A stretch of 64,000 bases of DNA from Bacteroidales bacterium (lineage in GTDB: Bacteria > Bacteroidota > Bacteroidia > Bacteroidales > UBA932), in assembly GCA_024402135.1 (NCBI GenBank), contig JAKSJN010000002.1, forward strand, positions 207,450 to 271,449, read 5' to 3'. Position 1 is the stretch's first letter; each line of letters starts with the position of its first letter. This document shows, piece after piece, positions 1 to 64,000 of this stretch. The position numbers were made by a program, and so were the translations under genes. The notes under the pieces are model-generated. The model was not told the DNA's origin, made no database searches, and saw nothing but the letters and a program-made list of their open reading frames with translations.

Positions 1-59
1 TGTCTTCTGTAAAGAGCCTGGCGCTTAGTCTCGCGCCATTTCTTGTTTCTTTGTTCCAT
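1..59 (-). CDS. Partial small protein at the window edge
   Basis: A leftward reading frame starts with ATG at 59 and runs off the window after 19 codons. Its N-terminus (MEQRNKKWRETKRQ) resembles the start of the protein at 1226-1759 (MSSRKDKRWNEE), so the two may be paralogues. A promoter-like box lies at 199-206, which would give a leader of about 135 nt. No function can be assigned from so short a fragment. Confidence 0.35.
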   Translation of the reverse strand, partial: MEQRNKKWRETKRQALYRR

Positions 60-198
60 CGTCTCTCATTAACTGGTCAATAATGATAAACGACTTGAAC
101 GTATGCTTTTCAATAGTCAGATAGTTCATATACAAAGTATATATATATTGATTGTAAGTGTTGGCAATAGTAACAACCCTTAATCTGGTATGCTGTTG

Positions 199-233
199 CA
201 AATGTATCACGCCACTCGGCAATAAAGCTTCCG
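199..233 (-). promoter_or_regulatory. Leftward promoter with shared CGGCAATAA element (site 1)
   Basis: On the minus strand TACATTTG (199-206) matches the Bacteroidota -7 box TAnnTTTG. Seven bases further upstream is ACTCGGCAATAAAGCTTCCG (plus-strand reading, 214-233). The same element lies at the same distance from -7 boxes at 905-931 and 1780-1814, and in altered form at 2802-2837. The rest of 60-338 shows no gene that I can support. Confidence 0.45.
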
Positions 234-338
234 GCTAAAAAGAAACGCACCGAGCGACAATTATTCGAACTTGAAAGGTAGTCATTCACGATGCGTTTCA
301 AAAGCCGTTATTCTTGATAAACAGCGTATTATACTCTT

Positions 339-830
339 TTAATCCAGGTCTTTATCTAGGCAAGGAATCTTGATATCAAGATCCGGATTACTACCATATA
401 TCGGAGCCACTATCCGTATATATCCATCAGATGGTGTCTTTAGAAAACTAATAATATCTTTTGCCAGCTTTTTATCCTTCCTGTCAGAACAGGAGAAAGC
501 AGAACTTGGCTGATCACTCGGGCATGACATGATAACCTTCATTGACTTGACAAGGTTATTATCCGAATCATAGATGCCAACTGTAGCAAGGAATCTCATA
601 TACTGACCCTGATAGTTGAATATTCCCTTATATGTATTGAGACGGAATCGTTCCTCTGTATTATCCCAAAAAACAAACGAACCTGCCAAAGACTTATACA
701 TAAAAGATGTGACAGCTTTCTCGCCTAACAGTTCATCTGCTTTCTTGTACGTGATGCTCCAGCCTGATTGTGCAGATGATGTAAATGTAAATGCAAATAG
801 AAAACAGAGCGTGAGTAATACCTTCTTCAT
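339..830 (-). CDS. Secreted protein of unknown function
   Basis: The 163-residue product begins with a clear signal peptide (MKKVLLTLCFLFAFTFTSSAQ), with probable cleavage after SSAQ, so it is exported. The mature part has no motif that I recognise. It contains two cysteines in the stretch CPSDQPSSAFSCSD, which could form a disulfide. The ATG at 830 is chosen because the signal peptide starts there. A TACCTTTG -7 box sits about 75 nt upstream (905-912). It is the last of three separately promoted leftward genes that share an upstream element. No neighbour suggests a role. Confidence 0.75.
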   Translation of the reverse strand: MKKVLLTLCFLFAFTFTSSAQSGWSITYKKADELLGEKAVTSFMYKSLAGSFVFWDNTEERFRLNTYKGIFNYQGQYMRFLATVGIYDSDNNLVKSMKVIMSCPSDQPSSAFSCSDRKDKKLAKDIISFLKTPSDGYIRIVAPIYGSNPDLDIKIPCLDKDLD

Positions 831-904
831 TTCCTTAAATTAATAGACCGTACGTATTTGTCCCATACATGATTATTCCCTCTATGTTGAGATCATCCCG
901 GCCA

Positions 905-931
905 CAAAGGTATTTTGCGACTCGGCAATAA
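905..931 (-). promoter_or_regulatory. Promoter of the 339-830 gene with shared element (site 2)
   Basis: Minus-strand TACCTTTG (905-912) is a good -7 box. ACTCGGCAA begins exactly 7 nt upstream at 920, the same geometry as sites 1 and 3. The second half of the element is diverged here (TGTTTCATTG follows CGGCAATAA). Confidence 0.55.
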
Positions 932-989
932 TGTTTCATTGAAACAGAATCTCGGGAGAAAATTCCATCTGGAGTGTTATCCATTATAC

Positions 990-1220
990 AGGTATCCCTG
1001 GCAGTGGGCGGAGGTGAAGAGCGCCATCGAGGATTGCGTGAAACGGAACGAGCGGCAAGCAGGCGTCTCGTGACGGCGTGTGTCTAACGAACGTTAGACG
1101 CGTAGCGGCTAAAAGTGAGGAGTTAGCCGTCAAGCCTGCGAGAGCGAAGTGTAGTAGCAATCCGTGGCCGGCGCTCAGCACCTCGCGACCCGCTGCCAGG
1201 ACGTTCAGGAGAATCGAAGC
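990..1220. other. GC-rich intergenic stretch with adjacent hairpins
   Basis: This non-coding interval between two leftward genes is richer in GC than its surroundings. It holds two consecutive inverted repeats: GTCTAACG-AA-CGTTAGAC at about 1082-1099 and CGGCTAA-N10-TTAGCCG at about 1107-1130. In the plus direction a short open stretch encodes a plausible-looking tail (PWQWAEVKSAIEDCVKRNE) ending at a TGA near 1078. It could be a gene remnant, a structured RNA or an old mobile-element scar. I cannot decide between these. Confidence 0.3.
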
Positions 1221-1225
1221 ATATC

Positions 1226-1759
1226 CTATTTTGTTTCAGGCCCCAGGCATGGACCTTCGATAAGGTAGACGATCTCGGCCGTACTGTATTCATGTCCTTC
1301 GAATTCGTAGACGATATCGTTGTCAAATTCATCCAGCAGCACAACAATGCGGGTATCCTTGATATAAAACAAAGCTTGCTCCGCAGGCTTGTCTCCATTT
1401 GCTTCCGTCACCAGTCGAAGCGAATCATAAAAGAACGGTTCCAGCCAGAAAGCCCCGAATTCCCTAGCCGGCTCAGGAAGTTCAGTGTATTTGCCATACT
1501 CGACTTCCGTCATCTTATCTACATATCTGACAAACATCTCCGAGTACTCCGGACGGATTTCATGGCGGATCTCTGTTATGTAGCCGCGGACCGCCTTGTC
1601 AAATGATCTCCTGTCAACTACAAGTTCCTGTGTTCTGCCGTATGACATATCAAGGACACCCAGACAGTTCCCTGGGCATAAATATATAGGATCCGGCCTC
1701 ATATCCTCATTAGGATAAATGACCTCTTCGTTCCATCTTTTATCTTTTCTGCTACTCAT
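1226..1759 (-). CDS. Hypothetical cytoplasmic protein
   Basis: The 177-residue acidic product has no signal peptide and no transmembrane segment. It contains a CPGNCLGV segment near residue 28, a middle region rich in Glu, Tyr and Arg (IRHEIRPEYSEMFVRYVDKM), and a C-terminal half that looks like alternating beta strands (DTRIVVLLDEFDNDIVYEFEGHEY). I do not recognise the family. The ATG at 1759 follows a -7-like box (TTTCTTTG, 1780-1787) by about 20 nt. Its N-terminus resembles the partial gene at the left edge of the window. Confidence 0.65.
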   Translation of the reverse strand: MSSRKDKRWNEEVIYPNEDMRPDPIYLCPGNCLGVLDMSYGRTQELVVDRRSFDKAVRGYITEIRHEIRPEYSEMFVRYVDKMTEVEYGKYTELPEPAREFGAFWLEPFFYDSLRLVTEANGDKPAEQALFYIKDTRIVVLLDEFDNDIVYEFEGHEYSTAEIVYLIEGPCLGPETK

Positions 1760-1779
1760 ATCGATTCTCTTTGATGATG

Positions 1780-1814
1780 CAAAGAAACAGCATCACTCGG
1801 CAAGAAAGCTTCCG
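1780..1814 (-). promoter_or_regulatory. Promoter of the 1226-1759 gene with shared element (site 3)
   Basis: Minus-strand TTTCTTTG (1780-1787) is a near match to TAnnTTTG. Seven bases upstream is ACTCGGCAAGAAAGCTTCCG (1795-1814, plus reading), almost identical to site 1. The two CGG/CCG ends are separated by 11 nt. Confidence 0.5.
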
Positions 1815-1825
1815 CCAAATAATAG

Positions 1826-2785
1826 TTATCCCTCAATGAAGAAGTCGGGATTGTACATGCGGTCAAGTTCCTCGGCGATAAGGGACATCTCATATTTGAG
1901 GGACTGCGGCTCGAGAACTTCGATATCAAGACCGTTGTACAGAATAGCTCGACAAAAGTCCGGCATGACACGCATATGGTATTCATACACTGAATAATCC
2001 TCGTGATGCTCGACCTCCTTCTGGCTATGGTGCAGCGGAAGCGTGTCTATCCAGCCGCGCTGAAAGTCTGGAACCGCAAGAAGAACACGCTCGACTGGCT
2101 TGTCGAAATTGGAGTAGATGCCGTAGAAATCGCTGAAATAGGCTTCAGGTGAGAATCCATCAGGATAGTCGAACGTCTCGCTCATAGTCTCCAGCCCCTT
2201 TATCCTGTCAAGGGCAAAGACTCTCATGACTCCATATTGCCTGAACGGAGACGGATCGTCGTCCTTCGGCTGAACACCCTCCAACCTTGCGAGCACGTAC
2301 CAGCGGCGCTGGTGCATCTTCAGGGATAGAGGCGCGATCAGCCTGTCCTCTCCCCCATCCTCGTTGAATCTCTTGTACTGAATGGTCATAAGACGGTTCT
2401 CCTTCATCGCCTCGATGATCTGCTGGAGATAGGTTTCGCTGGATGGAATCGGTTCGAGGAGGATGCGGTCCTTCATCATGCTGCTGCCCGACACAGCGTC
2501 GCTTAGGGCAATGGACTGGAGCAGCCAGTTGGTCGTCGAGTCGTTTCCGATCTCGTCCAGATCCGCGACATAATATCTGCTGTAACCGTCTGCCACTATT
2601 TCGATGTGCAGTTCGGTCTCGATGGTCTGACGCCAGTTGTAGAATGTCCTGGGCGACAGCTCTCCCCCGTCGACATTTATCGTTGATCGCCGCCACGCTG
2701 CCTGGATCTCGCCGAGAGTCATATGCTTGCCGTCCTTGAGCAGAGTGATGATCCACAGATACTGTTTGAATAGAACCCTTGCCAT
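1826..2785 (-). CDS. WYL-domain transcriptional regulator
   Basis: The 319-residue protein has an N-terminal helix-turn-helix-like region (about residues 1-75, with LFKQYLWIITLLKDGKHMTLGEI and LSPRTFYNWRQTIE) followed by a WYL domain. The WYL signature appears as RWYVLARLEG, and the conserved SLPLHHSQKEVE-like stretch (here TLPLHHSQ) is shared with the second WYL protein at 7993-8910. WYL proteins are DNA-binding regulators that often sense nucleotides or nucleic acid; the ligand here is unknown. The ATG at 2785 is preferred over upstream in-frame codons because the family fold starts there and the TATCTTTG box (2802-2809) sits just upstream. An inverted repeat between its promoter boxes suggests autoregulation. 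Confidence 0.85.
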   Translation of the reverse strand: MARVLFKQYLWIITLLKDGKHMTLGEIQAAWRRSTINVDGGELSPRTFYNWRQTIETELHIEIVADGYSRYYVADLDEIGNDSTTNWLLQSIALSDAVSGSSMMKDRILLEPIPSSETYLQQIIEAMKENRLMTIQYKRFNEDGGEDRLIAPLSLKMHQRRWYVLARLEGVQPKDDDPSPFRQYGVMRVFALDRIKGLETMSETFDYPDGFSPEAYFSDFYGIYSNFDKPVERVLLAVPDFQRGWIDTLPLHHSQKEVEHHEDYSVYEYHMRVMPDFCRAILYNGLDIEVLEPQSLKYEMSLIAEELDRMYNPDFFIEG

Positions 2786-2801
2786 TTTCTTCCGTTTTGC
2801 A

Positions 2802-2847
2802 CAAAGATACAGTATCGTTCGGAAAAATAATTTCCGACCGGCAATAA
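2802..2847 (-). promoter_or_regulatory. WYL gene promoter with inverted-repeat operator (site 4)
   Basis: Minus-strand TATCTTTG (2802-2809) is a perfect -7 box. Upstream lies the 7-5-7 inverted repeat TCGGAAA-N5-TTTCCGA (2819-2837), which would fall between the -7 and -33 regions. The TCGG half starts 10 nt from the -7 box, the same distance as in sites 1-3. A further CGGCAATAA follows at 2839-2847. Confidence 0.6.
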
Positions 2848-2865
2848 TCTTAAACGGGATCATCA

Positions 2866-2900
2866 CAAAAACGCCCGGTTCCATAAAGGTTCCGGGCGTT
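2866..2900 (-). terminator. Rho-independent terminator of the 2925-3470 gene
   Basis: The 9-bp stem AACGCCCGG/CCGGGCGTT (2870-2878 with 2892-2900) is followed on the minus strand by a T-run. It lies just downstream of the leftward lipoprotein gene. Confidence 0.8.
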
Positions 2901-2924
2901 ATTAATAAGTAGAAGCCTTAGTTT

Positions 2925-3470
2925 TTAATGTAATAAATCGTAGTAGTCCAATTCCAGCTTGTCCTCAAGCTTGCAGTGGAGATATCCGTCAACGAGATAG
3001 TCTCCCTTGCCGATGCTGAAACCAACCTTATGGAAGTCAAGGATGACGTAGTCCTCCCCCTTGTCCGCCAAGGTTATCTTTCCGCTGTACTCATCAGTAT
3101 AATCACGACTGTCACTTGATGCAGGGAGCGAGAACATGACATGACTTGGCTTCAGGGTTTCTCCAACCTTCATCTTTTCGATATCCTGAAAATAGATGCT
3201 GAGGGAGAACATGTTGTAAGACATCTTTCCTCCGCTCCATGCCGACAGCCAGGACTGAGAAGAGAAGTCAGAAGTCTTGTAGACTGTCACTCTATTGAAA
3301 GGAACCGTTTCCTTGACAACTCCTCCATCCTCGCTCTTTACGGAGATCTTTGTCTTCGCAATCTTTGCTTCATTCTTGAAGAGTTCATCCGGTGAAATGT
3401 AGTCCTTGCCGCATGAAACGGTAAGCAATGCGACAGACAATAATACGATTTGAGCAAGAATCCTTTTCAT
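2925..3470 (-). CDS. Putative lipoprotein of unknown function
   Basis: The 181-residue product starts with a type II signal peptide (MKRILAQIVLLSVALLTVSCGKD), and the lipobox Cys lies in TVSC. The mature part is polar with many predicted strands and no family motif that I recognise. I placed the start at 3470 rather than 11 codons upstream because the lipoprotein signal begins there. The gene stands alone, is followed by a strong terminator, and is divergent from the sigma-barrel fusion gene at 3650. A role in the envelope is inferred only from the signal peptide. Confidence 0.75.
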   Translation of the reverse strand: MKRILAQIVLLSVALLTVSCGKDYISPDELFKNEAKIAKTKISVKSEDGGVVKETVPFNRVTVYKTSDFSSQSWLSAWSGGKMSYNMFSLSIYFQDIEKMKVGETLKPSHVMFSLPASSDSRDYTDEYSGKITLADKGEDYVILDFHKVGFSIGKGDYLVDGYLHCKLEDKLELDYYDLLH

Positions 3471-3649
3471 GTCAGTAAAGATAACTAAAAAAATGAATTT
3501 CAATCAATAGTACCGGATCAATGCGAAATACTGCGTGGCCATAAATTTTTTTTCGAAAGATTTTCATTTGCAGTTTTTATGTATCTTGCCGACGCAGTCT
3601 TTCACTGTTTTTTCGCACTTATTTATCAGCGTAAAAAGATAAACCTGGT

Positions 3650-5266
3650 TTGAGAACAGATCTTGAAGAACTTTACAAGGAGAATGGCCGTGCACTGATG
3701 GCTGTGGCTATGCACTACGTCCATGACAAGGATGCAGCAGAAGACATAGTACACGATTCCTGGATACTGATCTTCACGAATCTGGACAATCTCAGGTCAG
3801 AGGACAAGCTTCTTCCGTGGATGAAAGGTATCGTCAGAAATCTTTCTCTTAAATACCTTGATAATCAAAAGCGGCACCCCTCAACCGGCATTTCCGAGAA
3901 GCATGAGATTATCGACGAGGATGATTCTGATTCAGTGCTTCCGCTCATTCCGCTGGACGAGCTGATGTCAATGATCGATTCTCTTCCGGAGAAATATGGC
4001 GAAGTGTTCCGTCTTTCCGTACTGAACGGTATGTCACACCAGGAGATCGGTGATCTTCTCGGCATTGCCGCTCATTCATCTTCATCTGATCTATCGCGGG
4101 CAAAAAAGATTCTGGTCCAGAAAGTCAGGAAGTATCTCCTCATGACTTTGGCACTTTTCCTGCCTGTTTCAATCTTTATCCTTAGAAATATCGGGGACAG
4201 AACCGATGAATCCACAGTCGCACAAGTTGCAGAGGAAGTGACACGGAACATGCCGGATGACTCGAACGAGACATTCGCTGTTCAGGAAGATGAGACAGGC
4301 AGTTCGGGATTGACTCCAGCGAAGAAACCATCACTTGCAAAGAATGAGAAACTAATAAAAGACAGTATCGCTGTGCCTGGTTGTGTACTGTTGCCACGCC
4401 TGGAACTGTCAGCAGCAATCAGTCCTGCGGTCGCATCGACAACAAAGGCAAGCAGAATTGACCGCGGTGCAATATCAAGACCATCTGGCAGGGCATCATA
4501 CGCACAGGATGACAACGACCCGGCCAGAATGACTCTGGCAAATGGGTGGACTGCTTTTATGGGGCTTTCCGGAATGACAGGATTATCTTCAGTCACCCTG
4601 GCGAACACCATCAGCCTGGGCGATTATTCAGGTAATGGACTGCTCAGCAATATGAAGTTCCACAATTGGAATGACTACTCCAATTATATACTCAACAACA
4701 CACACTTTTTCAACAAGCATGAGGCACAGTCAATCCTGGATATATTGAACAACAATCTGGGCAACAATACAGAGCTGGAAGAAATACAGCACCATTTCAA
4801 GCCGCTGGTGCTCCAGCTTTCAGCCGAGAAGCCTCTTACTGAAAGATTGGCTCTTGAAAGTGGACTTGGCCTGACATATCTGAGATCTGATTTTGAGAAC
4901 AAGAATCTGGGATATCTTGGCAACAGGAAGCAAAAGTTATATTACATAGGAGTTCCTGTTGGTCTGAAATACACGGCAATAACACTCAACAGCCTGTCAT
5001 TGTACCTTTCACTGGGTGGAGAACTGGACATCCCTGTCTATGGCAGTCAAAGCGTTGCCAGTGCAGATCATATAAGGATCAGAGGATCAGTCATGGGGGC
5101 TATCAATACTTCAGCCGGAATTCAGTATGGGCTGACAAGCCATATCAATGCTTATATGGAGTTTGGGCTCAGGTATAACATCACCGGAGGCCCGGCCTTC
5201 GATACCTATTATTCCGCCCATCCTCTGATGCTTTCAACTCCAGTGGGAATCAGAATGCAGTTCTGA
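3650..5266 (+). CDS. ECF sigma factor fused to a membrane segment and outer-membrane-barrel-like domain
   Basis: Residues 1-160 are an ECF sigma factor. Region 2 spans about 5-75 (EDIVHDSWILIF, PWMKGIVRNLSLKYLDNQKR). Region 4 spans about 105-160 (LPEKYGEVFRLSVLNGMSHQEIGDLLGI, then HSSSSDLSRAKK). A hydrophobic segment (YLLMTLALFLPVSIFILRN, 162-180) follows directly, then a polar low-complexity linker (about 183-360). The C-terminal 170 residues alternate polar and hydrophobic positions and end in Phe (VGIRMQF), as in OmpW/PorT-type barrels. The start is TTG at 3650; the next ATG (codon 17) would remove part of region 2. In many Bacteroidota an ECF sigma gene is followed by a separate single-TM-linker-barrel gene; here both lie in one open frame. 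Cytoplasmic, inner-membrane and outer-membrane portions are inferred. How sigma would be released is unknown. Confidence 0.8.
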   Translation: MRTDLEELYKENGRALMAVAMHYVHDKDAAEDIVHDSWILIFTNLDNLRSEDKLLPWMKGIVRNLSLKYLDNQKRHPSTGISEKHEIIDEDDSDSVLPLIPLDELMSMIDSLPEKYGEVFRLSVLNGMSHQEIGDLLGIAAHSSSSDLSRAKKILVQKVRKYLLMTLALFLPVSIFILRNIGDRTDESTVAQVAEEVTRNMPDDSNETFAVQEDETGSSGLTPAKKPSLAKNEKLIKDSIAVPGCVLLPRLELSAAISPAVASTTKASRIDRGAISRPSGRASYAQDDNDPARMTLANGWTAFMGLSGMTGLSSVTLANTISLGDYSGNGLLSNMKFHNWNDYSNYILNNTHFFNKHEAQSILDILNNNLGNNTELEEIQHHFKPLVLQLSAEKPLTERLALESGLGLTYLRSDFENKNLGYLGNRKQKLYYIGVPVGLKYTAITLNSLSLYLSLGGELDIPVYGSQSVASADHIRIRGSVMGAINTSAGIQYGLTSHINAYMEFGLRYNITGGPAFDTYYSAHPLMLSTPVGIRMQF

Positions 5267-5291
5267 AACAAATCCACGCAGTGATTTCAAT

Positions 5292-5326
5292 TTTCAGGAA
5301 CATCATCATAGAAAGTATTATCTTTG
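5292..5326 (+). promoter_or_regulatory. Promoter of the 5343-6281 lipoprotein gene
   Basis: TATCTTTG (5319-5326) is a perfect -7 box, with TTTC at 5292-5295 as a weak -33 box at 23-nt spacing. The ATG follows 16 nt downstream, so the leader is short. Confidence 0.55.
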
Positions 5327-5342
5327 TATAAATCGGATTGTT

Positions 5343-6281
5343 ATGAAAAAGCTGTTCTACCTGGCTGCCGTAATGTTTGGCATGGCAACACTGTCGGCCT
5401 GCAATGATACAATTCTCAATACGGACGATCCCTACGAGGAACCGTCCAATATAGAATGGGACCGTGACGGATATCATGGTACTCCTATCCTGACCGCATA
5501 CACCAAATCCCTTCAGTCCGACATATGGAAGGATGGATCCGGTGTATGGAAAATCAAGGATATCGATGAAAGCAGGCTGACCGGAAAAGGGTTTTCGTAT
5601 CAGAACTGGGAAGACCATAAATCTGAAGCAGACGGCTATGCAGGGCTCATTGCACTATGTACTCCTTCCGAGAGTGTGCTGAAAAAAATGTCTACCCGCA
5701 ATCTGGCGATTTCAGCATTTCTGTTCCCTTACAACGCCAATTACTTCGCTTTCAACTGCCCACTCAGTGGTTTTTTCAAGACGCTGGATGACAGCAAGCT
5801 TTTTCAGACTCTTGCGACCCGCCCTTCCGGTCCGCTTGAAATAATGAAGATCTACGAGGAGATTGCATTGAAAAAAGACTATGGTTCCTATACTCCTGTT
5901 CTTGAATGCAAGGATTATCTGAAACAGGACTCCAAAATGTTCGTGAGCTGGCTGGAAATGGTCTTGATGACGGCGGTAGATGAAGGATTGTTCTCAGTCG
6001 AAGAGATTGCGAAACTCGCCGGGCTGAACTATGACAAACTCGCATTCCAGATTGCCCATCCAAAGTCTTTCTCATATATCGGTTCGTGGATGTACAGTGT
6101 TATGCTTGCTTCAGTAATCGTGTACCATTACAGCGAAGGCCTCAACGATGAAGAAATGAATATCGCAAGGGATTTCGTTTCTATTGAAAAGTCCCATCCA
6201 GAATACGGATCTCCATCCGATGCCGAAATGATCGTTGTCAGCCTCAGCAAGATGGTCGGAAAGAACAATCCTCTGAAATAA
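5343..6281 (+). CDS. Putative lipoprotein of unknown function
   Basis: The 312-residue protein has a lipoprotein signal (MKKLFYLAAVMFGMATLSACN, Cys 20). The mature part is largely helical by composition and rich in aromatic residues (FLFPYNANYFAFNCPLSGFF). I do not recognise a domain. It lies 76 nt after the sigma-barrel fusion gene but has its own TATCTTTG box, so co-regulation is possible but not required. It may be an envelope partner of the sigma-barrel protein; this rests on proximity only. Confidence 0.75.
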   Translation: MKKLFYLAAVMFGMATLSACNDTILNTDDPYEEPSNIEWDRDGYHGTPILTAYTKSLQSDIWKDGSGVWKIKDIDESRLTGKGFSYQNWEDHKSEADGYAGLIALCTPSESVLKKMSTRNLAISAFLFPYNANYFAFNCPLSGFFKTLDDSKLFQTLATRPSGPLEIMKIYEEIALKKDYGSYTPVLECKDYLKQDSKMFVSWLEMVLMTAVDEGLFSVEEIAKLAGLNYDKLAFQIAHPKSFSYIGSWMYSVMLASVIVYHYSEGLNDEEMNIARDFVSIEKSHPEYGSPSDAEMIVVSLSKMVGKNNPLK

Positions 6282-6394
6282 TCTTCGTCTTTCGGGACTA
6301 ATTTTTCCATTGATATCAAATGAATAGGATAGCCCATATCTCAAGTATGGATGATTAGTCGTATATTTACCAAGCATAATAAATAGAATCTCAA

Positions 6395-7576
6395 ATGGTA
6401 AATTTCAACTATTACGCTCCGACACAGGTCGTGTTCGGTCGTGGTGCGGAAGACAATCTTCCATGTCTCATCAATAAATATGGCGGAACCAAGGTGCTTG
6501 TTCACTATGGCGGCAAGAGTGCAATCAAGTCTGGTCTTCTCCAGAAGGTTGAGGATATGCTCAGCGGAGCAGGCATCGCTTACGTAAAACTCGGTGGAGT
6601 AGTTCCAAACCCACGCCTGAGCCTGGTTCACGAGGGTATCGAGCTTTGCCGCAAGGAGGGTGTCGATTTCATCCTTGCGATCGGTGGCGGCAGTGTAATT
6701 GATTCCAGCAAGGCCATCGGCTATGGCGTCGGTTACGACGGCGATGTATGGGATGTCTATACCCGCAAGTATGAGCCACAGTCATGCCTTCCTATCGGAA
6801 CCATTCTTACCATCCCTGCTGCGGGTAGCGAGATGAGTGACTCCAGCGTGATCACCAATGACAACGGCGACATCAAGATCGGCTTCAGCAGCAACCTCTG
6901 CCGCTGCAAGTTTGCCATCATGGATCCTACCCGTACATTCACCCTTCCTGCATGGCAGACCGCCTGCGGTGTGACTGACATGATGATGCATACCATGGAG
7001 CGCTACTTCAGCAAGGAGGATGACATGGAGATCACAGACGCCCTCGCAGAAGGTCTCATCCGTACCTGTATGACCGAAGGAACCAAGGCACTTAAGGAGC
7101 CTGAGAACTATGAGGCACGTGCAAACATCATGTGGGCGGGCAGCCTTGCCCATAATGACCTTACCGGCTGCGGTACCATCGGTGACTGGGCAACCCATCA
7201 TATCGAGCATGAGCTTTCAGGTATGTTCGACATCAGCCACGGTGCCGGTCTTGCTGCCGTATGGGGAAGCTGGGCTCGCTATGCCCGTGAGGAGAACATG
7301 CCACGCTTTGCACGTTTCGCAAAGAATGTAATGGGCATTGACATTACAGGAATGACTGACCTGGAGGCTGCCGAGGCTGGTATCCAGGCAATGGAGCGCT
7401 ATTTCGAGTCAATCGGAATGCCTACCAACATCCATGACCTGCTTGGCAAGGAAGTCAGCGACGCCGAGATCGAGAAGATGGCAGACATCGCATCACACGG
7501 CGACACCCATACCCTTGGTGCGCTCAAGGTGCTCAAGAAGGCTGACATCATCGCTATCTACAACATGGCAAAATAA
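6395..7576 (+). CDS. Iron-containing alcohol dehydrogenase (YqhD/BdhA-like)
   Basis: The 393-residue protein matches the butanol dehydrogenase/YqhD branch of group III alcohol dehydrogenases in length and motifs. The nucleotide-binding signature is AIGGGSVIDSSKAI (about 95-108). The metal ligands can be read as Asp195 and His199 (GVTDMMMHTMERYF), His268 (WATHHIEHEL) and His282 (DISHGAGLA). It would reduce aldehydes or oxidise alcohols with NAD(P)H in the cytoplasm; substrate and cofactor preference cannot be read. The start is the ATG at 6395. It is monocistronic, with a strong terminator at 7594-7625. Confidence 0.93.
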   Translation: MVNFNYYAPTQVVFGRGAEDNLPCLINKYGGTKVLVHYGGKSAIKSGLLQKVEDMLSGAGIAYVKLGGVVPNPRLSLVHEGIELCRKEGVDFILAIGGGSVIDSSKAIGYGVGYDGDVWDVYTRKYEPQSCLPIGTILTIPAAGSEMSDSSVITNDNGDIKIGFSSNLCRCKFAIMDPTRTFTLPAWQTACGVTDMMMHTMERYFSKEDDMEITDALAEGLIRTCMTEGTKALKEPENYEARANIMWAGSLAHNDLTGCGTIGDWATHHIEHELSGMFDISHGAGLAAVWGSWARYAREENMPRFARFAKNVMGIDITGMTDLEAAEAGIQAMERYFESIGMPTNIHDLLGKEVSDAEIEKMADIASHGDTHTLGALKVLKKADIIAIYNMAK

Positions 7577-7593
7577 TACTGTCAAATACAAGA

Positions 7594-7625
7594 GAACGGG
7601 CTTCCAGACATCTGGGAGCCCGTTC
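7594..7625 (+). terminator. Terminator of the alcohol dehydrogenase gene
   Basis: A near-perfect hairpin pairs GAACGGGCTTCCA with TGGGAGCCCGTTC across a short loop. It is followed by a T-rich stretch. Confidence 0.85.
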
Positions 7626-7658
7626 TTCTTTATTACCACTGCTGATTTCCATCTTTAT

Positions 7659-7892
7659 TTACGCTGAAACCCTCAAAGATGACAGAAGGGATTCCATGCG
7701 GGAGATCATGTCGGCATAAGCCTTCTCCTTGCCCTGGAAGAAAAGCATAGTCTTGACGTCACCTGCCCAGTCTGTGGCGGATTTTCGGGCACTGTAAGCC
7801 TGCTCTCTGAGCATATTGAGCTCAGCCTCGAGTTGTAATGTGATCTTTTCCATAAACTTGCTTGCTATGAGTTGTTCTTTCCTGATGACCAT
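7659..7892 (-). CDS. Small protein of unknown function
   Basis: The leftward frame encodes a helical, charged product of about 77 residues (MEKITLQLEAELNMLREQAYSARKSATDWAGDVKTM is its core, quoted here by its key parts LEAELNMLREQ and DWAGDVKTML). It has no signal peptide or membrane segment and is likely a short coiled-coil protein. Starts at 7928, 7892 and 7853 are possible. I prefer 7892 because a TTTATTTG -7-like box (7917-7924) sits just upstream and would lie inside the longest version. It is divergent from the WYL regulator at 7993. The family is not recognised. Confidence 0.5.
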   Translation of the reverse strand: MVIRKEQLIASKFMEKITLQLEAELNMLREQAYSARKSATDWAGDVKTMLFFQGKEKAYADMISRMESLLSSLRVSA

Positions 7893-7935
7893 GATCAAGG
7901 TCTCCGGATGTATCTGCAAATAAAGCATTACATTA

Positions 7936-7950
7936 TGCCGAACAACGGCA
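7936..7950. promoter_or_regulatory. Inverted repeat between divergent genes, possible WYL operator
   Basis: TGCCG-N5-CGGCA (7936-7950) lies in the 100-nt divergent space between the small gene at 7659 and the WYL regulator at 7993, just upstream of the latter's -7 box. The 5-nt spacer and the CCG/CGG core parallel the inverted repeat upstream of the first WYL gene (2819-2837). Confidence 0.4.
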
Positions 7951-7968
7951 CAATCTCGAAGAAATAAC

Positions 7969-7976
7969 TAAATTTG
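7969..7976 (+). promoter_or_regulatory. -7 box of the second WYL gene
   Basis: TAAATTTG matches TAnnTTTG and lies 16 nt before the ATG at 7993. No clear TTTG -33 box is visible. Confidence 0.4.
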
Positions 7977-7992
7977 TAAAAAAATAGACCAC

Positions 7993-8910
7993 ATGGCGAC
8001 CTCTTCAAAGACCACAACAAGCAATCTGTTCAACAGATACGTATGGCTGGCAAACCTGATCCATTCCTGCGGACCTATCACTTTCGAGGAAATCGCAAGG
8101 AGATGGAAGTCTTCATTCTGGAATGATGACCATTCAGATCTTGCACTGAGGACCTTCCACGCCCACAAGGATGCTGTCGAGGAGCTGTTCGGCATAAGCA
8201 TCAAGTGCAACAGGCACATAGGCTTCAAGTACTACATCGAGAATGAAGAGGACATCGAAACCGGCAGCCTAAGGAACTGGCTGCTGAGTTCCATGGAGGT
8301 GTCAAACATGCTGACCGAGTCGCAGGGACTGAGGGACCGCATCCTTCTCGAGGACATTCCATCCGGCCTGAACTGGCTCTCGACCATAGTCGGCGCAATA
8401 AGAGACAGCCGGAAACTGGAAATAACCTATAAGAAATATACCGATACAGAAGGAAAGAAGTCCATCATAGAGCCATACTGCGTCAAACTGTTCAGGCAGA
8501 GATGGTACCTTGTCGGTCGCCACGATGACGGCGACTATATGAGGACTTATTCGCTGGACAGGATTGTGCAATGCTCCACCACCGGAGATACATTCAAGAT
8601 GAAGGAAGGATTCGACGCAAAGGAGTACTTCAATGACTACTTCGGAGTCTTCGTCATGCCTGAGGTCAAGCTGGAGAAGGTTCTGTTAAGGATCGAAGGC
8701 GTATCAGTCTCATACACACGGTCACTCCCCCTCCATCATTCCCAGGAAGAGCTGGAAACAGGAGATGGCTACTCGATATTCGGATACACTATACGACCTA
8801 CCAGGGACTTCATCACAGAGCTGGTCAACATGGCTCCGTCAACGAAGGTCCTTTCGCCGAAATGGCTTGCAGATGAGGTCAGGGAAAAGATAGCTGCAAT
8901 GCAGGAATAA
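7993..8910 (+). CDS. WYL-domain transcriptional regulator
   Basis: The 305-residue protein is a diverged paralogue of the protein at 1826-2785. An N-terminal HTH-like region (FNRYVWLANLIHSCGPITFEEIARRWK) is followed by a WYL domain with RQRWYLVGRHDDG and the shared SLPLHHSQEELE stretch. Residues RDRILLEDIPSG align with RILLEPIPSS of the first WYL protein, so the two have the same architecture. It is expected to bind DNA in the cytoplasm in response to an unknown ligand. It is divergent from a small gene, with an inverted repeat in the shared promoter region, and ends at a bidirectional terminator facing the GH2 gene. Confidence 0.85.
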   Translation: MATSSKTTTSNLFNRYVWLANLIHSCGPITFEEIARRWKSSFWNDDHSDLALRTFHAHKDAVEELFGISIKCNRHIGFKYYIENEEDIETGSLRNWLLSSMEVSNMLTESQGLRDRILLEDIPSGLNWLSTIVGAIRDSRKLEITYKKYTDTEGKKSIIEPYCVKLFRQRWYLVGRHDDGDYMRTYSLDRIVQCSTTGDTFKMKEGFDAKEYFNDYFGVFVMPEVKLEKVLLRIEGVSVSYTRSLPLHHSQEELETGDGYSIFGYTIRPTRDFITELVNMAPSTKVLSPKWLADEVREKIAAMQE

Positions 8911-8943
8911 AAAAAACGGGCGCACCTGTTCAGGCACGCCCGT
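8911..8943. terminator. Bidirectional terminator between the WYL and GH2 genes
   Basis: ACGGGCG (8916-8922) pairs with CGCCCGT (8937-8943). The A-run on the left gives a T-run for leftward transcription from the GH2 gene; rightward termination is weaker. Confidence 0.75.
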
Positions 8944-8962
8944 CATTTATGCAATGACAAGA

Positions 8963-12043
<3,081 letters not shown>

Positions 12044-12101
12044 TTAATCGCGGTTAAGACGAGGATATTTACTAATTTGCGGTCATAAAAACATTTCGGA
12101 T

Positions 12102-12917
12102 ATGAAAAAGATCTTCACAACCATCGCATGCGTCATCACGTTTGCATCGTGCGCTCTCGCACAGCAGACAAGTCCTACCAGCTATACCGAGAAACTCGTC
12201 TACCAGGGCAAGGACGTCGAGTTCCGTCAGATTGACGAGCATACATGGCACGGCCACGGAAACATGGTCTACAACGAGGCCATCTACGTGATCGAAGGCA
12301 ATGACAAGGCTCTTGTGATCGACGCAGGAACAAACATCCCTGGTCTCCGCAAGATCATCGAGGGCATAACTTCAAAGCCTGTGATCCTCGCACTTACCCA
12401 TTTCCATCCTGACCACTCCGGATCTGCAATCCATGAGTTCGATGAGCTGTGGTTTTTCCCTGACACAAAGGATACAGAGGACAGATACCTCAAGGATTAC
12501 AAGGGCAAGACAGTCAACATGACCGACGGCATGACCATCGACCTCGGCGGACGTCAGATCCATGTTTTCCATACCCCTGGACATACCTACGGCAGCTGTA
12601 CCTTCCTTGACTATGAAGCCGGCTACGGATTCAGCGGCGATTCATTCGGTTCTACCAATCTTCTTCTCAACAGCAGTGTAGAGGGGCTTATGGGAATCTG
12701 TACCAAGATGCTCAAGCTTATGGAGATCCACAACATCGCGAAGCTCTATCCTGGACATTACCACGGTGACAATCCTGAAACTGCCGAGGTGCTCCGCAAG
12801 GAGCTCTTCATGTGCGAAGGCATCCTTACCGGCGCGCTCGAAGGCGAGCAGCAGAGAAATGTAAAGGTTCTCAACGTTCTTGGTACAAGAATCCAGTACG
12901 ACGACAGAAAGAACTAG
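12102..12917 (+). CDS. Exported metallo-beta-lactamase-fold hydrolase
   Basis: The 271-residue protein has a signal peptide (MKKIFTTIACVITFASCALAQQ) and the complete binuclear-zinc motif set: THFHPDHSG (His100, His102, Asp104, His105), HTPGH (157-161), SGD (Asp180) and a late His in YPGHYHG. This resembles the B1-like and hydroxyacylglutathione-hydrolase-like branches of the superfamily. The substrate cannot be inferred, and antibiotic hydrolysis should not be assumed from the fold. The start is the ATG at 12102. It is a single gene ending in a strong terminator shared with the convergent efflux operon. Confidence 0.88.
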   Translation: MKKIFTTIACVITFASCALAQQTSPTSYTEKLVYQGKDVEFRQIDEHTWHGHGNMVYNEAIYVIEGNDKALVIDAGTNIPGLRKIIEGITSKPVILALTHFHPDHSGSAIHEFDELWFFPDTKDTEDRYLKDYKGKTVNMTDGMTIDLGGRQIHVFHTPGHTYGSCTFLDYEAGYGFSGDSFGSTNLLLNSSVEGLMGICTKMLKLMEIHNIAKLYPGHYHGDNPETAEVLRKELFMCEGILTGALEGEQQRNVKVLNVLGTRIQYDDRKN

Positions 12918-12934
12918 AAACAGACATCAATAAG

Positions 12935-12969
12935 AAAACGGTCCCCTGAGCATCTCGGAGGACCGTTTT
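12935..12969. terminator. Bidirectional terminator
   Basis: AAAACGGTCC (12935-12944) pairs with GGACCGTTTT (12960-12969), giving T-runs on both strands between the MBL-fold gene and the convergent efflux operon. Confidence 0.85.
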
Positions 12970-12970
12970 T

Positions 12971-14155
12971 TTACATTTCAATCTGACGTAGATTCGTGAG
13001 GGCCAATTGGTAATCCCTGTCGGCTTCGATGGAACGTGTCACGGCATCGTAATACATATCCAGCTCCACAAGATATTCAAGCAAGGATATCTGACCGAGT
13101 TCGTAGGCTTTCTGGACATACACGCTGTTATCGCAATGAGAGAGGATCTGTGCGTAGTCATCTGAAATCTTCTTCAAGCCCATAGCGGTTGCATATGCCG
13201 ACTCTGCTTCCATACGATAGCTGGCAGCGGCATCTGCAGCCTCGGATTCTGCTGCCTGGATCTCGTATTTCGCGCTGCGGACACGACGTGAAGATGACCA
13301 GAGAGGGACTGACACGCCCATCTTGACACCTCGGAAATTGCTGCCGGGAACAAGCTCTGCCATATATCCAAGAGACATGGATGGCATAGACTCGCTGCGT
13401 GCAAGCGAAAGCTTATCCTTGGATAATTCAGTTGCCTGACGGACATATGCCAGCATGCTGCTTGTCTGCGAAGCCTCGTCAAACCATGACTCGAAGTCTT
13501 CCGGAATCATCTCGGGATCCATTGACAATGCACACACTTCGATGCTCTCTCCTCCATTCAGTGCGGCAAGACGACGGATGAACGACTCTCGCTCGATTAC
13601 CACTGTATTGAGAGCCGCACGTGCCTCAGAAAGGCTCAGCACTGCCTTGTTATAGTCAATTACCGTTGCAGCTCCCTTGTCAAGTGAAGCCTTGAGAGCC
13701 TCTGCCATGCTTTCGGCAAGAGTCGCTCTTCTGGAGTATTCGGCGATGAGTGCATTTCGACAGACCGTCTCGGCGATAAGATTCCTCGCCTCTGACAGGA
13801 TGTCCCTTCTGGTGGCCTTCCACTGCAGTTTGAGAAGTTCATTCTCTCCAAGAGCGACTGCCTTGCGCGCCCCTGACAGAGTAGCGACATCAAAGCCCTG
13901 ACTTATCGAAATATCCTTTCGTACACCGATCTCGGAAGGGCTGCCTGCAAGAAGCGCGAATTCAACCTCCGGATCAGGCAGCGAGATTGCCGCCATACTC
14001 TCATAACCACGGGCTGTGACCTGGTGTTCAAGAGCCTGGAGTGTAAGGTTGTTCGATGCGATACGGTCCAGAAGTTCGTTAGTTGACTGCGCCTGGATGC
14101 TGTTTGCCAAAAGCAATGCACTGATCACAGACAATGATAACCTATTCAGTTTCAT
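12971..14155 (-). CDS. TolC-family outer membrane efflux protein
   Basis: The 394-residue protein has a signal peptide (MKLNRLSLSVISALLLANSIQAQS) followed by the long helical repeats typical of outer-membrane factors, such as SLDKGAATVIDYNKAVLSLSEARAALN and, in the second half, the equivalent YELGQISLLEYLVELDMYYDA. It would form the trimeric outer-membrane channel for the RND pump encoded just upstream. The start at 14155 overlaps the pump gene by 14 nt, indicating translational coupling. It is the last gene of a three-gene leftward operon ending at a bidirectional terminator. Confidence 0.92.
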   Translation of the reverse strand: MKLNRLSLSVISALLLANSIQAQSTNELLDRIASNNLTLQALEHQVTARGYESMAAISLPDPEVEFALLAGSPSEIGVRKDISISQGFDVATLSGARKAVALGENELLKLQWKATRRDILSEARNLIAETVCRNALIAEYSRRATLAESMAEALKASLDKGAATVIDYNKAVLSLSEARAALNTVVIERESFIRRLAALNGGESIEVCALSMDPEMIPEDFESWFDEASQTSSMLAYVRQATELSKDKLSLARSESMPSMSLGYMAELVPGSNFRGVKMGVSVPLWSSSRRVRSAKYEIQAAESEAADAAASYRMEAESAYATAMGLKKISDDYAQILSHCDNSVYVQKAYELGQISLLEYLVELDMYYDAVTRSIEADRDYQLALTNLRQIEM

Positions 14156-17100
14156 CTTTCTTCTCCGTTTTTGATGAGACAAGTGAATAAACGACAGGGA
14201 TGACAAAGCCGTTCAGCAAGGTAGAGCTTATAAGACCACCCAGAAGAACCTTCGCCATTGGACTCTGGATCTCATTGCCTGGAAGATCTGAGCCGATGAC
14301 CAGCGGAACAAGAGCAAGAGCAGAGGTAAGTGCGGTCATGATGATAGGATTCAGACGGTCCAGCGAACCGGTGCTTACAGCGTCGCGAAGGGACATGCCG
14401 CCCGCACGGAGATCGTTGTACCTGTCAATCAGGAGCATTCCGTTGCGGGTCGCGATACCGAACAGTGAGATGAATCCGATGATGGCCGGTATGCTCAGGA
14501 TGCCGTCGCTGAAGAAGATGGTCAGCACGCCACCGATGAGTGCAAGAGGAAGATCGATGAGAACGATAGCGCTCTGGCTGAAACTCTTGAACTGCCCATA
14601 GAGCAGCAGGAATATTACAATAAGAGCGAACAAGGTAGTGATGGCAAGTGTGCGGGTTGCGCTCTGGGCACTTTCGAACTGACCGCCGAACTCGATGCGA
14701 TATCCTTCAGGAAGTTCGACTCTCTCGGCTATTCTGTCCTGCATGGCATCGACGGTACCCTGAAGGTCTCCCCCGCTGACATTGGCAGAAACGACAATCT
14801 TGCGCTGGGCGTTTTCACGGTTGATAGTATTAGGACCGGCTGCCGAGCGTATGTCAGCGACCCAGCTGAGAGGCACCTTGCCGTCGGGAGTATCGATGGT
14901 CATGTCCTTGATGGTCTCGATCCGGTCGCGGTATGTACCGGAAGCCTTAACTGTCAGGTCGAACACCTTTCCATCCTCATAAACCTGGCTGATCGCACGT
15001 CCACCGAGGCAGACCTCGACGAATTCGGCAAGTTCAGCCGGAGAAATGCCATAGCGTGCAAGCATCTCACGTCTAGGAGTGATGAGCAGTTCAGGTCGCT
15101 CGATCTGCTGTTCGACGTTAAGGTCCTCGACGCCTGGGATATCAGCTACAGCTGCCTTGATCTCGTTTCCAAGAGTGAACATACGGTTCAGGTCTGTTCC
15201 GAATATCTTGATCGCAATGGCTGACTGGGTTCCGGAAAGCATCGCATCGATTCGATGAGAAATAGGCTGGCCGATCTCTACATTGACACCTGGCAGAGAG
15301 CCAAGCTTTTCGCGAAGCTCAGCAATGACCTCATCCTTTGAACGCTTGTCAAGCTTGAATGGAGCCTCGAGCTCTGATGCATTGACACCAAGTGCGTGCT
15401 CGTCAAGTTCAGCGCGGCCAGTCTTGCGGGCTACGGTCTGGATCTCAGGAACACTGAGAATCAGTTCTTCCGTACGGCGGCCGATATTGTCGCTTTCTTC
15501 CAGCGATACTCCCGGAAGTGTGCCGACGTTGATGGTGAAGGAACCTTCGTTGAACGCAGGAAGGAAGCTTCGTCCGAATCCGGCCATCATCACGACAGCA
15601 AGCACGAGGAAGGCTGCAGACACTCCGATCACGGTCCTGCCATGGTTGAGAGCCCAGTTCAGACCACGTCCGTAGATACCCTTGAGCCAGCGTGTGAATG
15701 CAGGTTCACGTGAACTGCGCTCGGTCGATCCCGTGTTTTTGAGCAGGAAGCTGCAAAGCACAGGAGTAAGCGTAAGGGCAACGAATGTTGACGCGAAGAG
15801 CGACACGATGAATGCGATTCCAAGTGGGATCAGCATTCTTCCTTCGATTCCGGAAAGGAAGAAAAGCGGAACGAAGCTGGCTACAATGATGAAAGTCGAA
15901 TTGAGGATAGGCATGCGGACCTCTCGAGAAGCATCAAATACTACATCCAGAACCTTCCGGCGCCTGTCAACCGGCAGTGCATGGTTCTCCCTGAGTCTCT
16001 TGTACACATTCTCCACATCCACAATAGCATCATCCACCAGAGATCCTATCGCGATTGCCATACCACCGATGCTCATTGTGTTTATGCTCATTCCTGTCAG
16101 GCGCAGTACGATGATGGTTATAAGCATGGCCAGCGGAATGGTCACGAGCGAAATGACAGTTGTACGGATGTTCAGGAGGAACAGGAAAAGTACAAGTACT
16201 ACGAAGAATGCACCTTCCAGAAGCGCCTTCTTGATATTGCCTATGCTGGCATCGATGAAGCTGCTCTGACGGAAAATGTCAGTCTTGATGTCGATATCTG
16301 CCGGGAGTGTCTTGGCCATGCCGGCAAGCTGGGAATCAAGGTTTGCGGTAAGCTCCTTGGTCGACACATTAGGCTGCTTCGTCACTGTCAGTATGACTGC
16401 CGGCTTGCCTTCAACCGAAGCTGCTCCCATTCTTGGCTCCTTTGGACCGATCTTCACCTCTGCAATATCACGCAATGTGACGGGATGCTTTGAAACACGG
16501 CTGACAACAGTACGCTCGATGTCCTCGATGTTTGTTGTTGAAGTCATGCCACGGATGATATACTCGTTGGAATACTCATAAAGGACTCCTCCTGCCGCAT
16601 TGCGGTTCATATCATCAGTCGCCCTGAGGACATCATCTACACTGATGCCGAAACGGCGCATTTTCTCGAGGTCGAGCAGTATCTGGTATTCCTTGATGTC
16701 ACCGCCAAGGACTGCGACCTGGGCGACACCGCCCGTCGCCAGCAGCTGTGGACGTATAGTCCAGTCTGCAAGGGTCCTGAGCTGTTCCATATCAGTCTCT
16801 CCGTTGGCGGTGAGGCCGATGATCAGTACTTCTCCAAGTATGGACGACTGTGGGCCGAGAGTAGGATTGCCCACGTTTGATGGAAGCTGCTCGCTGACGG
16901 CGGCAAGCTTCTCCGAAACGATCTGGCGGGCACGGTAGATGTCTGTACCCCAGTCAAACTCAACCCATACCACCGAGAATCCGGTGGTCGACGATGAACG
17001 GACACGACGCACGTCTGTCGCACCGTTGACAGCTGTCTCGATTGGGAATGTGACTATCTTTTCAACTTCTTCCGGAGCCATACCGTTTGCCTCGGTCATG

Positions 17101-17246
17101 ATGACCACGGTCGGGGCATTGAGATCCGGGAAAACGTCAACCTCCATGTTGGTGCTGACGTAAAGGCCACCGATGACAAGCAGTACGGCAGCAAGAAGCA
17201 CCGCAAGCCTGTTGCGCAGCGAGAATCCGATTATACTGTCCAGCAT
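14142..17246 (-). CDS. Heavy-metal efflux RND transporter (CusA/CzcA family)
   Basis: This 1034-residue inner-membrane pump has the N-terminal segment MLDSIIGFSLRNRLAVLL, two large periplasmic loops and twelve expected membrane spans. The fourth-helix signature reads AIGSLVDDAIVDVENVYKRL, with the two acidic residues used in proton coupling. Metal-RND subgroups usually show DGA (divalent) or DAA (copper/silver) at that place; here it is DDA, so the metal cannot be named. It exports metal cations from periplasm or cytoplasm through the neighbouring adaptor and TolC protein. I chose 17246 over the longer frame because CusA/CzcA proteins start with this motif. It lies 4 nt after the adaptor gene. 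Confidence 0.94.
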   Translation of the reverse strand: MLDSIIGFSLRNRLAVLLAAVLLVIGGLYVSTNMEVDVFPDLNAPTVVIMTEANGMAPEEVEKIVTFPIETAVNGATDVRRVRSSSTTGFSVVWVEFDWGTDIYRARQIVSEKLAAVSEQLPSNVGNPTLGPQSSILGEVLIIGLTANGETDMEQLRTLADWTIRPQLLATGGVAQVAVLGGDIKEYQILLDLEKMRRFGISVDDVLRATDDMNRNAAGGVLYEYSNEYIIRGMTSTTNIEDIERTVVSRVSKHPVTLRDIAEVKIGPKEPRMGAASVEGKPAVILTVTKQPNVSTKELTANLDSQLAGMAKTLPADIDIKTDIFRQSSFIDASIGNIKKALLEGAFFVVLVLFLFLLNIRTTVISLVTIPLAMLITIIVLRLTGMSINTMSIGGMAIAIGSLVDDAIVDVENVYKRLRENHALPVDRRRKVLDVVFDASREVRMPILNSTFIIVASFVPLFFLSGIEGRMLIPLGIAFIVSLFASTFVALTLTPVLCSFLLKNTGSTERSSREPAFTRWLKGIYGRGLNWALNHGRTVIGVSAAFLVLAVVMMAGFGRSFLPAFNEGSFTINVGTLPGVSLEESDNIGRRTEELILSVPEIQTVARKTGRAELDEHALGVNASELEAPFKLDKRSKDEVIAELREKLGSLPGVNVEIGQPISHRIDAMLSGTQSAIAIKIFGTDLNRMFTLGNEIKAAVADIPGVEDLNVEQQIERPELLITPRREMLARYGISPAELAEFVEVCLGGRAISQVYEDGKVFDLTVKASGTYRDRIETIKDMTIDTPDGKVPLSWVADIRSAAGPNTINRENAQRKIVVSANVSGGDLQGTVDAMQDRIAERVELPEGYRIEFGGQFESAQSATRTLAITTLFALIVIFLLLYGQFKSFSQSAIVLIDLPLALIGGVLTIFFSDGILSIPAIIGFISLFGIATRNGMLLIDRYNDLRAGGMSLRDAVSTGSLDRLNPIIMTALTSALALVPLVIGSDLPGNEIQSPMAKVLLGGLISSTLLNGFVIPVVYSLVSSKTEKKDETE

Positions 17247-17250
17247 GGCA

Positions 17251-18558
17251 TCAATGGCTATGGTTGTGTGCGTGAGGAACGATAGAAGCGGAGGCAAGCT
17301 TTACCTGGTATGCGCCTGCTACCACGAGATCATCTCCTTCATGAAGGCCGGAAAGGATCTCGACGTTCTCGCCGTTTCTTTCTCCGACCTTGACAGGGAC
17401 CTTCTTGTAACAGTCCTCATCAAGTCTTACATAAACGAAGAATTCGCCCTGTTCCTCGGTAAGAGCAGTCTCCGGAACCGATATGACATTCTCCTTCCAG
17501 CCTGTGATGAGCCATACCTCGGCATATGCGCCAGGAACGATGTCACCACAGTTATTGAACTCGAAGGTGATATGCAGATATGGTGAATCCGATTCAAGTG
17601 CATGAGCGACTGAAATCAGCTTTCCGTCAAGCTCATCGAGAGTATGGGAATGATCACCGTCAGCCATACGGAAATTCGCGCTGCTGATCGATGAACGGAG
17701 ACCCATGTATTTCTCGGGAAGATCTGCCTGAAGACGCAGTTTGCGGTCCTGGGTAACGACTCCTACCGGTTCTCCTGCCGAAACGTACTCTCCTTCGCTC
17801 TTGAGCATCTCCTTGATGTATCCGGCTATCGGAGCAGTGACGCTTACGCCGCTGGTTCCGCTTCCGGCAGATACACCTTCATATGAATTCTTAGCCGTCA
17901 GATAAGCTGCTTCAATGGCATTGAAATCACGTTCAGATATAAGCTTCTCTTCAACAAGGTTCTTTGCACGCTCATATTCCTTGAGCGCCGCCTGGTACTC
18001 GATACGGGCACGGGTAACGAGGTCTCCCTCAGCCATGCTGCCTCCTGATACGCGGGCAATGCTTTGGCCTTTGCTTACCTGCTGGCCAGGGGCCGGAGTC
18101 CGGCCACCAAAACTGATGATACCCGACGTACGGGCAGTAAGATACGCCTCACTGCCGCTTGCAGGGAGAATCAGTCCGGAAGTATGTATAGTGGCATGGA
18201 ACGGTCCAGGATGAACGGCCTCGACCTTCACTCCTGCAGCCTCAGCCCTTTCCGGCTCGAGAACGATCTCTCCAGCAGCGTGGCTTTCTCCTTCATGTTC
18301 GTGATCATGACCGTCATGGTCATGTCCCTCATGGCTGTGTCCGTGATGTTCGTGAGCATCATGATCGTGTCCGTCATGGTCGTGGTGATGTCCCTCATGT
18401 TCTTCGTGATCGTGATCCTCGTGGTCATGGTCGTCATGGTCATGGTGATGGATTTCTTCACCTTCGTGGGCATGATTATGGCCGGCATGATCTCCACAGC
18501 CAGCCATAAGGAAGATTGTGCTGCCGATAAGCAGTACAGATATGATTCTTTTTCTCAT
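17251..18558 (-). CDS. RND efflux periplasmic adaptor lipoprotein with His-rich tract
   Basis: The 435-residue membrane-fusion protein begins with a lipoprotein signal (lipobox LMAGC, Cys21). Residues about 24-96 are an acidic His-rich tract with around 30 histidines in HDHDGHDH-like runs. The usual adaptor parts follow: lipoyl-like halves (GLILPASGSEAYLTARTSG and APIAGYIKEMLKSEGEYV), a short hairpin (EYERAKNLVEEKLISERDFNAIEAAY), a beta-barrel and a membrane-proximal domain. It ends in HAHNHSH. The tract probably captures metal and hands it to the pump; Zn, Ni, Co and Cu all bind such sequences. The start at 18558 begins the lipoprotein signal. It is the first gene of the operon, with a palindromic operator candidate upstream (18597-18615). 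Confidence 0.93.
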   Translation of the reverse strand: MRKRIISVLLIGSTIFLMAGCGDHAGHNHAHEGEEIHHHDHDDHDHEDHDHEEHEGHHHDHDGHDHDAHEHHGHSHEGHDHDGHDHEHEGESHAAGEIVLEPERAEAAGVKVEAVHPGPFHATIHTSGLILPASGSEAYLTARTSGIISFGGRTPAPGQQVSKGQSIARVSGGSMAEGDLVTRARIEYQAALKEYERAKNLVEEKLISERDFNAIEAAYLTAKNSYEGVSAGSGTSGVSVTAPIAGYIKEMLKSEGEYVSAGEPVGVVTQDRKLRLQADLPEKYMGLRSSISSANFRMADGDHSHTLDELDGKLISVAHALESDSPYLHITFEFNNCGDIVPGAYAEVWLITGWKENVISVPETALTEEQGEFFVYVRLDEDCYKKVPVKVGERNGENVEILSGLHEGDDLVVAGAYQVKLASASIVPHAHNHSH

Positions 18559-18578
18559 AATCAAAACCAGATTTATTA

Positions 18579-18586
18579 CAAAAGTA
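18579..18586 (-). promoter_or_regulatory. -7 box of the metal efflux operon
   Basis: Minus-strand TACTTTTG is a full match to TAnnTTTG about 20 nt before the adaptor start codon. The 18597-18615 palindrome occupies the space where the -33 contact would be. Confidence 0.5.
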
Positions 18587-18596
18587 CTCTCAATAG

Positions 18597-18615
18597 TTTG
18601 CAACCTGGTTGCAAA
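18597..18615. promoter_or_regulatory. Perfect 19-bp palindrome, candidate metal-regulator operator
   Basis: TTTGCAACC-T-GGTTGCAAA is perfectly symmetric (9-1-9). It lies 10 nt upstream of the -7 box of the efflux operon, so a bound protein would block RNA polymerase. Its form is like operators of dimeric metal repressors (Fur/Zur or ArsR type). The binding protein is not identifiable here. Confidence 0.6.
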
Positions 18616-18625
18616 ATGCCGCCCA

Positions 18626-18657
18626 CAAAAAAGAGAGCGTCCATACAGACGCTCTCT
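18626..18657 (-). terminator. Terminator of the 18681-20852 GH43 gene
   Basis: AGAGAGCGTC (18632-18641) pairs with GACGCTCTCT (18648-18657). The A-run on its left gives the T-run for leftward transcription. Confidence 0.85.
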
Positions 18658-18680
18658 CATGATATCTTGTAATTATCTGA

Positions 18681-20852
18681 TTACTTGTCGTAAACAGTTG
18701 TGATGACGATCTTGCCGGCCTTCTCACCTGGAACGACCTTAAGCTCCATGTGACCGGTAACCTTGGTGCCGACACCGAGCTCGGTACAGAATGCCTCAAC
18801 GGTAGGACCACCATTGCCGATGAGTTCCTTCTCGGTAAGAGTGCCCTCCCAGAGGACAGGACCATAGGTATGGCTGAAGGTGTAGTCACCTGGCTCGATA
18901 TTGTCGAATACGTACTCGTTGACGCCCTCGACAACCATCTGTCTCCAGTCAGCTGCTGAATAGCCTCCGCGGCCACGACCACGTGCGAGCTGGATTTCAG
19001 CACCACGGCCCATGGTTGCAGCATAGTTCTCCTTGTGGCTCTCGGTACCATTGTCGATTGCCTCTACCTCGAAGTAATACTCAGGAGCGGTATTGAGGCT
19101 GTACATGGTGAAGTGGGTCTCGTAGCCGTAAACGATGTAGCTGTTGTAGAGCTTGTCCGGAGCGATACCGTAACGGATGATGTATGCATCAGCGCCCTCT
19201 ACAGGCTCCCAGATGAGGGATGCGATACGACGGTCCTCCTTGTTGCGGACAGCCTTGAGATCGGTAACCTTAGTGTACTTTGCAACGTCCTGGTTACCGA
19301 AGATGCGGAGATCCTTGATAGCGAACTTGCCGTCAGGGGTGAAGCAGTTGGTAACCTTTACGTATCTAGCCTGTACACCGTCCTTGAGCTCGAAGTATCT
19401 GTGACGGAAGTCCTGGCCGTTCTTGCTGAAGTCAACGATCTTGGTCCAGGTCTTGTTGTCCTGTGAAACCTCGATGATGTATGACTGATACTGATCAGGA
19501 TAGGTAGCTGGAGCCATGTTTCTCATGCCGCCCATGCCGGCAGGCATAGCAACAGGAGTAGGGTCAACCTTGTCGATGTTTACCTGGATAGCGTTCACGG
19601 TGCAGTTCTGGCCGAGGTCAACGGTATAGAACTCACCTGGATCGCCAGTCGCTGCAGCCCAGCAGGTCATGAAGTTCTCGTCAACACCGAGAGCACCTCT
19701 GTGATTGAGGTCCTTCTGTGAAGAAACGATGACGTTCTTGCCCTTTGAGAGGAGAGCCCAGCCAGTGTAGTTGTTATAGACTGCATCCTTCTTGACGCCT
19801 GGGTAGTACTGTGGATAGTCACCAAGCTCATAGTTAGAGTGCATGATTCCGTCCTCATCAACTGCAGTTGGATAGATTGCGAGCTCGCTGCTTCCGCGAC
19901 CTGGGCCGTATGAGCTAGGAATCATACAGATAGTCCAGAGCTGGCCGTTCTTGTCATGGAAGGTGCTGCCGTGACCTGCGCCGACCTGGTAACCGGTAAC
20001 CTTGAAGGTGAGAGGGTTGCTCTCAGAGTAGGTGTAAGGTCCCATCGGATGGTCTGCAACATACACGCCGTGTGAGTATGAAAGGAACTCGAGACCGATG
20101 GCTGCATACTGGAGATAGTACTTGCCATTGTGCTTTACGACGTATGGACCCTCGATCCAAGGAAGCTCCTCAGGGAAGTAGTCACGATAGCCGTTGAAGA
20201 TTGAGTAGATGTTGTCATGAGCCCAGCGGGTCTCGAAACCATGGTTGTTGATATCGCTGAAGAAGAGGGTGTTAGGCTCGCCGATCTCCTTGAAGGTCTT
20301 AGGATCGAGCTCAACGACCTTGAAGCACATGAGCTGTGACCAGCCGTAGAACATGTAGAGGTGACCGTCATCATAGAACATGTTGGCGTCACCATAACGG
20401 TTGCTGTCGAGGGTACCGCACTGATACCACACACCGCTCTTAGGATCATCGGTAGTATAGACATTGTAGTTGTTCATGGAGCAGCCATAGAGCTTGCCCT
20501 CGATCTCAACTACTGAAACGACTCCACCTGGATAGTTAGGAGCTGAAACATATGTCCAGTCACGGAAGTTGTCTGAATACCAGTACTCCTTGCCGTGAGA
20601 TACGAACAGATAATAAGTGTCCTCAAAAGTGATCACGACTGGCTCACCACCTCTTCTTGCGGTCTGATTGTCAACTACAAGGTCAAGAGGGTTACAGAAT
20701 GTAATAGGACCATCATCATTGCTGAGACGCACCTGGAACTCAGGATAACCCTCAGTTGGAGGAGTCGGGCACTGAGCCACCGGTCCGTTGCCGCATGAAA
20801 CAGCAGCCATTGCGGCGAGAGAAAAAGCCGCAAGAACAAATGGTTTTCTCAT
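18681..20852 (-). CDS. GH43-type glycosidase with F5/8C and Fn3-like domains, lipoprotein
   Basis: The 723-residue protein has a lipoprotein signal (MRKPFVLAAFSLAAMAAVSCGN). A five-bladed GH43-like propeller covers about 45-360. Candidate catalytic positions are an acidic residue in GGEPVVITFEDTYYLF (Glu where Asp is usual), Asp in RYGDANMFYDDG and the general acid Glu in WIEGPYVVKHNGKYYLQY. A discoidin-like F5/8C domain (about 375-530; VDENFMTCWAAATGDPGEF) and an Fn3-like domain (about 535-615; ASLIWEPVEGADAYIIRYG) follow, then a basic GRGRGG segment and an extra C-terminal domain. It likely acts on arabinosyl or xylosyl linkages at the cell surface. The Glu at the base position makes activity uncertain. 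It is last in a leftward run that starts with the PriA-like gene. Confidence 0.85.
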   Translation of the reverse strand: MRKPFVLAAFSLAAMAAVSCGNGPVAQCPTPPTEGYPEFQVRLSNDDGPITFCNPLDLVVDNQTARRGGEPVVITFEDTYYLFVSHGKEYWYSDNFRDWTYVSAPNYPGGVVSVVEIEGKLYGCSMNNYNVYTTDDPKSGVWYQCGTLDSNRYGDANMFYDDGHLYMFYGWSQLMCFKVVELDPKTFKEIGEPNTLFFSDINNHGFETRWAHDNIYSIFNGYRDYFPEELPWIEGPYVVKHNGKYYLQYAAIGLEFLSYSHGVYVADHPMGPYTYSESNPLTFKVTGYQVGAGHGSTFHDKNGQLWTICMIPSSYGPGRGSSELAIYPTAVDEDGIMHSNYELGDYPQYYPGVKKDAVYNNYTGWALLSKGKNVIVSSQKDLNHRGALGVDENFMTCWAAATGDPGEFYTVDLGQNCTVNAIQVNIDKVDPTPVAMPAGMGGMRNMAPATYPDQYQSYIIEVSQDNKTWTKIVDFSKNGQDFRHRYFELKDGVQARYVKVTNCFTPDGKFAIKDLRIFGNQDVAKYTKVTDLKAVRNKEDRRIASLIWEPVEGADAYIIRYGIAPDKLYNSYIVYGYETHFTMYSLNTAPEYYFEVEAIDNGTESHKENYAATMGRGAEIQLARGRGRGGYSAADWRQMVVEGVNEYVFDNIEPGDYTFSHTYGPVLWEGTLTEKELIGNGGPTVEAFCTELGVGTKVTGHMELKVVPGEKAGKIVITTVYDK

Positions 20853-20899
20853 AAGTTATGATTGTTAATTGGTTATTTTGACCCGAAAGTTAGAAAAAT

Positions 20900-21514
20900 T
20901 CATTCAAGAATCCTATCGATATACAGAATTCCGTCAAGATGGTCGCATTCATGCTGGAAAATGACAGCCGTGAAACCCTCAACAATCTCTTCCACAGGCA
21001 TCAATGACACAGGATCGGTATACATCAGACGAATCTTGGAGTATCTTTCCACATCACCTCTCATGCCGGGAACCGAAAGGCAGCCCTCCGATCCGACAGC
21101 CATCTCGTCGCCGACCGCTTCAATATGGACGTTCGGGTATACCTCGAAAGGCTCCCCTTCCTTGTCAAAACGCTGCACTGCAACGACACGGCGAAGTATT
21201 CCCACCTGCGGTCCGGCGATTCCTACGCCATCCTGGGACGGATCAGTGACAGTCGTGACCATTCGCGCCGCCAGGGTTGCATATGCCTCGCTCCTGAGGT
21301 CATCATCAACGAAATAAGTACTCTTTGAGCGGAGAAGCAGCGAATCTGCATGGTTGTCGATAGTCGTGACTCGCATCTGACCCTCTCCGTCATTGATAAG
21401 ATTCAGTTCCTCTATGCTCAAAGGCTTCGCTGCATCAGTGTCAGAGGAGCAGGACGCCAGCATAAGAGGCAGGGCCACGATGATCGAGGCCCTGCGGATA
21501 ATGTCTATTATCAT
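20900..21514 (-). CDS. Peptide-deformylase-like exported lipoprotein
   Basis: The 204-residue protein has all three deformylase motifs: GVGIAGPQVG (96-105), EGCLSVPG (metal ligand Cys145) and HECDH (188-192, two His ligands and the catalytic Glu). Unlike cytoplasmic Def, it starts with a lipoprotein signal (MIIDIIRRASIIVALPLMLASCSSD, Cys22), so it should sit in the envelope, where no N-formyl nascent chains are made. The start at 21514 is 1 nt after the stop of the upstream esterase, implying translational coupling. Possible roles are deformylation of secreted or imported formyl peptides, or another amidase activity. The housekeeping def gene is expected elsewhere. Confidence 0.85.
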   Translation of the reverse strand: MIIDIIRRASIIVALPLMLASCSSDTDAAKPLSIEELNLINDGEGQMRVTTIDNHADSLLLRSKSTYFVDDDLRSEAYATLAARMVTTVTDPSQDGVGIAGPQVGILRRVVAVQRFDKEGEPFEVYPNVHIEAVGDEMAVGSEGCLSVPGMRGDVERYSKIRLMYTDPVSLMPVEEIVEGFTAVIFQHECDHLDGILYIDRILE

Positions 21515-21515
21515 T

Positions 21516-22637
21516 CTACTTGAAGATCTTCTGTGCGAACTCATGGAATGACTTTCTCCATACCTGCCACTCATGGTCTCCAGGGAATGAGTTGAAGTAT
21601 ACGTCCACACCGGCCTGCTTCATGTTGTCGGTGTATTTCTTTGTGTGAGAGATACGGGGATCCTGCTCACCACAAGAGATGTAGAATACGTCAAGACCCT
21701 TGTTGAACTTGTCAGTAGCGCTGAGCATTCCAGGCACTTCCTTCTCGAGGTCAAGATTTGCGCCCTGGATACCTCCGAAGATACCTGAGCTGAAGATACC
21801 GATGTTGCGGAAGAGCTCTGGATGGACAAGACCGATGTAGAAGGTCTGGCCGCCACCCATGCTGAGACCGCACATTGCACGGTTTGCAGCACCTGGCTTT
21901 ACGCGGAACTGTCCCTCTACGAAAGGAATGATATTCTCGATGAGTTCCTTTGAATATGCCGACATGCCCTGCTGTGAATAGCCACCGGCACCTGGGACGT
22001 TGCTGTTCACGCTGACAACGATAGCCTCAGTAGCCTTGCCGGCAGCAATAAGGTTGTCCATGATGTTTGCAGTACGGCCCTGCTCTACCCAGCCGCGATG
22101 ATCTTCACCGCCGCCGTGGTGGATGTAAACGACAGGATACTTCTTCTTGCCCTTCTCATAGCTTGCAGGAGTATATACGAAGATAGGTCTCCAGCTGTTT
22201 GTGACCTTTGAAAAATAACGGAGCTCACGGACCTGGCCATGAGGAACGTCTGCAGTCTCGAAATCGTCGCAACCCTTCTCAGGGATATCGATGGCGCTGG
22301 CCATACGGCTGGTGCCATAGTAGCTCTCACTTGCAGGGTCGGCTGTGCTTACACCGTCAACGACGAGGCTATAATAGTGGAAACCTGGAACCTGCGGATC
22401 GGAAACACCCTTCCACATGCCGTTTTCGTCACGGGTAAGGTCATACTTCTTGCCACAGAGGTCGATCTGGACACGCTGTGCCTCAGGAGCACGGAGCTGG
22501 AACTCCACGCGGTTGTCCGGAAGGATGTGAGGATAGCCGTTCTGGTTGATGTTGGTCACCGGCACGGTGTAATTCTGGGCTGCTGAACCCAATGCGAGGC
22601 AAGCGAAGCCTACGCTGAGAATCAATTTGTTCATCAT
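21516..22637 (-). CDS. CE1-type esterase with N-terminal Ig/CBM48-like domain, secreted
   Basis: The 373-residue protein has a signal peptide (MMNKLILSVGFACLALGSAAQ), an N-terminal Ig-like domain of the kind found in carbohydrate esterases (FQLRAPEAQRVQIDLCGKKYDLTRDENGMWKG), and an alpha/beta hydrolase domain of the esterase D/feruloyl esterase type. The nucleophile Ser lies in GLSMGGGQ, the acid in CGEQDPRI and the His in PGDHEWQVW. It would remove acyl groups (acetyl or feruloyl) from plant polysaccharides. Start at 22637 or one codon later. It lies 23 nt after the PriA-like gene and 1 nt before the deformylase-like gene. Confidence 0.88.
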   Translation of the reverse strand: MMNKLILSVGFACLALGSAAQNYTVPVTNINQNGYPHILPDNRVEFQLRAPEAQRVQIDLCGKKYDLTRDENGMWKGVSDPQVPGFHYYSLVVDGVSTADPASESYYGTSRMASAIDIPEKGCDDFETADVPHGQVRELRYFSKVTNSWRPIFVYTPASYEKGKKKYPVVYIHHGGGEDHRGWVEQGRTANIMDNLIAAGKATEAIVVSVNSNVPGAGGYSQQGMSAYSKELIENIIPFVEGQFRVKPGAANRAMCGLSMGGGQTFYIGLVHPELFRNIGIFSSGIFGGIQGANLDLEKEVPGMLSATDKFNKGLDVFYISCGEQDPRISHTKKYTDNMKQAGVDVYFNSFPGDHEWQVWRKSFHEFAQKIFK

Positions 22638-22660
22638 GTTATTTATTGGTTATCAATTAT

Positions 22661-24640
22661 CTATAGCGGATCCACGTCAAGATGGATATCACAGTTGCGT
22701 TCCTTGGCAAACTCCATTGCGAGTTTCCTCAGGTTATTCTTCCTTGACGCCAGCCCACGGTCCTTAGGCAGCACGATGCGCAGTCTGCGTACCTGGATCA
22801 TGTTGGCTTTCTCATATTCAGGGGGCATGGGTCCTTCAAGATCCAGCCCAGGCAATGCCGAAGCAATACGTTCTCCCAGCTGATATCCCAGCGATTCCAA
22901 CGCCTCCGCATTGCGTCCACGAAAGATTATGTCAACGAGCCTTGAATACGGAGGATAGCTGAACTCCCTGCGTTCATCCAGCAGTTTCGTACAGAAGTCT
23001 TCGCCATTGAGAAGTGCCTGGTAGACAGGATGGTCTGCCTGCACGCTCTGTATTATGAACGCCGGAGTCCACTCTTCTGAAGTCACCAGACGCGAACGGA
23101 ACAGTTCCAATGTCTGGAGTGCATATTCATCCGCCCTGAAATTCTGTCTGGCAACCATCTTGTCCGGCTGCATTATGCACAGCAGTGCGACACGGCTGAA
23201 ATCAGCCAGCCTTGCGCTGCCCATGGTGCCTACCGTGATATCGGCATCGACGCTGTCGGGGCCTCCGACCGTGTTTTCAGGAAAAACAAGTTTGACATCG
23301 TTCTCCACGAAATCCACCCTGCCCCATGCGCGGAGCAGCATCACGCGTCCGCCCATATCTATTGTACGGGACATCTCTGCAATGAGTTTCCTTGAGAGAC
23401 ATCCCACCATGCCATTCTTCTTCGCTTCAGCACGGGTATCGATCAGCTGGACCTCAGGCATGCAACGGCTGTCAGCCATATCGGACTTGATTCTCACATA
23501 CCGGCCTCCCATGCAGTTGAATACAGATTCCAGAGACGGAGATGAGGAAGCGAGCAGCAGACGTGAACCATGAATGGCGGCAAGCATGGATGCCATATCC
23601 CGGGCGTTATATCTCGGTGTCGAATCCTGTTTGTATGATGAATCATGTTCGTCATCGACTATGATCAGTCCAAGATTGCTGAATGGCAGGAAAATGGAGG
23701 ACCTGGTCCCCAGAATGACCATGGGATCGCCCTTACGGAGTCTCTCGGACATATCCCGACGGACTGTTTCAGATTTAGAAGAGTTGAACGCGATCATCCG
23801 GTCTCTGAACTCGGACATGAGTTCATCTTCCAGTCTCTGGGACAATGCTATCTCGGGGACAAGGACCATCGCCTGGCGGCCTTCATCGATCTCGCGCCGG
23901 AGCAGTTCCATATAAAGCATCGGACGCATACGCTCCTGAGCTTCAAGGAGGACAGTCTTTCCGGAGCTGAATACAGTATCAATCTTCTCGACGAGGGCAC
24001 TTGTGCCATCCTCCCAGCGCAGATTCAGACGGACATCTTCAGCGCAAAGAGGGTCAGTCGTCCTCTTCAATGAATCTATCCTTGTGTTCAGGACGCGGAT
24101 CTCGTCCATGGTCTTCTTCCACGCGGCATTCAGTTCGGCTGTCACCTTCTCATTGTGACGCTTCTGCAGCTCCTTTTCTTTCTTTGCGAGCCTTTCCTGC
24201 AGTTTGTCCAAACGCTGTTGAAGACGTTCGACAGCCTTGCGTACTGCCTCCTCATGGCGCTGACGGCTTCTTACACCGGCCTCTTCCTTGTCGGTACGCC
24301 CGCCGGGATACGCCTGGTGATAGACCTCCCCGATCGAACACATATAATAGTCAGCCATGAAACGCCACAGCTTTATCTCGGAAAGGCTGACAGGAGGAAG
24401 TCCGGTATCAAGACGCGCGACAGGAAGTATCTTTGCTTCAGGGATAGCCGGGACATCACAGACATTGCTGACAACCCCGACATAAGTCCTTGGACCGAAA
24501 CGGACTGAAATACGGTCTCCGACCTCTACATCGCGGCAAGGAATCATATCTGCATCATTCGAACCGACCATGGTATAATACCACGGTTCCCAGTCCAACC
24601 TGAGCGGCAGGATCACTTGCAGAAAGCGTTTCTCGGCCAT
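22661..24640 (-). CDS. priA: PriA-like primosomal protein lacking Walker A and zinc motifs
   Basis: The 659-residue protein has the PriA order: N-terminal DNA-binding domain (about 1-100; FLQVILPLRLDWEPWYY), a coiled-coil-prone linker (128-195), a helicase-like core and a C-terminal domain. Several core motifs persist (LVPEIALSQRL, GTRSSIFLPFSNLGLIIVDDEHDSSYKQ, SSSPSLES). The Walker A segment, normally GVTGSGKTEVY, is EAQERMRPMLYM here, with no GKT. The zinc-binding segment, which normally holds eight Cys, is replaced by a short stretch without Cys (about 425-460). It therefore probably cannot hydrolyse ATP as PriA does, but may still bind forks. Actinobacterial PriA proteins show comparable loss. 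The start at 24640 fits the family N-terminus. Confidence 0.85.
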   Translation of the reverse strand: MAEKRFLQVILPLRLDWEPWYYTMVGSNDADMIPCRDVEVGDRISVRFGPRTYVGVVSNVCDVPAIPEAKILPVARLDTGLPPVSLSEIKLWRFMADYYMCSIGEVYHQAYPGGRTDKEEAGVRSRQRHEEAVRKAVERLQQRLDKLQERLAKKEKELQKRHNEKVTAELNAAWKKTMDEIRVLNTRIDSLKRTTDPLCAEDVRLNLRWEDGTSALVEKIDTVFSSGKTVLLEAQERMRPMLYMELLRREIDEGRQAMVLVPEIALSQRLEDELMSEFRDRMIAFNSSKSETVRRDMSERLRKGDPMVILGTRSSIFLPFSNLGLIIVDDEHDSSYKQDSTPRYNARDMASMLAAIHGSRLLLASSSPSLESVFNCMGGRYVRIKSDMADSRCMPEVQLIDTRAEAKKNGMVGCLSRKLIAEMSRTIDMGGRVMLLRAWGRVDFVENDVKLVFPENTVGGPDSVDADITVGTMGSARLADFSRVALLCIMQPDKMVARQNFRADEYALQTLELFRSRLVTSEEWTPAFIIQSVQADHPVYQALLNGEDFCTKLLDERREFSYPPYSRLVDIIFRGRNAEALESLGYQLGERIASALPGLDLEGPMPPEYEKANMIQVRRLRIVLPKDRGLASRKNNLRKLAMEFAKERNCDIHLDVDPL

Positions 24641-24676
24641 TATTTCAGCGTTTTTTACAAAAATAAACAAAATAAA

Positions 24677-24707
24677 TTTGGAAGAAATAAAATAATACCT
24701 ATCTTTG
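24677..24707 (+). promoter_or_regulatory. Promoter of tRNA-Phe
   Basis: TTTG (24677-24680), N19 and TATCTTTG (24700-24707) make an ideal Bacteroidota housekeeping promoter. The mature tRNA begins 18 nt after the -7 box. Confidence 0.85.
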
Positions 24708-24724
24708 CAATCCCGAACAACAAC

Positions 24725-24797
24725 GGTGCTGTAGCTCAGATGGTAGAGCAATGGACTGAAAATCCATGTGTCGGCAGTTCGATTCTTCCCAGCACCA
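24725..24797 (+). tRNA. tRNA-Phe (GAA)
   Basis: The cloverleaf can be drawn fully. The acceptor GGTGCTG (24725-24731) pairs with CAGCACC (24790-24796), with discriminator A at 24797. The anticodon stem ATGGA/TCCAT has loop CTGAAAA, so the anticodon is GAA. The T-arm contains GTTCGATTC. CCA is not encoded. It is divergent from the PriA-like gene and has its own promoter and terminator. Confidence 0.97.
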
Positions 24798-24803
24798 CTT
24801 CAA

Positions 24804-24828
24804 CCTCCGCAAAATGCGGAGGTTTTTT
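24804..24828 (+). terminator. Terminator of tRNA-Phe
   Basis: CCTCCGC-N5-GCGGAGG is followed by TTTTTT, only 6 nt after the tRNA. Confidence 0.92.
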
Positions 24829-24862
24829 CGTTTATGACCAATTCAAAAATCACTTTTAAGAG

Positions 24863-24870
24863 TATCTTTG
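24863..24870 (+). promoter_or_regulatory. -7 box of the GH97 gene
   Basis: TATCTTTG ends 4 nt before the ATG at 24875, so the transcript would have almost no leader. The -33 region is poor. Confidence 0.5.
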
Positions 24871-24874
24871 CATC

Positions 24875-26848
24875 ATGAAACGAATCTTACTGGCTTTCGC
24901 CACTGCAATATTTGCGAGCCTGAGCATCAACGCACAGGAATACACCATAAAATCCCCTGACGGACATATATCCGTCACTCTCAAGAACCTCGATGCACTC
25001 ACCTACTCCGTACAGCTTGACGGCAAGACCGTAGTAGCAGAATCCCCTATGGGCTTCGAGTTCAATGGCGAAGCGGACATGAACGGCAATTTCACAGTCA
25101 AGAATGACGCTTCTGTAAAAAGCGGTGTGGAGAAATGGACTCCGGTTGTGAAGAGCAAGCATAAGCACTGCGAAGTCCCATACAACGAGCTGATCCTTGC
25201 ACTTCAGGAGAAAAGCGGCGGATACCGCAAGATGGATCTCTCCTTCCGCGTAATGAATGACGGTGTAGCCTTCAGATATGGACTGTATGGATCATCCCTG
25301 ATGGGAAGCCGCGAGATTACAAGGGAGCTCACCGGTTTCTCGATCCCCGAGAATTCATATCTCTGGATTCCGGATTTCGCATATGAAAAAGGTGGAAAGA
25401 GCTACAAGTCATCCCAGGAAGGTGTATTCGAGAAGACACCTGTGAAGAGCATCGAGAACAGAATCCACGCCGGACTTCCGGGTCTGATCGAGATTGACAG
25501 CAACAACTGGCTCGCGATCATGGAGGCTGACCTTGACAACTATCCGGCATTCTACCTTGGCAGAAGCAAGAATGCAAGCAACGGCTACCAGATGCTCGAC
25601 ACCAAGCTTACACCGATGTGGGGCTATGAGGAAAACGGGATCAAGGCCAGATTCGACGAGGAGATCACTTCTTCATGGCGCGTGATAATGGTCGGCCATA
25701 ACCCTGGAAAATTCATAGAAAGCGAGATTCTGCGTTCCCTCAACCCTGACAGCGTCATCGAAGACCAGTCATGGATCAAGCCAGGCAAGAGTGCATGGGA
25801 CCATTGGTGGAGCGGCGAGGTCAAGATGGACCAGAACGAAATAAAGAAGTACATAGACTTCGCGTCCAGGGAAGGATGGCAGTACATGCTGATCGACTGG
25901 ACCTGGTATGGCCCATACAATACTCCCGAGGCAGACATTACCAAGCCGGCTCCCCAGCTCGACATGCCGGCGATCATCAGATATGCAAACACTCATGGAG
26001 TGGATATCTGGCTGTGGCTGCGATGCGAGGATGCCAACAACAACAACCAGTACAAGGAGGCTTTTCCTCTGTACCATAAGTGGGGCGTCAAGGGCGTCAA
26101 GATCGATTTCATGGACCGTGACGACCAGGACATGGTCAACTGGTACAGAAGAATTCTCAAGGCAGCGGCAGACAACCGCCTGATGGTAGACTTCCACGGA
26201 GCATACAAGCCGGACGGCATTGAACGTACATATCCGAACATGATGACCCGCGAAGGAGTCATGGGTGCCGAGTATTACAAGTTCTCGGACAAGATGACCC
26301 CTGAGCACAACGTGACCCTGGCGTACACAAGATTGCTTGCAGGCCAGATGGACTACACACCTGGCGGATTCCTCAACGTTACAGCTGAGAATTTCAAGCA
26401 ACAGTCACCTACCCTGGTCGCAAACACCCGCGCCGCGGAGCTCGCCAAATTCGTGGTATACGAGAGCCCGTTCACTGTAGTCTGCGACAATCCGGACAAT
26501 GTGTACGGCAAGGTCGGAGAGGACTTCATACGCGTCGTGCCCAGTGTCTGGGATGACGTTCATTTCCTCGGAGGAACCCCGGAAACATTCGTTGCAGTGG
26601 CAAAACAGCACTATGATTTCTGGTTCATAGGAGCGATAAACAACAGCGTGGAAAGAGACGCTTCCCTCGATCTTTCATTCCTTCCTGCAGGCACATACAA
26701 GCTTGAATACTGGAGGGACGGCAAGAAATCAGGCAAGACACCGACGACTTGCGAACATGGTTTCACCAGAGTGACCATCGGCAAAGACAAGAAGCTGCCG
26801 ATAAAGATGTCAAAGGCCGGCGGCTACGCTGCAATCATCTGGAAATAA
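24875..26848 (+). CDS. GH97 glycosidase, probable retaining alpha-galactosidase type
   Basis: The 657-residue secreted enzyme (signal MKRILLAFATAIFASLSINAQ) has the GH97 layout: N-terminal beta-supersandwich (about 20-280), TIM barrel (about 285-560, from WDHWWSGEVKMDQNEIKKY) and a C-terminal beta domain. The motif GVKIDFMDRDDQ holds Asp411, the nucleophile of the retaining subgroup. Inverting SusB-type enzymes lack this Asp and use two Glu bases. A conserved acid lies in REGVMGAEYYKFS. The probable role is hydrolysis of alpha-galactosides in the periplasm; other alpha-glycosides are possible. It is monocistronic, with a strong terminator overlapping the end of the convergent VKOR gene. Confidence 0.92.
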   Translation: MKRILLAFATAIFASLSINAQEYTIKSPDGHISVTLKNLDALTYSVQLDGKTVVAESPMGFEFNGEADMNGNFTVKNDASVKSGVEKWTPVVKSKHKHCEVPYNELILALQEKSGGYRKMDLSFRVMNDGVAFRYGLYGSSLMGSREITRELTGFSIPENSYLWIPDFAYEKGGKSYKSSQEGVFEKTPVKSIENRIHAGLPGLIEIDSNNWLAIMEADLDNYPAFYLGRSKNASNGYQMLDTKLTPMWGYEENGIKARFDEEITSSWRVIMVGHNPGKFIESEILRSLNPDSVIEDQSWIKPGKSAWDHWWSGEVKMDQNEIKKYIDFASREGWQYMLIDWTWYGPYNTPEADITKPAPQLDMPAIIRYANTHGVDIWLWLRCEDANNNNQYKEAFPLYHKWGVKGVKIDFMDRDDQDMVNWYRRILKAAADNRLMVDFHGAYKPDGIERTYPNMMTREGVMGAEYYKFSDKMTPEHNVTLAYTRLLAGQMDYTPGGFLNVTAENFKQQSPTLVANTRAAELAKFVVYESPFTVVCDNPDNVYGKVGEDFIRVVPSVWDDVHFLGGTPETFVAVAKQHYDFWFIGAINNSVERDASLDLSFLPAGTYKLEYWRDGKKSGKTPTTCEHGFTRVTIGKDKKLPIKMSKAGGYAAIIWK

Positions 26849-26880
26849 AGAAATCCCGGGATGTTTTCCCGGGATTTCTT
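26848..26880. terminator. Bidirectional terminator
   Basis: A perfect 14-bp stem pairs AAGAAATCCCGGGA (26848-26861) with TCCCGGGATTTCTT (26867-26880). It serves GH97 on the plus strand and the VKOR-Trx gene, whose stop overlaps it, on the minus strand. Confidence 0.88.
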
Positions 26881-28003
26881 ATAATATCTGCTCAAGCAAT
26901 TGTCTGAGTTCTTCCGCCGAACCGGCTTCAGGGACAAGCCATTTCTGACCGGATATCAGTCTTGGGATACCGCTGTGACCCTCTGATGTGGTTCTGCCGA
27001 ACAGTTCGAAGACCAGAGACAGGTATGAATCAATCCATGGATCAGTCATTGCCTCGGACAACCGGGTCTCCCCTATCAGATACGCAGCCTTTTCACGAGC
27101 CTCATCCACAGGTCTTGGAAGCCAGGAATCAGAGCCATAGCCAAACAGCCAGTGATCAAATTCATAAAACTTGTCATGATCCACGGTCCAGACGGCAAGC
27201 GCAAGGCGCGCCAGATCACATGAACCGACAAAACGGTCCTCAACATCTCTGGGGATGTATGGATTGCAGGAAGGACTCAGAGGTGACGGACAAAGTACAA
27301 ATGCTACATTGCCATCTTCTGCTATTTCTTCAAGCCAAGGATGCATGGTACGGCAGTGAGAGCACTGATAATCGAAGAGAATCTCGACTACATGTTCCGC
27401 ATCAGGATTACCTATCAAAGGTTCATCCATGCCAGAGACTGCCGGAAGCGGTTCCTCGACAGATCCGGCGTCATACACTGAAGAAGGAGCCGTCAGCAAC
27501 TGTATAACGGCGAACACCACTCCGGCAAACCCTCCTCCGGCAAGCCACATACGAGACTTTCGATCATTAAAATAGCGTATTATTACAACAATGGATATGA
27601 TGATGCCGACAGTATGGGTAGCCATGCAATAGCGGCAGAAATCGTGAACGGCAAAGAGCTGGAGTGCGATAAACCATATGGATGCGGCCAATACCGCACC
27701 GACAATGGCAATCATGCAATTGCGCGCCATTATCCTCAGTTCCTCATCATCAGACACAGCACCTGCCACTGAGCACAAGAGGAACGCCAGATAGAGTCCT
27801 GCTGCCGGCAGACTGACAGGGATCAGTCCGAACAGGCTTGACCATCTGCTGTTCATCACTGAATCGCAGGAAGAGCCGGCCGAACACCCTATCATATGAG
27901 TGCCGTTCATGGCATGCACAGCCATGAATATACATAAAGCCAAGGCAATGACACCGAGAAGTGTCATTGCCCAGGCGAAAGTCTTATCTGTAGCCCGTTT
28001 CAT
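26879..28003 (-). CDS. VKOR-thioredoxin fusion protein (disulfide bond formation)
   Basis: The 374-residue membrane protein combines a four-to-five-helix VKOR domain (about 1-150) with a DsbA/thioredoxin-like domain (about 195-374). VKOR cysteines are Cys40/Cys46 in the loop and the redox pair Cys123-x-x-Cys126 (FCRYC). The fused domain has Cys214-x-x-Cys217 (CSHC) and a cis-Pro candidate in SGIPRL. VKOR passes electrons from Cys pairs to quinone, and the fused domain oxidises secreted proteins, replacing DsbB/DsbA. It lies 17 nt after the 1104-residue arabinofuranosidase-like gene, a Cys-containing secreted protein, so it may help that client fold. Confidence 0.92.
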   Translation of the reverse strand: MKRATDKTFAWAMTLLGVIALALCIFMAVHAMNGTHMIGCSAGSSCDSVMNSRWSSLFGLIPVSLPAAGLYLAFLLCSVAGAVSDDEELRIMARNCMIAIVGAVLAASIWFIALQLFAVHDFCRYCMATHTVGIIISIVVIIRYFNDRKSRMWLAGGGFAGVVFAVIQLLTAPSSVYDAGSVEEPLPAVSGMDEPLIGNPDAEHVVEILFDYQCSHCRTMHPWLEEIAEDGNVAFVLCPSPLSPSCNPYIPRDVEDRFVGSCDLARLALAVWTVDHDKFYEFDHWLFGYGSDSWLPRPVDEAREKAAYLIGETRLSEAMTDPWIDSYLSLVFELFGRTTSEGHSGIPRLISGQKWLVPEAGSAEELRQLLEQIL

Positions 28004-28020
28004 TGTTACGGACAGAAATG

Positions 28021-31000
28021 CTAGTATCTGTTAGGCGCACCTGGAGTGGCAGCGTAATTGATCACTGCTGTTCCGTTGGCATGTGAGTGCTTGAGTGGGT
28101 ATGCAAGACCGATACCGGTTCCACAGAACTCTGTTCCAGCCTTTGCAGCGCTCTTGATAGGAGCAGAAAGGACAATCACATCGTTTGGTCTTGGACCCGC
28201 ATTTGCTGGACCCCAGCGGCGTGGAGCCGGCTTGACAGCCTCAACCATGCATCTGATACCGCCGATGCTTGCCTCCTGGCCTGCCACGAAGCCGGCTGAT
28301 GATGCAACCTCGATAGAGGTGCTGCCTGCTGCAGCGTCCTTTGCGAGTGTGGTTGCGCCTGCTGTACCGATGGTAGCAGCGATAGCCTCCTCACGGGCAG
28401 AACCGGCACCGATGACGATGCGCTGACCTCTCTTGATGTCTGGCACCGATGTAACCTTGATGTTTGTACATCCAGCCGGAGCAGGAGCACAGATATTGAC
28501 GGAAATCTGATTTGTGAAGTCCTTCTTGTTGTCATCGGTGTCGACACCATCCATGATACGGCCCACACTGATCTCAGGAGTAGCATTGACTGGGTTGTTG
28601 ACATAACCCCATGCGAATGCACCGCGAGCCGAAGGAGCTGGAGCATAGCTTCCATCCTCACCTGCGCCTGCGCCGCCATGATAGCCCTCGCTGAGCCATG
28701 GATCTACCAGACCGCCATAGTTGACTACATCTACAACGTTGCCGTTTGCGTCACGGAGGGTGATGTTGCCCTGATGGTTGTCAAGAACAGGACCGCCATA
28801 ATACTGGTTGGCAGGAACATCTGCGATGAAACCGGCACCAACTGCCTTTGCATCATATACGACGTCATCGATTCCGTGTGCATTGCCGAGTGCATCTTCA
28901 AGCTCGATTGAATAGACGAGAGCAAGAACAGGCTCATTTGAAGAATGAGGATGTTTGGTTGCAGGCTCGAATGAAATACCTGTACCGTTGACGCTGTACG
29001 GCATGTTCGAAGCATGGTTGTACTTGAGCGGCTTGGTGAGGATAAGACCGGTTCCCTTGTCCTCTTCCGGCTTGAGAGGCCCGTTGAGGGTGTTGCGTAC
29101 AGATGGGGTTCCGACCTTCTTGACAGTCACCCACTCGATACCATGTCCCTGGCTGTCGATATCGAGACGGATCTTGTCGCCGGCTGTGATGTTCTCTGTA
29201 GAAGATACATAGATTACCTTGTCACCCTTCTTTGCATCCATAGAGAGATATGCCTGGGTTCCCGGCTTGCCGACCTTGGTCACGGTAACGACCTCGTACT
29301 TCTCCATTGTGTTGGAAACTGCAGGATAGGTAGCGCCATAGCCGATGGCCATCTTGTCACCTACCTTGAAATGCTGGGTGCTGGTCACAGGGATGTTCTT
29401 CGAGCCCGCAGGGATAGTGATAACCGGTCCCTCAGGAAGTGGCTGCCATACAGTTGTTGGAGTACCTGGAGCAATGGCTCCACGCATCATCATACCTGTA
29501 GGAGCAGCCTGAGCCTCCGGCTCGTTCACCTTTGCAACTTTGCGCTTCTCCATGTTGCGGCCTGTTCCGATCTCGATCTCGTCTCCTGGCTTGATGCCCT
29601 TGACGCTGCGTACATAGATGGTCTTGTCGCCCTTTGCTGCGTCAACCGCAAGACCTGAAGTTGAAAGACCGAAAACATAATAGCTCTTTCCGGCAATCTG
29701 GGTACCTGCAGGGACCTCGATGTCCGAGAAGAATGGAACATGAACTGCATGCGAGGTAAGCTTCCATCCTGAGATATCCACTGCCTTGTCGCCTGCATTG
29801 TAGAGCTCGATGAAGTTGTTGGTAGCATTGCCATCGCCATCAGCAACACGGAACTCGTTGATCTTCACAGGAGCCACGTTGCGGATCTTCTGGACAGCGA
29901 TGTCCTTTGCAGCCTTGCCGTCTGCACCGGTATAGGCAGCCACAGCGATCATGTCGCCGTTGAATGCCTTGTCACCGCTGGTAACAGAGAAATTGACAAC
30001 TACAGTCTGGCCAGGAGCAACTGAATATCCGACCTTCTTGCTTGACTCTCCGGCGTTCATCACGTTTGACTTCCATCCGCGTGGGAGCTCGAGCGAGATG
30101 ACGAGGTCATTGATTGCTGCACCCGTGGTGTTCACGAAGGTCACTGCAGAATTGGCTGTTGTTCCAGGAGCATAGGTCTGGACACCTGCAGGCTCGTAGA
30201 TCTTGTCAGCTGCTGAAACTGCCAGACGCTGAACATCATAACGTGCAGCTACGATGTTTGCCTGGATTGCCTGGTTGGTCTCGACACTAGGGAAAGTGTT
30301 TGGAGCTGTCATGGCCGCCTCGTAGAAGGTACCTGATGAACCGTTGGAGTTGTCACCACCGTTACCAAGAAGGATAGCACCCTGCTTGCGCATAGGATCG
30401 TAGCTGTTACGGTCGTTCTGGATACGCTGGCCATCATACATGGTGATGAGTTCGCCAGTCTGGGCATCGCCACCCATGCTGCGCCAATGATGAGGCTCGC
30501 CGTCAGCGGTAGCTGTCACGAATCGCCAGTTGATGCTTGGAAGATCTGCGCAGTACTTGTCGTTCGGATCCGGGTTGACGCAGCCAACGAGGTTGTTCTC
30601 CTGATCGGTCATGATCCATGGACCAGGGCCCGAGCCATAGTACCATGATGGCTGATTTCCGAAATAGGTTGTCTCCATGGTACCGTCACCGTCGTCACGG
30701 CTGTCGGTCTCGGCGTTGCCATAGTCAAAGCAGCATCCGGTATTGTAGTGATGACCGCTGATGACCCAGTACTGACCCTCAGCCTGGTCGTCAACTGCGG
30801 TTCCCTTGGCATCATTCCAGCGGAGACCCATGCCGGCTGTTATGAAGATACCGTAAACCTTGTGGCCGCCAAGGGTCACAGGAGCCATGTCCGCGATAGG
30901 AAGGTTGTTGAAGCCACCCATTGCAAGACCGCTGAAACCTCCGCGAGGAGCCTGGCGGAGATGGTTGGCATTAGGAGACTGGTCATAGAGAACGGTAACC

Positions 31001-31335
31001 CAGCAGGTGGTATTCGCACAGAATTCATCCTGTGCAGCCGCATCCGCATATCCACCTGGATCGTTTGCTGTAGCCTTTACGACTCCGATGTCAAGAGTCT
31101 TGCCATCCGAGGCACGCATTACCTGGTAAAGCGGACCATCGTAGCTAGCGTAGAGAGCACGGGTCGAGCTGTGTGCAGCAGCGCAAGGAGCTCCACCTTT
31201 TGCATAGATGTCACAAGGTCCTTCAGGCCTTGGAAGAGCGTCCTTCGCATCCTTCGCGATTGCGAAAGAAGCAGCGATGATGGTCGGTGCAAGAACTGCG
31301 GCACCTATCATCGCTATGAATCCGGTCTTTTTCAT
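28021..31335 (-). CDS. GH54-like alpha-L-arabinofuranosidase with NEW3 and lamin-tail domains
   Basis: The 1104-residue secreted protein (signal MKKTGFIAMIGAAVLAPTIIAASFAIA) has an N-terminal part (about 38-370) that closely follows fungal AbfB (GH54): GPCDIYAKGGAPCAAAHS, STRALYASYDGPLYQV, TTCWVTVLYDQSPNANHL, CCFDYGNAETDSRDDGDG. Candidate catalytic residues are Glu246 (TDQENNLVG) and Asp328 (GNGGDNSNG). Next come a NEW3-type domain (about 385-480), a lamin-tail domain (about 490-580; KINEFRVADGDG, SGWKLTSHAVHVP), repeats of the KGDKTIYVRSVKGIKPGDEIEIG kind, and a second lamin-tail-like region (about 800-930). The fungal arabinose-binding domain is absent. It likely removes arabinofuranosyl side chains. 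It is co-directional with the VKOR-Trx gene. Confidence 0.85.
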   Translation of the reverse strand: MKKTGFIAMIGAAVLAPTIIAASFAIAKDAKDALPRPEGPCDIYAKGGAPCAAAHSSTRALYASYDGPLYQVMRASDGKTLDIGVVKATANDPGGYADAAAQDEFCANTTCWVTVLYDQSPNANHLRQAPRGGFSGLAMGGFNNLPIADMAPVTLGGHKVYGIFITAGMGLRWNDAKGTAVDDQAEGQYWVISGHHYNTGCCFDYGNAETDSRDDGDGTMETTYFGNQPSWYYGSGPGPWIMTDQENNLVGCVNPDPNDKYCADLPSINWRFVTATADGEPHHWRSMGGDAQTGELITMYDGQRIQNDRNSYDPMRKQGAILLGNGGDNSNGSSGTFYEAAMTAPNTFPSVETNQAIQANIVAARYDVQRLAVSAADKIYEPAGVQTYAPGTTANSAVTFVNTTGAAINDLVISLELPRGWKSNVMNAGESSKKVGYSVAPGQTVVVNFSVTSGDKAFNGDMIAVAAYTGADGKAAKDIAVQKIRNVAPVKINEFRVADGDGNATNNFIELYNAGDKAVDISGWKLTSHAVHVPFFSDIEVPAGTQIAGKSYYVFGLSTSGLAVDAAKGDKTIYVRSVKGIKPGDEIEIGTGRNMEKRKVAKVNEPEAQAAPTGMMMRGAIAPGTPTTVWQPLPEGPVITIPAGSKNIPVTSTQHFKVGDKMAIGYGATYPAVSNTMEKYEVVTVTKVGKPGTQAYLSMDAKKGDKVIYVSSTENITAGDKIRLDIDSQGHGIEWVTVKKVGTPSVRNTLNGPLKPEEDKGTGLILTKPLKYNHASNMPYSVNGTGISFEPATKHPHSSNEPVLALVYSIELEDALGNAHGIDDVVYDAKAVGAGFIADVPANQYYGGPVLDNHQGNITLRDANGNVVDVVNYGGLVDPWLSEGYHGGAGAGEDGSYAPAPSARGAFAWGYVNNPVNATPEISVGRIMDGVDTDDNKKDFTNQISVNICAPAPAGCTNIKVTSVPDIKRGQRIVIGAGSAREEAIAATIGTAGATTLAKDAAAGSTSIEVASSAGFVAGQEASIGGIRCMVEAVKPAPRRWGPANAGPRPNDVIVLSAPIKSAAKAGTEFCGTGIGLAYPLKHSHANGTAVINYAATPGAPNRY

Positions 31336-31413
31336 AAGTTATGATTATCAGTTTGTGTCTTTCTCACTCTTTCGAGTCATTTCAGCACAAGTTACATATT
31401 ATTTTCTACAATG

Positions 31414-31444
31414 TTTCTCTTTAGAGGAATAATCAGTAGTTTTG
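31414..31444 (+). promoter_or_regulatory. Promoter of the 31475-33046 GH43 gene
   Basis: TTTC (31414-31417), N19 and TAGTTTTG (31437-31444) fit the Bacteroidota consensus. The leader to the ATG is about 25 nt. Confidence 0.6.
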
Positions 31445-31474
31445 TAGTGAAACAGAACCAAATAACCACACGAT

Positions 31475-33046
31475 ATGAAACTGATACACTATCTTTCAGC
31501 CGTTGCCATCGCCGCCGCTGCCATCTCCTGCGGCACTTCTTCAGCTCCTGACACGAGCGTCAGACTGATTCCTGAAGCCGCAGGATCCCGCTACTGCAAT
31601 CCTCTTCCTATGGAAATCGGACCTGGAGGCAACGCATCCGGAGATGTTTCCGTCTTCGAGCACGAGGGCAAGTACTACATGTTCTGCACAGGTGGCGGAG
31701 CATGGGTATCCACAGACATGACGAACTGGAAGCATCAGCATGTAGAAGGACGCATACCGGTCGCACCGGACGTCGCTTATTACAATGGCAGGTTCTATAT
31801 GACCGGCAACGACAGTCCTGTATATGTCGCCGACGATCCTCTGGGACCATACGAACTGTACAGTGACTGGAAGGATGCCCCAAGCATCGAGCAGGGCTGG
31901 AACGGAGCCTTCGACACTCATATCTACATCGACGACGACAACAAGCCTTATCTCTTCTGGCCAGGAAGAGGTATCAGCGGCATCTACGGCTGCGCACTCG
32001 ATCCTGACGACCTCAGCCGCTTCGTCGGCCCTGTACAGCACCTTTTCGGATTCAATGCTGAACATGAATGGGAGCGCTATGGCGAAATGAATGAATATCA
32101 GGGCGTGGCATGGATCGAAGGTCCATGGGTTTTCAAGCACAATGGCACCTACTACATCCAGTACTCGGCATCCGGAACACAGTGGAAGACTTATGCCGAA
32201 GGATATTACACAGCAAAATCCCCTCTCGGTCCTTATACCTATGCAGGGAACAACCCTCTTCTCCGCAAGACTGAAGGTCTTGTTACAGGTACCGCACACG
32301 GAAGCATGCTGAAGGGTCCGGACGGAGGAATATGGCAGTTCTATACCATCGTACTTTCAAATCCTCCAGGAGGCCGCCGCATCGGAATGGACCGCGTCAT
32401 CGTTGACAAGGACGGCCTTCTCTCTGTCGAAGTCACTGACACTCCTCAGTGGGCACCGGGCGCAACCGCAGATGCGACCAAGGGTGACAGCGGTTCCCTT
32501 CCTGTAACGATCAACAAGATAAATGCAATGAACGCTTTGTCGAAGTTCTCTTCACAGCAGGACGGTCACTATGCGACCTATGCTGTCGACAATAACAGCG
32601 GAACCTGGTGGATGCCTGCTGTCGATGACGAGGAGCCATCGATAACCGTCGAGCTCTCCCCTGCGACCCGCTTCGACGTCGTGGAACTTTTCACCATCGA
32701 TGGAATCAGGCTGATGTTCGGTGGCGGCAACCGTGGAAGCAGATGGTTCGGAAGAGGAGAATTCACCCCTACGATCTACAGATACAAGCTTGAAGTTTCC
32801 GGCGATGGCGAGAACTGGACTATGGCTCTTGACAAGACCGGCAGCAACGACAGCAAGGATACCATCTTCGAGGAAATCAACCCAGTCGAGTGCCGTTTCG
32901 TACGTCTGACCATCACTGACTGGCCAAAGGCAAATCCTCTTGGGCTTATCGAGTTCACGGTATTCGGAAAAGCCACAGGAATGCTTCCTGCCGCTGTTGC
33001 GACCCCGACATTCTCCAACCTCCCTATGGACGGTCAGCAGAAATAA
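31475..33046 (+). CDS. GH43 glycosidase with F5/8C domain, lipoprotein
   Basis: The 523-residue protein has a lipoprotein signal (MKLIHYLSAVAIAAAAISCG). The GH43 propeller covers about 38-335. The expected triad is present: base Asp in NASGDVSVFEHEGKYYMF, pKa-modulating Asp in GAFDTHIYIDDDNKPYLFW and acid Glu in WIEGPWVFKHNGTYYIQY. A discoidin-like F5/8C domain (about 350-505; GHYATYAVDNNSGTWWMP) follows. Activity on arabinan or arabinoxylan fragments is likely, as the divergent neighbour is a GH54-like arabinofuranosidase. It is related in layout to the 18681-20852 protein. It is followed after 57 nt by the threonine deaminase gene. Confidence 0.9.
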   Translation: MKLIHYLSAVAIAAAAISCGTSSAPDTSVRLIPEAAGSRYCNPLPMEIGPGGNASGDVSVFEHEGKYYMFCTGGGAWVSTDMTNWKHQHVEGRIPVAPDVAYYNGRFYMTGNDSPVYVADDPLGPYELYSDWKDAPSIEQGWNGAFDTHIYIDDDNKPYLFWPGRGISGIYGCALDPDDLSRFVGPVQHLFGFNAEHEWERYGEMNEYQGVAWIEGPWVFKHNGTYYIQYSASGTQWKTYAEGYYTAKSPLGPYTYAGNNPLLRKTEGLVTGTAHGSMLKGPDGGIWQFYTIVLSNPPGGRRIGMDRVIVDKDGLLSVEVTDTPQWAPGATADATKGDSGSLPVTINKINAMNALSKFSSQQDGHYATYAVDNNSGTWWMPAVDDEEPSITVELSPATRFDVVELFTIDGIRLMFGGGNRGSRWFGRGEFTPTIYRYKLEVSGDGENWTMALDKTGSNDSKDTIFEEINPVECRFVRLTITDWPKANPLGLIEFTVFGKATGMLPAAVATPTFSNLPMDGQQK

Positions 33047-33103
33047 TAAAAAAAATACCTACATTCGTGAGATATTTTTAAACAGGCCGAAGGCCTATGC
33101 AAA

Positions 33104-34297
33104 ATGCTTAATCTCGATAATTTCTACAAGGCCCGTTACGTACTCCAGCAGGTGATACGCCCGACAGACCTCATCAGGGCACCAAGAATCAATCCTGCTG
33201 CCGACATATATCTCAAGCCTGAGAATCTCCAGGTGACCGGTTCATTCAAGGTTCGCGGAGCCTATTACAAGATCTCGCAGCTCTCTGAGGCCGAAAAGGC
33301 CAAGGGAGTGATCGCATGTTCTGCGGGCAACCACGCACAGGGAGTTGCCCTGGGTGCACAGAGAAACGGAATCAAGTCGATTATCTGCCTTCCTTCCGTG
33401 GCTCCGATCAGCAAGGTGGAGGCTACCAGAGCTCTGGGCGCCGAGATTTGTCTCGTTCCTGGAGTGTACGACGACGCTTACAAGCACGCCATCGAACTCC
33501 GTGATGAACATGGGTACACTTTCGTCCATCCATTCAATGACGAGAATGTGATTGCCGGCCAGGGCACAATCGGACTCGAGATGCTCGATCAGCTTCCTGA
33601 TGTGGAGAACGTCATCATTCCTATCGGAGGAGGCGGGCTCATCAGCGGAGTAGCTTTCGCCATCAAATCGCTCAACCCAAGAATAAAGGTATATGGAGTC
33701 CAGGCTGAAGGCGCTCCAAGCATGGTCAAGAGTGTCGAGCAGGGCAGCATCATCACTCTGCCAAAGGTACAGACCATCGCGGACGGTATTTCGGTAAAGT
33801 CGCCTGGTGACCTGACATTTGACATATGCAGCAAGTATCTGGACGGCATCGCAACCGTTAGCGAGGACGAGATCGCCGCTGCCATCCTTGCCCTTATCGA
33901 GCAGCAGAAGCTCATCGCCGAAGGTGCAGGCGCAGTAAGCGTAGCCGCAGCGATGTTCAACAAGTTCCCTATCGCCGGCCAGAAAACCATCTGCCTCGTC
34001 AGCGGCGGCAACATCGACGTTACCATCCTCAACAGAGTCATCAGCCGCGGTCTCGCGAAAAGCGGACGCGTGTTCACCTTCGTAGTCGAACTGGACGACC
34101 GTCCTGGACAGCTCGTAGGAGTAAGCGAAATCGTGAGCAGGCTCGGAGGAAACGTTGTCAGTGTCGTTCATGAACGCAATGATGACGCACGTCAGGTCAC
34201 AGCATGCCAACTCAGGATGAAGGTAGAGACCCGTAACCAGGAGCACATCGACGAGATTCTCAGTGCTCTCAAGAACAATGGATTCAATCTAATATAA
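33104..34297 (+). CDS. ilvA: Threonine ammonia-lyase with C-terminal ACT domain
   Basis: The 397-residue PLP enzyme deaminates L-threonine to 2-oxobutanoate via the enamine/imine. The PLP lysine is Lys49 (TGSFKVRGAYYK), the substrate/PLP loop is SAGNHAQG, and the phosphate-binding loop is GGGGLISG. The C-terminal 75 residues are an ACT-like domain (VVELDDRPGQLVGVSEIVSRLGGNVVSVVHERN), as in the 400-residue catabolic/biosynthetic short form. The start is the ATG at 33104. Only 7 nt separate it from ridA, whose product clears the reactive imine, so the two form a functional pair. Confidence 0.94.
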   Translation: MLNLDNFYKARYVLQQVIRPTDLIRAPRINPAADIYLKPENLQVTGSFKVRGAYYKISQLSEAEKAKGVIACSAGNHAQGVALGAQRNGIKSIICLPSVAPISKVEATRALGAEICLVPGVYDDAYKHAIELRDEHGYTFVHPFNDENVIAGQGTIGLEMLDQLPDVENVIIPIGGGGLISGVAFAIKSLNPRIKVYGVQAEGAPSMVKSVEQGSIITLPKVQTIADGISVKSPGDLTFDICSKYLDGIATVSEDEIAAAILALIEQQKLIAEGAGAVSVAAAMFNKFPIAGQKTICLVSGGNIDVTILNRVISRGLAKSGRVFTFVVELDDRPGQLVGVSEIVSRLGGNVVSVVHERNDDARQVTACQLRMKVETRNQEHIDEILSALKNNGFNLI

Positions 34298-34304
34298 AAT
34301 AATC

Positions 34305-34682
34305 ATGAAGAAAGCTGTACACACAGAACAGGCTCCGGCCGCTATCGGCCCATACAGCCAGGCCATCGAGGCAAACGGATTCGTTTACGCAAGCGGTCAG
34401 ATTCCTATCGACCCTGCAACCGGAAATTTTGTTGAAGGTGGCATCGAGGAGCAGGCACGCCAGTGTCTCACCAATGCCTCACATATTCTCGAGGCTGCCG
34501 GCACCAGCATGGCAAATGTAGTAAAGACCACAGTCTATCTCGCAGATATGAAGGATTTCGCTGCAATGAACGGTGTCTATGCAACCTTCTTCAGCGAGCC
34601 ATATCCTGCGCGTTCAGCGGTTGCAGTAAAGGATCTGCCAAAGGGCGCACTCGTTGAGGTTGAAGTTCTTGCAGTTAAATAA
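34305..34682 (+). CDS. ridA: RidA enamine/imine deaminase
   Basis: The 125-residue protein is a standard RidA (YjgF/YER057c/UK114) trimeric enzyme. Family motifs are IGPYSQAI, YASGQIPIDPATG, VVKTTVYLADM and YPARSAVAV; Arg103 binds the substrate carboxylate and Glu118 positions water. It hydrolyses 2-aminoacrylate and 2-iminobutyrate released by PLP dehydratases, here the threonine deaminase 7 nt upstream. Its stop is 6 nt before the symporter start. Confidence 0.96.
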   Translation: MKKAVHTEQAPAAIGPYSQAIEANGFVYASGQIPIDPATGNFVEGGIEEQARQCLTNASHILEAAGTSMANVVKTTVYLADMKDFAAMNGVYATFFSEPYPARSAVAVKDLPKGALVEVEVLAVK

Positions 34683-34688
34683 ACTGTC

Positions 34689-36140
34689 ATGACTCCCGCC
34701 ATTACACTGACGGCGATTGCTGTATACTTCCTGCTCCTGTTTCTCATCTCTTGGGCTTCAGGACGCAGGAAGTCTGATTATTACGGAGGCCGCCAGAACT
34801 CCTGGCTGCTTGCCGCGATCGCTTCCATGGGCGCACCTATCTCCGGTGTGACCTTCATCTCTGTCCCGGGCATGGTGATAGCCAAGGACTGGTCCTACCT
34901 CCAGATGTCCATCGGCTTCATCGTCGGCTACTTCATCATCGCATACGTCCTGGTACCTCTGTTCTACAAGAGGAACCTGGTTTCGATCTACGGGTATCTT
35001 GACGAGCGTTTCGGAAACGCGACCCACGGAACCGGCGCCTGGTTCTTCTTCATAAGCAAGATTCTCGGTGCGTCCGTACGTTTCTTCGTTGTCTGCATCG
35101 TGCTCCAGAGCCTTGTGTTCGGTCCTGTCGGCATTCCATTCGCATTCAATGTCCTCATCTGCGTGGCACTGATCTGTCTCTACACCATCAAGGGAGGCGT
35201 CAAGGCTGTCATCTGGACGGACGTGCTCAAGAGTGTCGCGCTGATAGGCAGCGTGGTTCTGAGCATTGTTTTCATTGCAAGCAGCATGGGCCTGAACCTT
35301 CCTTCAATGTTCAGCAAAGTCGCGCAGGAAGGCCATACCAGAATCTTCTTCTTCGATGATCCGAAAAGCGGAATCTACTTCTGGAAGCAGTTCCTTTCAG
35401 CCGTGTTCATCGTCGTTGCGATGACCGGTCTGGACCAGGACCTCATGCAGCGCAACCTTTCATGCCGCAACTACAAGGAGTCACAGAAAAGTCTTATCGT
35501 CAGCTCTTTCACCCAGACCCTCATTACCGCGATGTTCCTCATTCTCGGTTCATTGCTGATGATCTGGTACAAGGGCAACCTCGGCGATCCTGCCGCTCTC
35601 GAGTCCAGCGACAACCTCTTCAGCTCTGTCGCGACCGCCAACGGCATGCCTATGATCGTCGGCGTCCTTTTCATCGTCGGACTTGTTGCCGCCGCGACCT
35701 CTGCCGCTGCGTCGGCTCTCACAGCGCTTACGACCTCCTTCATGGTCGACATCATTCCTTCAATGAAGATACAGACTGCTGAAGGCAAGGCAAACGACAG
35801 GCGCCGCCAGATAGTTCATTGCGGAATGGCGCTCTGCATGGCAATCGTGATCGTTGTCTTCAACGCGATCAACAGCCAGGACGCCATCAGCGCAGTCTAC
35901 TCGCTTGCCAGCTACACCTATGGTCCAATCCTTGGTCTGTTCGCTTTCGGCATGTTCACCAAGCGCAAGGTCGTTGACCTTGCTGTACCATTTGTATGTA
36001 TAGCAGCGCCTTTCATCTGTCTTGGTGTAAAGGCATGGCTCCTCAGCGCTTTCGGCTACGTCATGAGCTTTGAACTGCTTCTGCTCAATGCAGGACTCAC
36101 AATCGCCGGACTTGCAATATTTTCAAAAAAACAACAATAA
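34689..36140 (+). CDS. Sodium:solute symporter (SSS family)
   Basis: The 483-residue integral membrane protein has about 13 hydrophobic spans, beginning ITLTAIAVYFLLLFLISWASGRRKSDYYGGRQNSWL. Typical SSS features are the early GGRQNSW loop, GAPISGVTFISVPGM in the first unwound helix, and the TGLDQDLMQRNLSCRNYKESQKS stretch. Alpha-amino acids, sugars and nucleosides are all possible substrates. The neighbours suggest either a sugar released by the downstream GH3 enzyme or an amino acid linked to IlvA/RidA. Its TAA stop overlaps the GH3 ATG by one base. Confidence 0.9.
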   Translation: MTPAITLTAIAVYFLLLFLISWASGRRKSDYYGGRQNSWLLAAIASMGAPISGVTFISVPGMVIAKDWSYLQMSIGFIVGYFIIAYVLVPLFYKRNLVSIYGYLDERFGNATHGTGAWFFFISKILGASVRFFVVCIVLQSLVFGPVGIPFAFNVLICVALICLYTIKGGVKAVIWTDVLKSVALIGSVVLSIVFIASSMGLNLPSMFSKVAQEGHTRIFFFDDPKSGIYFWKQFLSAVFIVVAMTGLDQDLMQRNLSCRNYKESQKSLIVSSFTQTLITAMFLILGSLLMIWYKGNLGDPAALESSDNLFSSVATANGMPMIVGVLFIVGLVAAATSAAASALTALTTSFMVDIIPSMKIQTAEGKANDRRRQIVHCGMALCMAIVIVVFNAINSQDAISAVYSLASYTYGPILGLFAFGMFTKRKVVDLAVPFVCIAAPFICLGVKAWLLSAFGYVMSFELLLLNAGLTIAGLAIFSKKQQ

Positions 36141-38389
36141 TGAACAGAATCTCTAGATCAGCAATCATGCTCGCTGCCATTGCAGCAGTTGCATGTACTG
36201 GAGCAAAGGCTCCACAGGACAGGCTGACCGTCAATGACAAGGCCATCGATGCCATCATCGCCCAGATGACTCTAGAAGAGAAAGTCGAGATGATGCACAG
36301 CAAGACCATCATGTCAAGCGAAGGTGTTCCACGCCTCGGCATCCAGGACATCAAGTACGCCGACGGTCCTTTCGGCTGTCGCGAAGAACTTACCGACGGT
36401 TTCCGTCCTGTCGGCTGGAAACTGGACTCAGCCACCTACTTCCCTACCGGATCCGCTCTTGCAGCGACATGGTCAACCGAGATGGCATATAAGTACGGTC
36501 AGGGCATGGGCTCGGAGTGGAGAACACGCGGCAAGGACGTCATCCTCGGACCTGCAATCAACATCCAGAGACTTCCTGTAGGCGGCCGTACATACGAGTA
36601 CTTCAGCGAGGACCCTGTTCTTGCTGCAGCTCTTGCTGTCGGTTACACCCAGGGCGCACAGGACATGGGAACAGCCGTATGTGTCAAGCACTACGCACTG
36701 AACAACCAGGAGACCAACCGAGGCAGTGTCAATGTTATCGTTGACGAGCGCACAATGCGCGAGATCTATCTCAAGCCTTTCGAGGCAGCTGTCCGCGAAG
36801 GCGGCGCAATGTCTGTCATGACAGCATATAATAAGGTAGGCGGTACCTACTGCTCAGAGAATGACATGCTCAACAACCAGATCCTCCGCGGTGAATGGGG
36901 CTTCAAGGGCTTCACCGTTTCCGACTGGGGCGGCACTCACAGCACCATGGGAGCAGCTCTTGGCGGACTCAATGTCCAGATGACCGGAGACAACTACCTT
37001 GGACCAGCCCTTGTCGACTCTGTAAAGGCAGGAAAGGTTCCTATGGAGGTAATCAACCAGAAGGTTCGTGAGATCCTCCGCGTACGTTACGCTATCGACG
37101 CAATTCCTGAAGACCAGGCAAACCAGGTTCAGACTTCCCAGAAGTTCGGCCAGGATATCGCTTACGAGGTTGCCAAAAAGTCAATCGTCCTCCTCAAGAA
37201 CGATGACCATATCCTCCCTATCGACAAGTCAAAGGTCAAGAAGATCGCAGTCATCGGTCTCAATGCAAAGGCTTCTACCGCAGCAGGCGGCATGGGAGCA
37301 GGCGTCAAGACCCTTTATGAAATCACTCCTCTCCAGGGAATCCTCAATGAGGTCGGCAACGAAGTAGAAGTCATCTATGCTCCTGGATACAAGAACTACA
37401 GAGGAATGTTCGGCCGCAGAATGATAGTCAGACCTGGCGCAGAGGACATTGCAGCAGAGATCGACGAGCCAGCTGATCCAGCACTTCTTGAAGAGGCTCT
37501 TGACGCAGCACGTCAGGCTGACATCGTGATCTTCTTCTCCGGTACCAACAAGAATATCGAGACCGAAGGCAGCGACCGCAAGGACATCATGCTCCCTGTC
37601 GGTCAGGATGAGATCGTACGCGCACTCCGCGAGGCTAACAGCAATCTCGTTACCGTAAATATCTCAGGTGGTCCATGTGACCTTAACGAGGTAGAATACA
37701 ACTCCAAGGCTCTTGTACAGGGTTGGTGGAACGGTCTCGAGGGCGGACATGCTCTTGCAGACGTACTGTTCGGAAAGATCGCTCCTTCAGGAAAGCTTCC
37801 ATTCACATTCCCTATCAGACTTGAGGACTCCCCTGCCTATGCTCTCGGAAACTTCCCTCAGGGACAGGATATCCAGGGTGACCTCTTCGGAAACCAGTAC
37901 AGAGAGGACATCGAAGGTCAGAAGGCAGCTCTTGCTGACGCAGGCAACGCATACTACACAGAAGGCAGCCTTGTAGGATATCGCTGGTTCGACACCAAGA
38001 AGGTTGATGTGATGTATCCTTTCGGACACGGTCTCAGCTATGTAGACTTCGACTACTCTAACATCAAGGCATCGGTACGCAAGGGCAAGATCACCGTCAG
38101 CTTCGACATCGAGAATCTTGGTGATCTCGACGCTGACGAGGTAGCTCAGATCTACGTACGCCGTCCTGAGTCAAAGCTTGAGTGGCCAGAGAAGGAGCTC
38201 AAGGCATTCGGTAGAGTCAACGTTTACCACGGTTCAAAGTTCAACGTAAGCATGGATATTCCCGTTGATGATCTCCGTTACTGGGATGTAGAGTCTCACA
38301 GCTGGGTTCTCGAGCCAGGCAACATCGAGATCCTCGTAGGTTCATCATCACGCGACATCAGACTCGCAACCACTGTAAACGTACAGTAG
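36140..38389 (+). CDS. GH3 beta-glycosidase, lipoprotein
   Basis: The 749-residue protein has a lipoprotein signal (MNRISRSAIMLAAIAAVACTG). The (beta/alpha)8 domain contains the nucleophile Asp262 in GFTVSDWGGTHS, the (alpha/beta)6 sandwich contains the acid/base Glu476 in NIETEGSDRKD, and a C-terminal Fn3-like domain follows (from about 640; ADEVAQIYVRRP). The family covers beta-glucosidase and beta-xylosidase activities; I cannot separate them. The start shares one base with the symporter stop, so translation is coupled. The unit ends in a 16-bp terminator. Confidence 0.93.
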   Translation: MNRISRSAIMLAAIAAVACTGAKAPQDRLTVNDKAIDAIIAQMTLEEKVEMMHSKTIMSSEGVPRLGIQDIKYADGPFGCREELTDGFRPVGWKLDSATYFPTGSALAATWSTEMAYKYGQGMGSEWRTRGKDVILGPAINIQRLPVGGRTYEYFSEDPVLAAALAVGYTQGAQDMGTAVCVKHYALNNQETNRGSVNVIVDERTMREIYLKPFEAAVREGGAMSVMTAYNKVGGTYCSENDMLNNQILRGEWGFKGFTVSDWGGTHSTMGAALGGLNVQMTGDNYLGPALVDSVKAGKVPMEVINQKVREILRVRYAIDAIPEDQANQVQTSQKFGQDIAYEVAKKSIVLLKNDDHILPIDKSKVKKIAVIGLNAKASTAAGGMGAGVKTLYEITPLQGILNEVGNEVEVIYAPGYKNYRGMFGRRMIVRPGAEDIAAEIDEPADPALLEEALDAARQADIVIFFSGTNKNIETEGSDRKDIMLPVGQDEIVRALREANSNLVTVNISGGPCDLNEVEYNSKALVQGWWNGLEGGHALADVLFGKIAPSGKLPFTFPIRLEDSPAYALGNFPQGQDIQGDLFGNQYREDIEGQKAALADAGNAYYTEGSLVGYRWFDTKKVDVMYPFGHGLSYVDFDYSNIKASVRKGKITVSFDIENLGDLDADEVAQIYVRRPESKLEWPEKELKAFGRVNVYHGSKFNVSMDIPVDDLRYWDVESHSWVLEPGNIEILVGSSSRDIRLATTVNVQ

Positions 38390-38410
38390 CGAATTACCAT
38401 CGCGATAAAT

Positions 38411-38447
38411 AATAAAGCCCCGGCTGGAATTCAGCCGGGGCTTTATT
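38411..38447. terminator. Bidirectional terminator
   Basis: A perfect 16-bp stem (AATAAAGCCCCGGCTG with CAGCCGGGGCTTTATT) has a 5-nt loop. It lies between the GH3 operon and the convergent bactofilin-SecA unit. Confidence 0.92.
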
Positions 38448-38462
38448 ATTTCTGTTAGAAGA

Positions 38463-38885
38463 CTAACTTCTCACTGGCTGCGCAGCCTGCTGAGGCTTTG
38501 GTGCCTGCTGCTGGCCTGAGAGTTTCTCAAATTCGCCATCTGCGATCATATGGCATGAGCCATTGAAACGTGCATTGAGTTCAACCTGGAGACGCTTGAT
38601 GTGCAGGTCGCCTTCAACCTGGGCTGAACTCTTGAGGGAGAGGGTGTCCTTTACATAGAAGTTGCCCTTGATCTTGCCCCAGAAATCAACGTTGGTACCG
38701 ATGATGTCGCCGTTGATGACGGCAGTCTCACCAATCACTACGCGACCCTTTGATACGAGCTTGCCATCAAACTCGCCGTCAATGCGGATATCGCTGTCAG
38801 TGGTGATCTCACCCTTTACCTTGGTTCCTGAAGAGATTCTGCTGATCTGATTGATATTAGACTCAGTTCCTTCAATCTTTGCCAT
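38463..38885 (-). CDS. Bactofilin (polymer-forming cytoskeletal protein)
   Basis: The 140-residue protein shows the bactofilin core of short beta-helical turns (GTKVKGEITTDSDIRIDGEFDGKLVSKGRVVIGETAVINGD, cited by its turns IRIDGEFDGKL and VVIGETAVINGDI), flanked by a disordered N-terminus and a Gln/Pro-rich C-terminal tail. Bactofilins self-assemble into nucleotide-free filaments that help organise the envelope or cell shape. It lies 28 nt after secA on the same strand, so it is probably cotranscribed with it, and is followed by a strong bidirectional terminator. Confidence 0.93.
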   Translation of the reverse strand: MAKIEGTESNINQISRISSGTKVKGEITTDSDIRIDGEFDGKLVSKGRVVIGETAVINGDIIGTNVDFWGKIKGNFYVKDTLSLKSSAQVEGDLHIKRLQVELNARFNGSCHMIADGEFEKLSGQQQAPKPQQAAQPVRS

Positions 38886-38912
38886 AATGTATGATTGTTT
38901 TATTGTTATCCG

Positions 38913-41900
38913 TTAAAGACCCTGACCGTGGCAGTTCTTGTACTTCTTGCCGCTTCCGCAAGGGCATGGATCGTTACGTCCAACCTTCTTGTCCGCGATG
39001 ATAGGGCGATTGACCTTCTGCTCTCCGTTGGTGGTGAGTTCATTACGGTTAGCCTGCATGCTGGTCATATCCCTCTTTGCAGGTTCCGGTGCACGCTTTG
39101 GTTCCTCTTCACGGAGTGGAATGAATGCACGGAGAAGGAATGAGAGTACATCCTGATTGAGGGTCTCGAGCATCTGGGCGAAGATATTGTAGCTCTCGAG
39201 CTTATATACTACGAGAGGATCCTTCTGCTCGTATGATGCGTTCTGTACGCTCTGGCGGAGATCATCCATCTCGCGGAGGTGATTCTTCCAACGCTCATCG
39301 ATCTGGTAGAGGATGATGGTCTGGCTGAGTCTCTTAGCGACCTCACGGCTCTCGGTCTCGTATGCCTTCTCGAGGTTTACTGACAGATTGAGCATATGAC
39401 GGCCGTCAGAGATAGGGAGTGCGATGTTGGTGTACATCTGTCCCTGCTTCTCGTATACCTGCTTGATGATAGGGTTGATCTTGGTCGCAATCGCCTCCAT
39501 GCGGCGGTTATATGTCTCCATCATGGTATCACGGAGCATCTTTGCGAGCTCCTGCGGCTTTGACTTTGCGTAAACCTCAGGATCCATTCCAGGATCAATA
39601 GAGAACTTGGCCATGATGAGCTCAGCGAAGTCTTCGTATGAAAGGCCTTCTGCATTGTCAACCACGATAGAAGCCGAATCGGTCATCATGTTGAGAACAT
39701 CGATCTCGATTCTCTCTCCCGAGATTGCATTGCGACGGCGTGAGTAGATAGCCTCACGCTGATAGTTCATCACGTCATCGTACTCAAGGAGACGCTTACG
39801 GATACCGAAGTTGTTCTCCTCGACCTTGCGCTGAGCCTTCTCGATAGCGCTTGAGAGCCATGAGCTCTCGAGTGCCTCGTTGTCTTCCATTCCGAGCTTG
39901 TCGACCATACCGGCGATACGCTCTGAACCGAACAGACGCATGAGCTTGTCCTCGAGTGACACATAGAAGGTTGAGCTGCCCGGGTCACCCTGACGTCCGG
40001 CACGACCGCGAAGCTGGCGGTCCACACGGCGTGAGTCATGACGCTCGGTACCGATGATGGCGAGACCACCGGCAGCCTTGACTTCCGGAGTCAGCTTGAT
40101 ATCGGTTCCTCTACCGGCCATGTTGGTTGCAATGGTAACCGCACCCTTCTGACCTGCCAGAGCAACGATCTCCGCCTCACGTGCGTGCTCCTTTGCATTG
40201 AGGACATTGTGTCTGATACCTCTCATTCGCAGCATACGGCTGAGGAGCTCGGATGTCTCGACGTCAGTTGTACCGACGAGGACAGGACGGCCCGCCTCCG
40301 AGAGTTCAGCCACCTTGTCGATAACGGCAGCGTACTTAGCCTTCTTGGTCTTGTATATGAGGTCCTCGTTGTCTTTTCTGAGGATAGGACGGTTCGTAGG
40401 AATCACGACAACGTCAAGCTTGTAGATGCTCCAGAACTCACCTGCCTCGGTTTCTGCAGTACCGGTCATACCGGAAAGCTTGTGGTACATGCGGAAGTAG
40501 TTCTGGAGAGAGATGGTCGCGAAGGTCTGGGTTGCAGCCTCGACCTTTACATTCTCCTTTGCCTCGACAGCCTGATGGAGACCATCGCTCCAGCGGCGGC
40601 CCTCCATGATACGGCCCGTTCCCTCATCGACGATCTTGATCTTGTTGTCCATTACAACGTAATCGACATCCTTCTCGAACATCGCATATGCTTTGAGGAG
40701 CTGGCTGACAGTATGTACGCGCTCGCTCTTGAGTGCGAAATCCTCCATGAGGGCGTCCTTGCGCTCCTGCTTCTCTGCGAGAGAGAGACCAGCCTTCTCG
40801 ATCTCCGCGATCTGCGAGCCTACATCAGGGAGCACGAAGAAATCAGCGTTGTTCACTGAGTTTGCAAGCATGTCATGACCCTTGTCGGTCATATCTACCG
40901 AGTGCTGCTGCTCGTTGATCACGAAGAAGAGCGGATCGGTAACCACAGGCATCTCACGCTCATTATCCTGCATGTAGTAGTTCTCGACCTTCTGGAGAAG
41001 AACCTTGATGCCTGGTTCGCTGAGATACTTGATAAGCGGCTGATACTTTGGAAGACCCTTGTGACAGCGGAGAAGAAGCTTTCCTCCCTCCTTCTCGTCA
41101 CCGGCAGCAATGAGCTTCTTTGCCTCGTTGAGGGTCTGGTTGACGAGTGAACGCTGGTTCTGGTAAAGTTTCTCGACGAATGGTCTGAACTCCATGAACT
41201 GGTCATCGGAAGTAGCACGTGCAACCGGACCTGAGATGATCAAAGGGGTACGGGCGTCATCAATGAGGACCGAGTCGACCTCATCGACGATTGCGAAGTG
41301 GTGCTTCCTCTGCACGAGGTCGGTCATACGTGTCGCCATGTTGTCGCGGAGGTAGTCGAAACCGAACTCGTTGTTGGTACCGAAGGTAATATTGCTCTCG
41401 TATGCCTTCTTACGGGCATCACTGTTTGGCTGATGCTTGTCGATACAGTCCACAGAGAGACCGTGGAACTGGTAGAGAGGGCCCATCCACTCTGAGTCAC
41501 GCTTTGACAGATAGTCGTTCACGGTAACGACGTGAACTCCCTTTCCGGCAAGTGCGTTGAGGAATACAGGGAGGGTTGCAACCAGGGTCTTACCCTCACC
41601 GGTAGCCATCTCTGAGATCTTTCCCTGATGAAGGATGATACCACCGATGAGCTGTACATTGTAGTGTACCATGTCCCAGGTGATCTCATTGCCGCCCGCC
41701 ATCCAGTGGTTCTTGTAGATAGCCTTGTCGTCCTCGATGGTGACGAAATCAGACTTGATGCTGAGGTCACGGTCGAACTGGTTTGCAGTAACGACGATAG
41801 TCTCGTTCTGAGCAAAACGGCGTGCGGTTGACTTCATGATCGAGAATGCGGTAGGAAGGATTTCGTCAAGACACTTCTCGATTGCAGTATCCTCATCCTT

Positions 41901-42179
41901 GGCGAGCTTGTCAGCCTCGGTAGCGAGCTGTTCCTTTTCCGATATGGCGATATCGCCTTCCATCGTCTTCTTTATCTCCTCGATGCGGGCCTCGAAAGGA
42001 GCCTCGCAGTCTCTGAGCTTCTTCTTGAGTTCCTCGGTCTTCGCACGAAGATCATCATCGCTGAGTTTGTCGATGACGTCGAATTCGGCGAGGACCTTGT
42101 TGAGGATAGGCTTGATAGCCTTCATGTCACGCTCGGCCTTTGAACCGAACAATTTCTTTATTACTCCTGCAACTGACAT
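38913..42179 (-). CDS. secA: Protein translocase ATPase SecA
   Basis: The 1088-residue product is full-length for Bacteroidota SecA. It has the N-terminal helix ([20 protein letters not shown]), an early Glu/Lys-rich insertion, Walker [30 protein letters not shown], the second motor domain ([39 protein letters not shown]) and the C-terminal zinc motif [14 protein letters not shown]. It drives preproteins through SecYEG. I placed the start at 42179. A leftward promoter lies at 42261-42290, and an unusual repeat array is upstream of that (42326-42642). Confidence 0.97.
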
Positions 42180-42260
42180 ATCTATTTGTTTTCTAATCAA
42201 TTAAATATTATCCATACGCCAAGAGCGCACCAATTGGGCACAACAAGGCACATAAACGTA

Positions 42261-42290
42261 CAAATTTAGTGATTATTAGCGAGAAACACA
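42261..42290 (-). promoter_or_regulatory. Probable secA promoter
   Basis: Minus-strand TAAATTTG (42261-42268) is a -7 box, with TGTG (42287-42290) at 18-nt spacing as a weak -33 box. The leader to secA is about 80 nt. Confidence 0.5.
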
Positions 42291-42325
42291 ATATGCCTCC
42301 TCTTCCATCAAATGCCGTTCCATTA

Positions 42326-42386
42326 GGGATTTCTGACACTCCATCGGGGTTTTCTGACGTTCTGTCGGGTCATCTGACATGACAGG
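42326..42386. repeat. Three tandem 20-21 bp repeats (GGG...TCTGAC) leading into the array
   Basis: Three consecutive units start at 42326, 42346 and 42367. Each begins GGG(A/G/T), carries TCTGAC in the middle, and is 20, 21 and 20 bp long. They abut the first inverted-repeat unit at 42387 with no gap. Confidence 0.6.
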
Positions 42387-42642
42387 TGTCACGATTTTCG
42401 ATATTTTCGTGACACTTGGCGACTTCTGACCTCTTAGATTCCACGAATCCGGCATTTTTCGTGACACTTCGCCGCGATTTGCCACTTCTGACAGCGTTTT
42501 TCGAGGGAGATGTCACATTTTCGCGGGATTCTGTGTCACCTGACGCTCTCGGATGGCTTATATGTCACGTTTTATTAGTTTTTCGTGACACCTGACGCTC
42601 ATGAATGTCCCAAATGTCACGATTCTGGCCGTTTCTGTGACA
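42387..42642. repeat. Phased array of five 28-bp inverted repeats TGTCAC-N16-GTGACA
   Basis: Units lie at 42387-42414, 42439-42466, 42511-42538, 42563-42590 and 42615-42642. Three are perfect at both half-sites; unit 2 starts TTCCAC and unit 3 ends GTGTCA. Start-to-start distances are 52, 72, 52 and 52 bp; 72 is 52 plus 20. The 24-bp gaps also share sequence (TTCTGAC or CCTGACGCTC). N16 interiors differ but are T-rich with a central CG or GG. There is no open reading frame that explains it. It lies between secA and tRNA-Cys. Confidence 0.8.
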
Positions 42643-42710
42643 TCTTGTCAACCTTGGACATCTAACTCAGAGCAATGCCGATTTCAGATAAGCTCGATAA
42701 GGAATAAATA

Positions 42711-42743
42711 CAAAAATGCCCCTGGAGAGTCTCCAGAGGCATT
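42711..42743 (-). terminator. Terminator of tRNA-Cys
   Basis: AATGCCCCTGGAG (42715-42727) pairs with CTCCAGAGGCATT (42731-42743), with one unpaired or mismatched pair. A T-run follows on the minus strand. Confidence 0.85.
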
Positions 42744-42747
42744 AATG

Positions 42748-42818
42748 AGGTGCGTAGCGGAATCGAACCACTGTGCACGGTTTTGCAGACCGTTGCCTAA
42801 CCACTCGGCCAACGCACC
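42748..42818 (-). tRNA. tRNA-Cys (GCA)
   Basis: On the minus strand the acceptor GGTGCGT (42818-42812) pairs with ACGCACC (42755-42749), with discriminator U at 42748, as usual for tRNA-Cys. The anticodon stem ACGGT/ACCGT holds loop CTGCAAA, anticodon GCA. The T-arm AGTGG-TTCGATT-CCGCT is present. CCA is not encoded. Confidence 0.96.
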
Positions 42819-42828
42819 GTTGGGACTG

Positions 42829-42859
42829 CAAATGTATGAAAAGATTTCTTAATACCAAA
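42829..42859 (-). promoter_or_regulatory. Promoter of tRNA-Cys
   Basis: Minus-strand TTTG (42859-42856), N19 and TACATTTG (42836-42829) form a full consensus promoter 10 nt before the tRNA. Confidence 0.82.
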
Positions 42860-42879
42860 AATAATTCAAAACAATTGAC

Positions 42880-42887
42880 TACCTTTG
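42880..42887 (+). promoter_or_regulatory. -7 box of tRNA-Gly
   Basis: TACCTTTG lies 17 nt before the tRNA. No TTTG is seen at the -33 position. Confidence 0.55.
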
Positions 42888-42904
42888 TTCCTGCAGATAA
42901 TGCT

Positions 42905-42975
42905 GCGGGATTAGCACATCGGTAGTGCATCGGCTTCCCAAGCCGAGGAGGCGGGTCCGACTCCCGTATCCCGCT
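42905..42975 (+). tRNA. tRNA-Gly (CCC)
   Basis: The acceptor GCGGGAT (42905-42911) pairs with ATCCCGC (42968-42974), discriminator T. The anticodon stem TCGGC/GCCGA holds loop TTCCCAA, giving anticodon CCC. D-loop and T-arm (GCGGG-TCCGACT-CCCGT) are present. CCA is not encoded. Confidence 0.95.
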
Positions 42976-42978
42976 CAA

Positions 42979-43015
42979 AAAAGTGAGGTGGGCCAAAATG
43001 GTCCACCTCACTTTT
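42979..43015. terminator. Bidirectional terminator between tRNA-Gly and fhs
   Basis: AAAAGTGAGGTGG pairs with CCACCTCACTTTT, with further pairing of GGCC/GGTC. T-runs occur on both strands. Confidence 0.9.
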
Positions 43016-43032
43016 ATATTTAATGTGTCTTT

Positions 43033-44700
43033 CTAACTCAAGCCGTCAATCTGGCCGTCGACCATGCAGATCCGGAGGGCCTGCGGCGACTTTGGAAGGC
43101 CAGGCATGCGGATGATGTCTCCCGCTATGGCAACCAGCATCTCAGCGCCCGAATTGATCACAAAATCCTTGATGTCGAAGTTGAATCCCTTTGGAACACC
43201 ATAAGCCTTGGGATTCTGCGAGAAGGAGAACTGAGTCTTGGCAATGCAGACCGGATATTTTCCGAAGCCGAGATCTTCTGCATTCTTAATCTTCTTGATC
43301 GCCTCAGATGAGAATGATACGGAAGCCGCACCATAGATATTGCGGGCAACAGCCTCGATCTTATCCCTGATCGACGCCTCGTCAGGATAAGCGAAACGCA
43401 GCGGCTCTGAAGGCTTCTTCTCGATAGTTTCGACCACAAGATTTGCAAGATCGACAGCACCTTCGCCGCCCTCCATGAAAGCGTTGTTCAGTGCGAATGG
43501 AACTCCCATCTCAGCAAGATGGTCGCGGACAATCGCGATCTCCTCGTCAGTGTCATGCGCGAACTTGTTGAAACATACGAGGACTGTCTGGCCGAATGAG
43601 CGGAGATTCTCGATGTGCTTGTCAAGATTGCCGAGACCGTTCTTTATGCCTGTCTCGTTAGGGAGCTTGATGTCGGTCTCAGGCACGCCTCCGTGCATCT
43701 TCAGGCCCTGAAGGGTCGCAACGAGGACTGTAAGAGCCGGTGAGAGACCCGCCTTGCGGCACTTGATGTCAAGGAATTTCTCTGCACCGAGATCAGCGCC
43801 GAAACCGGCTTCGGTGATTACATAGTCTCCATATGTGAGAGCCATCTTTGTGGCAATTATGGAATTGCAGCCATGGGCGATATTCGCGAACGGACCACCA
43901 TGGATGAATGCTGGAGTGTTCTCCGTGGTCTGGACGAGGTTAGGATCGAATGCGTCCTTGAGAAGGACTGTGATAGCGCCTGCGACACCCATGTCCCTTA
44001 CGAAGAAAGGCTTGTTCTCAAGTGTATATCCCAGAAGGATGTTGCCTATCCTGCGCTCGAGATCCTCAAGGCTGGTAGACAGACAGAGAATCGCCATGAT
44101 TTCGGAAGCCGGAGTGATATCGAAACCACCCTGCTGAGGCACGCCGTTGCTGTATGGGCCAAGACCGGTTACAATCTGACGGAGAGAGCGGTCATTGACG
44201 TCAAGGACACGCTTCCAGAGAATCTGTTTCAAGCCGAAGCCCTCAGCCTGATGCTGGAAGATATAGTTATCCAGAAGAGCCGCAATCATATTGTTGGCCG
44301 AAGTGATCGCATGGAAGTCTCCTGTGAAGTGGAGATTGATCTTCTCCATCGGAACGACCTGTGCGTAACCGCCGCCGGCAGCACCACCCTTCATTCCAAA
44401 GCATGGACCGAGAGATGGCTCACGCAAAGCGAGTACGGCCTTCTTGCCGATCTTGTTCATGCCAAGCGACAGACCTACCGAGACGGTGGTCTTGCCGATA
44501 CCGGCCTTGGTCGGAGAAATGGCAGTTACAAGGATGAGCTTGCTGTTCTTGATCTTCTCGTCGTCGATGAGAGTATAAGGGACTTTTGCAATGTAGCGTC
44601 CGTACGGCTCAATCACATCAGTTGGGATACCGACCTTTGCAGCGATGTCGGAAATTGGCTCGAGATGTGCCTCTCTTGCGATTTGGATGTCAGATTTCAT
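43033..44700 (-). CDS. fhs: Formate-tetrahydrofolate ligase
   Basis: The 555-residue enzyme makes 10-formyl-THF from formate, THF and ATP. The nucleotide-binding loop reads [16 protein letters not shown] (family usual TPAGEGKTT), followed by [23 protein letters not shown] and [15 protein letters not shown], all hallmark segments. It feeds one-carbon units to purine and Met-tRNA formylation. The ATG at 44700 has a TATCTTTG box 24 nt upstream. It is monocistronic, with the terminator at 42979-43015. Confidence 0.97.
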
Positions 44701-44723
44701 CGGTGTTGGTTAGAAAATTTGAC

Positions 44724-44755
44724 CAAAGATAAGCCAATGATGCACAATCTACAAC
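44724..44755 (-). promoter_or_regulatory. Promoter of fhs
   Basis: Minus-strand GTTG (44755-44752), N20 and TATCTTTG (44731-44724) are close to consensus. Confidence 0.6.
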
Positions 44756-44875
44756 TAAAACGATAAAAATAGTTTTCAACAGTAATTTAACAGCATTTTT
44801 CGCAGTATGATTCCGAGTTGTCATATGATACAAAACAATATGCAGAATATGTAACAAATGATGCATGGTATGAAT

Positions 44876-44883
44876 TAACTTTG
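44876..44883 (+). promoter_or_regulatory. -7 box of the HMA/TonB metal operon
   Basis: TAACTTTG ends 4 nt before the ATG at 44888, as at the GH97 gene, implying a transcript with almost no leader. Confidence 0.45.
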
Positions 44884-44887
44884 CAAC

Positions 44888-45445
44888 ATGAAAATCCACA
44901 TCAAAAACATGGTCTGCCCCAGATGCATTTCTGCGGTGAAACGGATTGCCGAGGAATGCGGGCTGACCCCGATCGACGTACAGCTTGGATATTGCGAAGT
45001 TGATGGCGATCCGGATGACGGGACTATGAAGCGTTTCGCAGAGGAACTCAGAAACGATGGTTTCGAGATGCTGCTTGACGCCGAGGCAAGGCTGGTCCAG
45101 GCCGTAAAGGACAGCCTGGTCACACTCCTCTACTCCGATGAGATGGCTTCCGGAATCAACATCTCGGACTATCTCCAGGACAGGACTCATTACTCATACA
45201 GCACTCTCCGCAAGGTCTTTTCTTCCGCCGAGGGTCGCAGCATCGAGAACTATTACATAGCATTGCGCATCGAGCGTGTCAAAGAACTGCTCAGATACGA
45301 GGAGCTCACTCTTTCCCAGATAGCGGATAAGCTAGGGTACTCCTCTGTGGCACATCTCAGTGCCCAGTTCAAGAAAGTGACAGGCCTTTCAGCGTCGGAG
45401 TTCAAGAGCAGCTCAGTCGAAAGGAACAGCATTGACGAAATATAA
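44888..45445 (+). CDS. AraC-type regulator with N-terminal HMA-like metal-binding domain
   Basis: The 185-residue protein has a short HMA-like N-terminus (MKIHIKNMVCPRCISAVKRIAEE, metal site Cys10-x-x-Cys13) joined to an AraC HTH domain (about 80-178; IENYYIALRIERVKELLRYEELTLSQIADKLGYSSVAHLSAQFKKVTGL). It probably senses a soft metal (Cu+ or Zn2+ are typical for CxxC HMA sites) and controls the three genes that follow, with which it shares a strand and tight spacing (6 nt to the TonB receptor). The ATG at 44888 is supported by the HMA start. Confidence 0.88.
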   Translation: MKIHIKNMVCPRCISAVKRIAEECGLTPIDVQLGYCEVDGDPDDGTMKRFAEELRNDGFEMLLDAEARLVQAVKDSLVTLLYSDEMASGINISDYLQDRTHYSYSTLRKVFSSAEGRSIENYYIALRIERVKELLRYEELTLSQIADKLGYSSVAHLSAQFKKVTGLSASEFKSSSVERNSIDEI

Positions 45446-45451
45446 AAGACT

Positions 45452-47455
45452 TTGAACAGAAAAAGATACATATCAGCATTGCTGGCTCTTTCCTGTTTTT
45501 GTGCTGGAGCACAGGAACTGGACGAGAGGCTTGACACTCTTGAATCCGCCGTCTTCATAACAAGACAGACCGGCAACTATCTCGCCAAGAGCAAGGACAT
45601 ACGCACAGAAGTGATTTCAAGCGCCGGCCTCCAGAAAATGGCATGCTGCAGTCTTGCGGACAGCTTCGAAAACTCAGCCAGCGTCAATGTCGGCTTCTCG
45701 GACGCAGTGACCGGTGCCCGCCAGATCAGACTTCTCGGCCTCAGCGGCACCTACATCCAGATGCTGGACGAGGCACGCCCTGTCATGAGAGGCCTCTCAG
45801 CGCCATTCGGGCTCAGCTACATCCCAAGTCCATGGCTTGAAAGCATCCAGATCGCGAAGGGAGCATCATCGGTTGTCGGAGGTAACGAGGCCATGACCGG
45901 CTCCATCAACATGGAGCATAAGAAACCGACCGACGAGACACCGCTGTTCATCAACGCCTCGTACATGAACGACACCAAGACAGACCTCAATGCCGTGTCT
46001 TCACTTCAGTTCGGTGACAGATGGAGCACAGTCTTGTTCGGGCATGTGTCAGGCAATCTGATGGCGATGGACGACAACGGGGACGGCTTTGCAGATGAAC
46101 CGAAGCAGCTCCAGTTCAACGTCGGCAACAGGTGGCTGTACTTCACCCCTGACGTCCAGGTCCGTTTCGGAGTCCGCGCCATCAAGGACAGCAGAAATGG
46201 TGGACAGATTGATAAACATGGGAAGCCCCTCCACCCTGGAGCATGGGTATCGGACATCGACAACAGCATCTTCAACGCATACCTAAAGATCGGCAGGTCA
46301 CTCGGAGAGACCGCAAGCGTCGCCATGGTCGCGGACTACAATTACCAGAAAATGGATTCATCATTCGGCCCGATTACCCGATATGATGCAGCTCAGAACA
46401 GCGGCTATTTCAATCTCCTGTACCAGAATGCCTTCTCCGACGCGCACAGCCTGACGGCCGGGATCGGCGGTACCGTGGACCGATATGATGAGAATCTCTG
46501 GCGCGGCTTCGGCAAGCCGACGGACCTTGGAATATCATACTTGCGTCAGACTGGGGTTTTCGGGGAGTATACCTATCATCATGACGAGGTCTTTACTGCA
46601 ATTGCAGGCCTGAGGGCAGATTATTATTCGGATTATGGTACCAAGATCACGCCAAGAATCAATCTCAGGTATGCCCCTTCGGAAAGTTTCGTGTTCAGGG
46701 CAAATGCAGGAAGAGGTCTGCGGCATGCAAACCCGATCACGGACAATATCGGCATCCTGTCCACTTCCAAGACCATCCAGTCATATTTCGACAGGATTCT
46801 CGAGAGTGCATGGATAGCCGGTGGCAATGCCACATGGTACTTCGGCGGTTCGAGCTCCAACTATTTCGGCGTCGACTATTTCCATACCCGTTTTGGCCAG
46901 CAGCAGATAGTGGATTACGATTCGGCGACTACCATTTCAATCTACAAACTCTCGGATTTTATGGGAGCAGGCAGGAGTTTCACGAACACCTATCAGGCAG
47001 ACCTTGCGCTGGAGCCATTCGAGCGATTCACAGTCAATGCGACATTCCGCTATACCGATGCGCGCGTCACCCTAGCCGGCCGGGGACTCGTGGAGAAGCC
47101 TATGACCAGCCGCTACAAGGGCGTCCTGAACCTTCAGTATGCACTGCCTCTCAACAAGTGGATCTTCGACTTTACGGCTTCGCTCAACGGTCCATGCCGT
47201 CTTTACGACTTCATGGACGAAGAGTATTCTCCGGTCTACCCTACCCTCTACGCACAGATCACCAAGAGGATGAAAGGATTCGACATCTACTTCGGAGGCG
47301 AGAACCTCACTGGTTTCCGTCAGAAGGATGTAATCATCAGTGCAGAAAACCCTCTTGATCCTACTTTCGATGCCAGCGTGGTCTGGGGTCCCGTCATGGG
47401 GGCAAAGATTTACGCAGGAATAAGAATAACAATCTGGAAACAATACAATGATTAA
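45452..47455 (+). CDS. TonB-dependent outer membrane receptor, metal-associated
   Basis: The 667-residue protein starts at TTG 45452 with a signal peptide (MNRKRYISALLALSCFCAGAQ). A plug domain (about 40-150; GARQIRLLGLSGTYIQMLDEARPVMRGLSAPFGL, ASSVVGGNEAMTGSINMEHKKP) is followed by a 22-strand barrel. It lacks the N-terminal carboxypeptidase-like domain of SusC proteins. Its operon with HMA proteins suggests uptake or sensing of a metal or metal chelate rather than a glycan. Its stop overlaps an in-frame ATG of the next gene's region. Confidence 0.92.
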   Translation: MNRKRYISALLALSCFCAGAQELDERLDTLESAVFITRQTGNYLAKSKDIRTEVISSAGLQKMACCSLADSFENSASVNVGFSDAVTGARQIRLLGLSGTYIQMLDEARPVMRGLSAPFGLSYIPSPWLESIQIAKGASSVVGGNEAMTGSINMEHKKPTDETPLFINASYMNDTKTDLNAVSSLQFGDRWSTVLFGHVSGNLMAMDDNGDGFADEPKQLQFNVGNRWLYFTPDVQVRFGVRAIKDSRNGGQIDKHGKPLHPGAWVSDIDNSIFNAYLKIGRSLGETASVAMVADYNYQKMDSSFGPITRYDAAQNSGYFNLLYQNAFSDAHSLTAGIGGTVDRYDENLWRGFGKPTDLGISYLRQTGVFGEYTYHHDEVFTAIAGLRADYYSDYGTKITPRINLRYAPSESFVFRANAGRGLRHANPITDNIGILSTSKTIQSYFDRILESAWIAGGNATWYFGGSSSNYFGVDYFHTRFGQQQIVDYDSATTISIYKLSDFMGAGRSFTNTYQADLALEPFERFTVNATFRYTDARVTLAGRGLVEKPMTSRYKGVLNLQYALPLNKWIFDFTASLNGPCRLYDFMDEEYSPVYPTLYAQITKRMKGFDIYFGGENLTGFRQKDVIISAENPLDPTFDASVVWGPVMGAKIYAGIRITIWKQYND

Positions 47456-47456
47456 T

Positions 47457-47798
47457 ATGAAACGCATCATCACTCTCTTTGTCATTGCGGCTGCAATGCT
47501 TTCAGTCAATCCACTGCCTTCACAGGCTTCAGTTCCAGGTCGCGTCACGATCCAGGACAACAAGCAGAAGGCAGATAAAACCGAGACTGTCGTTTTCGAG
47601 ACCAGCATGCACTGCGACAAGTGCGCAAAGAAGATCACGGAGAACATCTCTTTCGTGAAAGGAGTAAAGGACATGAAGGCCGACCTCCCTACCAAGACCG
47701 TGACTGTCAAGTATGACCCAAGCAAGACTGACAAGTCAAAGCTTGCTGCAGCCATCAAGAGACTCGGATACACAGCGACAGAAAAGGCAAGCAAGTAA
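47457..47798 (+). CDS. Periplasmic HMA-domain metal-binding protein
   Basis: The 113-residue protein has a signal peptide (MKRIITLFVIAAAMLSVNPLPSQAS) and one heavy-metal-associated domain (about 45-110; FETSMHCDKCAKKITENISFVKGVKDMKADLPTKTVTV, with the metal site CDKC). It likely carries a soft metal ion between the outer-membrane receptor and the permease encoded on either side. A start at 47448, overlapping the receptor stop, is also possible. Confidence 0.9.
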   Translation: MKRIITLFVIAAAMLSVNPLPSQASVPGRVTIQDNKQKADKTETVVFETSMHCDKCAKKITENISFVKGVKDMKADLPTKTVTVKYDPSKTDKSKLAAAIKRLGYTATEKASK

Positions 47799-47804
47799 TA
47801 CTGC

Positions 47805-49049
47805 ATGGAGACATATCTGATGCCGTTCATCTACCTATTCGCGGAGATGGCGCCATATCTCCTTCTGGGATTCCTGATCGCAGGAATACTCCACGCATTC
47901 GTACCCCAGGCCCTCTATCATAAATGGCTGAGTGGCAACGACGCAAAGTCGGTATTCCTGAGCCTGCTGTTCGGAATTCCGCTGCCGCTATGCTCATGCG
48001 GTGTTATCCCTACAGCTGTTTCAATGCGCAAGGAAGGAGCCTCGAAGGGTGCGACAACTGCATTCCTTATCGGCACGCCCCAGACCGGCGTAGACTCGAT
48101 TGCGGCGACTTATTCTGTTATTGGTCTCCCCTTCGCCATACTCAGGCCGATTGTTGCCCTGGTCACAGGTTTCGTCGGCGGATGTGCAGTCAACGCGGCC
48201 GACAAGGAGGCTGTACCGCAAAGTCAGGTTTGCTGCGAGTCTGAAAAAAACACTGAACCAGGCTTTGCCCAAAAGTGCATGTCAGCTCTCAGATATGGTT
48301 TTTCAGACATGATCCAGGATATCGGCCGCTGGCTTATGATAGGTCTGGTTCTGGCTGGACTGATCAACATATTCATCCCTGATGGCTTTTTTACAGCATT
48401 GTCCGGAACTCCCCTTCTCAACATGTTCGTGGTACTGCTGATAGCGGTGCCGATGTATGTCTGCGCAACAGGATCCATTCCAATCGCTGCTGCTCTGATG
48501 CTGAAGGGGCTCAGTCCCGGCGCCGCACTTGTGTTTCTGATGGCGGGTCCAGCGACCAACCTTGCATCCATCATGGTGCTGGGCAAGACCCTGGGACGCA
48601 AGACACTGATTATCTATATGATTTCCATCATCAGCGGAGCCATTCTTTTCGGTCTTGGAGTCGACTACCTGCTTCCAAGATACTGGTTTACCACACCTGT
48701 CACGTCCGCTTTCCACTCCGACTGCTGCGTCGAGGACGGCGGGGCTTTGACATGGTGGCAGATAGCATCATCAGTCATCCTGGCAGTTCTTCTCATAAGA
48801 GCGCTTTATCTCAGATTCAAGACAAACGGAACAATCAAAACAAAAGATACCACAATGAAATTTAAAGTAACAGGAATGATGTGCAACCACTGCCGTGCAC
48901 ACGTCCAGAACGCAATCCAGGCAGTCAGCGGCATCGAGTCAGTTGATGTCGATCTCGCAGCCGGTACAGCTACAGTGACAGGGTCAGCGGACCCATCCCA
49001 GATCATCGCCGCCGTCAAGGCATGCGGCTACGAGTGCGTTGAGGCATAG
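47805..49049 (+). CDS. SO_0444-type permease fused to C-terminal HMA domain
   Basis: The 414-residue protein has about eight membrane spans of the DUF318/YraQ permease family (PLCSCGVIPTAVSMRKEGASKGATTAFLIGTPQTG and MYVCATGSIPIAAALMLKGLSPGAAL are the paired repeats), then a C-terminal HMA domain (about 345-414; FKVTGMMCNHCRAHVQNAI). The CSCG motif in the first repeat is typical of SO_0444-like Cu/Zn efflux transporters. An internal ATG starts the HMA part, which looks like a once separate gene. It probably moves the metal bound by the HMA domains across the inner membrane; export is the usual inference. Confidence 0.9.
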   Translation: METYLMPFIYLFAEMAPYLLLGFLIAGILHAFVPQALYHKWLSGNDAKSVFLSLLFGIPLPLCSCGVIPTAVSMRKEGASKGATTAFLIGTPQTGVDSIAATYSVIGLPFAILRPIVALVTGFVGGCAVNAADKEAVPQSQVCCESEKNTEPGFAQKCMSALRYGFSDMIQDIGRWLMIGLVLAGLINIFIPDGFFTALSGTPLLNMFVVLLIAVPMYVCATGSIPIAAALMLKGLSPGAALVFLMAGPATNLASIMVLGKTLGRKTLIIYMISIISGAILFGLGVDYLLPRYWFTTPVTSAFHSDCCVEDGGALTWWQIASSVILAVLLIRALYLRFKTNGTIKTKDTTMKFKVTGMMCNHCRAHVQNAIQAVSGIESVDVDLAAGTATVTGSADPSQIIAAVKACGYECVEA

Positions 49050-49080
49050 GCGTCTTAATGCAGGCACATAACAGATCGCA

Positions 49081-49126
49081 AACGTAGCAGAATCAATGAA
49101 TTTCTGAGATTTTGCTACGTTTTTTA
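49081..49126 (+). terminator. Terminator of the metal operon
   Basis: AACGTAGCA (49081-49089) pairs with TGCTACGTT (49113-49121) across a long AT-rich loop and is followed by T's. Confidence 0.65.
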
Positions 49127-49280
49127 CATTAATGTAGCTTATTTACATCAGAGATAGTTGACGTGATTCACTACAATGGACGGAAACAAGCGCGAAGCCG
49201 CATATACGCCAAGACAAGGGCAAACGACAGTAAATCGACTACTCCCCCACTTGTTAGTATGCGAACCTTAAACAGTGGTT

Positions 49281-49440
49281 CTACAGTCCGAACATGTTGT
49301 CCAGAAGCCTTGTTCCGGATTCCGTTCTGAATATGGTCTTTTTTACTTTCCTTACAAAGTCTAAGGACTCGCCACCCTCATACAGGTTCACCTGGAATTG
49401 CTGTATGCGCACGTGTAATACTGGACTGATTATAAAAAAA
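49281..49440 (-). pseudogene. Coding remnant without a start codon
   Basis: In the otherwise empty stretch 49127-49479 the minus strand keeps an open frame of about 50 codons ending at TAG (49281-49283). It reads as a normal protein tail (QVNLYEGGESLDFVRKVKK, then TESGTRLLDNMFGL). There is no start codon or promoter. It looks like the 3' end of a gene whose front was deleted. The family is not recognised. Confidence 0.35.
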
Positions 49441-49479
49441 GACTATCTTTAATCTTCGATTTGTTTTCACACTGCGAAC

Positions 49480-50607
49480 ATGAAGATTTATAAAGGAATC
49501 AAATATGCCGATGCTGTCAGATTCGCCAGACCCATTCAGGCGGATAATCTGAACTCAATAGACGATGTAGAGACCGAGATCAAGATTTGTCCCCAGAATC
49601 CAAGCAGACTGGACGGGGTAATAGGACGGTCGGGATATTCCGAACTTCAGTCTGAAGATTGTCTAAGGCTTGCCGTATATACGCCATCAACTGATGGCTG
49701 TCATCCTGTTCTGGTGTGGATTCATGGAGGTGCGTACCTGACCGGAAGCGCTCTTTACGACATTTATGATGCCTCCAGGCTCGCAGAGGAAGGAAACATA
49801 GTCGTTGTAAGCATATCATATCGTTTGGGGGCATTCGGATTCCTATGTGATCCTGAGCACGGAATCGAGAACCTTGGTATCGAGGATCAGGTCTGCGCAT
49901 TGAGATGGATTCGGGACAACATAAGACTTTTTGGAGGAAATCCACAGGACGTTACAGTCATGGGACAGTCCGCCGGAGCATATTCCATTCTGCATCACAT
50001 TGCGACCATTACAGAGCCACTTTTTTCCAAAGCGATTGTAGCAAGTGCGCCTTATTCTTCGGTAAGCAGAAAAACAGTTCAGAGGAATACAAAGGCATTC
50101 TATGGTGCGCTTGGTGAAGATCCGGCGGAATGCAGTGTGGAAAAAATCCTGGAAGCGCAGAATGTGGTAGCGTCAAAAGGATTCGGGGGCATGCCTTTCA
50201 GTGCAATTTGCGACGGGGTGTTAAGTCCAGACCCTGTCACTCCAGGATTGAAGGCTGCAATGTTCTGGTGCCAGAAAGACGATGCACTGCCGTTCGTTCC
50301 TTTCCGGTTCCTTGCAAAGCCTGTCACAGACCTACTGTTCTACAAACCTATGCTCAGATATGCGTCACACCTGAGCAGCAAGGGCATTTCTACTTCGTGC
50401 TGCGTAAGAGACTGGAGACACGGCAAGTCTGAATTCGGCGCCGTCCACTGCATGGAACTTCCTTTGCTGTTCGGTAATTACGGCACCTGGAAAGATGCGC
50501 CTTTCATGCAAGGCGTTACTTTGGATGAATATGAGGTCCAATCAAGAGTATTGAGAAACGAACTTTACTCTTTTATCCGGAAAAGTTGTAATATGGCTTG
50601 TTTGTAA
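49480..50607 (+). CDS. Carboxylesterase type B family protein
   Basis: The 375-residue alpha/beta hydrolase is shorter than usual (about 500). Family marks are SEDCLRLAVYTP, oxyanion hole WIHGGAYLTGSA, and nucleophile Ser164 in VMGQSAGAYS. A His candidate lies in GAVHCMELPLLFG. There is no signal peptide, so it is cytoplasmic. It would hydrolyse small esters; the substrate is unknown. A TATCTTTA box lies about 35 nt upstream. Confidence 0.88.
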   Translation: MKIYKGIKYADAVRFARPIQADNLNSIDDVETEIKICPQNPSRLDGVIGRSGYSELQSEDCLRLAVYTPSTDGCHPVLVWIHGGAYLTGSALYDIYDASRLAEEGNIVVVSISYRLGAFGFLCDPEHGIENLGIEDQVCALRWIRDNIRLFGGNPQDVTVMGQSAGAYSILHHIATITEPLFSKAIVASAPYSSVSRKTVQRNTKAFYGALGEDPAECSVEKILEAQNVVASKGFGGMPFSAICDGVLSPDPVTPGLKAAMFWCQKDDALPFVPFRFLAKPVTDLLFYKPMLRYASHLSSKGISTSCCVRDWRHGKSEFGAVHCMELPLLFGNYGTWKDAPFMQGVTLDEYEVQSRVLRNELYSFIRKSCNMACL

Positions 50608-50696
50608 GAGATTATTGTTGTGGCGCTAGATCTTTGCGTCGGGCCAACTGAATAATGTTGGAAAAACACTAACTTGCAAAAAATACATATGAACAT

Positions 50697-50882
50697 ATGA
50701 TGAACAATAGGCAGAAATGGCAAGTTGGAGTCGGCTCACTATTTGTGGTCCTGATAGTGTTGTGGCTCTTCATGCCAGGTTGGGGGGCGGGCAAGATTGT
50801 TTCAATAGTATCTGCTCTCATGATTATTGCAAGCATGGCAATTTCCTATTTTGCTGAGGAAAAGAATAAGAAATCTAAATAA
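50697..50882 (+). CDS. Small two-span membrane protein
   Basis: The 61-residue product has two hydrophobic helices (VGVGSLFVVLIVLWLFMPGW and IVSIVSALMIIASMAISYF) and a Lys-rich tail (EEKNKKSK). No family is recognised. It begins ATGATG, so the start may be one codon later. It is first of three tandem small membrane genes separated by 10-16 nt, which suggests an operon and a joint complex. Confidence 0.7.
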   Translation: MMNNRQKWQVGVGSLFVVLIVLWLFMPGWGAGKIVSIVSALMIIASMAISYFAEEKNKKSK

Positions 50883-50892
50883 TCCAGAAGGT

Positions 50893-51066
50893 ATGAGTAT
50901 TTTCAAACTTGTTTGGCTCGTCATAGCTGCCGTTTTGATTCTTGCAGGACTGATATCCATAACCAGGCATGATTCGAAGTCCAAAGAAGCCAAGCGTTCC
51001 TATCTCATTTTGGCGATAGGAGCATTCATGAGTGCTGTCTACTTTATATCCACCTTGATATTCTAA
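50893..51066 (+). CDS. Small two-span membrane protein
   Basis: From the ATG at 50893 the 57-residue product has helices LVWLVIAAVLILAGLIS and SYLILAIGAFMSAVYFIST with a basic loop (TRHDSKSKEAKRS). It lies 10 nt after the preceding small gene. The family is unknown. Confidence 0.68.
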   Translation: MSIFKLVWLVIAAVLILAGLISITRHDSKSKEAKRSYLILAIGAFMSAVYFISTLIF

Positions 51067-51082
51067 CAAAACATCCTGAATC

Positions 51083-51301
51083 ATGAATGTGAAAGAAGAA
51101 CTCAGAAGGCAGATGCAACACGCAGTATACATGATTGTATTATGGGCAATAATTGCTGGACTGAACCTCAGGGATATTCTTATGCATGGTATCTATGATG
51201 CGGGTGCCAGACATTGGATATTCCTTGGACTCGGAATCCTTGTGGTTATCTATGAGATCGTGAATCTCCTAAAACTCCGCAGGCAGCAGAAAGAACTCTA
51301 G
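51083..51301 (+). CDS. Small two-span membrane protein
   Basis: The 72-residue product has a charged N-terminus (MNVKEELRRQM), two hydrophobic helices (AVYMIVLWAIIAGLNL and WIFLGLGILVVIYEIVNLL) and a basic end (KLRRQQKEL). It is the third gene of the set. No family is recognised. Confidence 0.68.
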   Translation: MNVKEELRRQMQHAVYMIVLWAIIAGLNLRDILMHGIYDAGARHWIFLGLGILVVIYEIVNLLKLRRQQKEL

Positions 51302-51350
51302 AGTAGAATAAGCAAGCGGTTTATCAGTGTACTATTTTCGTCTGACATAA

Positions 51351-51705
51351 TTATTGCAGGAGAATGCCGAACTGTGACAGGCAGAACGCAAGAATGCCCG
51401 GCTTGCAGACGATTGGGAATAGCAGTCCGTAGACCGCTCCCCAGAAGTGTGCTGTGTGGCCTATGTTGTCCATGTTGCGCTTTGCCATGTACCAGCAGTA
51501 GAGCAGGTATAATGGGGCGAAGATGTAACCCGGCACCGGGATAGGTATCAGGTAGATGTAGATTCCCATCTTCGGTGCGAACAGAATTGAGACGAATAGA
51601 ACTGCAGACACCGCTCCCGAGGCGCCGAGCGCGTTGTAGTTCCAGTTGTCACGGTACTTGACAAGGTCTCCGATGGAGGAGACGGCCAGTGCAGACACAT
51701 AAAAT
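51351..51705 (-). pseudogene. 5'-truncated copy of the rhomboid protease gene
   Basis: The frame encodes the C-terminal 115 residues of the rhomboid at 54717-55328, with roughly nine differences and mostly silent nucleotide changes. It retains the catalytic Ser (GASGAVSA) and His (GHTAHFWG) but lacks the first three membrane segments and the start. Similarity stops abruptly near 51703 at a Tyr codon, then unrelated sequence with a hairpin begins. A GTG at 51698 could start a short product but is unlikely to give a working enzyme. Confidence 0.75.
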
Positions 51706-51723
51706 CACGTAGCTGTCATTTAG

Positions 51724-51766
51724 TTTTCCGGTGCAAACAGGGATCACCTGCACCGGAATTTTTTTG
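51724..51766 (+). terminator. Hairpin terminator beside the rhomboid breakpoint
   Basis: TTCCGGTGCA (51726-51735) pairs with TGCACCGGAA (51749-51758) and is followed by a T-run on the plus strand. A looser related hairpin (GTGC...GCAC) follows at about 51778-51800. Confidence 0.65.
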
Positions 51767-51808
51767 TACTCCTAGAGTGCCAATCAGGGACATTTGCACC
51801 TGAAACCC

Positions 51809-52654
51809 TTATTTCCTTACAGTGAGCTCTGAGCAGTATCCATTGAGAGTAATCAGATTGGTTTTTTCGTCCTTGCTGTATTCCAGAGCTGGGATGCTGT
51901 CGGCGAGGTGGAGTTTGCAGCGACGTCCCTTGCAGAGATAGGCTACGGGGGTGTCACAATCAAGGGAGAGAGTGGAAGTAGCTTTCCACTGGTTGATATC
52001 TATGCGGCCGTCTATGCTCTTGAGAACTATTTCAAGGTCCAGATTGCAGTCAATTTCAATATGGCCGCTGTTGCCTGTAAGCTCCAGCGATCCAAATTTT
52101 CCGCCAAGTTCGATCTGGTCGGACTTGATGCCATAGAGCTTTACTGAGGTGCATATTGCGTCCATCTCCACGTGCTTGACCATACCGGATGGTAGGAGAA
52201 TCTCTATGTCCAGATTCTCTTTGCACTGTGTATCACCGACTCCTTGTATCTTTTTGAAGTCTATGTCAATGAGTCCCTTGTGTTCATCGATCTTTATTAC
52301 AGTGTAAGGGGTATTGGTCAAAACTTCTACCTTGCCTTCCGATGCTTCCTTGACGACAAGGCTGCGACATGCACCTATCCTTATGTCAAATACCTTCGGC
52401 TCGGTGATGTCGTACATGCAGCACGTCTTCATCCCTTCTTTCTGCTCCGCCGATGCCACATCACCGCGCAAGAGATCATCCACCGATATGCCAAACACCT
52501 CGGCCAGTGCTTTGATGTTATAGAGGTCCGGAAGGCCTGCACTTGTCTCCCACTTCGTTACAGCTTGACGCGAAACGCCTATTCTGTCGGCGAGTTCTTC
52601 CTGAGACATGCCGGCTTCTTTCCTGAGTGTTCTGATCTTTTCTGAGATTACCAT
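51809..52654 (-). CDS. XRE-family regulator with C-terminal beta-rich domain
   Basis: The 281-residue protein has an N-terminal XRE helix-turn-helix (about 5-62; MSQEELADRIGVSRQAVTKWE, GLPDLYNIKALAEVFGISVDDLL). It is joined to a C-terminal domain of repeated short strands (about 75-281; IELGGKFGSLELTGNSGHIEID), like the DUF4097 beta-helix. The C-terminal part may bind a ligand or the envelope, though no membrane segment is visible. It likely regulates neighbouring genes, perhaps the long leftward cluster upstream of it. Confidence 0.82.
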   Translation of the reverse strand: MVISEKIRTLRKEAGMSQEELADRIGVSRQAVTKWETSAGLPDLYNIKALAEVFGISVDDLLRGDVASAEQKEGMKTCCMYDITEPKVFDIRIGACRSLVVKEASEGKVEVLTNTPYTVIKIDEHKGLIDIDFKKIQGVGDTQCKENLDIEILLPSGMVKHVEMDAICTSVKLYGIKSDQIELGGKFGSLELTGNSGHIEIDCNLDLEIVLKSIDGRIDINQWKATSTLSLDCDTPVAYLCKGRRCKLHLADSIPALEYSKDEKTNLITLNGYCSELTVRK

Positions 52655-52811
52655 ATCGTTGTAAAGTTAATGATTTGCGTTTGATTGATGTTCTGCAAAG
52701 GTTGCCCTTTTTTCTGGTGGCATCAACCAAAACTTGTTTGCAGTCGCCTGAAAGGCATGCTACGCTGCGTTGCATTTGCGGGGCAGGATAAGTCTTTTTG
52801 TCTCCATCATG

Positions 52812-53546
52812 TCAGATCAGGTCAATTATTCTTGCAGCGACGTCCTGTGGCCTGTCAGCCAACAGCTGCCCGTGGTTCATTCCTTCAAATACTTCAACGT
52901 GTACGTCCGGGTGAAGCTCCCGCAGGTGCCTTACCTGAGGCTTTGCTACGAACGACTCCTTTGAACCATGCCAGAAATGGATGTCTGTGTCAGCGACAGA
53001 CTCCAGCTTGTGAGTGTAGATATCCTTGTAGCCGTCAAGCACCGCGCGTCCCTTGCCGAATGGCCAGACTTTACGGCATTCATCGAGTATCACGTCATAA
53101 TAATGGGAATGGAGCACAAATTTCCAGAAGCCGGTCCAGTGATAACAGGTCCACACGTTCATGCACTGGTAGTAGCGCAGCGGGTCAATCAACCATCCAG
53201 GCAACGGTAGCAGAGGAGCTCCGTCCAGAACAGCGTGGGCAATCTTGATCTCATCACGTTCAAGGATCCTGGAAAGGATCTTTCCTCCCATGGAGAGGCC
53301 GTAAGCACAGTCGAGCTCGCCATCCAGATGTTCTCTGACAAATGCTATAGCTTGCCCTGCCTGATCATCTATGCTGGTAAACCTTGTGAATTCGTCAAGG
53401 GTGAAACCATCCACTTCGACAGCGATTATGTAGAACCTCTCCTTGAGCATTGATATCAAGGGGAGGAATATTTCGTAGGAGACACCAAGACCCGGCAAAA
53501 GCATCAGACTTGGGCTTCCCAATGTGCCATATGTATGTGTTTTCAT
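52812..53546 (-). CDS. Alpha/beta hydrolase
   Basis: From the ATG at 53546 the 244-residue protein shows the fold's landmarks: MLLPGLGVSYEIF (oxyanion region), nucleophile Ser in YGLSMGGKIL, Asp candidate in a late strand (HFWHGSKE region) and His in GMNHGQL. It resembles small cytoplasmic hydrolases such as BioH/MhpC-like proteins; the substrate is unknown. The frame extends 13 codons upstream, but the conserved part starts at MKTHTYG. It is downstream of the small-gene cluster. Confidence 0.82.
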   Translation of the reverse strand: MKTHTYGTLGSPSLMLLPGLGVSYEIFLPLISMLKERFYIIAVEVDGFTLDEFTRFTSIDDQAGQAIAFVREHLDGELDCAYGLSMGGKILSRILERDEIKIAHAVLDGAPLLPLPGWLIDPLRYYQCMNVWTCYHWTGFWKFVLHSHYYDVILDECRKVWPFGKGRAVLDGYKDIYTHKLESVADTDIHFWHGSKESFVAKPQVRHLRELHPDVHVEVFEGMNHGQLLADRPQDVAARIIDLI

Positions 53547-53673
53547 TTCTTCATATCGAGGTTTTGGCAGCATGCATTTGAGCACAGCGTTTGACGTGTG
53601 TCAAAACCGGCTGTGTGGCTTGGCTCGTGCTCTAACTTGTTATGTGAGTTGAGTATTGGTTCTTCCATAGACA

Positions 53674-53883
53674 TTACTTTTCTTCTTTTGTCATGATGTA
53701 GACAAAAACTGCAGGTATGAGGACCAAAAGGATCAGAACGCTTTCAAGGATCGCGTATGATCCCACCTTTTCCAGGAGTGTCTGGAAACCGATTATCCCA
53801 TCCACAATCAGCACCCATAGTGCAAACCAGCAGACAAAGAATATTGCCGCGAATTTTATCTTACGTTTCTTCAGCCGTATCAT
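53674..53883 (-). CDS. Small two-span membrane protein
   Basis: The 69-residue product has a basic N-terminus (MIRLKKRKIKF) and two hydrophobic segments (AAIFFVCWFALWVLIVDGIIGF and AILESVLILLVLIPAVFVYIM). It overlaps the upstream gene by 4 nt (ATGA), so it is translationally coupled. The family is unknown. Confidence 0.72.
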   Translation of the reverse strand: MIRLKKRKIKFAAIFFVCWFALWVLIVDGIIGFQTLLEKVGSYAILESVLILLVLIPAVFVYIMTKEEK

Positions 53884-54461
53884 TCCTGTATCCTTTTGAA
53901 GTCAATTTTCAACATGTCATCATTCCAGGCGTCGCCTCTGATCTCAGTGAGTCTGCAATCTTCAATGATGAATCCCCGCTGAAAGCTGTCGTATGCCGAG
54001 TTGGACCCGCTCTCTATGATGACGCCGTCACCATTGACCTGAAAGGTGTCCCTCTCTCCTCCTTTTGCAAGATGCACAAGAGTTCCGCTTTCCTCGTTGA
54101 AGGTGAAGATGTCATAGATAAGGTAATTCCAGTCGTCAAAGCTGTCTGCCAGAATCAGCTCAGGGATTCCGTTCCCGTCGATGTCATGTTCCGAGTAGGA
54201 TACGTACTCCGAGCAGTATCCCCAGACATCGCTGAGATCCCTATCTGAAGGATCGAATTCTTCCCAATGGTCCTTGAATCCATCCTGAAGGAACGTCAGG
54301 AGTCCTTCGTATTCCTTTCTGACTTCAGCAGAAAGTTCATCCTGATACGCCTCGTCGCTGATGACGTCAGCCACGAAGTAAGCTTCATGCAATTTCACGG
54401 CAGCAACAGTCAGCGCTGTAACGACTGCCAGCACAGAAGTTATGATGATTCCCTTTTTCAT
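53880..54461 (-). CDS. Membrane-anchored or secreted protein with VCBS-like calcium loop
   Basis: The 193-residue protein starts with a hydrophobic segment (MKKGIIITSVLAVVTALTVAAVKLH) that is an uncleaved anchor or signal. The central EHDIDGNGIPELILAD is a DxDGNGxxE loop seen in FG-GAP/VCBS or EF-hand-like calcium sites. I do not recognise the rest. It overlaps both neighbours by 1-4 nt, so it belongs to the operon. Confidence 0.75.
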   Translation of the reverse strand: MKKGIIITSVLAVVTALTVAAVKLHEAYFVADVISDEAYQDELSAEVRKEYEGLLTFLQDGFKDHWEEFDPSDRDLSDVWGYCSEYVSYSEHDIDGNGIPELILADSFDDWNYLIYDIFTFNEESGTLVHLAKGGERDTFQVNGDGVIIESGSNSAYDSFQRGFIIEDCRLTEIRGDAWNDDMLKIDFKRIQE

Positions 54462-54691
54462 TACAGCAGTTCGTTTAATCTGTCATCCTTGATTACCTTT
54501 GGCTGAGCCTTTCCTGCAAGAACAAGAACCTTCTTGCCATTCCGGTAGACGTGAAGCTGGCGGTTGCGTACAACGGCGCTCAGCTCATCGTCGTCCTGAA
54601 TCGTCAGCCAGATGGCATGATACTCCCCTTCGGGAGACAGAATCTTGGCCTGCAGGTGAGAGCACATGTTTGAGATGTCGATAGTATCCAT
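54461..54691 (-). CDS. Small conserved-looking hypothetical protein
   Basis: From the ATG at 54691 the 76-residue product is soluble and mixed alpha/beta (AKILSPEGEYHAIWLTIQDDDELSAVVRNRQLHVYRNGKKVLVL in outline). There is no signal peptide. Its stop overlaps the next start by one base. The frame could extend 12 codons upstream, but that would run into the rhomboid 3' end. The family is unknown. Confidence 0.65.
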   Translation of the reverse strand: MDTIDISNMCSHLQAKILSPEGEYHAIWLTIQDDDELSAVVRNRQLHVYRNGKKVLVLAGKAQPKVIKDDRLNELL

Positions 54692-54716
54692 ATTTGATGT
54701 GTTTTGACGAAGGGTT

Positions 54717-55328
54717 CTAGATTCCAAACTGCGACAAGCATATCCTTAGTATGTCCGGGTCGCACACCAGAGGGAACAACAGCCCGTACACGGCTCCCCA
54801 GAAGTGTGCCGTGTGTCCGATGTTGCCCATGTTCCTCTTTGCCATATACCAACAGTAGAGAAGATATAACGGGGCGAAGATGTATCCCGGGACAGGGATC
54901 GGTATCAGGTAGATGTAGATACCCATCTTGGGAGCGAACAGGATCGAGGCGAAAAGAATCGCTGATACGGCGCCCGATGCGCCCAGTGCATTGTAGTTCC
55001 AGTCGTCGCGGTACTTGACGAGGTCGCCTATTGAAGACACTGCCAGAGCCGAAACATACAGGACAATATACAGGACTGTTCCTGTGACGTTGCCGAAGAC
55101 GGCACCGAAGTACTGCTCCACTACCCTGCCGAAGAAGTATAGCGTGAGCATGTTGAAGAATAGATGTCCCCATCCTGAATGTATCAATCCTGACGTGAAC
55201 ATGCGGTACCACTCCTTCCTGTGCCATACCTGGTAGGCATTGAAGAGCAGCTTGTTCCCGTTCAGCGTCCCGTTGAAGCACAGGATGCTCACAAGGCATG
55301 TTATTGCAATTATTGCTATGGTTATCAT
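54717..55328 (-). CDS. Rhomboid-family intramembrane serine protease
   Basis: The 203-residue, six-helix protein carries the rhomboid marks: SGWGHLFFNMLTLYFFG in helix 2 (HxxxN), catalytic Ser in NALGASGAVSA, and catalytic His in GHTAHFWGAVYG. It cleaves transmembrane segments of client proteins. It is complete, unlike the truncated copy at 51351-51705, with which it shares about 92 % of residues over the common region. It is in the leftward cluster, 67 nt after the ICMT-like gene. Confidence 0.93.
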   Translation of the reverse strand: MITIAIIAITCLVSILCFNGTLNGNKLLFNAYQVWHRKEWYRMFTSGLIHSGWGHLFFNMLTLYFFGRVVEQYFGAVFGNVTGTVLYIVLYVSALAVSSIGDLVKYRDDWNYNALGASGAVSAILFASILFAPKMGIYIYLIPIPVPGYIFAPLYLLYCWYMAKRNMGNIGHTAHFWGAVYGLLFPLVCDPDILRICLSQFGI

Positions 55329-55395
55329 TCGTCCTTAACAAATTCCAGTTGGATTTTCTGGATTTTACAGTTATTACAATTAATCCAGTCCCTAT

Positions 55396-55980
55396 TTAAA
55401 GATATCGCCTCACTTTTTTGCGGTACTCATCATAATCAGCTCCGAAGACATTCTCGCAGAACTTCTCTTCGTTCAGGATCTGCAGATGCAGCATCGCTAT
55501 AGGAAAAACCGCAAACACCAGATGAAGTATGTTAGGGAAGGCCACCAGCAGCCCGATGTACATCAGGTCGAATCCCAGGAAAGCGGGATTTCTGCTGATC
55601 CTGTAGATACCGTTCTGTACGAACTCTGTCCTGTCCTTCTCGGGGATGCCGGCCCTCCAGCTGTCGGCCATCGTGAGCATGGCGGTAATGAACGTCAGCA
55701 CGCCAAGTGCGGCGACGGTTACTCCGATCACCTGTATAGTGATACAATTCTTCAGCGACGTGATGATCGTGAATCGCGGGTGCATCACAATGCTAAGCAG
55801 CTCCACCGGAACTATGATTACGGTGGCAAGACCCATGATCTTCTCCACGAGCATCACCTTGCGCGGCTTGTCCCCTACTGCGATCTGGTTGGTCGAAACG
55901 CCCTTGCGCTTCTGCGACCATTTCTTTCCGAAATAGGCGGCATAGAATACAGCCATCACTATTATTGCTAAGATTTTCAT
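55396..55980 (-). CDS. ICMT/phospholipid N-methyltransferase-like membrane protein
   Basis: The 194-residue protein has five or so membrane segments and the C-terminal signature of the isoprenylcysteine carboxyl methyltransferase family: GIYRISRNPAFLGFDLMYIG and EEKFCENVFGADYDEYRKKVRRYL (SAM- and membrane-binding region). The bacterial members' substrates are mostly unknown; lipids or small hydrophobics are likely. It lies 3 nt after the TfoX-like gene. Confidence 0.88.
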   Translation of the reverse strand: MKILAIIVMAVFYAAYFGKKWSQKRKGVSTNQIAVGDKPRKVMLVEKIMGLATVIIVPVELLSIVMHPRFTIITSLKNCITIQVIGVTVAALGVLTFITAMLTMADSWRAGIPEKDRTEFVQNGIYRISRNPAFLGFDLMYIGLLVAFPNILHLVFAVFPIAMLHLQILNEEKFCENVFGADYDEYRKKVRRYL

Positions 55981-55983
55981 GTC

Positions 55984-56304
55984 CTATTTTGTTTTTCTTC
56001 TCGGCTTCGGGTAATCCGTGACACTTTCCAACATTGAAACAATGCGACGTGCATCCGAAGCGTGGTCTATGTCCAGGATGTAATGCTCCTTCGCGCCTTC
56101 GTATGGGCGGCCGCATTCCGCATCCGACATCAGATCATCGATGATCGGGAGCTTCTTAACGTAGCATATGTTGTCACATACCAGGACGACAGGCTTCTCG
56201 TTCAGGTATACCATGTACTCTCCGAACATCTTCCTTGCCCGGAGGACACCGGCTCCCGAGAGCTGGTCCATCACATATTCCGTGTAGTCAAGTGAGCTTG
56301 CCAT
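55984..56304 (-). CDS. TfoX N-terminal-domain protein
   Basis: From the ATG at 56304 the 106-residue protein matches the stand-alone TfoX N-domain: DYTEYVMDQLSGAGVLRARKMFGEYMVYLNEKPVVLVCDNICYVK. Such small proteins share the fold of the competence regulator TfoX but their role is unclear. The start is 1 nt after the stop of the upstream lipoprotein gene. The longer open frame upstream overlaps that gene and is not credible. Confidence 0.85.
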   Translation of the reverse strand: MASSLDYTEYVMDQLSGAGVLRARKMFGEYMVYLNEKPVVLVCDNICYVKKLPIIDDLMSDAECGRPYEGAKEHYILDIDHASDARRIVSMLESVTDYPKPRRKTK

Positions 56305-56305
56305 A

Positions 56306-56839
56306 TTATCGTAAAGGTGAGAAAGAGAGCACATCAGCCTTGGCCAGTTCTTCATACGCAGCCCGGACGAGGCTGTCCCCCGGAAGGCATACCATGTCTC
56401 CGTCGATAACATAATGCAGCGGTTCTCCAAGCGAGTCAAGGACCTCCAGCATATCGCCAGCTTCAATCATCTTCCCGTCCCCGTTCCTGAAGGTGTGCTT
56501 CTGGATGAACCTATGGCCTGCAGTGAAAAGGCAGGAATCCTTCACTGACAGAGGATATGCTGTGCCCTGACTGAACACTTCGCCACAGTCCACGACCTTA
56601 CCGTTGGAATCCGTCACATACACATGGGCATTGATAGTCGCCATATGTCCCTCAAGATCATCATACACATAGTCTGTCACCAGGAGCGCTTCTTCCTTCC
56701 CACCAAGATCCACCATCGCGAAGTGCTTCCCCGTTGACAGCATATCAGTGACTGACGAATAGATTTCCGGAACTGAAACCCTGGATGTGCAGGATGTAAA
56801 TACTGCGGCAAATGCCACAATGATTATAATCTTCTTCAT
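56306..56839 (-). CDS. Putative lipoprotein
   Basis: The 177-residue product has a lipoprotein signal (MKKIIIIVAFAAVFTSCTS). The mature region is beta-rich (FAMVDLGGKEEALLVTDYVYDDLEGHMATINAHVYVTDSNG in outline) with no family motif that I know. The start is the second ATG (56839); the first is two codons earlier. It is within the leftward cluster. Confidence 0.75.
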   Translation of the reverse strand: MKKIIIIVAFAAVFTSCTSRVSVPEIYSSVTDMLSTGKHFAMVDLGGKEEALLVTDYVYDDLEGHMATINAHVYVTDSNGKVVDCGEVFSQGTAYPLSVKDSCLFTAGHRFIQKHTFRNGDGKMIEAGDMLEVLDSLGEPLHYVIDGDMVCLPGDSLVRAAYEELAKADVLSFSPLR

Positions 56840-56871
56840 GATCATTATTTATCTGCTTCTCAATGTTACCC

Positions 56872-57078
56872 TTACATCAAAAGCATTATTCTTCCCTCTG
56901 CCTTAACGAAAGTATGGGTGTTTCGCATCACCACGGCATACACCTGGGCACTGGTCACCGGCTGACCGTCTTTGCGGACATAGAGCTTGCGTCGGTTGAT
57001 GATGTCCGCTATCTGCTCTGTCTTCAGGCCACCATTACGCTCGGCTAGCACGTACACTATGGCTTCATCGATTCTCAC
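56872..57078 (-). CDS. Small winged-helix-like protein
   Basis: The 68-residue product (MRIDEAIVYVLAERNGGLKTEQIADIINRRK, then YVRKDGQPVTSAQVYAVVMRN, quoted in parts) resembles the HARE-HTH/winged-helix fold used to read modified DNA or as a protein module. It lies 3 nt after the EamA-like gene and is part of the cluster. The function is inferred only from the fold-like pattern. Confidence 0.7.
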   Translation of the reverse strand: MRIDEAIVYVLAERNGGLKTEQIADIINRRKLYVRKDGQPVTSAQVYAVVMRNTHTFVKAEGRIMLLM

Positions 57079-57081
57079 GCC

Positions 57082-57522
57082 CTAAAGAATCATAATGAAC
57101 GTACCAGCGAGAAGCAGAATGCTTCCTACGACGGTTTTCCACGTCAATGATTCCCCAAGGAAGATCACTGCGAAGATGATGGTGAGTACAAGACTGCATT
57201 TGTCCACGGGAACGACTTTGCTCGCATCGCCTATCTTCAAAGCATAGAAGTAGCACAGCCATGATGCACCGGTTGCCAGTCCGGAAAGAATCAGGAATAT
57301 CCAGCTGTGCGGTGTTATGGCCTTGATGGTCGATGCAAGGGATGCGTCCTGCGATTTGGTTGTCACGAAGACAACAACCCAGGCCATCACCAGGACGACT
57401 ACAGTTCTGATGGCAGTCGCAAGATTGGAGTTGACGCCCTCGATACCCACTTTCGCAAGAATGGAAGTAGCTGCCGCAAATACGGCTGAGAGGATTGCAA
57501 ACAATAACCACATACGCTTCAT
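57082..57522 (-). CDS. EamA-family half-size transporter
   Basis: The 146-residue protein has five hydrophobic segments and the EamA (DMT superfamily) marks: AATSILAKVGIEGVNS at the start and VVPVDKCSLVLTIIFAVIFLGESLTWKTVVGSILLLAG at the end. Single-EamA proteins of about 140 residues act as dimers and export small metabolites. The substrate is unknown. It lies 14 nt after the flavin reductase gene. Confidence 0.9.
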   Translation of the reverse strand: MKRMWLLFAILSAVFAAATSILAKVGIEGVNSNLATAIRTVVVLVMAWVVVFVTTKSQDASLASTIKAITPHSWIFLILSGLATGASWLCYFYALKIGDASKVVPVDKCSLVLTIIFAVIFLGESLTWKTVVGSILLLAGTFIMIL

Positions 57523-57536
57523 GACTTCCGTAACGG

Positions 57537-58100
57537 TTACCTGATATTCTTGCCGTCAGAGAAAGCATTGCCTACCCTTTCCCCAAGGGCAATGTAGCCG
57601 AAGTGGCAAGGATCGAAGGTGATGAGGCCCATCTTTTCCACGTCAGGCTTTCCGTCCTCGGCAAGGTAGTTCTCATCCACGAGGATATTGACAATCTCGG
57701 CGATGATATAGTAACCTGTCTCACTCTCGTAGAGCTTCTCCTTGATGCGGCACTCGAGTGTCATCGGGAAGTCTGTGAATACTGGAGCTTTCACGTTCTC
57801 AGAGGGAACTACAGTCCATCCTGTCTTCTCAATCTTTGACGGCTCATTCTTCGCGCTGACGATACCTACGTAATCCGCAGCAGTAGCTGTGTCCTTTGTT
57901 GCGAAGGCTACTGTGAACTCGCCGCAAGCATTGAGGTTCTCGGTTGTCTGGTGGGAGCCCATGCTTATCATGATTTCGCCGTTGTCCCACTGGCCGCCCC
58001 AAGCAGCGTTCATGGCGTTCGCCTTGCCATTCTTGTTGTATGTGCCGATGACGAGCACCGGCTGTGGAAGCATCCACGCTTTTGATCCGAATGATTTCAT
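57537..58100 (-). CDS. Flavin reductase-like FMN-binding protein
   Basis: The 187-residue protein has the flavoredoxin/flavin-reductase fold. Marks are PVLVIGTYNKNGKANAMNAAWGG near the N-terminus, SHQTTENLNACGEFTVAF, and the late FDPCHFGYIALGERVG. It binds FMN and probably transfers electrons from NAD(P)H. It appears to be the first gene of a leftward run of about ten genes reaching 53674, with mostly overlapping or abutting ends. Confidence 0.9.
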   Translation of the reverse strand: MKSFGSKAWMLPQPVLVIGTYNKNGKANAMNAAWGGQWDNGEIMISMGSHQTTENLNACGEFTVAFATKDTATAADYVGIVSAKNEPSKIEKTGWTVVPSENVKAPVFTDFPMTLECRIKEKLYESETGYYIIAEIVNILVDENYLAEDGKPDVEKMGLITFDPCHFGYIALGERVGNAFSDGKNIR

Positions 58101-58293
58101 ATCAATTGTTTACCATTTTGATGCAGATTTGAATCATGAACAAGTGTTCATGGAAATCCGGCTCTATATATAACGCAAATGTAGAAAAAAAATACGCGTT
58201 TGATTCTTAATAAAGAATCCGAGGGCAGATTCCTTAAAGAAGGTGGTGATTGCATTCAACTTCCGGCGATATCCGATCAAATTCCTTTTGTCC

Positions 58294-58323
58294 CTTGATT
58301 CGAAATCATTTTTTATATCTTTG
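58294..58323 (+). promoter_or_regulatory. Promoter of the metalloprotease lipoprotein gene
   Basis: CTTG (58294-58297), N18 and TATCTTTG (58316-58323) are close to consensus. The leader is about 50 nt. Confidence 0.6.
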
Positions 58324-58376
58324 TCAATCCATTACCGAGATGCCGACAAACAAAGGGCATATTAAAACAAAGAAGA

Positions 58377-59294
58377 ATGAAAGCCATCAATAAACTCACG
58401 ATCGTTACGATCGCTGCAATAGCAGTCGCGTTCTCATGCACAGGATCCAAAGCCTACGATCCGGCACAGGACGACAAGAACAAGAAAGAGCCTGTCGAGA
58501 ATACAGAACCTGAGTATTACGGATATCAAAGGACGGTTGAAATCAGCACTCCCCCTTCGACGCTGACCCAGTGGCTCAACTACAAGGAGTCCCCTCTCGA
58601 TCCGTTCTACAAGAAATATATTGACTGTGACGGACTAGCGATTGTCTCATCCGAGAATGTACGTGACACAGCCCTGTATCAGGCACGATACATAATATAC
58701 GAGATGCTCAGGCGCATTCCTGAGGCACGCGAAGAGATGATCAAATGCCATTTCCGCATCGGAGTCGTAGGCTACAAGGAGAATATCACCGACCTGCCTG
58801 AATGCAGTGTCATGCCGATATGGTGGCCAGGAACCGACTGGAATGCCCGAGGCCGAGGCTATGGTGCGACACTCGCGCTCCCTGTCATGTCCATCGGAGA
58901 GGAGAACATTGTCAAGGTCGAGGAGAAGGGATATCAGGAGCGTTATTACTCGGAGAGCATCCTGGTCCACGAGTTCGCCCACAACGTGGACTTTGCCCTG
59001 CGCCGCATCAACAAGACATTCGAAAGAGACCTTCTTGCTGCATTCAATAACGCCAAGAACAAAGGCCTCTGGAAAGGCACATACTCAATGGAAAATTCTG
59101 AAGAGTACTTCGCCGAAGGCGCTCAGGCATGGTACAACACCTGCCGCATGGAAGTTCCAAATCCAAATGGATCAGGAGTATTCAAGCTCAAGACACGCGA
59201 TCAGCTGAAGGTATACGATCCTGCGCTCTACAAAGTGCTTGAAAGCGTTTTCCCGAAGGAATTCCTCCACGGATATCACTTCGACTTCGAATAA
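58377..59294 (+). CDS. Putative zinc-metalloprotease lipoprotein
   Basis: The 305-residue protein has a lipoprotein signal (MKAINKLTIVTIAAIAVAFSC, Cys21) and a zincin motif SILVHEFAHNVDFAL (HEFAH, 198-202). A downstream acidic segment NSEEYFAEGAQAWYNT provides the likely third ligand Glu, as in gluzincin-like secreted proteins. It would cleave proteins or peptides at the cell surface. It is monocistronic with a strong terminator. Confidence 0.85.
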   Translation: MKAINKLTIVTIAAIAVAFSCTGSKAYDPAQDDKNKKEPVENTEPEYYGYQRTVEISTPPSTLTQWLNYKESPLDPFYKKYIDCDGLAIVSSENVRDTALYQARYIIYEMLRRIPEAREEMIKCHFRIGVVGYKENITDLPECSVMPIWWPGTDWNARGRGYGATLALPVMSIGEENIVKVEEKGYQERYYSESILVHEFAHNVDFALRRINKTFERDLLAAFNNAKNKGLWKGTYSMENSEEYFAEGAQAWYNTCRMEVPNPNGSGVFKLKTRDQLKVYDPALYKVLESVFPKEFLHGYHFDFE

Positions 59295-59298
59295 CAGC

Positions 59299-59326
59299 AA
59301 AGGTCGGCTCCCAAAAGCCGACCTTT
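59299..59326. terminator. Bidirectional terminator
   Basis: AAAGGTCGGCT (59299-59309) pairs with AGCCGACCTTT (59316-59326) between the metalloprotease gene and the convergent GH43 remnant. Confidence 0.85.
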
Positions 59327-59371
59327 ACAGTTCAAGATGGCGCGAGGGTTCAGACCTTTTGCGCCACTTTT

Positions 59372-60328
59372 TTATTTCGATGGTCCGTCATGGACATAGA
59401 CGAAGTTCGAGAATGAGGCACGGCCAGCCGCTCCTGTCACGTTATACGAATACAGGGCTGTGCGTGCGCCCTTCCAGAAACCGAAGCGGAGATAGAAAGG
59501 ATCACCGGCATCCACGAACTTCTTTCCATCCAGGCTGTATGAGAACTGGAACTGCTGTGCATCCATATCATAGTCGATACGAAGAACGACATTCTTCTTT
59601 ATCTGGCACAGCACAGTCTCTGTCTTGTCATCGGAATGATACAGTTCAGTCCTGCCGTTCTCGCGACGGACTCCCAGCATCATGTTCATGTGGCCCATGG
59701 CTGCAAGGCCGCAGCGCTGTCCTTCGGCAATCTCACTGACGTCGAGAGTCACAGTCGCCTGACTCTTGAATCCCATGACCTTCTGGGTGACGGTGTTGCG
59801 GGCTGTCCTGAAACTAGATGAGTCAAGGGCATCCAGCTGAAGAGCATGACGTTTAGAATCGATTCTCCATGCACCGTCGACGGGATTGTGGTTGAACTGC
59901 CACTGGTATGAAAGAGATGAAGATGAGAAATCATCGGATGAAGCAGGCGCAAAGGCCTTTTCGCTGGCTATCGGTTTGGTCCAGACTGAGACAGGATTGC
60001 CGATGCCGTTGCGGTCTATATCAACACCGATCACAGGCCAGCCATCCTCGCTCCAGGTCATAGGCTGGAGGTGGACGATGATAGGGCCGGCGCCATGCTG
60101 GCTGCGGACAAGATAAGCCTTGCCATCCTCATCCCAGAACGGACAAGGATCTTCCCACTTGGGAATGCTCTTGACGCAGTGAAGCGGATCCCACTTGCCG
60201 TATGGGTCGGTCGTAGAGGTCATGAAAAGGCCCTCGTCCGGAGTGCAGAAATACACATAAAAACGACCGTCATGATAGCGGATCGCCGGAGCCCATGAGC
60301 CACCCGAATAGTGGGAATACGTTAAACT
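59372..60328 (-). pseudogene. 5'-truncated GH43 beta-xylosidase-type gene
   Basis: The frame keeps the later propeller blades (GGSWAPAIRYHDGRFYVYF, WEDPCPFWDEDGKAYLV, HLQPMTWSEDGWPVIG) and the C-terminal concanavalin-like domain of GH43 xylosidases (SYQWQFNHNP, ATVTLDVSEIAEGQRCGLAAMG). It lacks the signal peptide and first blade, about 100 residues that include the catalytic base. An in-frame TAA lies at 60331-60329, and no start codon precedes the GH43 homology. The break is within 10-20 nt of the divergent DUF3853-type gene. An internal GTG at 60256 could start a short inactive product. Confidence 0.8.
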
Positions 60329-60338
60329 TTATGCTATT

Positions 60339-60677
60339 ATGGACTCGAACAATCTTATTGAAGGGCTCCTCCAGAAGCCCCTTTGGCAGATGACCGGAGA
60401 GGAATACAGCCAGCTCACTCACTATGCTCTCTCCCTTTCTCCGAACACCGGATCATCCTCGGCTCCACCTGGGCAGAAGGCACTCGGCGTTCATGCCCTT
60501 GCCGTAGAACTCGGGTGTTCCGACTCCACGGTCTATGCACTGATGCGTACGCCACGAGAAGAAGATGGCTCCGCTGAAGGAGGCGGAATCCTCCGCCCTG
60601 CCATCGTCTCCCGCATCGGGCGACGGATTGTCTTTGACGTCGAGACAGCCCGCAGGCTGGCCGACGATTACCAATAG
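60339..60677 (+). CDS. DUF3853-like helix-turn-helix protein, mobile-element type
   Basis: The 112-residue protein begins MDSNNLIEGLLQKPLWQMTGEEYSQLTHYAL in outline, a pattern typical of DUF3853 proteins, which are common in Bacteroidota integrative elements. It has an excisionase-like HTH (HALAVELGCSDSTVYALMR), with REEDGSAEGGGILRPAI as a loop. It would bind DNA, perhaps in element excision or control. It stands directly at the breakpoint of the GH43 remnant and has no other element genes around, so it is probably a leftover. Confidence 0.7.
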   Translation: MDSNNLIEGLLQKPLWQMTGEEYSQLTHYALSLSPNTGSSSAPPGQKALGVHALAVELGCSDSTVYALMRTPREEDGSAEGGGILRPAIVSRIGRRIVFDVETARRLADDYQ

Positions 60678-60678
60678 T

Positions 60679-60979
60679 CCCGCAAATAATCTGCGGGTCA
60701 AAAGAGAAATATGGTGCACGATGGGCTCGGCCTGAGAAGGTGCGAGCTATCGTCACATCTGACCGTCCTGAGAAGACAATGCCAGCAACGAAAAGAATTC
60801 AACGGATGAAAAGGATAACGTGCCAGAAAGGGCTTGCCATGATTCGGCCCGATAGTAGGCGACGGGAGTCGGCCTACATATTAAGTTACCAATCCCTATT
60901 TTCAGTGTCCATCAACCGGGCAAGCCCGGAACAAAGTGGAAAACAGTCATGCCAATGGTGATTACCTTACGTTTGATGT
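60679..60979. other. Intergenic stretch after the DUF3853-like gene
   Basis: A small hairpin (CCCGCA, 60679-60684, with TGCGGG, 60692-60697) follows the DUF3853-like stop but lacks a T-run. The rest, to 60979, has only a short GTG-started frame with no convincing protein character. It may be debris of the same insertion or deletion event. Confidence 0.4.
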
Positions 60980-62383
60980 CTAATCGACGGTGTCCAGTGC
61001 AGTTGAAAGTGCCACCGGATCAGAAGGTCTTGGGGCGTGAAGCTGAACGATACTTCCGTGAGTGTCGACGATCATATTCCAAGGGATGGCCATGCCCCCG
61101 TTGGCGTCGTAAAGACGCTGGAGATCATTGATAAGAGCTACTCCGGCTCGAATATGATGACCGCGTAGTTGATAATATGCCACCATATCCCGCCATTGCA
61201 CATCGGCTTCCTCCTTGTCCACCGACAGATAAAGCATTTCATACCCTTTACTCTCAAGCAACTCATGCAAGGATTTCTCATTGACGAATTCCTCCTTGCA
61301 CGGACCACACCAGGTAGCCCAAACATCAACATACAGTTTTTTGCCGGCAAAACGGGAGAGAAGTTCCTCCATAGTTGAAATGCCTTCAGTGTCTGTCATG
61401 AATTGAATATCGTCCGACAGACTCTTTGGAGCATGGAAAGCGCAGATTTCCTCATAATAACCTTTCATCGCTGAAAGATATGGGCTATTTGGATAGGTCA
61501 GTTTGAACTCCTCGTACAAAGGAATCAACTCCTTTTCATATTGTCGCTGGATGGCGGCAAAACGCCACTGATAGGCGAAAGTGCTCTCAAGACGTTCTCC
61601 AGTCAAGGCTTTCTTATACTCATCAATTAACAGAGTATTGATTTGTCCGGATTGAACCAAAGGCATTATCTCCTCTCTCCGTTCCATCAACTTAAGAGAA
61701 GCAAAAGCATCCATCAAATCGAAATAACCCAAAGCACTCAGCATACGGTCTGAATCAGGACTGAAGTCCTCAAAGGCCGCGGCTTGAATCTCCTCGGAGC
61801 GTAGCAAGACACCAACTTGAGCCATAACGGAAAGGACATTGCATTCGCGATCCGCTGCGATAAGATCAAACATTTCCGGTGAAATCTTGCGAGCCTTCAG
61901 AAGAGAATCAAAGGGAGCCATTTGTAAGGCTCGAACGCTGTCGAGTTTTGCGCGAATCAGAACGGGATCAGTATCTCCAGTATAGGAATGGGCCTCCATT
62001 TGCGGGTGGCCGTACCTGGGTATTGCGGTATAAAAACGTTGTGCGTCCTGCCCCGGTTCCTCAAACGAGAAAGCTGATCCGTCGAAGTCAAGTTTGTATG
62101 TCTTTCCGCTCTCAACAGGGAAGTAAACTATTTTAGTTGGGTTACCTACATCTTGAAGGCTGATGAAAGCCGGATGTTTGACCGCAATCTTGAATCTGAG
62201 TCCGCTTGTTCCGGAAAGCGTGTCCTGTATCAAGACTGAATTGGCGTGGCCGACAGGGATACTATGCCGCAGGACCATTTCCGGATTATTACCGGTATTC
62301 TTGACGATTACTTCCGCATTCCGAGTGCAAGCGGCAAGCAGAAGAAAGACAGGTATAAGGGAATAAAAAAGGGTTTTTCTCAT
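60980..62383 (-). CDS. TlpA-like thioredoxin-domain lipoprotein
   Basis: The 467-residue protein has a lipoprotein signal (MRKTLFYSLIPVFLLLAACTR), an N-terminal beta-rich DUF4369-like part, a long helical middle, and a C-terminal thioredoxin domain (about 345-467) with the active site WATWCGPCKEEF and a cis-Pro in AIPWNMIVD. Such proteins reduce disulfides in the periplasm. It is 50 nt downstream of the sigma/anti-sigma-like pair, so it is likely in the same leftward operon and controlled by that sigma factor. Confidence 0.9.
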   Translation of the reverse strand: MRKTLFYSLIPVFLLLAACTRNAEVIVKNTGNNPEMVLRHSIPVGHANSVLIQDTLSGTSGLRFKIAVKHPAFISLQDVGNPTKIVYFPVESGKTYKLDFDGSAFSFEEPGQDAQRFYTAIPRYGHPQMEAHSYTGDTDPVLIRAKLDSVRALQMAPFDSLLKARKISPEMFDLIAADRECNVLSVMAQVGVLLRSEEIQAAAFEDFSPDSDRMLSALGYFDLMDAFASLKLMERREEIMPLVQSGQINTLLIDEYKKALTGERLESTFAYQWRFAAIQRQYEKELIPLYEEFKLTYPNSPYLSAMKGYYEEICAFHAPKSLSDDIQFMTDTEGISTMEELLSRFAGKKLYVDVWATWCGPCKEEFVNEKSLHELLESKGYEMLYLSVDKEEADVQWRDMVAYYQLRGHHIRAGVALINDLQRLYDANGGMAIPWNMIVDTHGSIVQLHAPRPSDPVALSTALDTVD

Positions 62384-62433
62384 ATAAAAGCTATAGTATC
62401 AAATGCGAATATACTAATTATCTGATTATAAAA

Positions 62434-62796
62434 TCAAAAAGCCTCCTTTTTACGGGTTAAGAACACCATCCCCAACGCGATGGCACATCCTGCGACGAGG
62501 GCAATCAGGAATTCCTTCCATTCCATAAGTCCGGCCATTATCTTGGCAATGTCTGATTGACCAACCTCGATGGATGGCAAGGGACAGAACACTACCAACA
62601 GAGTGGCCAGACAACCCAGGCCGAGCCCGACAGCCAGCGCAATGATCAGCGCCATCCGTCCGCGATGCCGGTCCTCATCAACACACTTCTTTACCCCTTC
62701 CACGTTGCAGAGGCGGGCGTTGGTTTCAACCAGGAATTGCCCTTCTTCCGGCATTTCCGGTTTGTTGTCACGAAGATATTGTTCAATGTCCATCAT
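62434..62796 (-). CDS. Small membrane protein, possible anti-sigma partner
   Basis: The 120-residue protein has a soluble N-terminal part (DIEQYLRDNKPEMPEEGQFLVETNARL) and two membrane helices (ALIIALAVGLGLGCLATLLVVF and EFLIALVAGCAIALGMVFL). Its start overlaps the sigma gene's stop, the classic arrangement for a sigma/anti-sigma pair. It resembles DUF5056 proteins found in this position. The cytoplasmic part could hold the sigma factor; this is inferred from context. Confidence 0.75.
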   Translation of the reverse strand: MMDIEQYLRDNKPEMPEEGQFLVETNARLCNVEGVKKCVDEDRHRGRMALIIALAVGLGLGCLATLLVVFCPLPSIEVGQSDIAKIMAGLMEWKEFLIALVAGCAIALGMVFLTRKKEAF

Positions 62797-63269
62797 AGGC
62801 GAATGTGTTGTTTAAGGTGGTTTCGTCCCACGGATAGATAATACTTTACCGTTCCAGCAGGAATGTCCATAATGGCGGCGATGTCTTTAATCGGCAGGTC
62901 TTCAAAATAATGAAGGACGATAGCTGCCCTTTCCTTTTCCGGAATCCTTGAGAGTGCTTGCTTCAGGTCTTCATGCCTGAAAGAAGCATCCGAGTCTTCA
63001 TTACCGGCGACGTGCAAAGCCTCTGGAGCCGTCAGATCAACCACTGGCGGAGGAAGCCGACGCAAATGATCAATGAAACAGTTATAAGCAATCCGGAACA
63101 GCCAGGCTTTGAAACTTCCCGAGAATCTGTCAGACATCACATAGGCTCGCACAAGCGCTTCCTGAGCGATGTCGTCGGCCAGTGCGGCATCACCGCACAG
63201 CGAGGCCAGAAACCGCCGCAGCTGTCCATGACACGCCCTCGCTTCGGAGATGAACCGCTCCCGTGTCAT
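62793..63269 (-). CDS. ECF RNA polymerase sigma factor
   Basis: The 158-residue protein has region 2 (LADDIAQEALVRAYVMSDRFSGSFKAWLFRIAYNCFIDHLRR in outline, about 30-75) and region 4 (about 105-155; RIPEKERAAIVLHYFEDLPIKDIAAIMDIPAGTVKYYLSVGR in outline). It would direct RNA polymerase to its own operon and a small regulon. It starts 3 nt after the stop of the upstream membrane gene and overlaps the anti-sigma-like gene. Confidence 0.94.
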   Translation of the reverse strand: MTRERFISEARACHGQLRRFLASLCGDAALADDIAQEALVRAYVMSDRFSGSFKAWLFRIAYNCFIDHLRRLPPPVVDLTAPEALHVAGNEDSDASFRHEDLKQALSRIPEKERAAIVLHYFEDLPIKDIAAIMDIPAGTVKYYLSVGRNHLKQHIRL

Positions 63270-63272
63270 TCT

Positions 63273-63731
63273 TTATTTCTCGCCCAGAATCTGTTTTTCC
63301 TCGGACACAATCTCTTTAGCCATGAGCTTCTTACCGGTAAAGTAAACGATGAAGAGCGCGATGCCTATGGCAAGAAGGATACCTCCGAGGATGACCAGCA
63401 TAGGAGCTGGACTATCGTATAATACCCATTCTCCTGGCCAATCCGGAATAAGGGCGACCAAGATGAGGGCAAGTCCAAGCACGCCAGTCACACTAGCACC
63501 GGTCAAACGCCCCAACAAGCGCTCCTTTATAGTCTTGCTCCCGCTCAGGCCTTTGAAAAAATCCGAGTCAATTATTGCTCCGTTGTCAAGGGCCTTAAGC
63601 ATAATCTCGGCCTTGCGGTTCGTCTCATTCTGCCTCACCCGGCCAATCAGCCAAATAACCAGCGTCGGCAAAACGACGCAGATGCAGATAGGAATTAAAG
63701 CATCAAAGAAATGATTCCAAAAGTAAGTCAT
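63273..63731 (-). CDS. Membrane protein, DUF6249-like
   Basis: The product (152 residues from the ATG at 63731) has an N-terminal membrane span (ALIPICICVVLPTLVIWLIG), a soluble middle with the pattern NRKAEIMLKALDNGAIIDSDFF, and two or three C-terminal spans. This pattern is common next to ECF sigma genes in Bacteroidales. An alternative TTG start lies at 63755. It is the first gene of the sigma operon; its role is unknown. Confidence 0.8.
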   Translation of the reverse strand: MTYFWNHFFDALIPICICVVLPTLVIWLIGRVRQNETNRKAEIMLKALDNGAIIDSDFFKGLSGSKTIKERLLGRLTGASVTGVLGLALILVALIPDWPGEWVLYDSPAPMLVILGGILLAIGIALFIVYFTGKKLMAKEIVSEEKQILGEK

Positions 63732-63903
63732 TGTATCAATGTTTTTATTGTTCAACTAAGCCCGTTTCCGGGACGGTTACATTGCTATAACGCAAAAGCC
63801 GCCCGAAAGGTTGGAAAATATCGCAATAATTTTCAGATAATAAAAGATGGAACGGAGGAGTGAAAGGTTTACCTGACTGCAACTGTATTCAAGCAACTTG
63901 AAA

Positions 63904-63943
63904 TGTGACGATAACCTGCATAATGTCACACTTTTTGTCACAC
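63904..63943. repeat. TGTGAC/GTCACA inverted repeat plus extra half-site
   Basis: TGTGAC (63904-63909) and GTCACA (63925-63930) form an inverted repeat with N15. A further TGTCAC occurs at 63937-63942. These are the same hexamers as in the 42.4-kb array but arranged in the opposite order. The stretch 63756-63903 shows no gene. Confidence 0.4.
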
Positions 63944-63958
63944 TAGAATCGAGTAGGA

Positions 63959-63993
63959 GGAAAACGAAAGTTTTCTTCCTACTTTCGTTTTCC
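63959..63993. repeat. Perfect 13-bp inverted repeat at the right window edge
   Basis: GGAAAACGAAAGT (63959-63971), a 9-nt loop and ACTTTCGTTTTCC (63981-63993) could be a terminator-like hairpin, a regulatory site or the end of a mobile element that continues beyond the window. No gene overlaps it here. Confidence 0.55.
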
Positions 63994-64000
63994 GACCTCT

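Follow-up and report, generated by a model that had tools for sequence, protein, structure and literature searches.

The secA upstream region

The window analysed here is a stretch of 64,000 nucleotides (G000:C12:207450-271449, G000 being the own genome of this Bacteroidales bacterium) taken from a genome of 2.61 Mb in 34 contigs that is 98.1% complete. Its secA gene, which scores 1738 bits against the NCBIfam model NF009536 (cut-off 1493), lies on the minus strand and reads away from an array of repeated half-sites located between secA and the hairpin of a tRNA-Cys gene. The features of the region are the following.

38913..42179, minus strand: secA (1088 aa), with Pfam SecA domains and the NCBIfam NF009536 match
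42261..42268, minus strand: candidate primary-sigma -7 element TAAATTTG, from its sequence and pattern position; poorly kept in the relative G225 (TATATTCG)
42307..42322, minus (secA) strand: sigma-54 type -24/-12 core TGGAACGGCATTTGAT, 20.4 bits
42333..42347, minus strand: promoter-proximal dyad, one half good (TGTCAG) and the other degenerate; dyad score -0.5, combined score 19.9; 11 nt from the core
42354..42366, minus strand: dyad TGACG-TTC-TGTCG inside the TCTGAC repeats, 7.3 bits; missing from G225
42380..42391, no strand: 12-bp dyad TGACAGGTGTCA, identical in G225
42387..42414, no strand: 28-bp unit 1, exact; both arms altered together in G225
42439..42466, no strand: 28-bp unit 2, two mismatches (left arm TTCCAC); left arm intact in G225
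42511..42538, no strand: 28-bp unit 3, one mismatch
42563..42590, no strand: 28-bp unit 4, exact
42615..42642, no strand: 28-bp unit 5, exact
42638..42650, no strand: 13-bp dyad TGACATCTTGTCA with a 3-bp spacer as at chaperone promoters, 9.3 bits
42717..42743, minus strand: terminator-like hairpin 3' of tRNA-Cys, spotted by eye
42747..42818, minus strand: tRNA-Cys

With the terminator-like hairpin on one side and the promoter on the other, the array is probably little transcribed. The tRNA-Cys/tRNA-Gly pair beside it (window 42747-42976; L093 1776-2005) is inverted in G225: its order is tRNA-Cys (minus), tRNA-Gly (plus) in the window and tRNA-Gly (minus), tRNA-Cys (plus) in the relative. Elsewhere in the window, 18311-18450 contains short tandem repeats with periods of 15 and 21 (CCGTCATGGTCGTGT).

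Composition of the array

A preliminary description of this DNA had reported five units of the form TGTCAC-N16-GTGACA. Their positions (starts at 42387, 42439, 42511, 42563 and 42615) and their spacing of 52, 72, 52 and 52 bp were confirmed, but three of the five are exact, one carries a single mismatch and one carries two. The three TCTGAC repeats it had placed 20-21 bp apart are indeed present at 42332, 42353 and 42373 (steps of 21 and 20 bp), with further copies at 42425 and 42487. The array far exceeds chance expectation: in 2000 dinucleotide shuffles of its 327 bp the mean number of units was 0.042 and the maximum two, and the 14 half-sites TGACA/TGTCA compare with at most seven in the shuffled sequences. 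The array contains 43 half-sites per kb, as against 2.5 in the other intergenic DNA of the contig and 3.1 in the remaining, mostly coding DNA, the division between the two being drawn from rough gene calls. Unit copies are 60-77% identical to the reference copy; the near-identical repeats of a CRISPR are lacking, in agreement with the preliminary description. Units 3 and 4 have in common the downstream sequence CCTGACGCTC as well as the 52-bp period.

Proteins bound to the units had been suggested to sit on one face of the DNA. The 14 half-sites exhibit a periodicity near 10.4 bp (R = 0.59 at 10.4 bp, 0.48 at 10.5 and 0.22 at 10.6; p = 0.014 against random positions for the best of these three periods), but the phasing is modest. 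The expectation of many phased copies throughout the genome was not borne out, as the exact unit occurs three times in the own genome, each time within the array. With one mismatch allowed it is found at seven further places, including the third unit of the array, and the most similar-looking of those outside stands alone at C5:32821. A general nucleoid motif was considered and dropped, since k-mer enrichment in the intergenic DNA of the whole contig did not single out TGACA.

Chaperone promoters with the same half-site

A 13-bp dyad found at chaperone promoters, TGMCA-N3-TGKCA, uses the same half-site as the array, TGACA/TGTCA. The own genome contains 23 copies of this palindrome (control 8), and nine relatives have 12-27 each (controls 2-11). 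Among the 21 of the 23 own sites that were read, six are at grpE, clpB, htpG, dnaK, lon and groEL, one is in the array and 14 are elsewhere; gene names were assigned by reading translations, and own groES is not listed, only groEL behind it. Twenty hand-picked, mostly A+T-centred sites of four relatives include 13 at dnaK, groES, clpB, htpG, grpE or lon; the rest are one at rsfS and six elsewhere or within genes.

At 16 chaperone promoters from four genomes the dyad is followed by 12 bases (14 of 16) or 11 bases (2 of 16) and then by a sigma-54 type -24/-12 core of the form TGGMA...TTTGA. This arrangement is observed at dnaK, groES, grpE, clpB and htpG, in the own genome and in relatives, and the own groES core is the canonical TGGCACGGACGTTGC. 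Three rows for lon misfit the geometry, and lon was excluded from the scoring matrix; the rsfS dyad lies inside an opposing ORF and is not in the promoter table. Counting TGACA, TGTCA, TGCCA and TGGCA over 323 bp gave 15 at secA versus 2-6 at the 16 chaperone promoters.

On the secA strand, two adjacent dyads can be recognised at each 28-bp unit, which would contain their inner halves, for example TGACACCTGTCA and TGACAAGATGTCA. The basic binding site is probably not the unit itself but the dyad of 12-13 bp, of which two neighbours each contribute an inner half to the unit. Several outer half-sites in the array are degenerate. In many of its dyads the spacer is 2 bp long, versus 3 bp at the chaperone dyads, the array dyads at 42354 and 42638 being those with 3 bp. 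Moreover, the unit arms are flanked by C and the chaperone dyads by G. Reading the units as inner halves of chaperone-type dyads is the weakest step of our interpretation.

A sigma-54 type core in front of secA

Directly downstream of the array on the secA strand lies the sigma-54 type core. Under a matrix built from the 16 chaperone promoters, whose own cores range from 12.2 to 21.9 bits, it scores 20.4 bits; no other site on either strand of the 271-kb contig exceeds 16.1. Within the secA region the runner-up cores score 5.8 (secA strand) and 9.6 (opposite strand). In 500 shuffles of the intergenic region none attained 20.4 (mean 7.1, largest 20.1). The -24 GG and the -12 element are correctly spaced. 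The -12 element ends in GA and not in the canonical GC, an ending also seen in most of the tabulated chaperone cores. The dyad closest to the core is at the right position (11 bp), but with one half degenerate it scores -0.5 versus 17.8-24.5 in training. The candidate -7 element nearer to secA was compared with the primary-sigma consensus TAnnTTTG (PMC9723704).

Conservation of the array and of secA upstream regions

A DNA search of 300 genomes of the genus with the segment 42230-42746 found matches in 18, of which the own genome and G225 alone matched the array. The G225 match is 73% identical over 224 query bases; the other genomes match in short stretches on the promoter side or at the tRNA terminator. 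A second query (41900-42420) against 398 relatives returned, at an E-value of 1e-60 or better, the own genome and G225 only. The cross-species conservation that had been hoped for is therefore present in one close relative and in no other of the 300 and 398 genomes searched. In the same interval two units, spaced by exactly 52 bp, are present in G225 where the own genome has five, and in unit 1 of G225 both arms are changed together (TGTCAT...ATGACA). In the alignment of the two genomes six half-sites are identical at 30 of 30 bases, a count favoured by the choice of half-sites intact in the own genome, and the core at 16 of 16, versus 101 of the other 155 bases of 42266-42466 and 61 of 78 in the leader (42180-42257). 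The proposal that the array is a multi-operator control region for secA is supported by these half-sites conserved amid drift and by the conserved core on the secA strand just downstream of them. An exact-unit search of 61 genomes of the genus matched five, the own genome and four relatives with one copy each, and revealed no dispersed repeat family of the exact unit among the 61.

We then compared 108 secA loci, the own genome included, made up of 78 of the 80 in one set and the 30 best of another; L065 and L090 were excluded, their match having stopped short of the secA start. The two sets appear to include partly the same or near species, so that the following counts are not independent. 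TGMCA-N3-TGKCA is found within 300 bp of secA at 13 of 108 loci and at 300-600 bp at one, with none for the reversed control, and other spacings from 0 to 8 occur in 0-3 of the 108 regions. A combined dyad-core score of at least 14 is reached at 11 of 108 loci on the secA strand, at none of the 108 on the other strand and at none of 102 farther upstream. Strong cores by themselves are not enriched at secA: a score of at least 12 occurs in 4 of 108 regions, while the opposite strand has 2 of 108 and the distal stretches have 1 of 102.

Among the 30 nearest genomes a secA dyad score of at least 12 is found proximally in 20, versus distally in 1 of 29, and a strong core (at least 12) in 2, with none on the opposite strand and none of 29 distally. 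Dyads before secA are thus usual in the genus, whereas a strong core together with an array was seen only in the clade of the own genome and G225. Many relatives have a secA dyad with no good core 11-13 bp away. In several, 22-24 nt separate the dyad from a weak core (scoring 1.3 to 6.8); this is about one helical turn more than at the chaperones, which is no more than suggestive. Ten other secA regions have 1 to 9 half-sites within stretches of 270 bp (L023 9; L117, from G225, 7; L145 7). The region upstream of secA in L145 (G162) exhibits a good dyad but no good sigma-54 core; beside the dyad, four TGACA half-sites follow one another in tandem every 19 bp (TGACAAGAAGTGCTTGGGA), which may reflect an independent expansion at secA.

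Sigma-54 and a candidate activator

The own genome encodes a sigma-54 with all three domains. It contains five Sigma54_activat matches, two strong and three weak, one of the latter in the clpB region. The first strong match is a 406-aa protein (C7:30255-31472) that starts with the AAA+ domain, ends in a Fis-type helix-turn-helix (HTH_8) and has no sensor domain. It heads a series consisting of the AAA+ activator (bEBP), lptE, an ORF with no Pfam match, secG, a dyad with its core, and clpB. Homologues of this AAA+/HTH activator are present in 10 of 10 genomes of the genus searched. In five of these ten (own, G117, G162, G191 and G012) a dyad lies 1.4-1.6 kb downstream of the activator gene, and in three of them clpB was read. 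A search for HrcA yielded none in the own genome, while the control was positive in 7 of 14 genomes. We propose the C7 protein as the probable heat-shock activator. The second strong match (L224 4855-6003, G000:C29) is a response regulator with no HTH match in Pfam.

PspF of E. coli likewise consists of an AAA+ domain and a Fis-type HTH with no sensor domain, and the NCBIfam pspF model aligns with the candidate over residues 15-402. The candidate is nevertheless not PspF: it scores 256 against a PspF cut-off of 443, and is encoded beside lptE and secG. AAA+ relatives are present in the PDB.

A probable enlarged enhancer and its alternatives

The array looks like an enlarged version of the heat-shock gene switch of the same bacterium. 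We consider it rather likely that it is an enlarged upstream activating sequence, or enhancer, of a predicted sigma-54 promoter driving secA; this reading builds on features visible in the DNA, namely the core, the common half-sites, the conservation in two species and the gene content. The enhancer would probably serve the heat-shock AAA+ activator, the sole activator found here with a DNA-binding domain. The broader proposal, that a PspF-like activator linked to lptE, secG and clpB governs a heat-shock regulon of Bacteroidales and that this clade captured secA through a 300-bp, roughly helically phased array, is put forward more tentatively, as plausible but short of probable.

From these elements we infer activator binding, a response to stress and the direction of the effect. 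Protein-folding or envelope stress would release or induce the AAA+ activator, dimers of which would occupy the array dyads and form hexamers on adjacent, roughly helically phased sites. The activator would then remodel the sigma-54 RNA polymerase, opening it at 42307-42322 for transcription of secA. Many sites may raise the local activator concentration, and secA would then respond more steeply or more strongly than chaperone genes with a single dyad. Expression of secA would be coupled to that of the folding machinery, and perhaps also to that of secG in the activator's gene cluster.

The array could instead be read by two regulators, the TCTGAC repeats serving the sigma-54 activator and the 28-bp units being operators of another dimer, a repressor or anti-activator, that recognizes a similar TGTCAC/GTGACA half-site. 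The C/G flanks of the unit arms, opposite in sense to those of the chaperone dyads, and the differing spacers point this way, and the joint change of both arms of unit 1 in G225 fits a 28-bp palindromic site. The units, however, overlap chaperone-type dyads (42380-42391, 42638-42650), and with exact units at the array alone such a regulator would have a single target in the genome; we regard this arrangement as unlikely. That same paired change, which is compensatory, also speaks against a functionless tandem repeat that arose next to an ordinary sigma-54 promoter by slippage or duplication and is now decaying, as does the retention of arms amid drifting interiors and spacers (an arm count favoured by the choice of half-sites). 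The sequence and period common to units 3 and 4 and the copy number differing between the two species, five versus two, are what such a repeat would leave behind, and we rate it as less probable again. The chromosome-organising, segregation or replication site that had also been suggested appears very improbable: phased palindromes would suit it, and the half-site is similar in its letters to that of E. coli matS, but exact units occur at a single locus, the half-site is common to the chaperone-promoter dyads, and 2 of 300 genomes of the genus have the array.

Relation to known systems

The SM4 motif of Flavobacterium psychrophilum is a sigma-54 motif that precedes groES, lon, dnaK, grpE, htpG and clpB, and the activator of these chaperone promoters was left open among three candidates (PMC9723704). 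A 2025 survey found chaperones enriched among sigma-54 targets in Bacteroidota (PMC12316311). Sigma-54 control of chaperones is thus already published for this phylum. The secA case is new to the literature searched, no case of secA under sigma-54 control in Bacteroidota having been found in open-licence publications. Compared with the SM4 promoters, a -24/-12 core precedes the same chaperone genes here, lon excepted, and secA has one as well; in the available excerpts of that paper no dyad is named beside the core, and secA is absent from its printed selection (PMC9723704). The dyad-core geometry, the single HTH activator and the bEBP-lptE-ORF-secG-clpB cluster together name an activator candidate and a site that can be tested, and heat-shock control in Bacteroidota becomes directly testable.

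The preferred reading, an enlarged enhancer of secA, also invites comparison with better known enhancers. The NtrC enhancer of E. coli glnAp2 likewise places several activator dyads, about five sites, upstream of one sigma-54 promoter; the secA array differs in its 15 half-sites, in its motif and in starting next to the core. If our reading is true, the array shows the number of sites that one natural sigma-54 enhancer can accommodate, and export and folding stress have one common switch; the array would then be a bacterial counterpart of the clustered multi-site enhancer, tying export capacity to folding stress. The LuxO operator TTGCA-N3-TGCAA, bound by a sigma-54 activator, is like the chaperone dyad a 13-bp dyad with a 3-bp spacer, though letters and genes differ.

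Elsewhere in the genome, at L174 1445-1513 (G000:C1:31296-31363), a pair of dyads separated by 55 bp was also observed, together with a sigma-54 type core of 16.5 bits that lies 12 nt from the dyad. The gene downstream is weakly similar to anti-phage nucleotidyltransferases (NCBIfam NF053871, 47 bits, cut-off 350).
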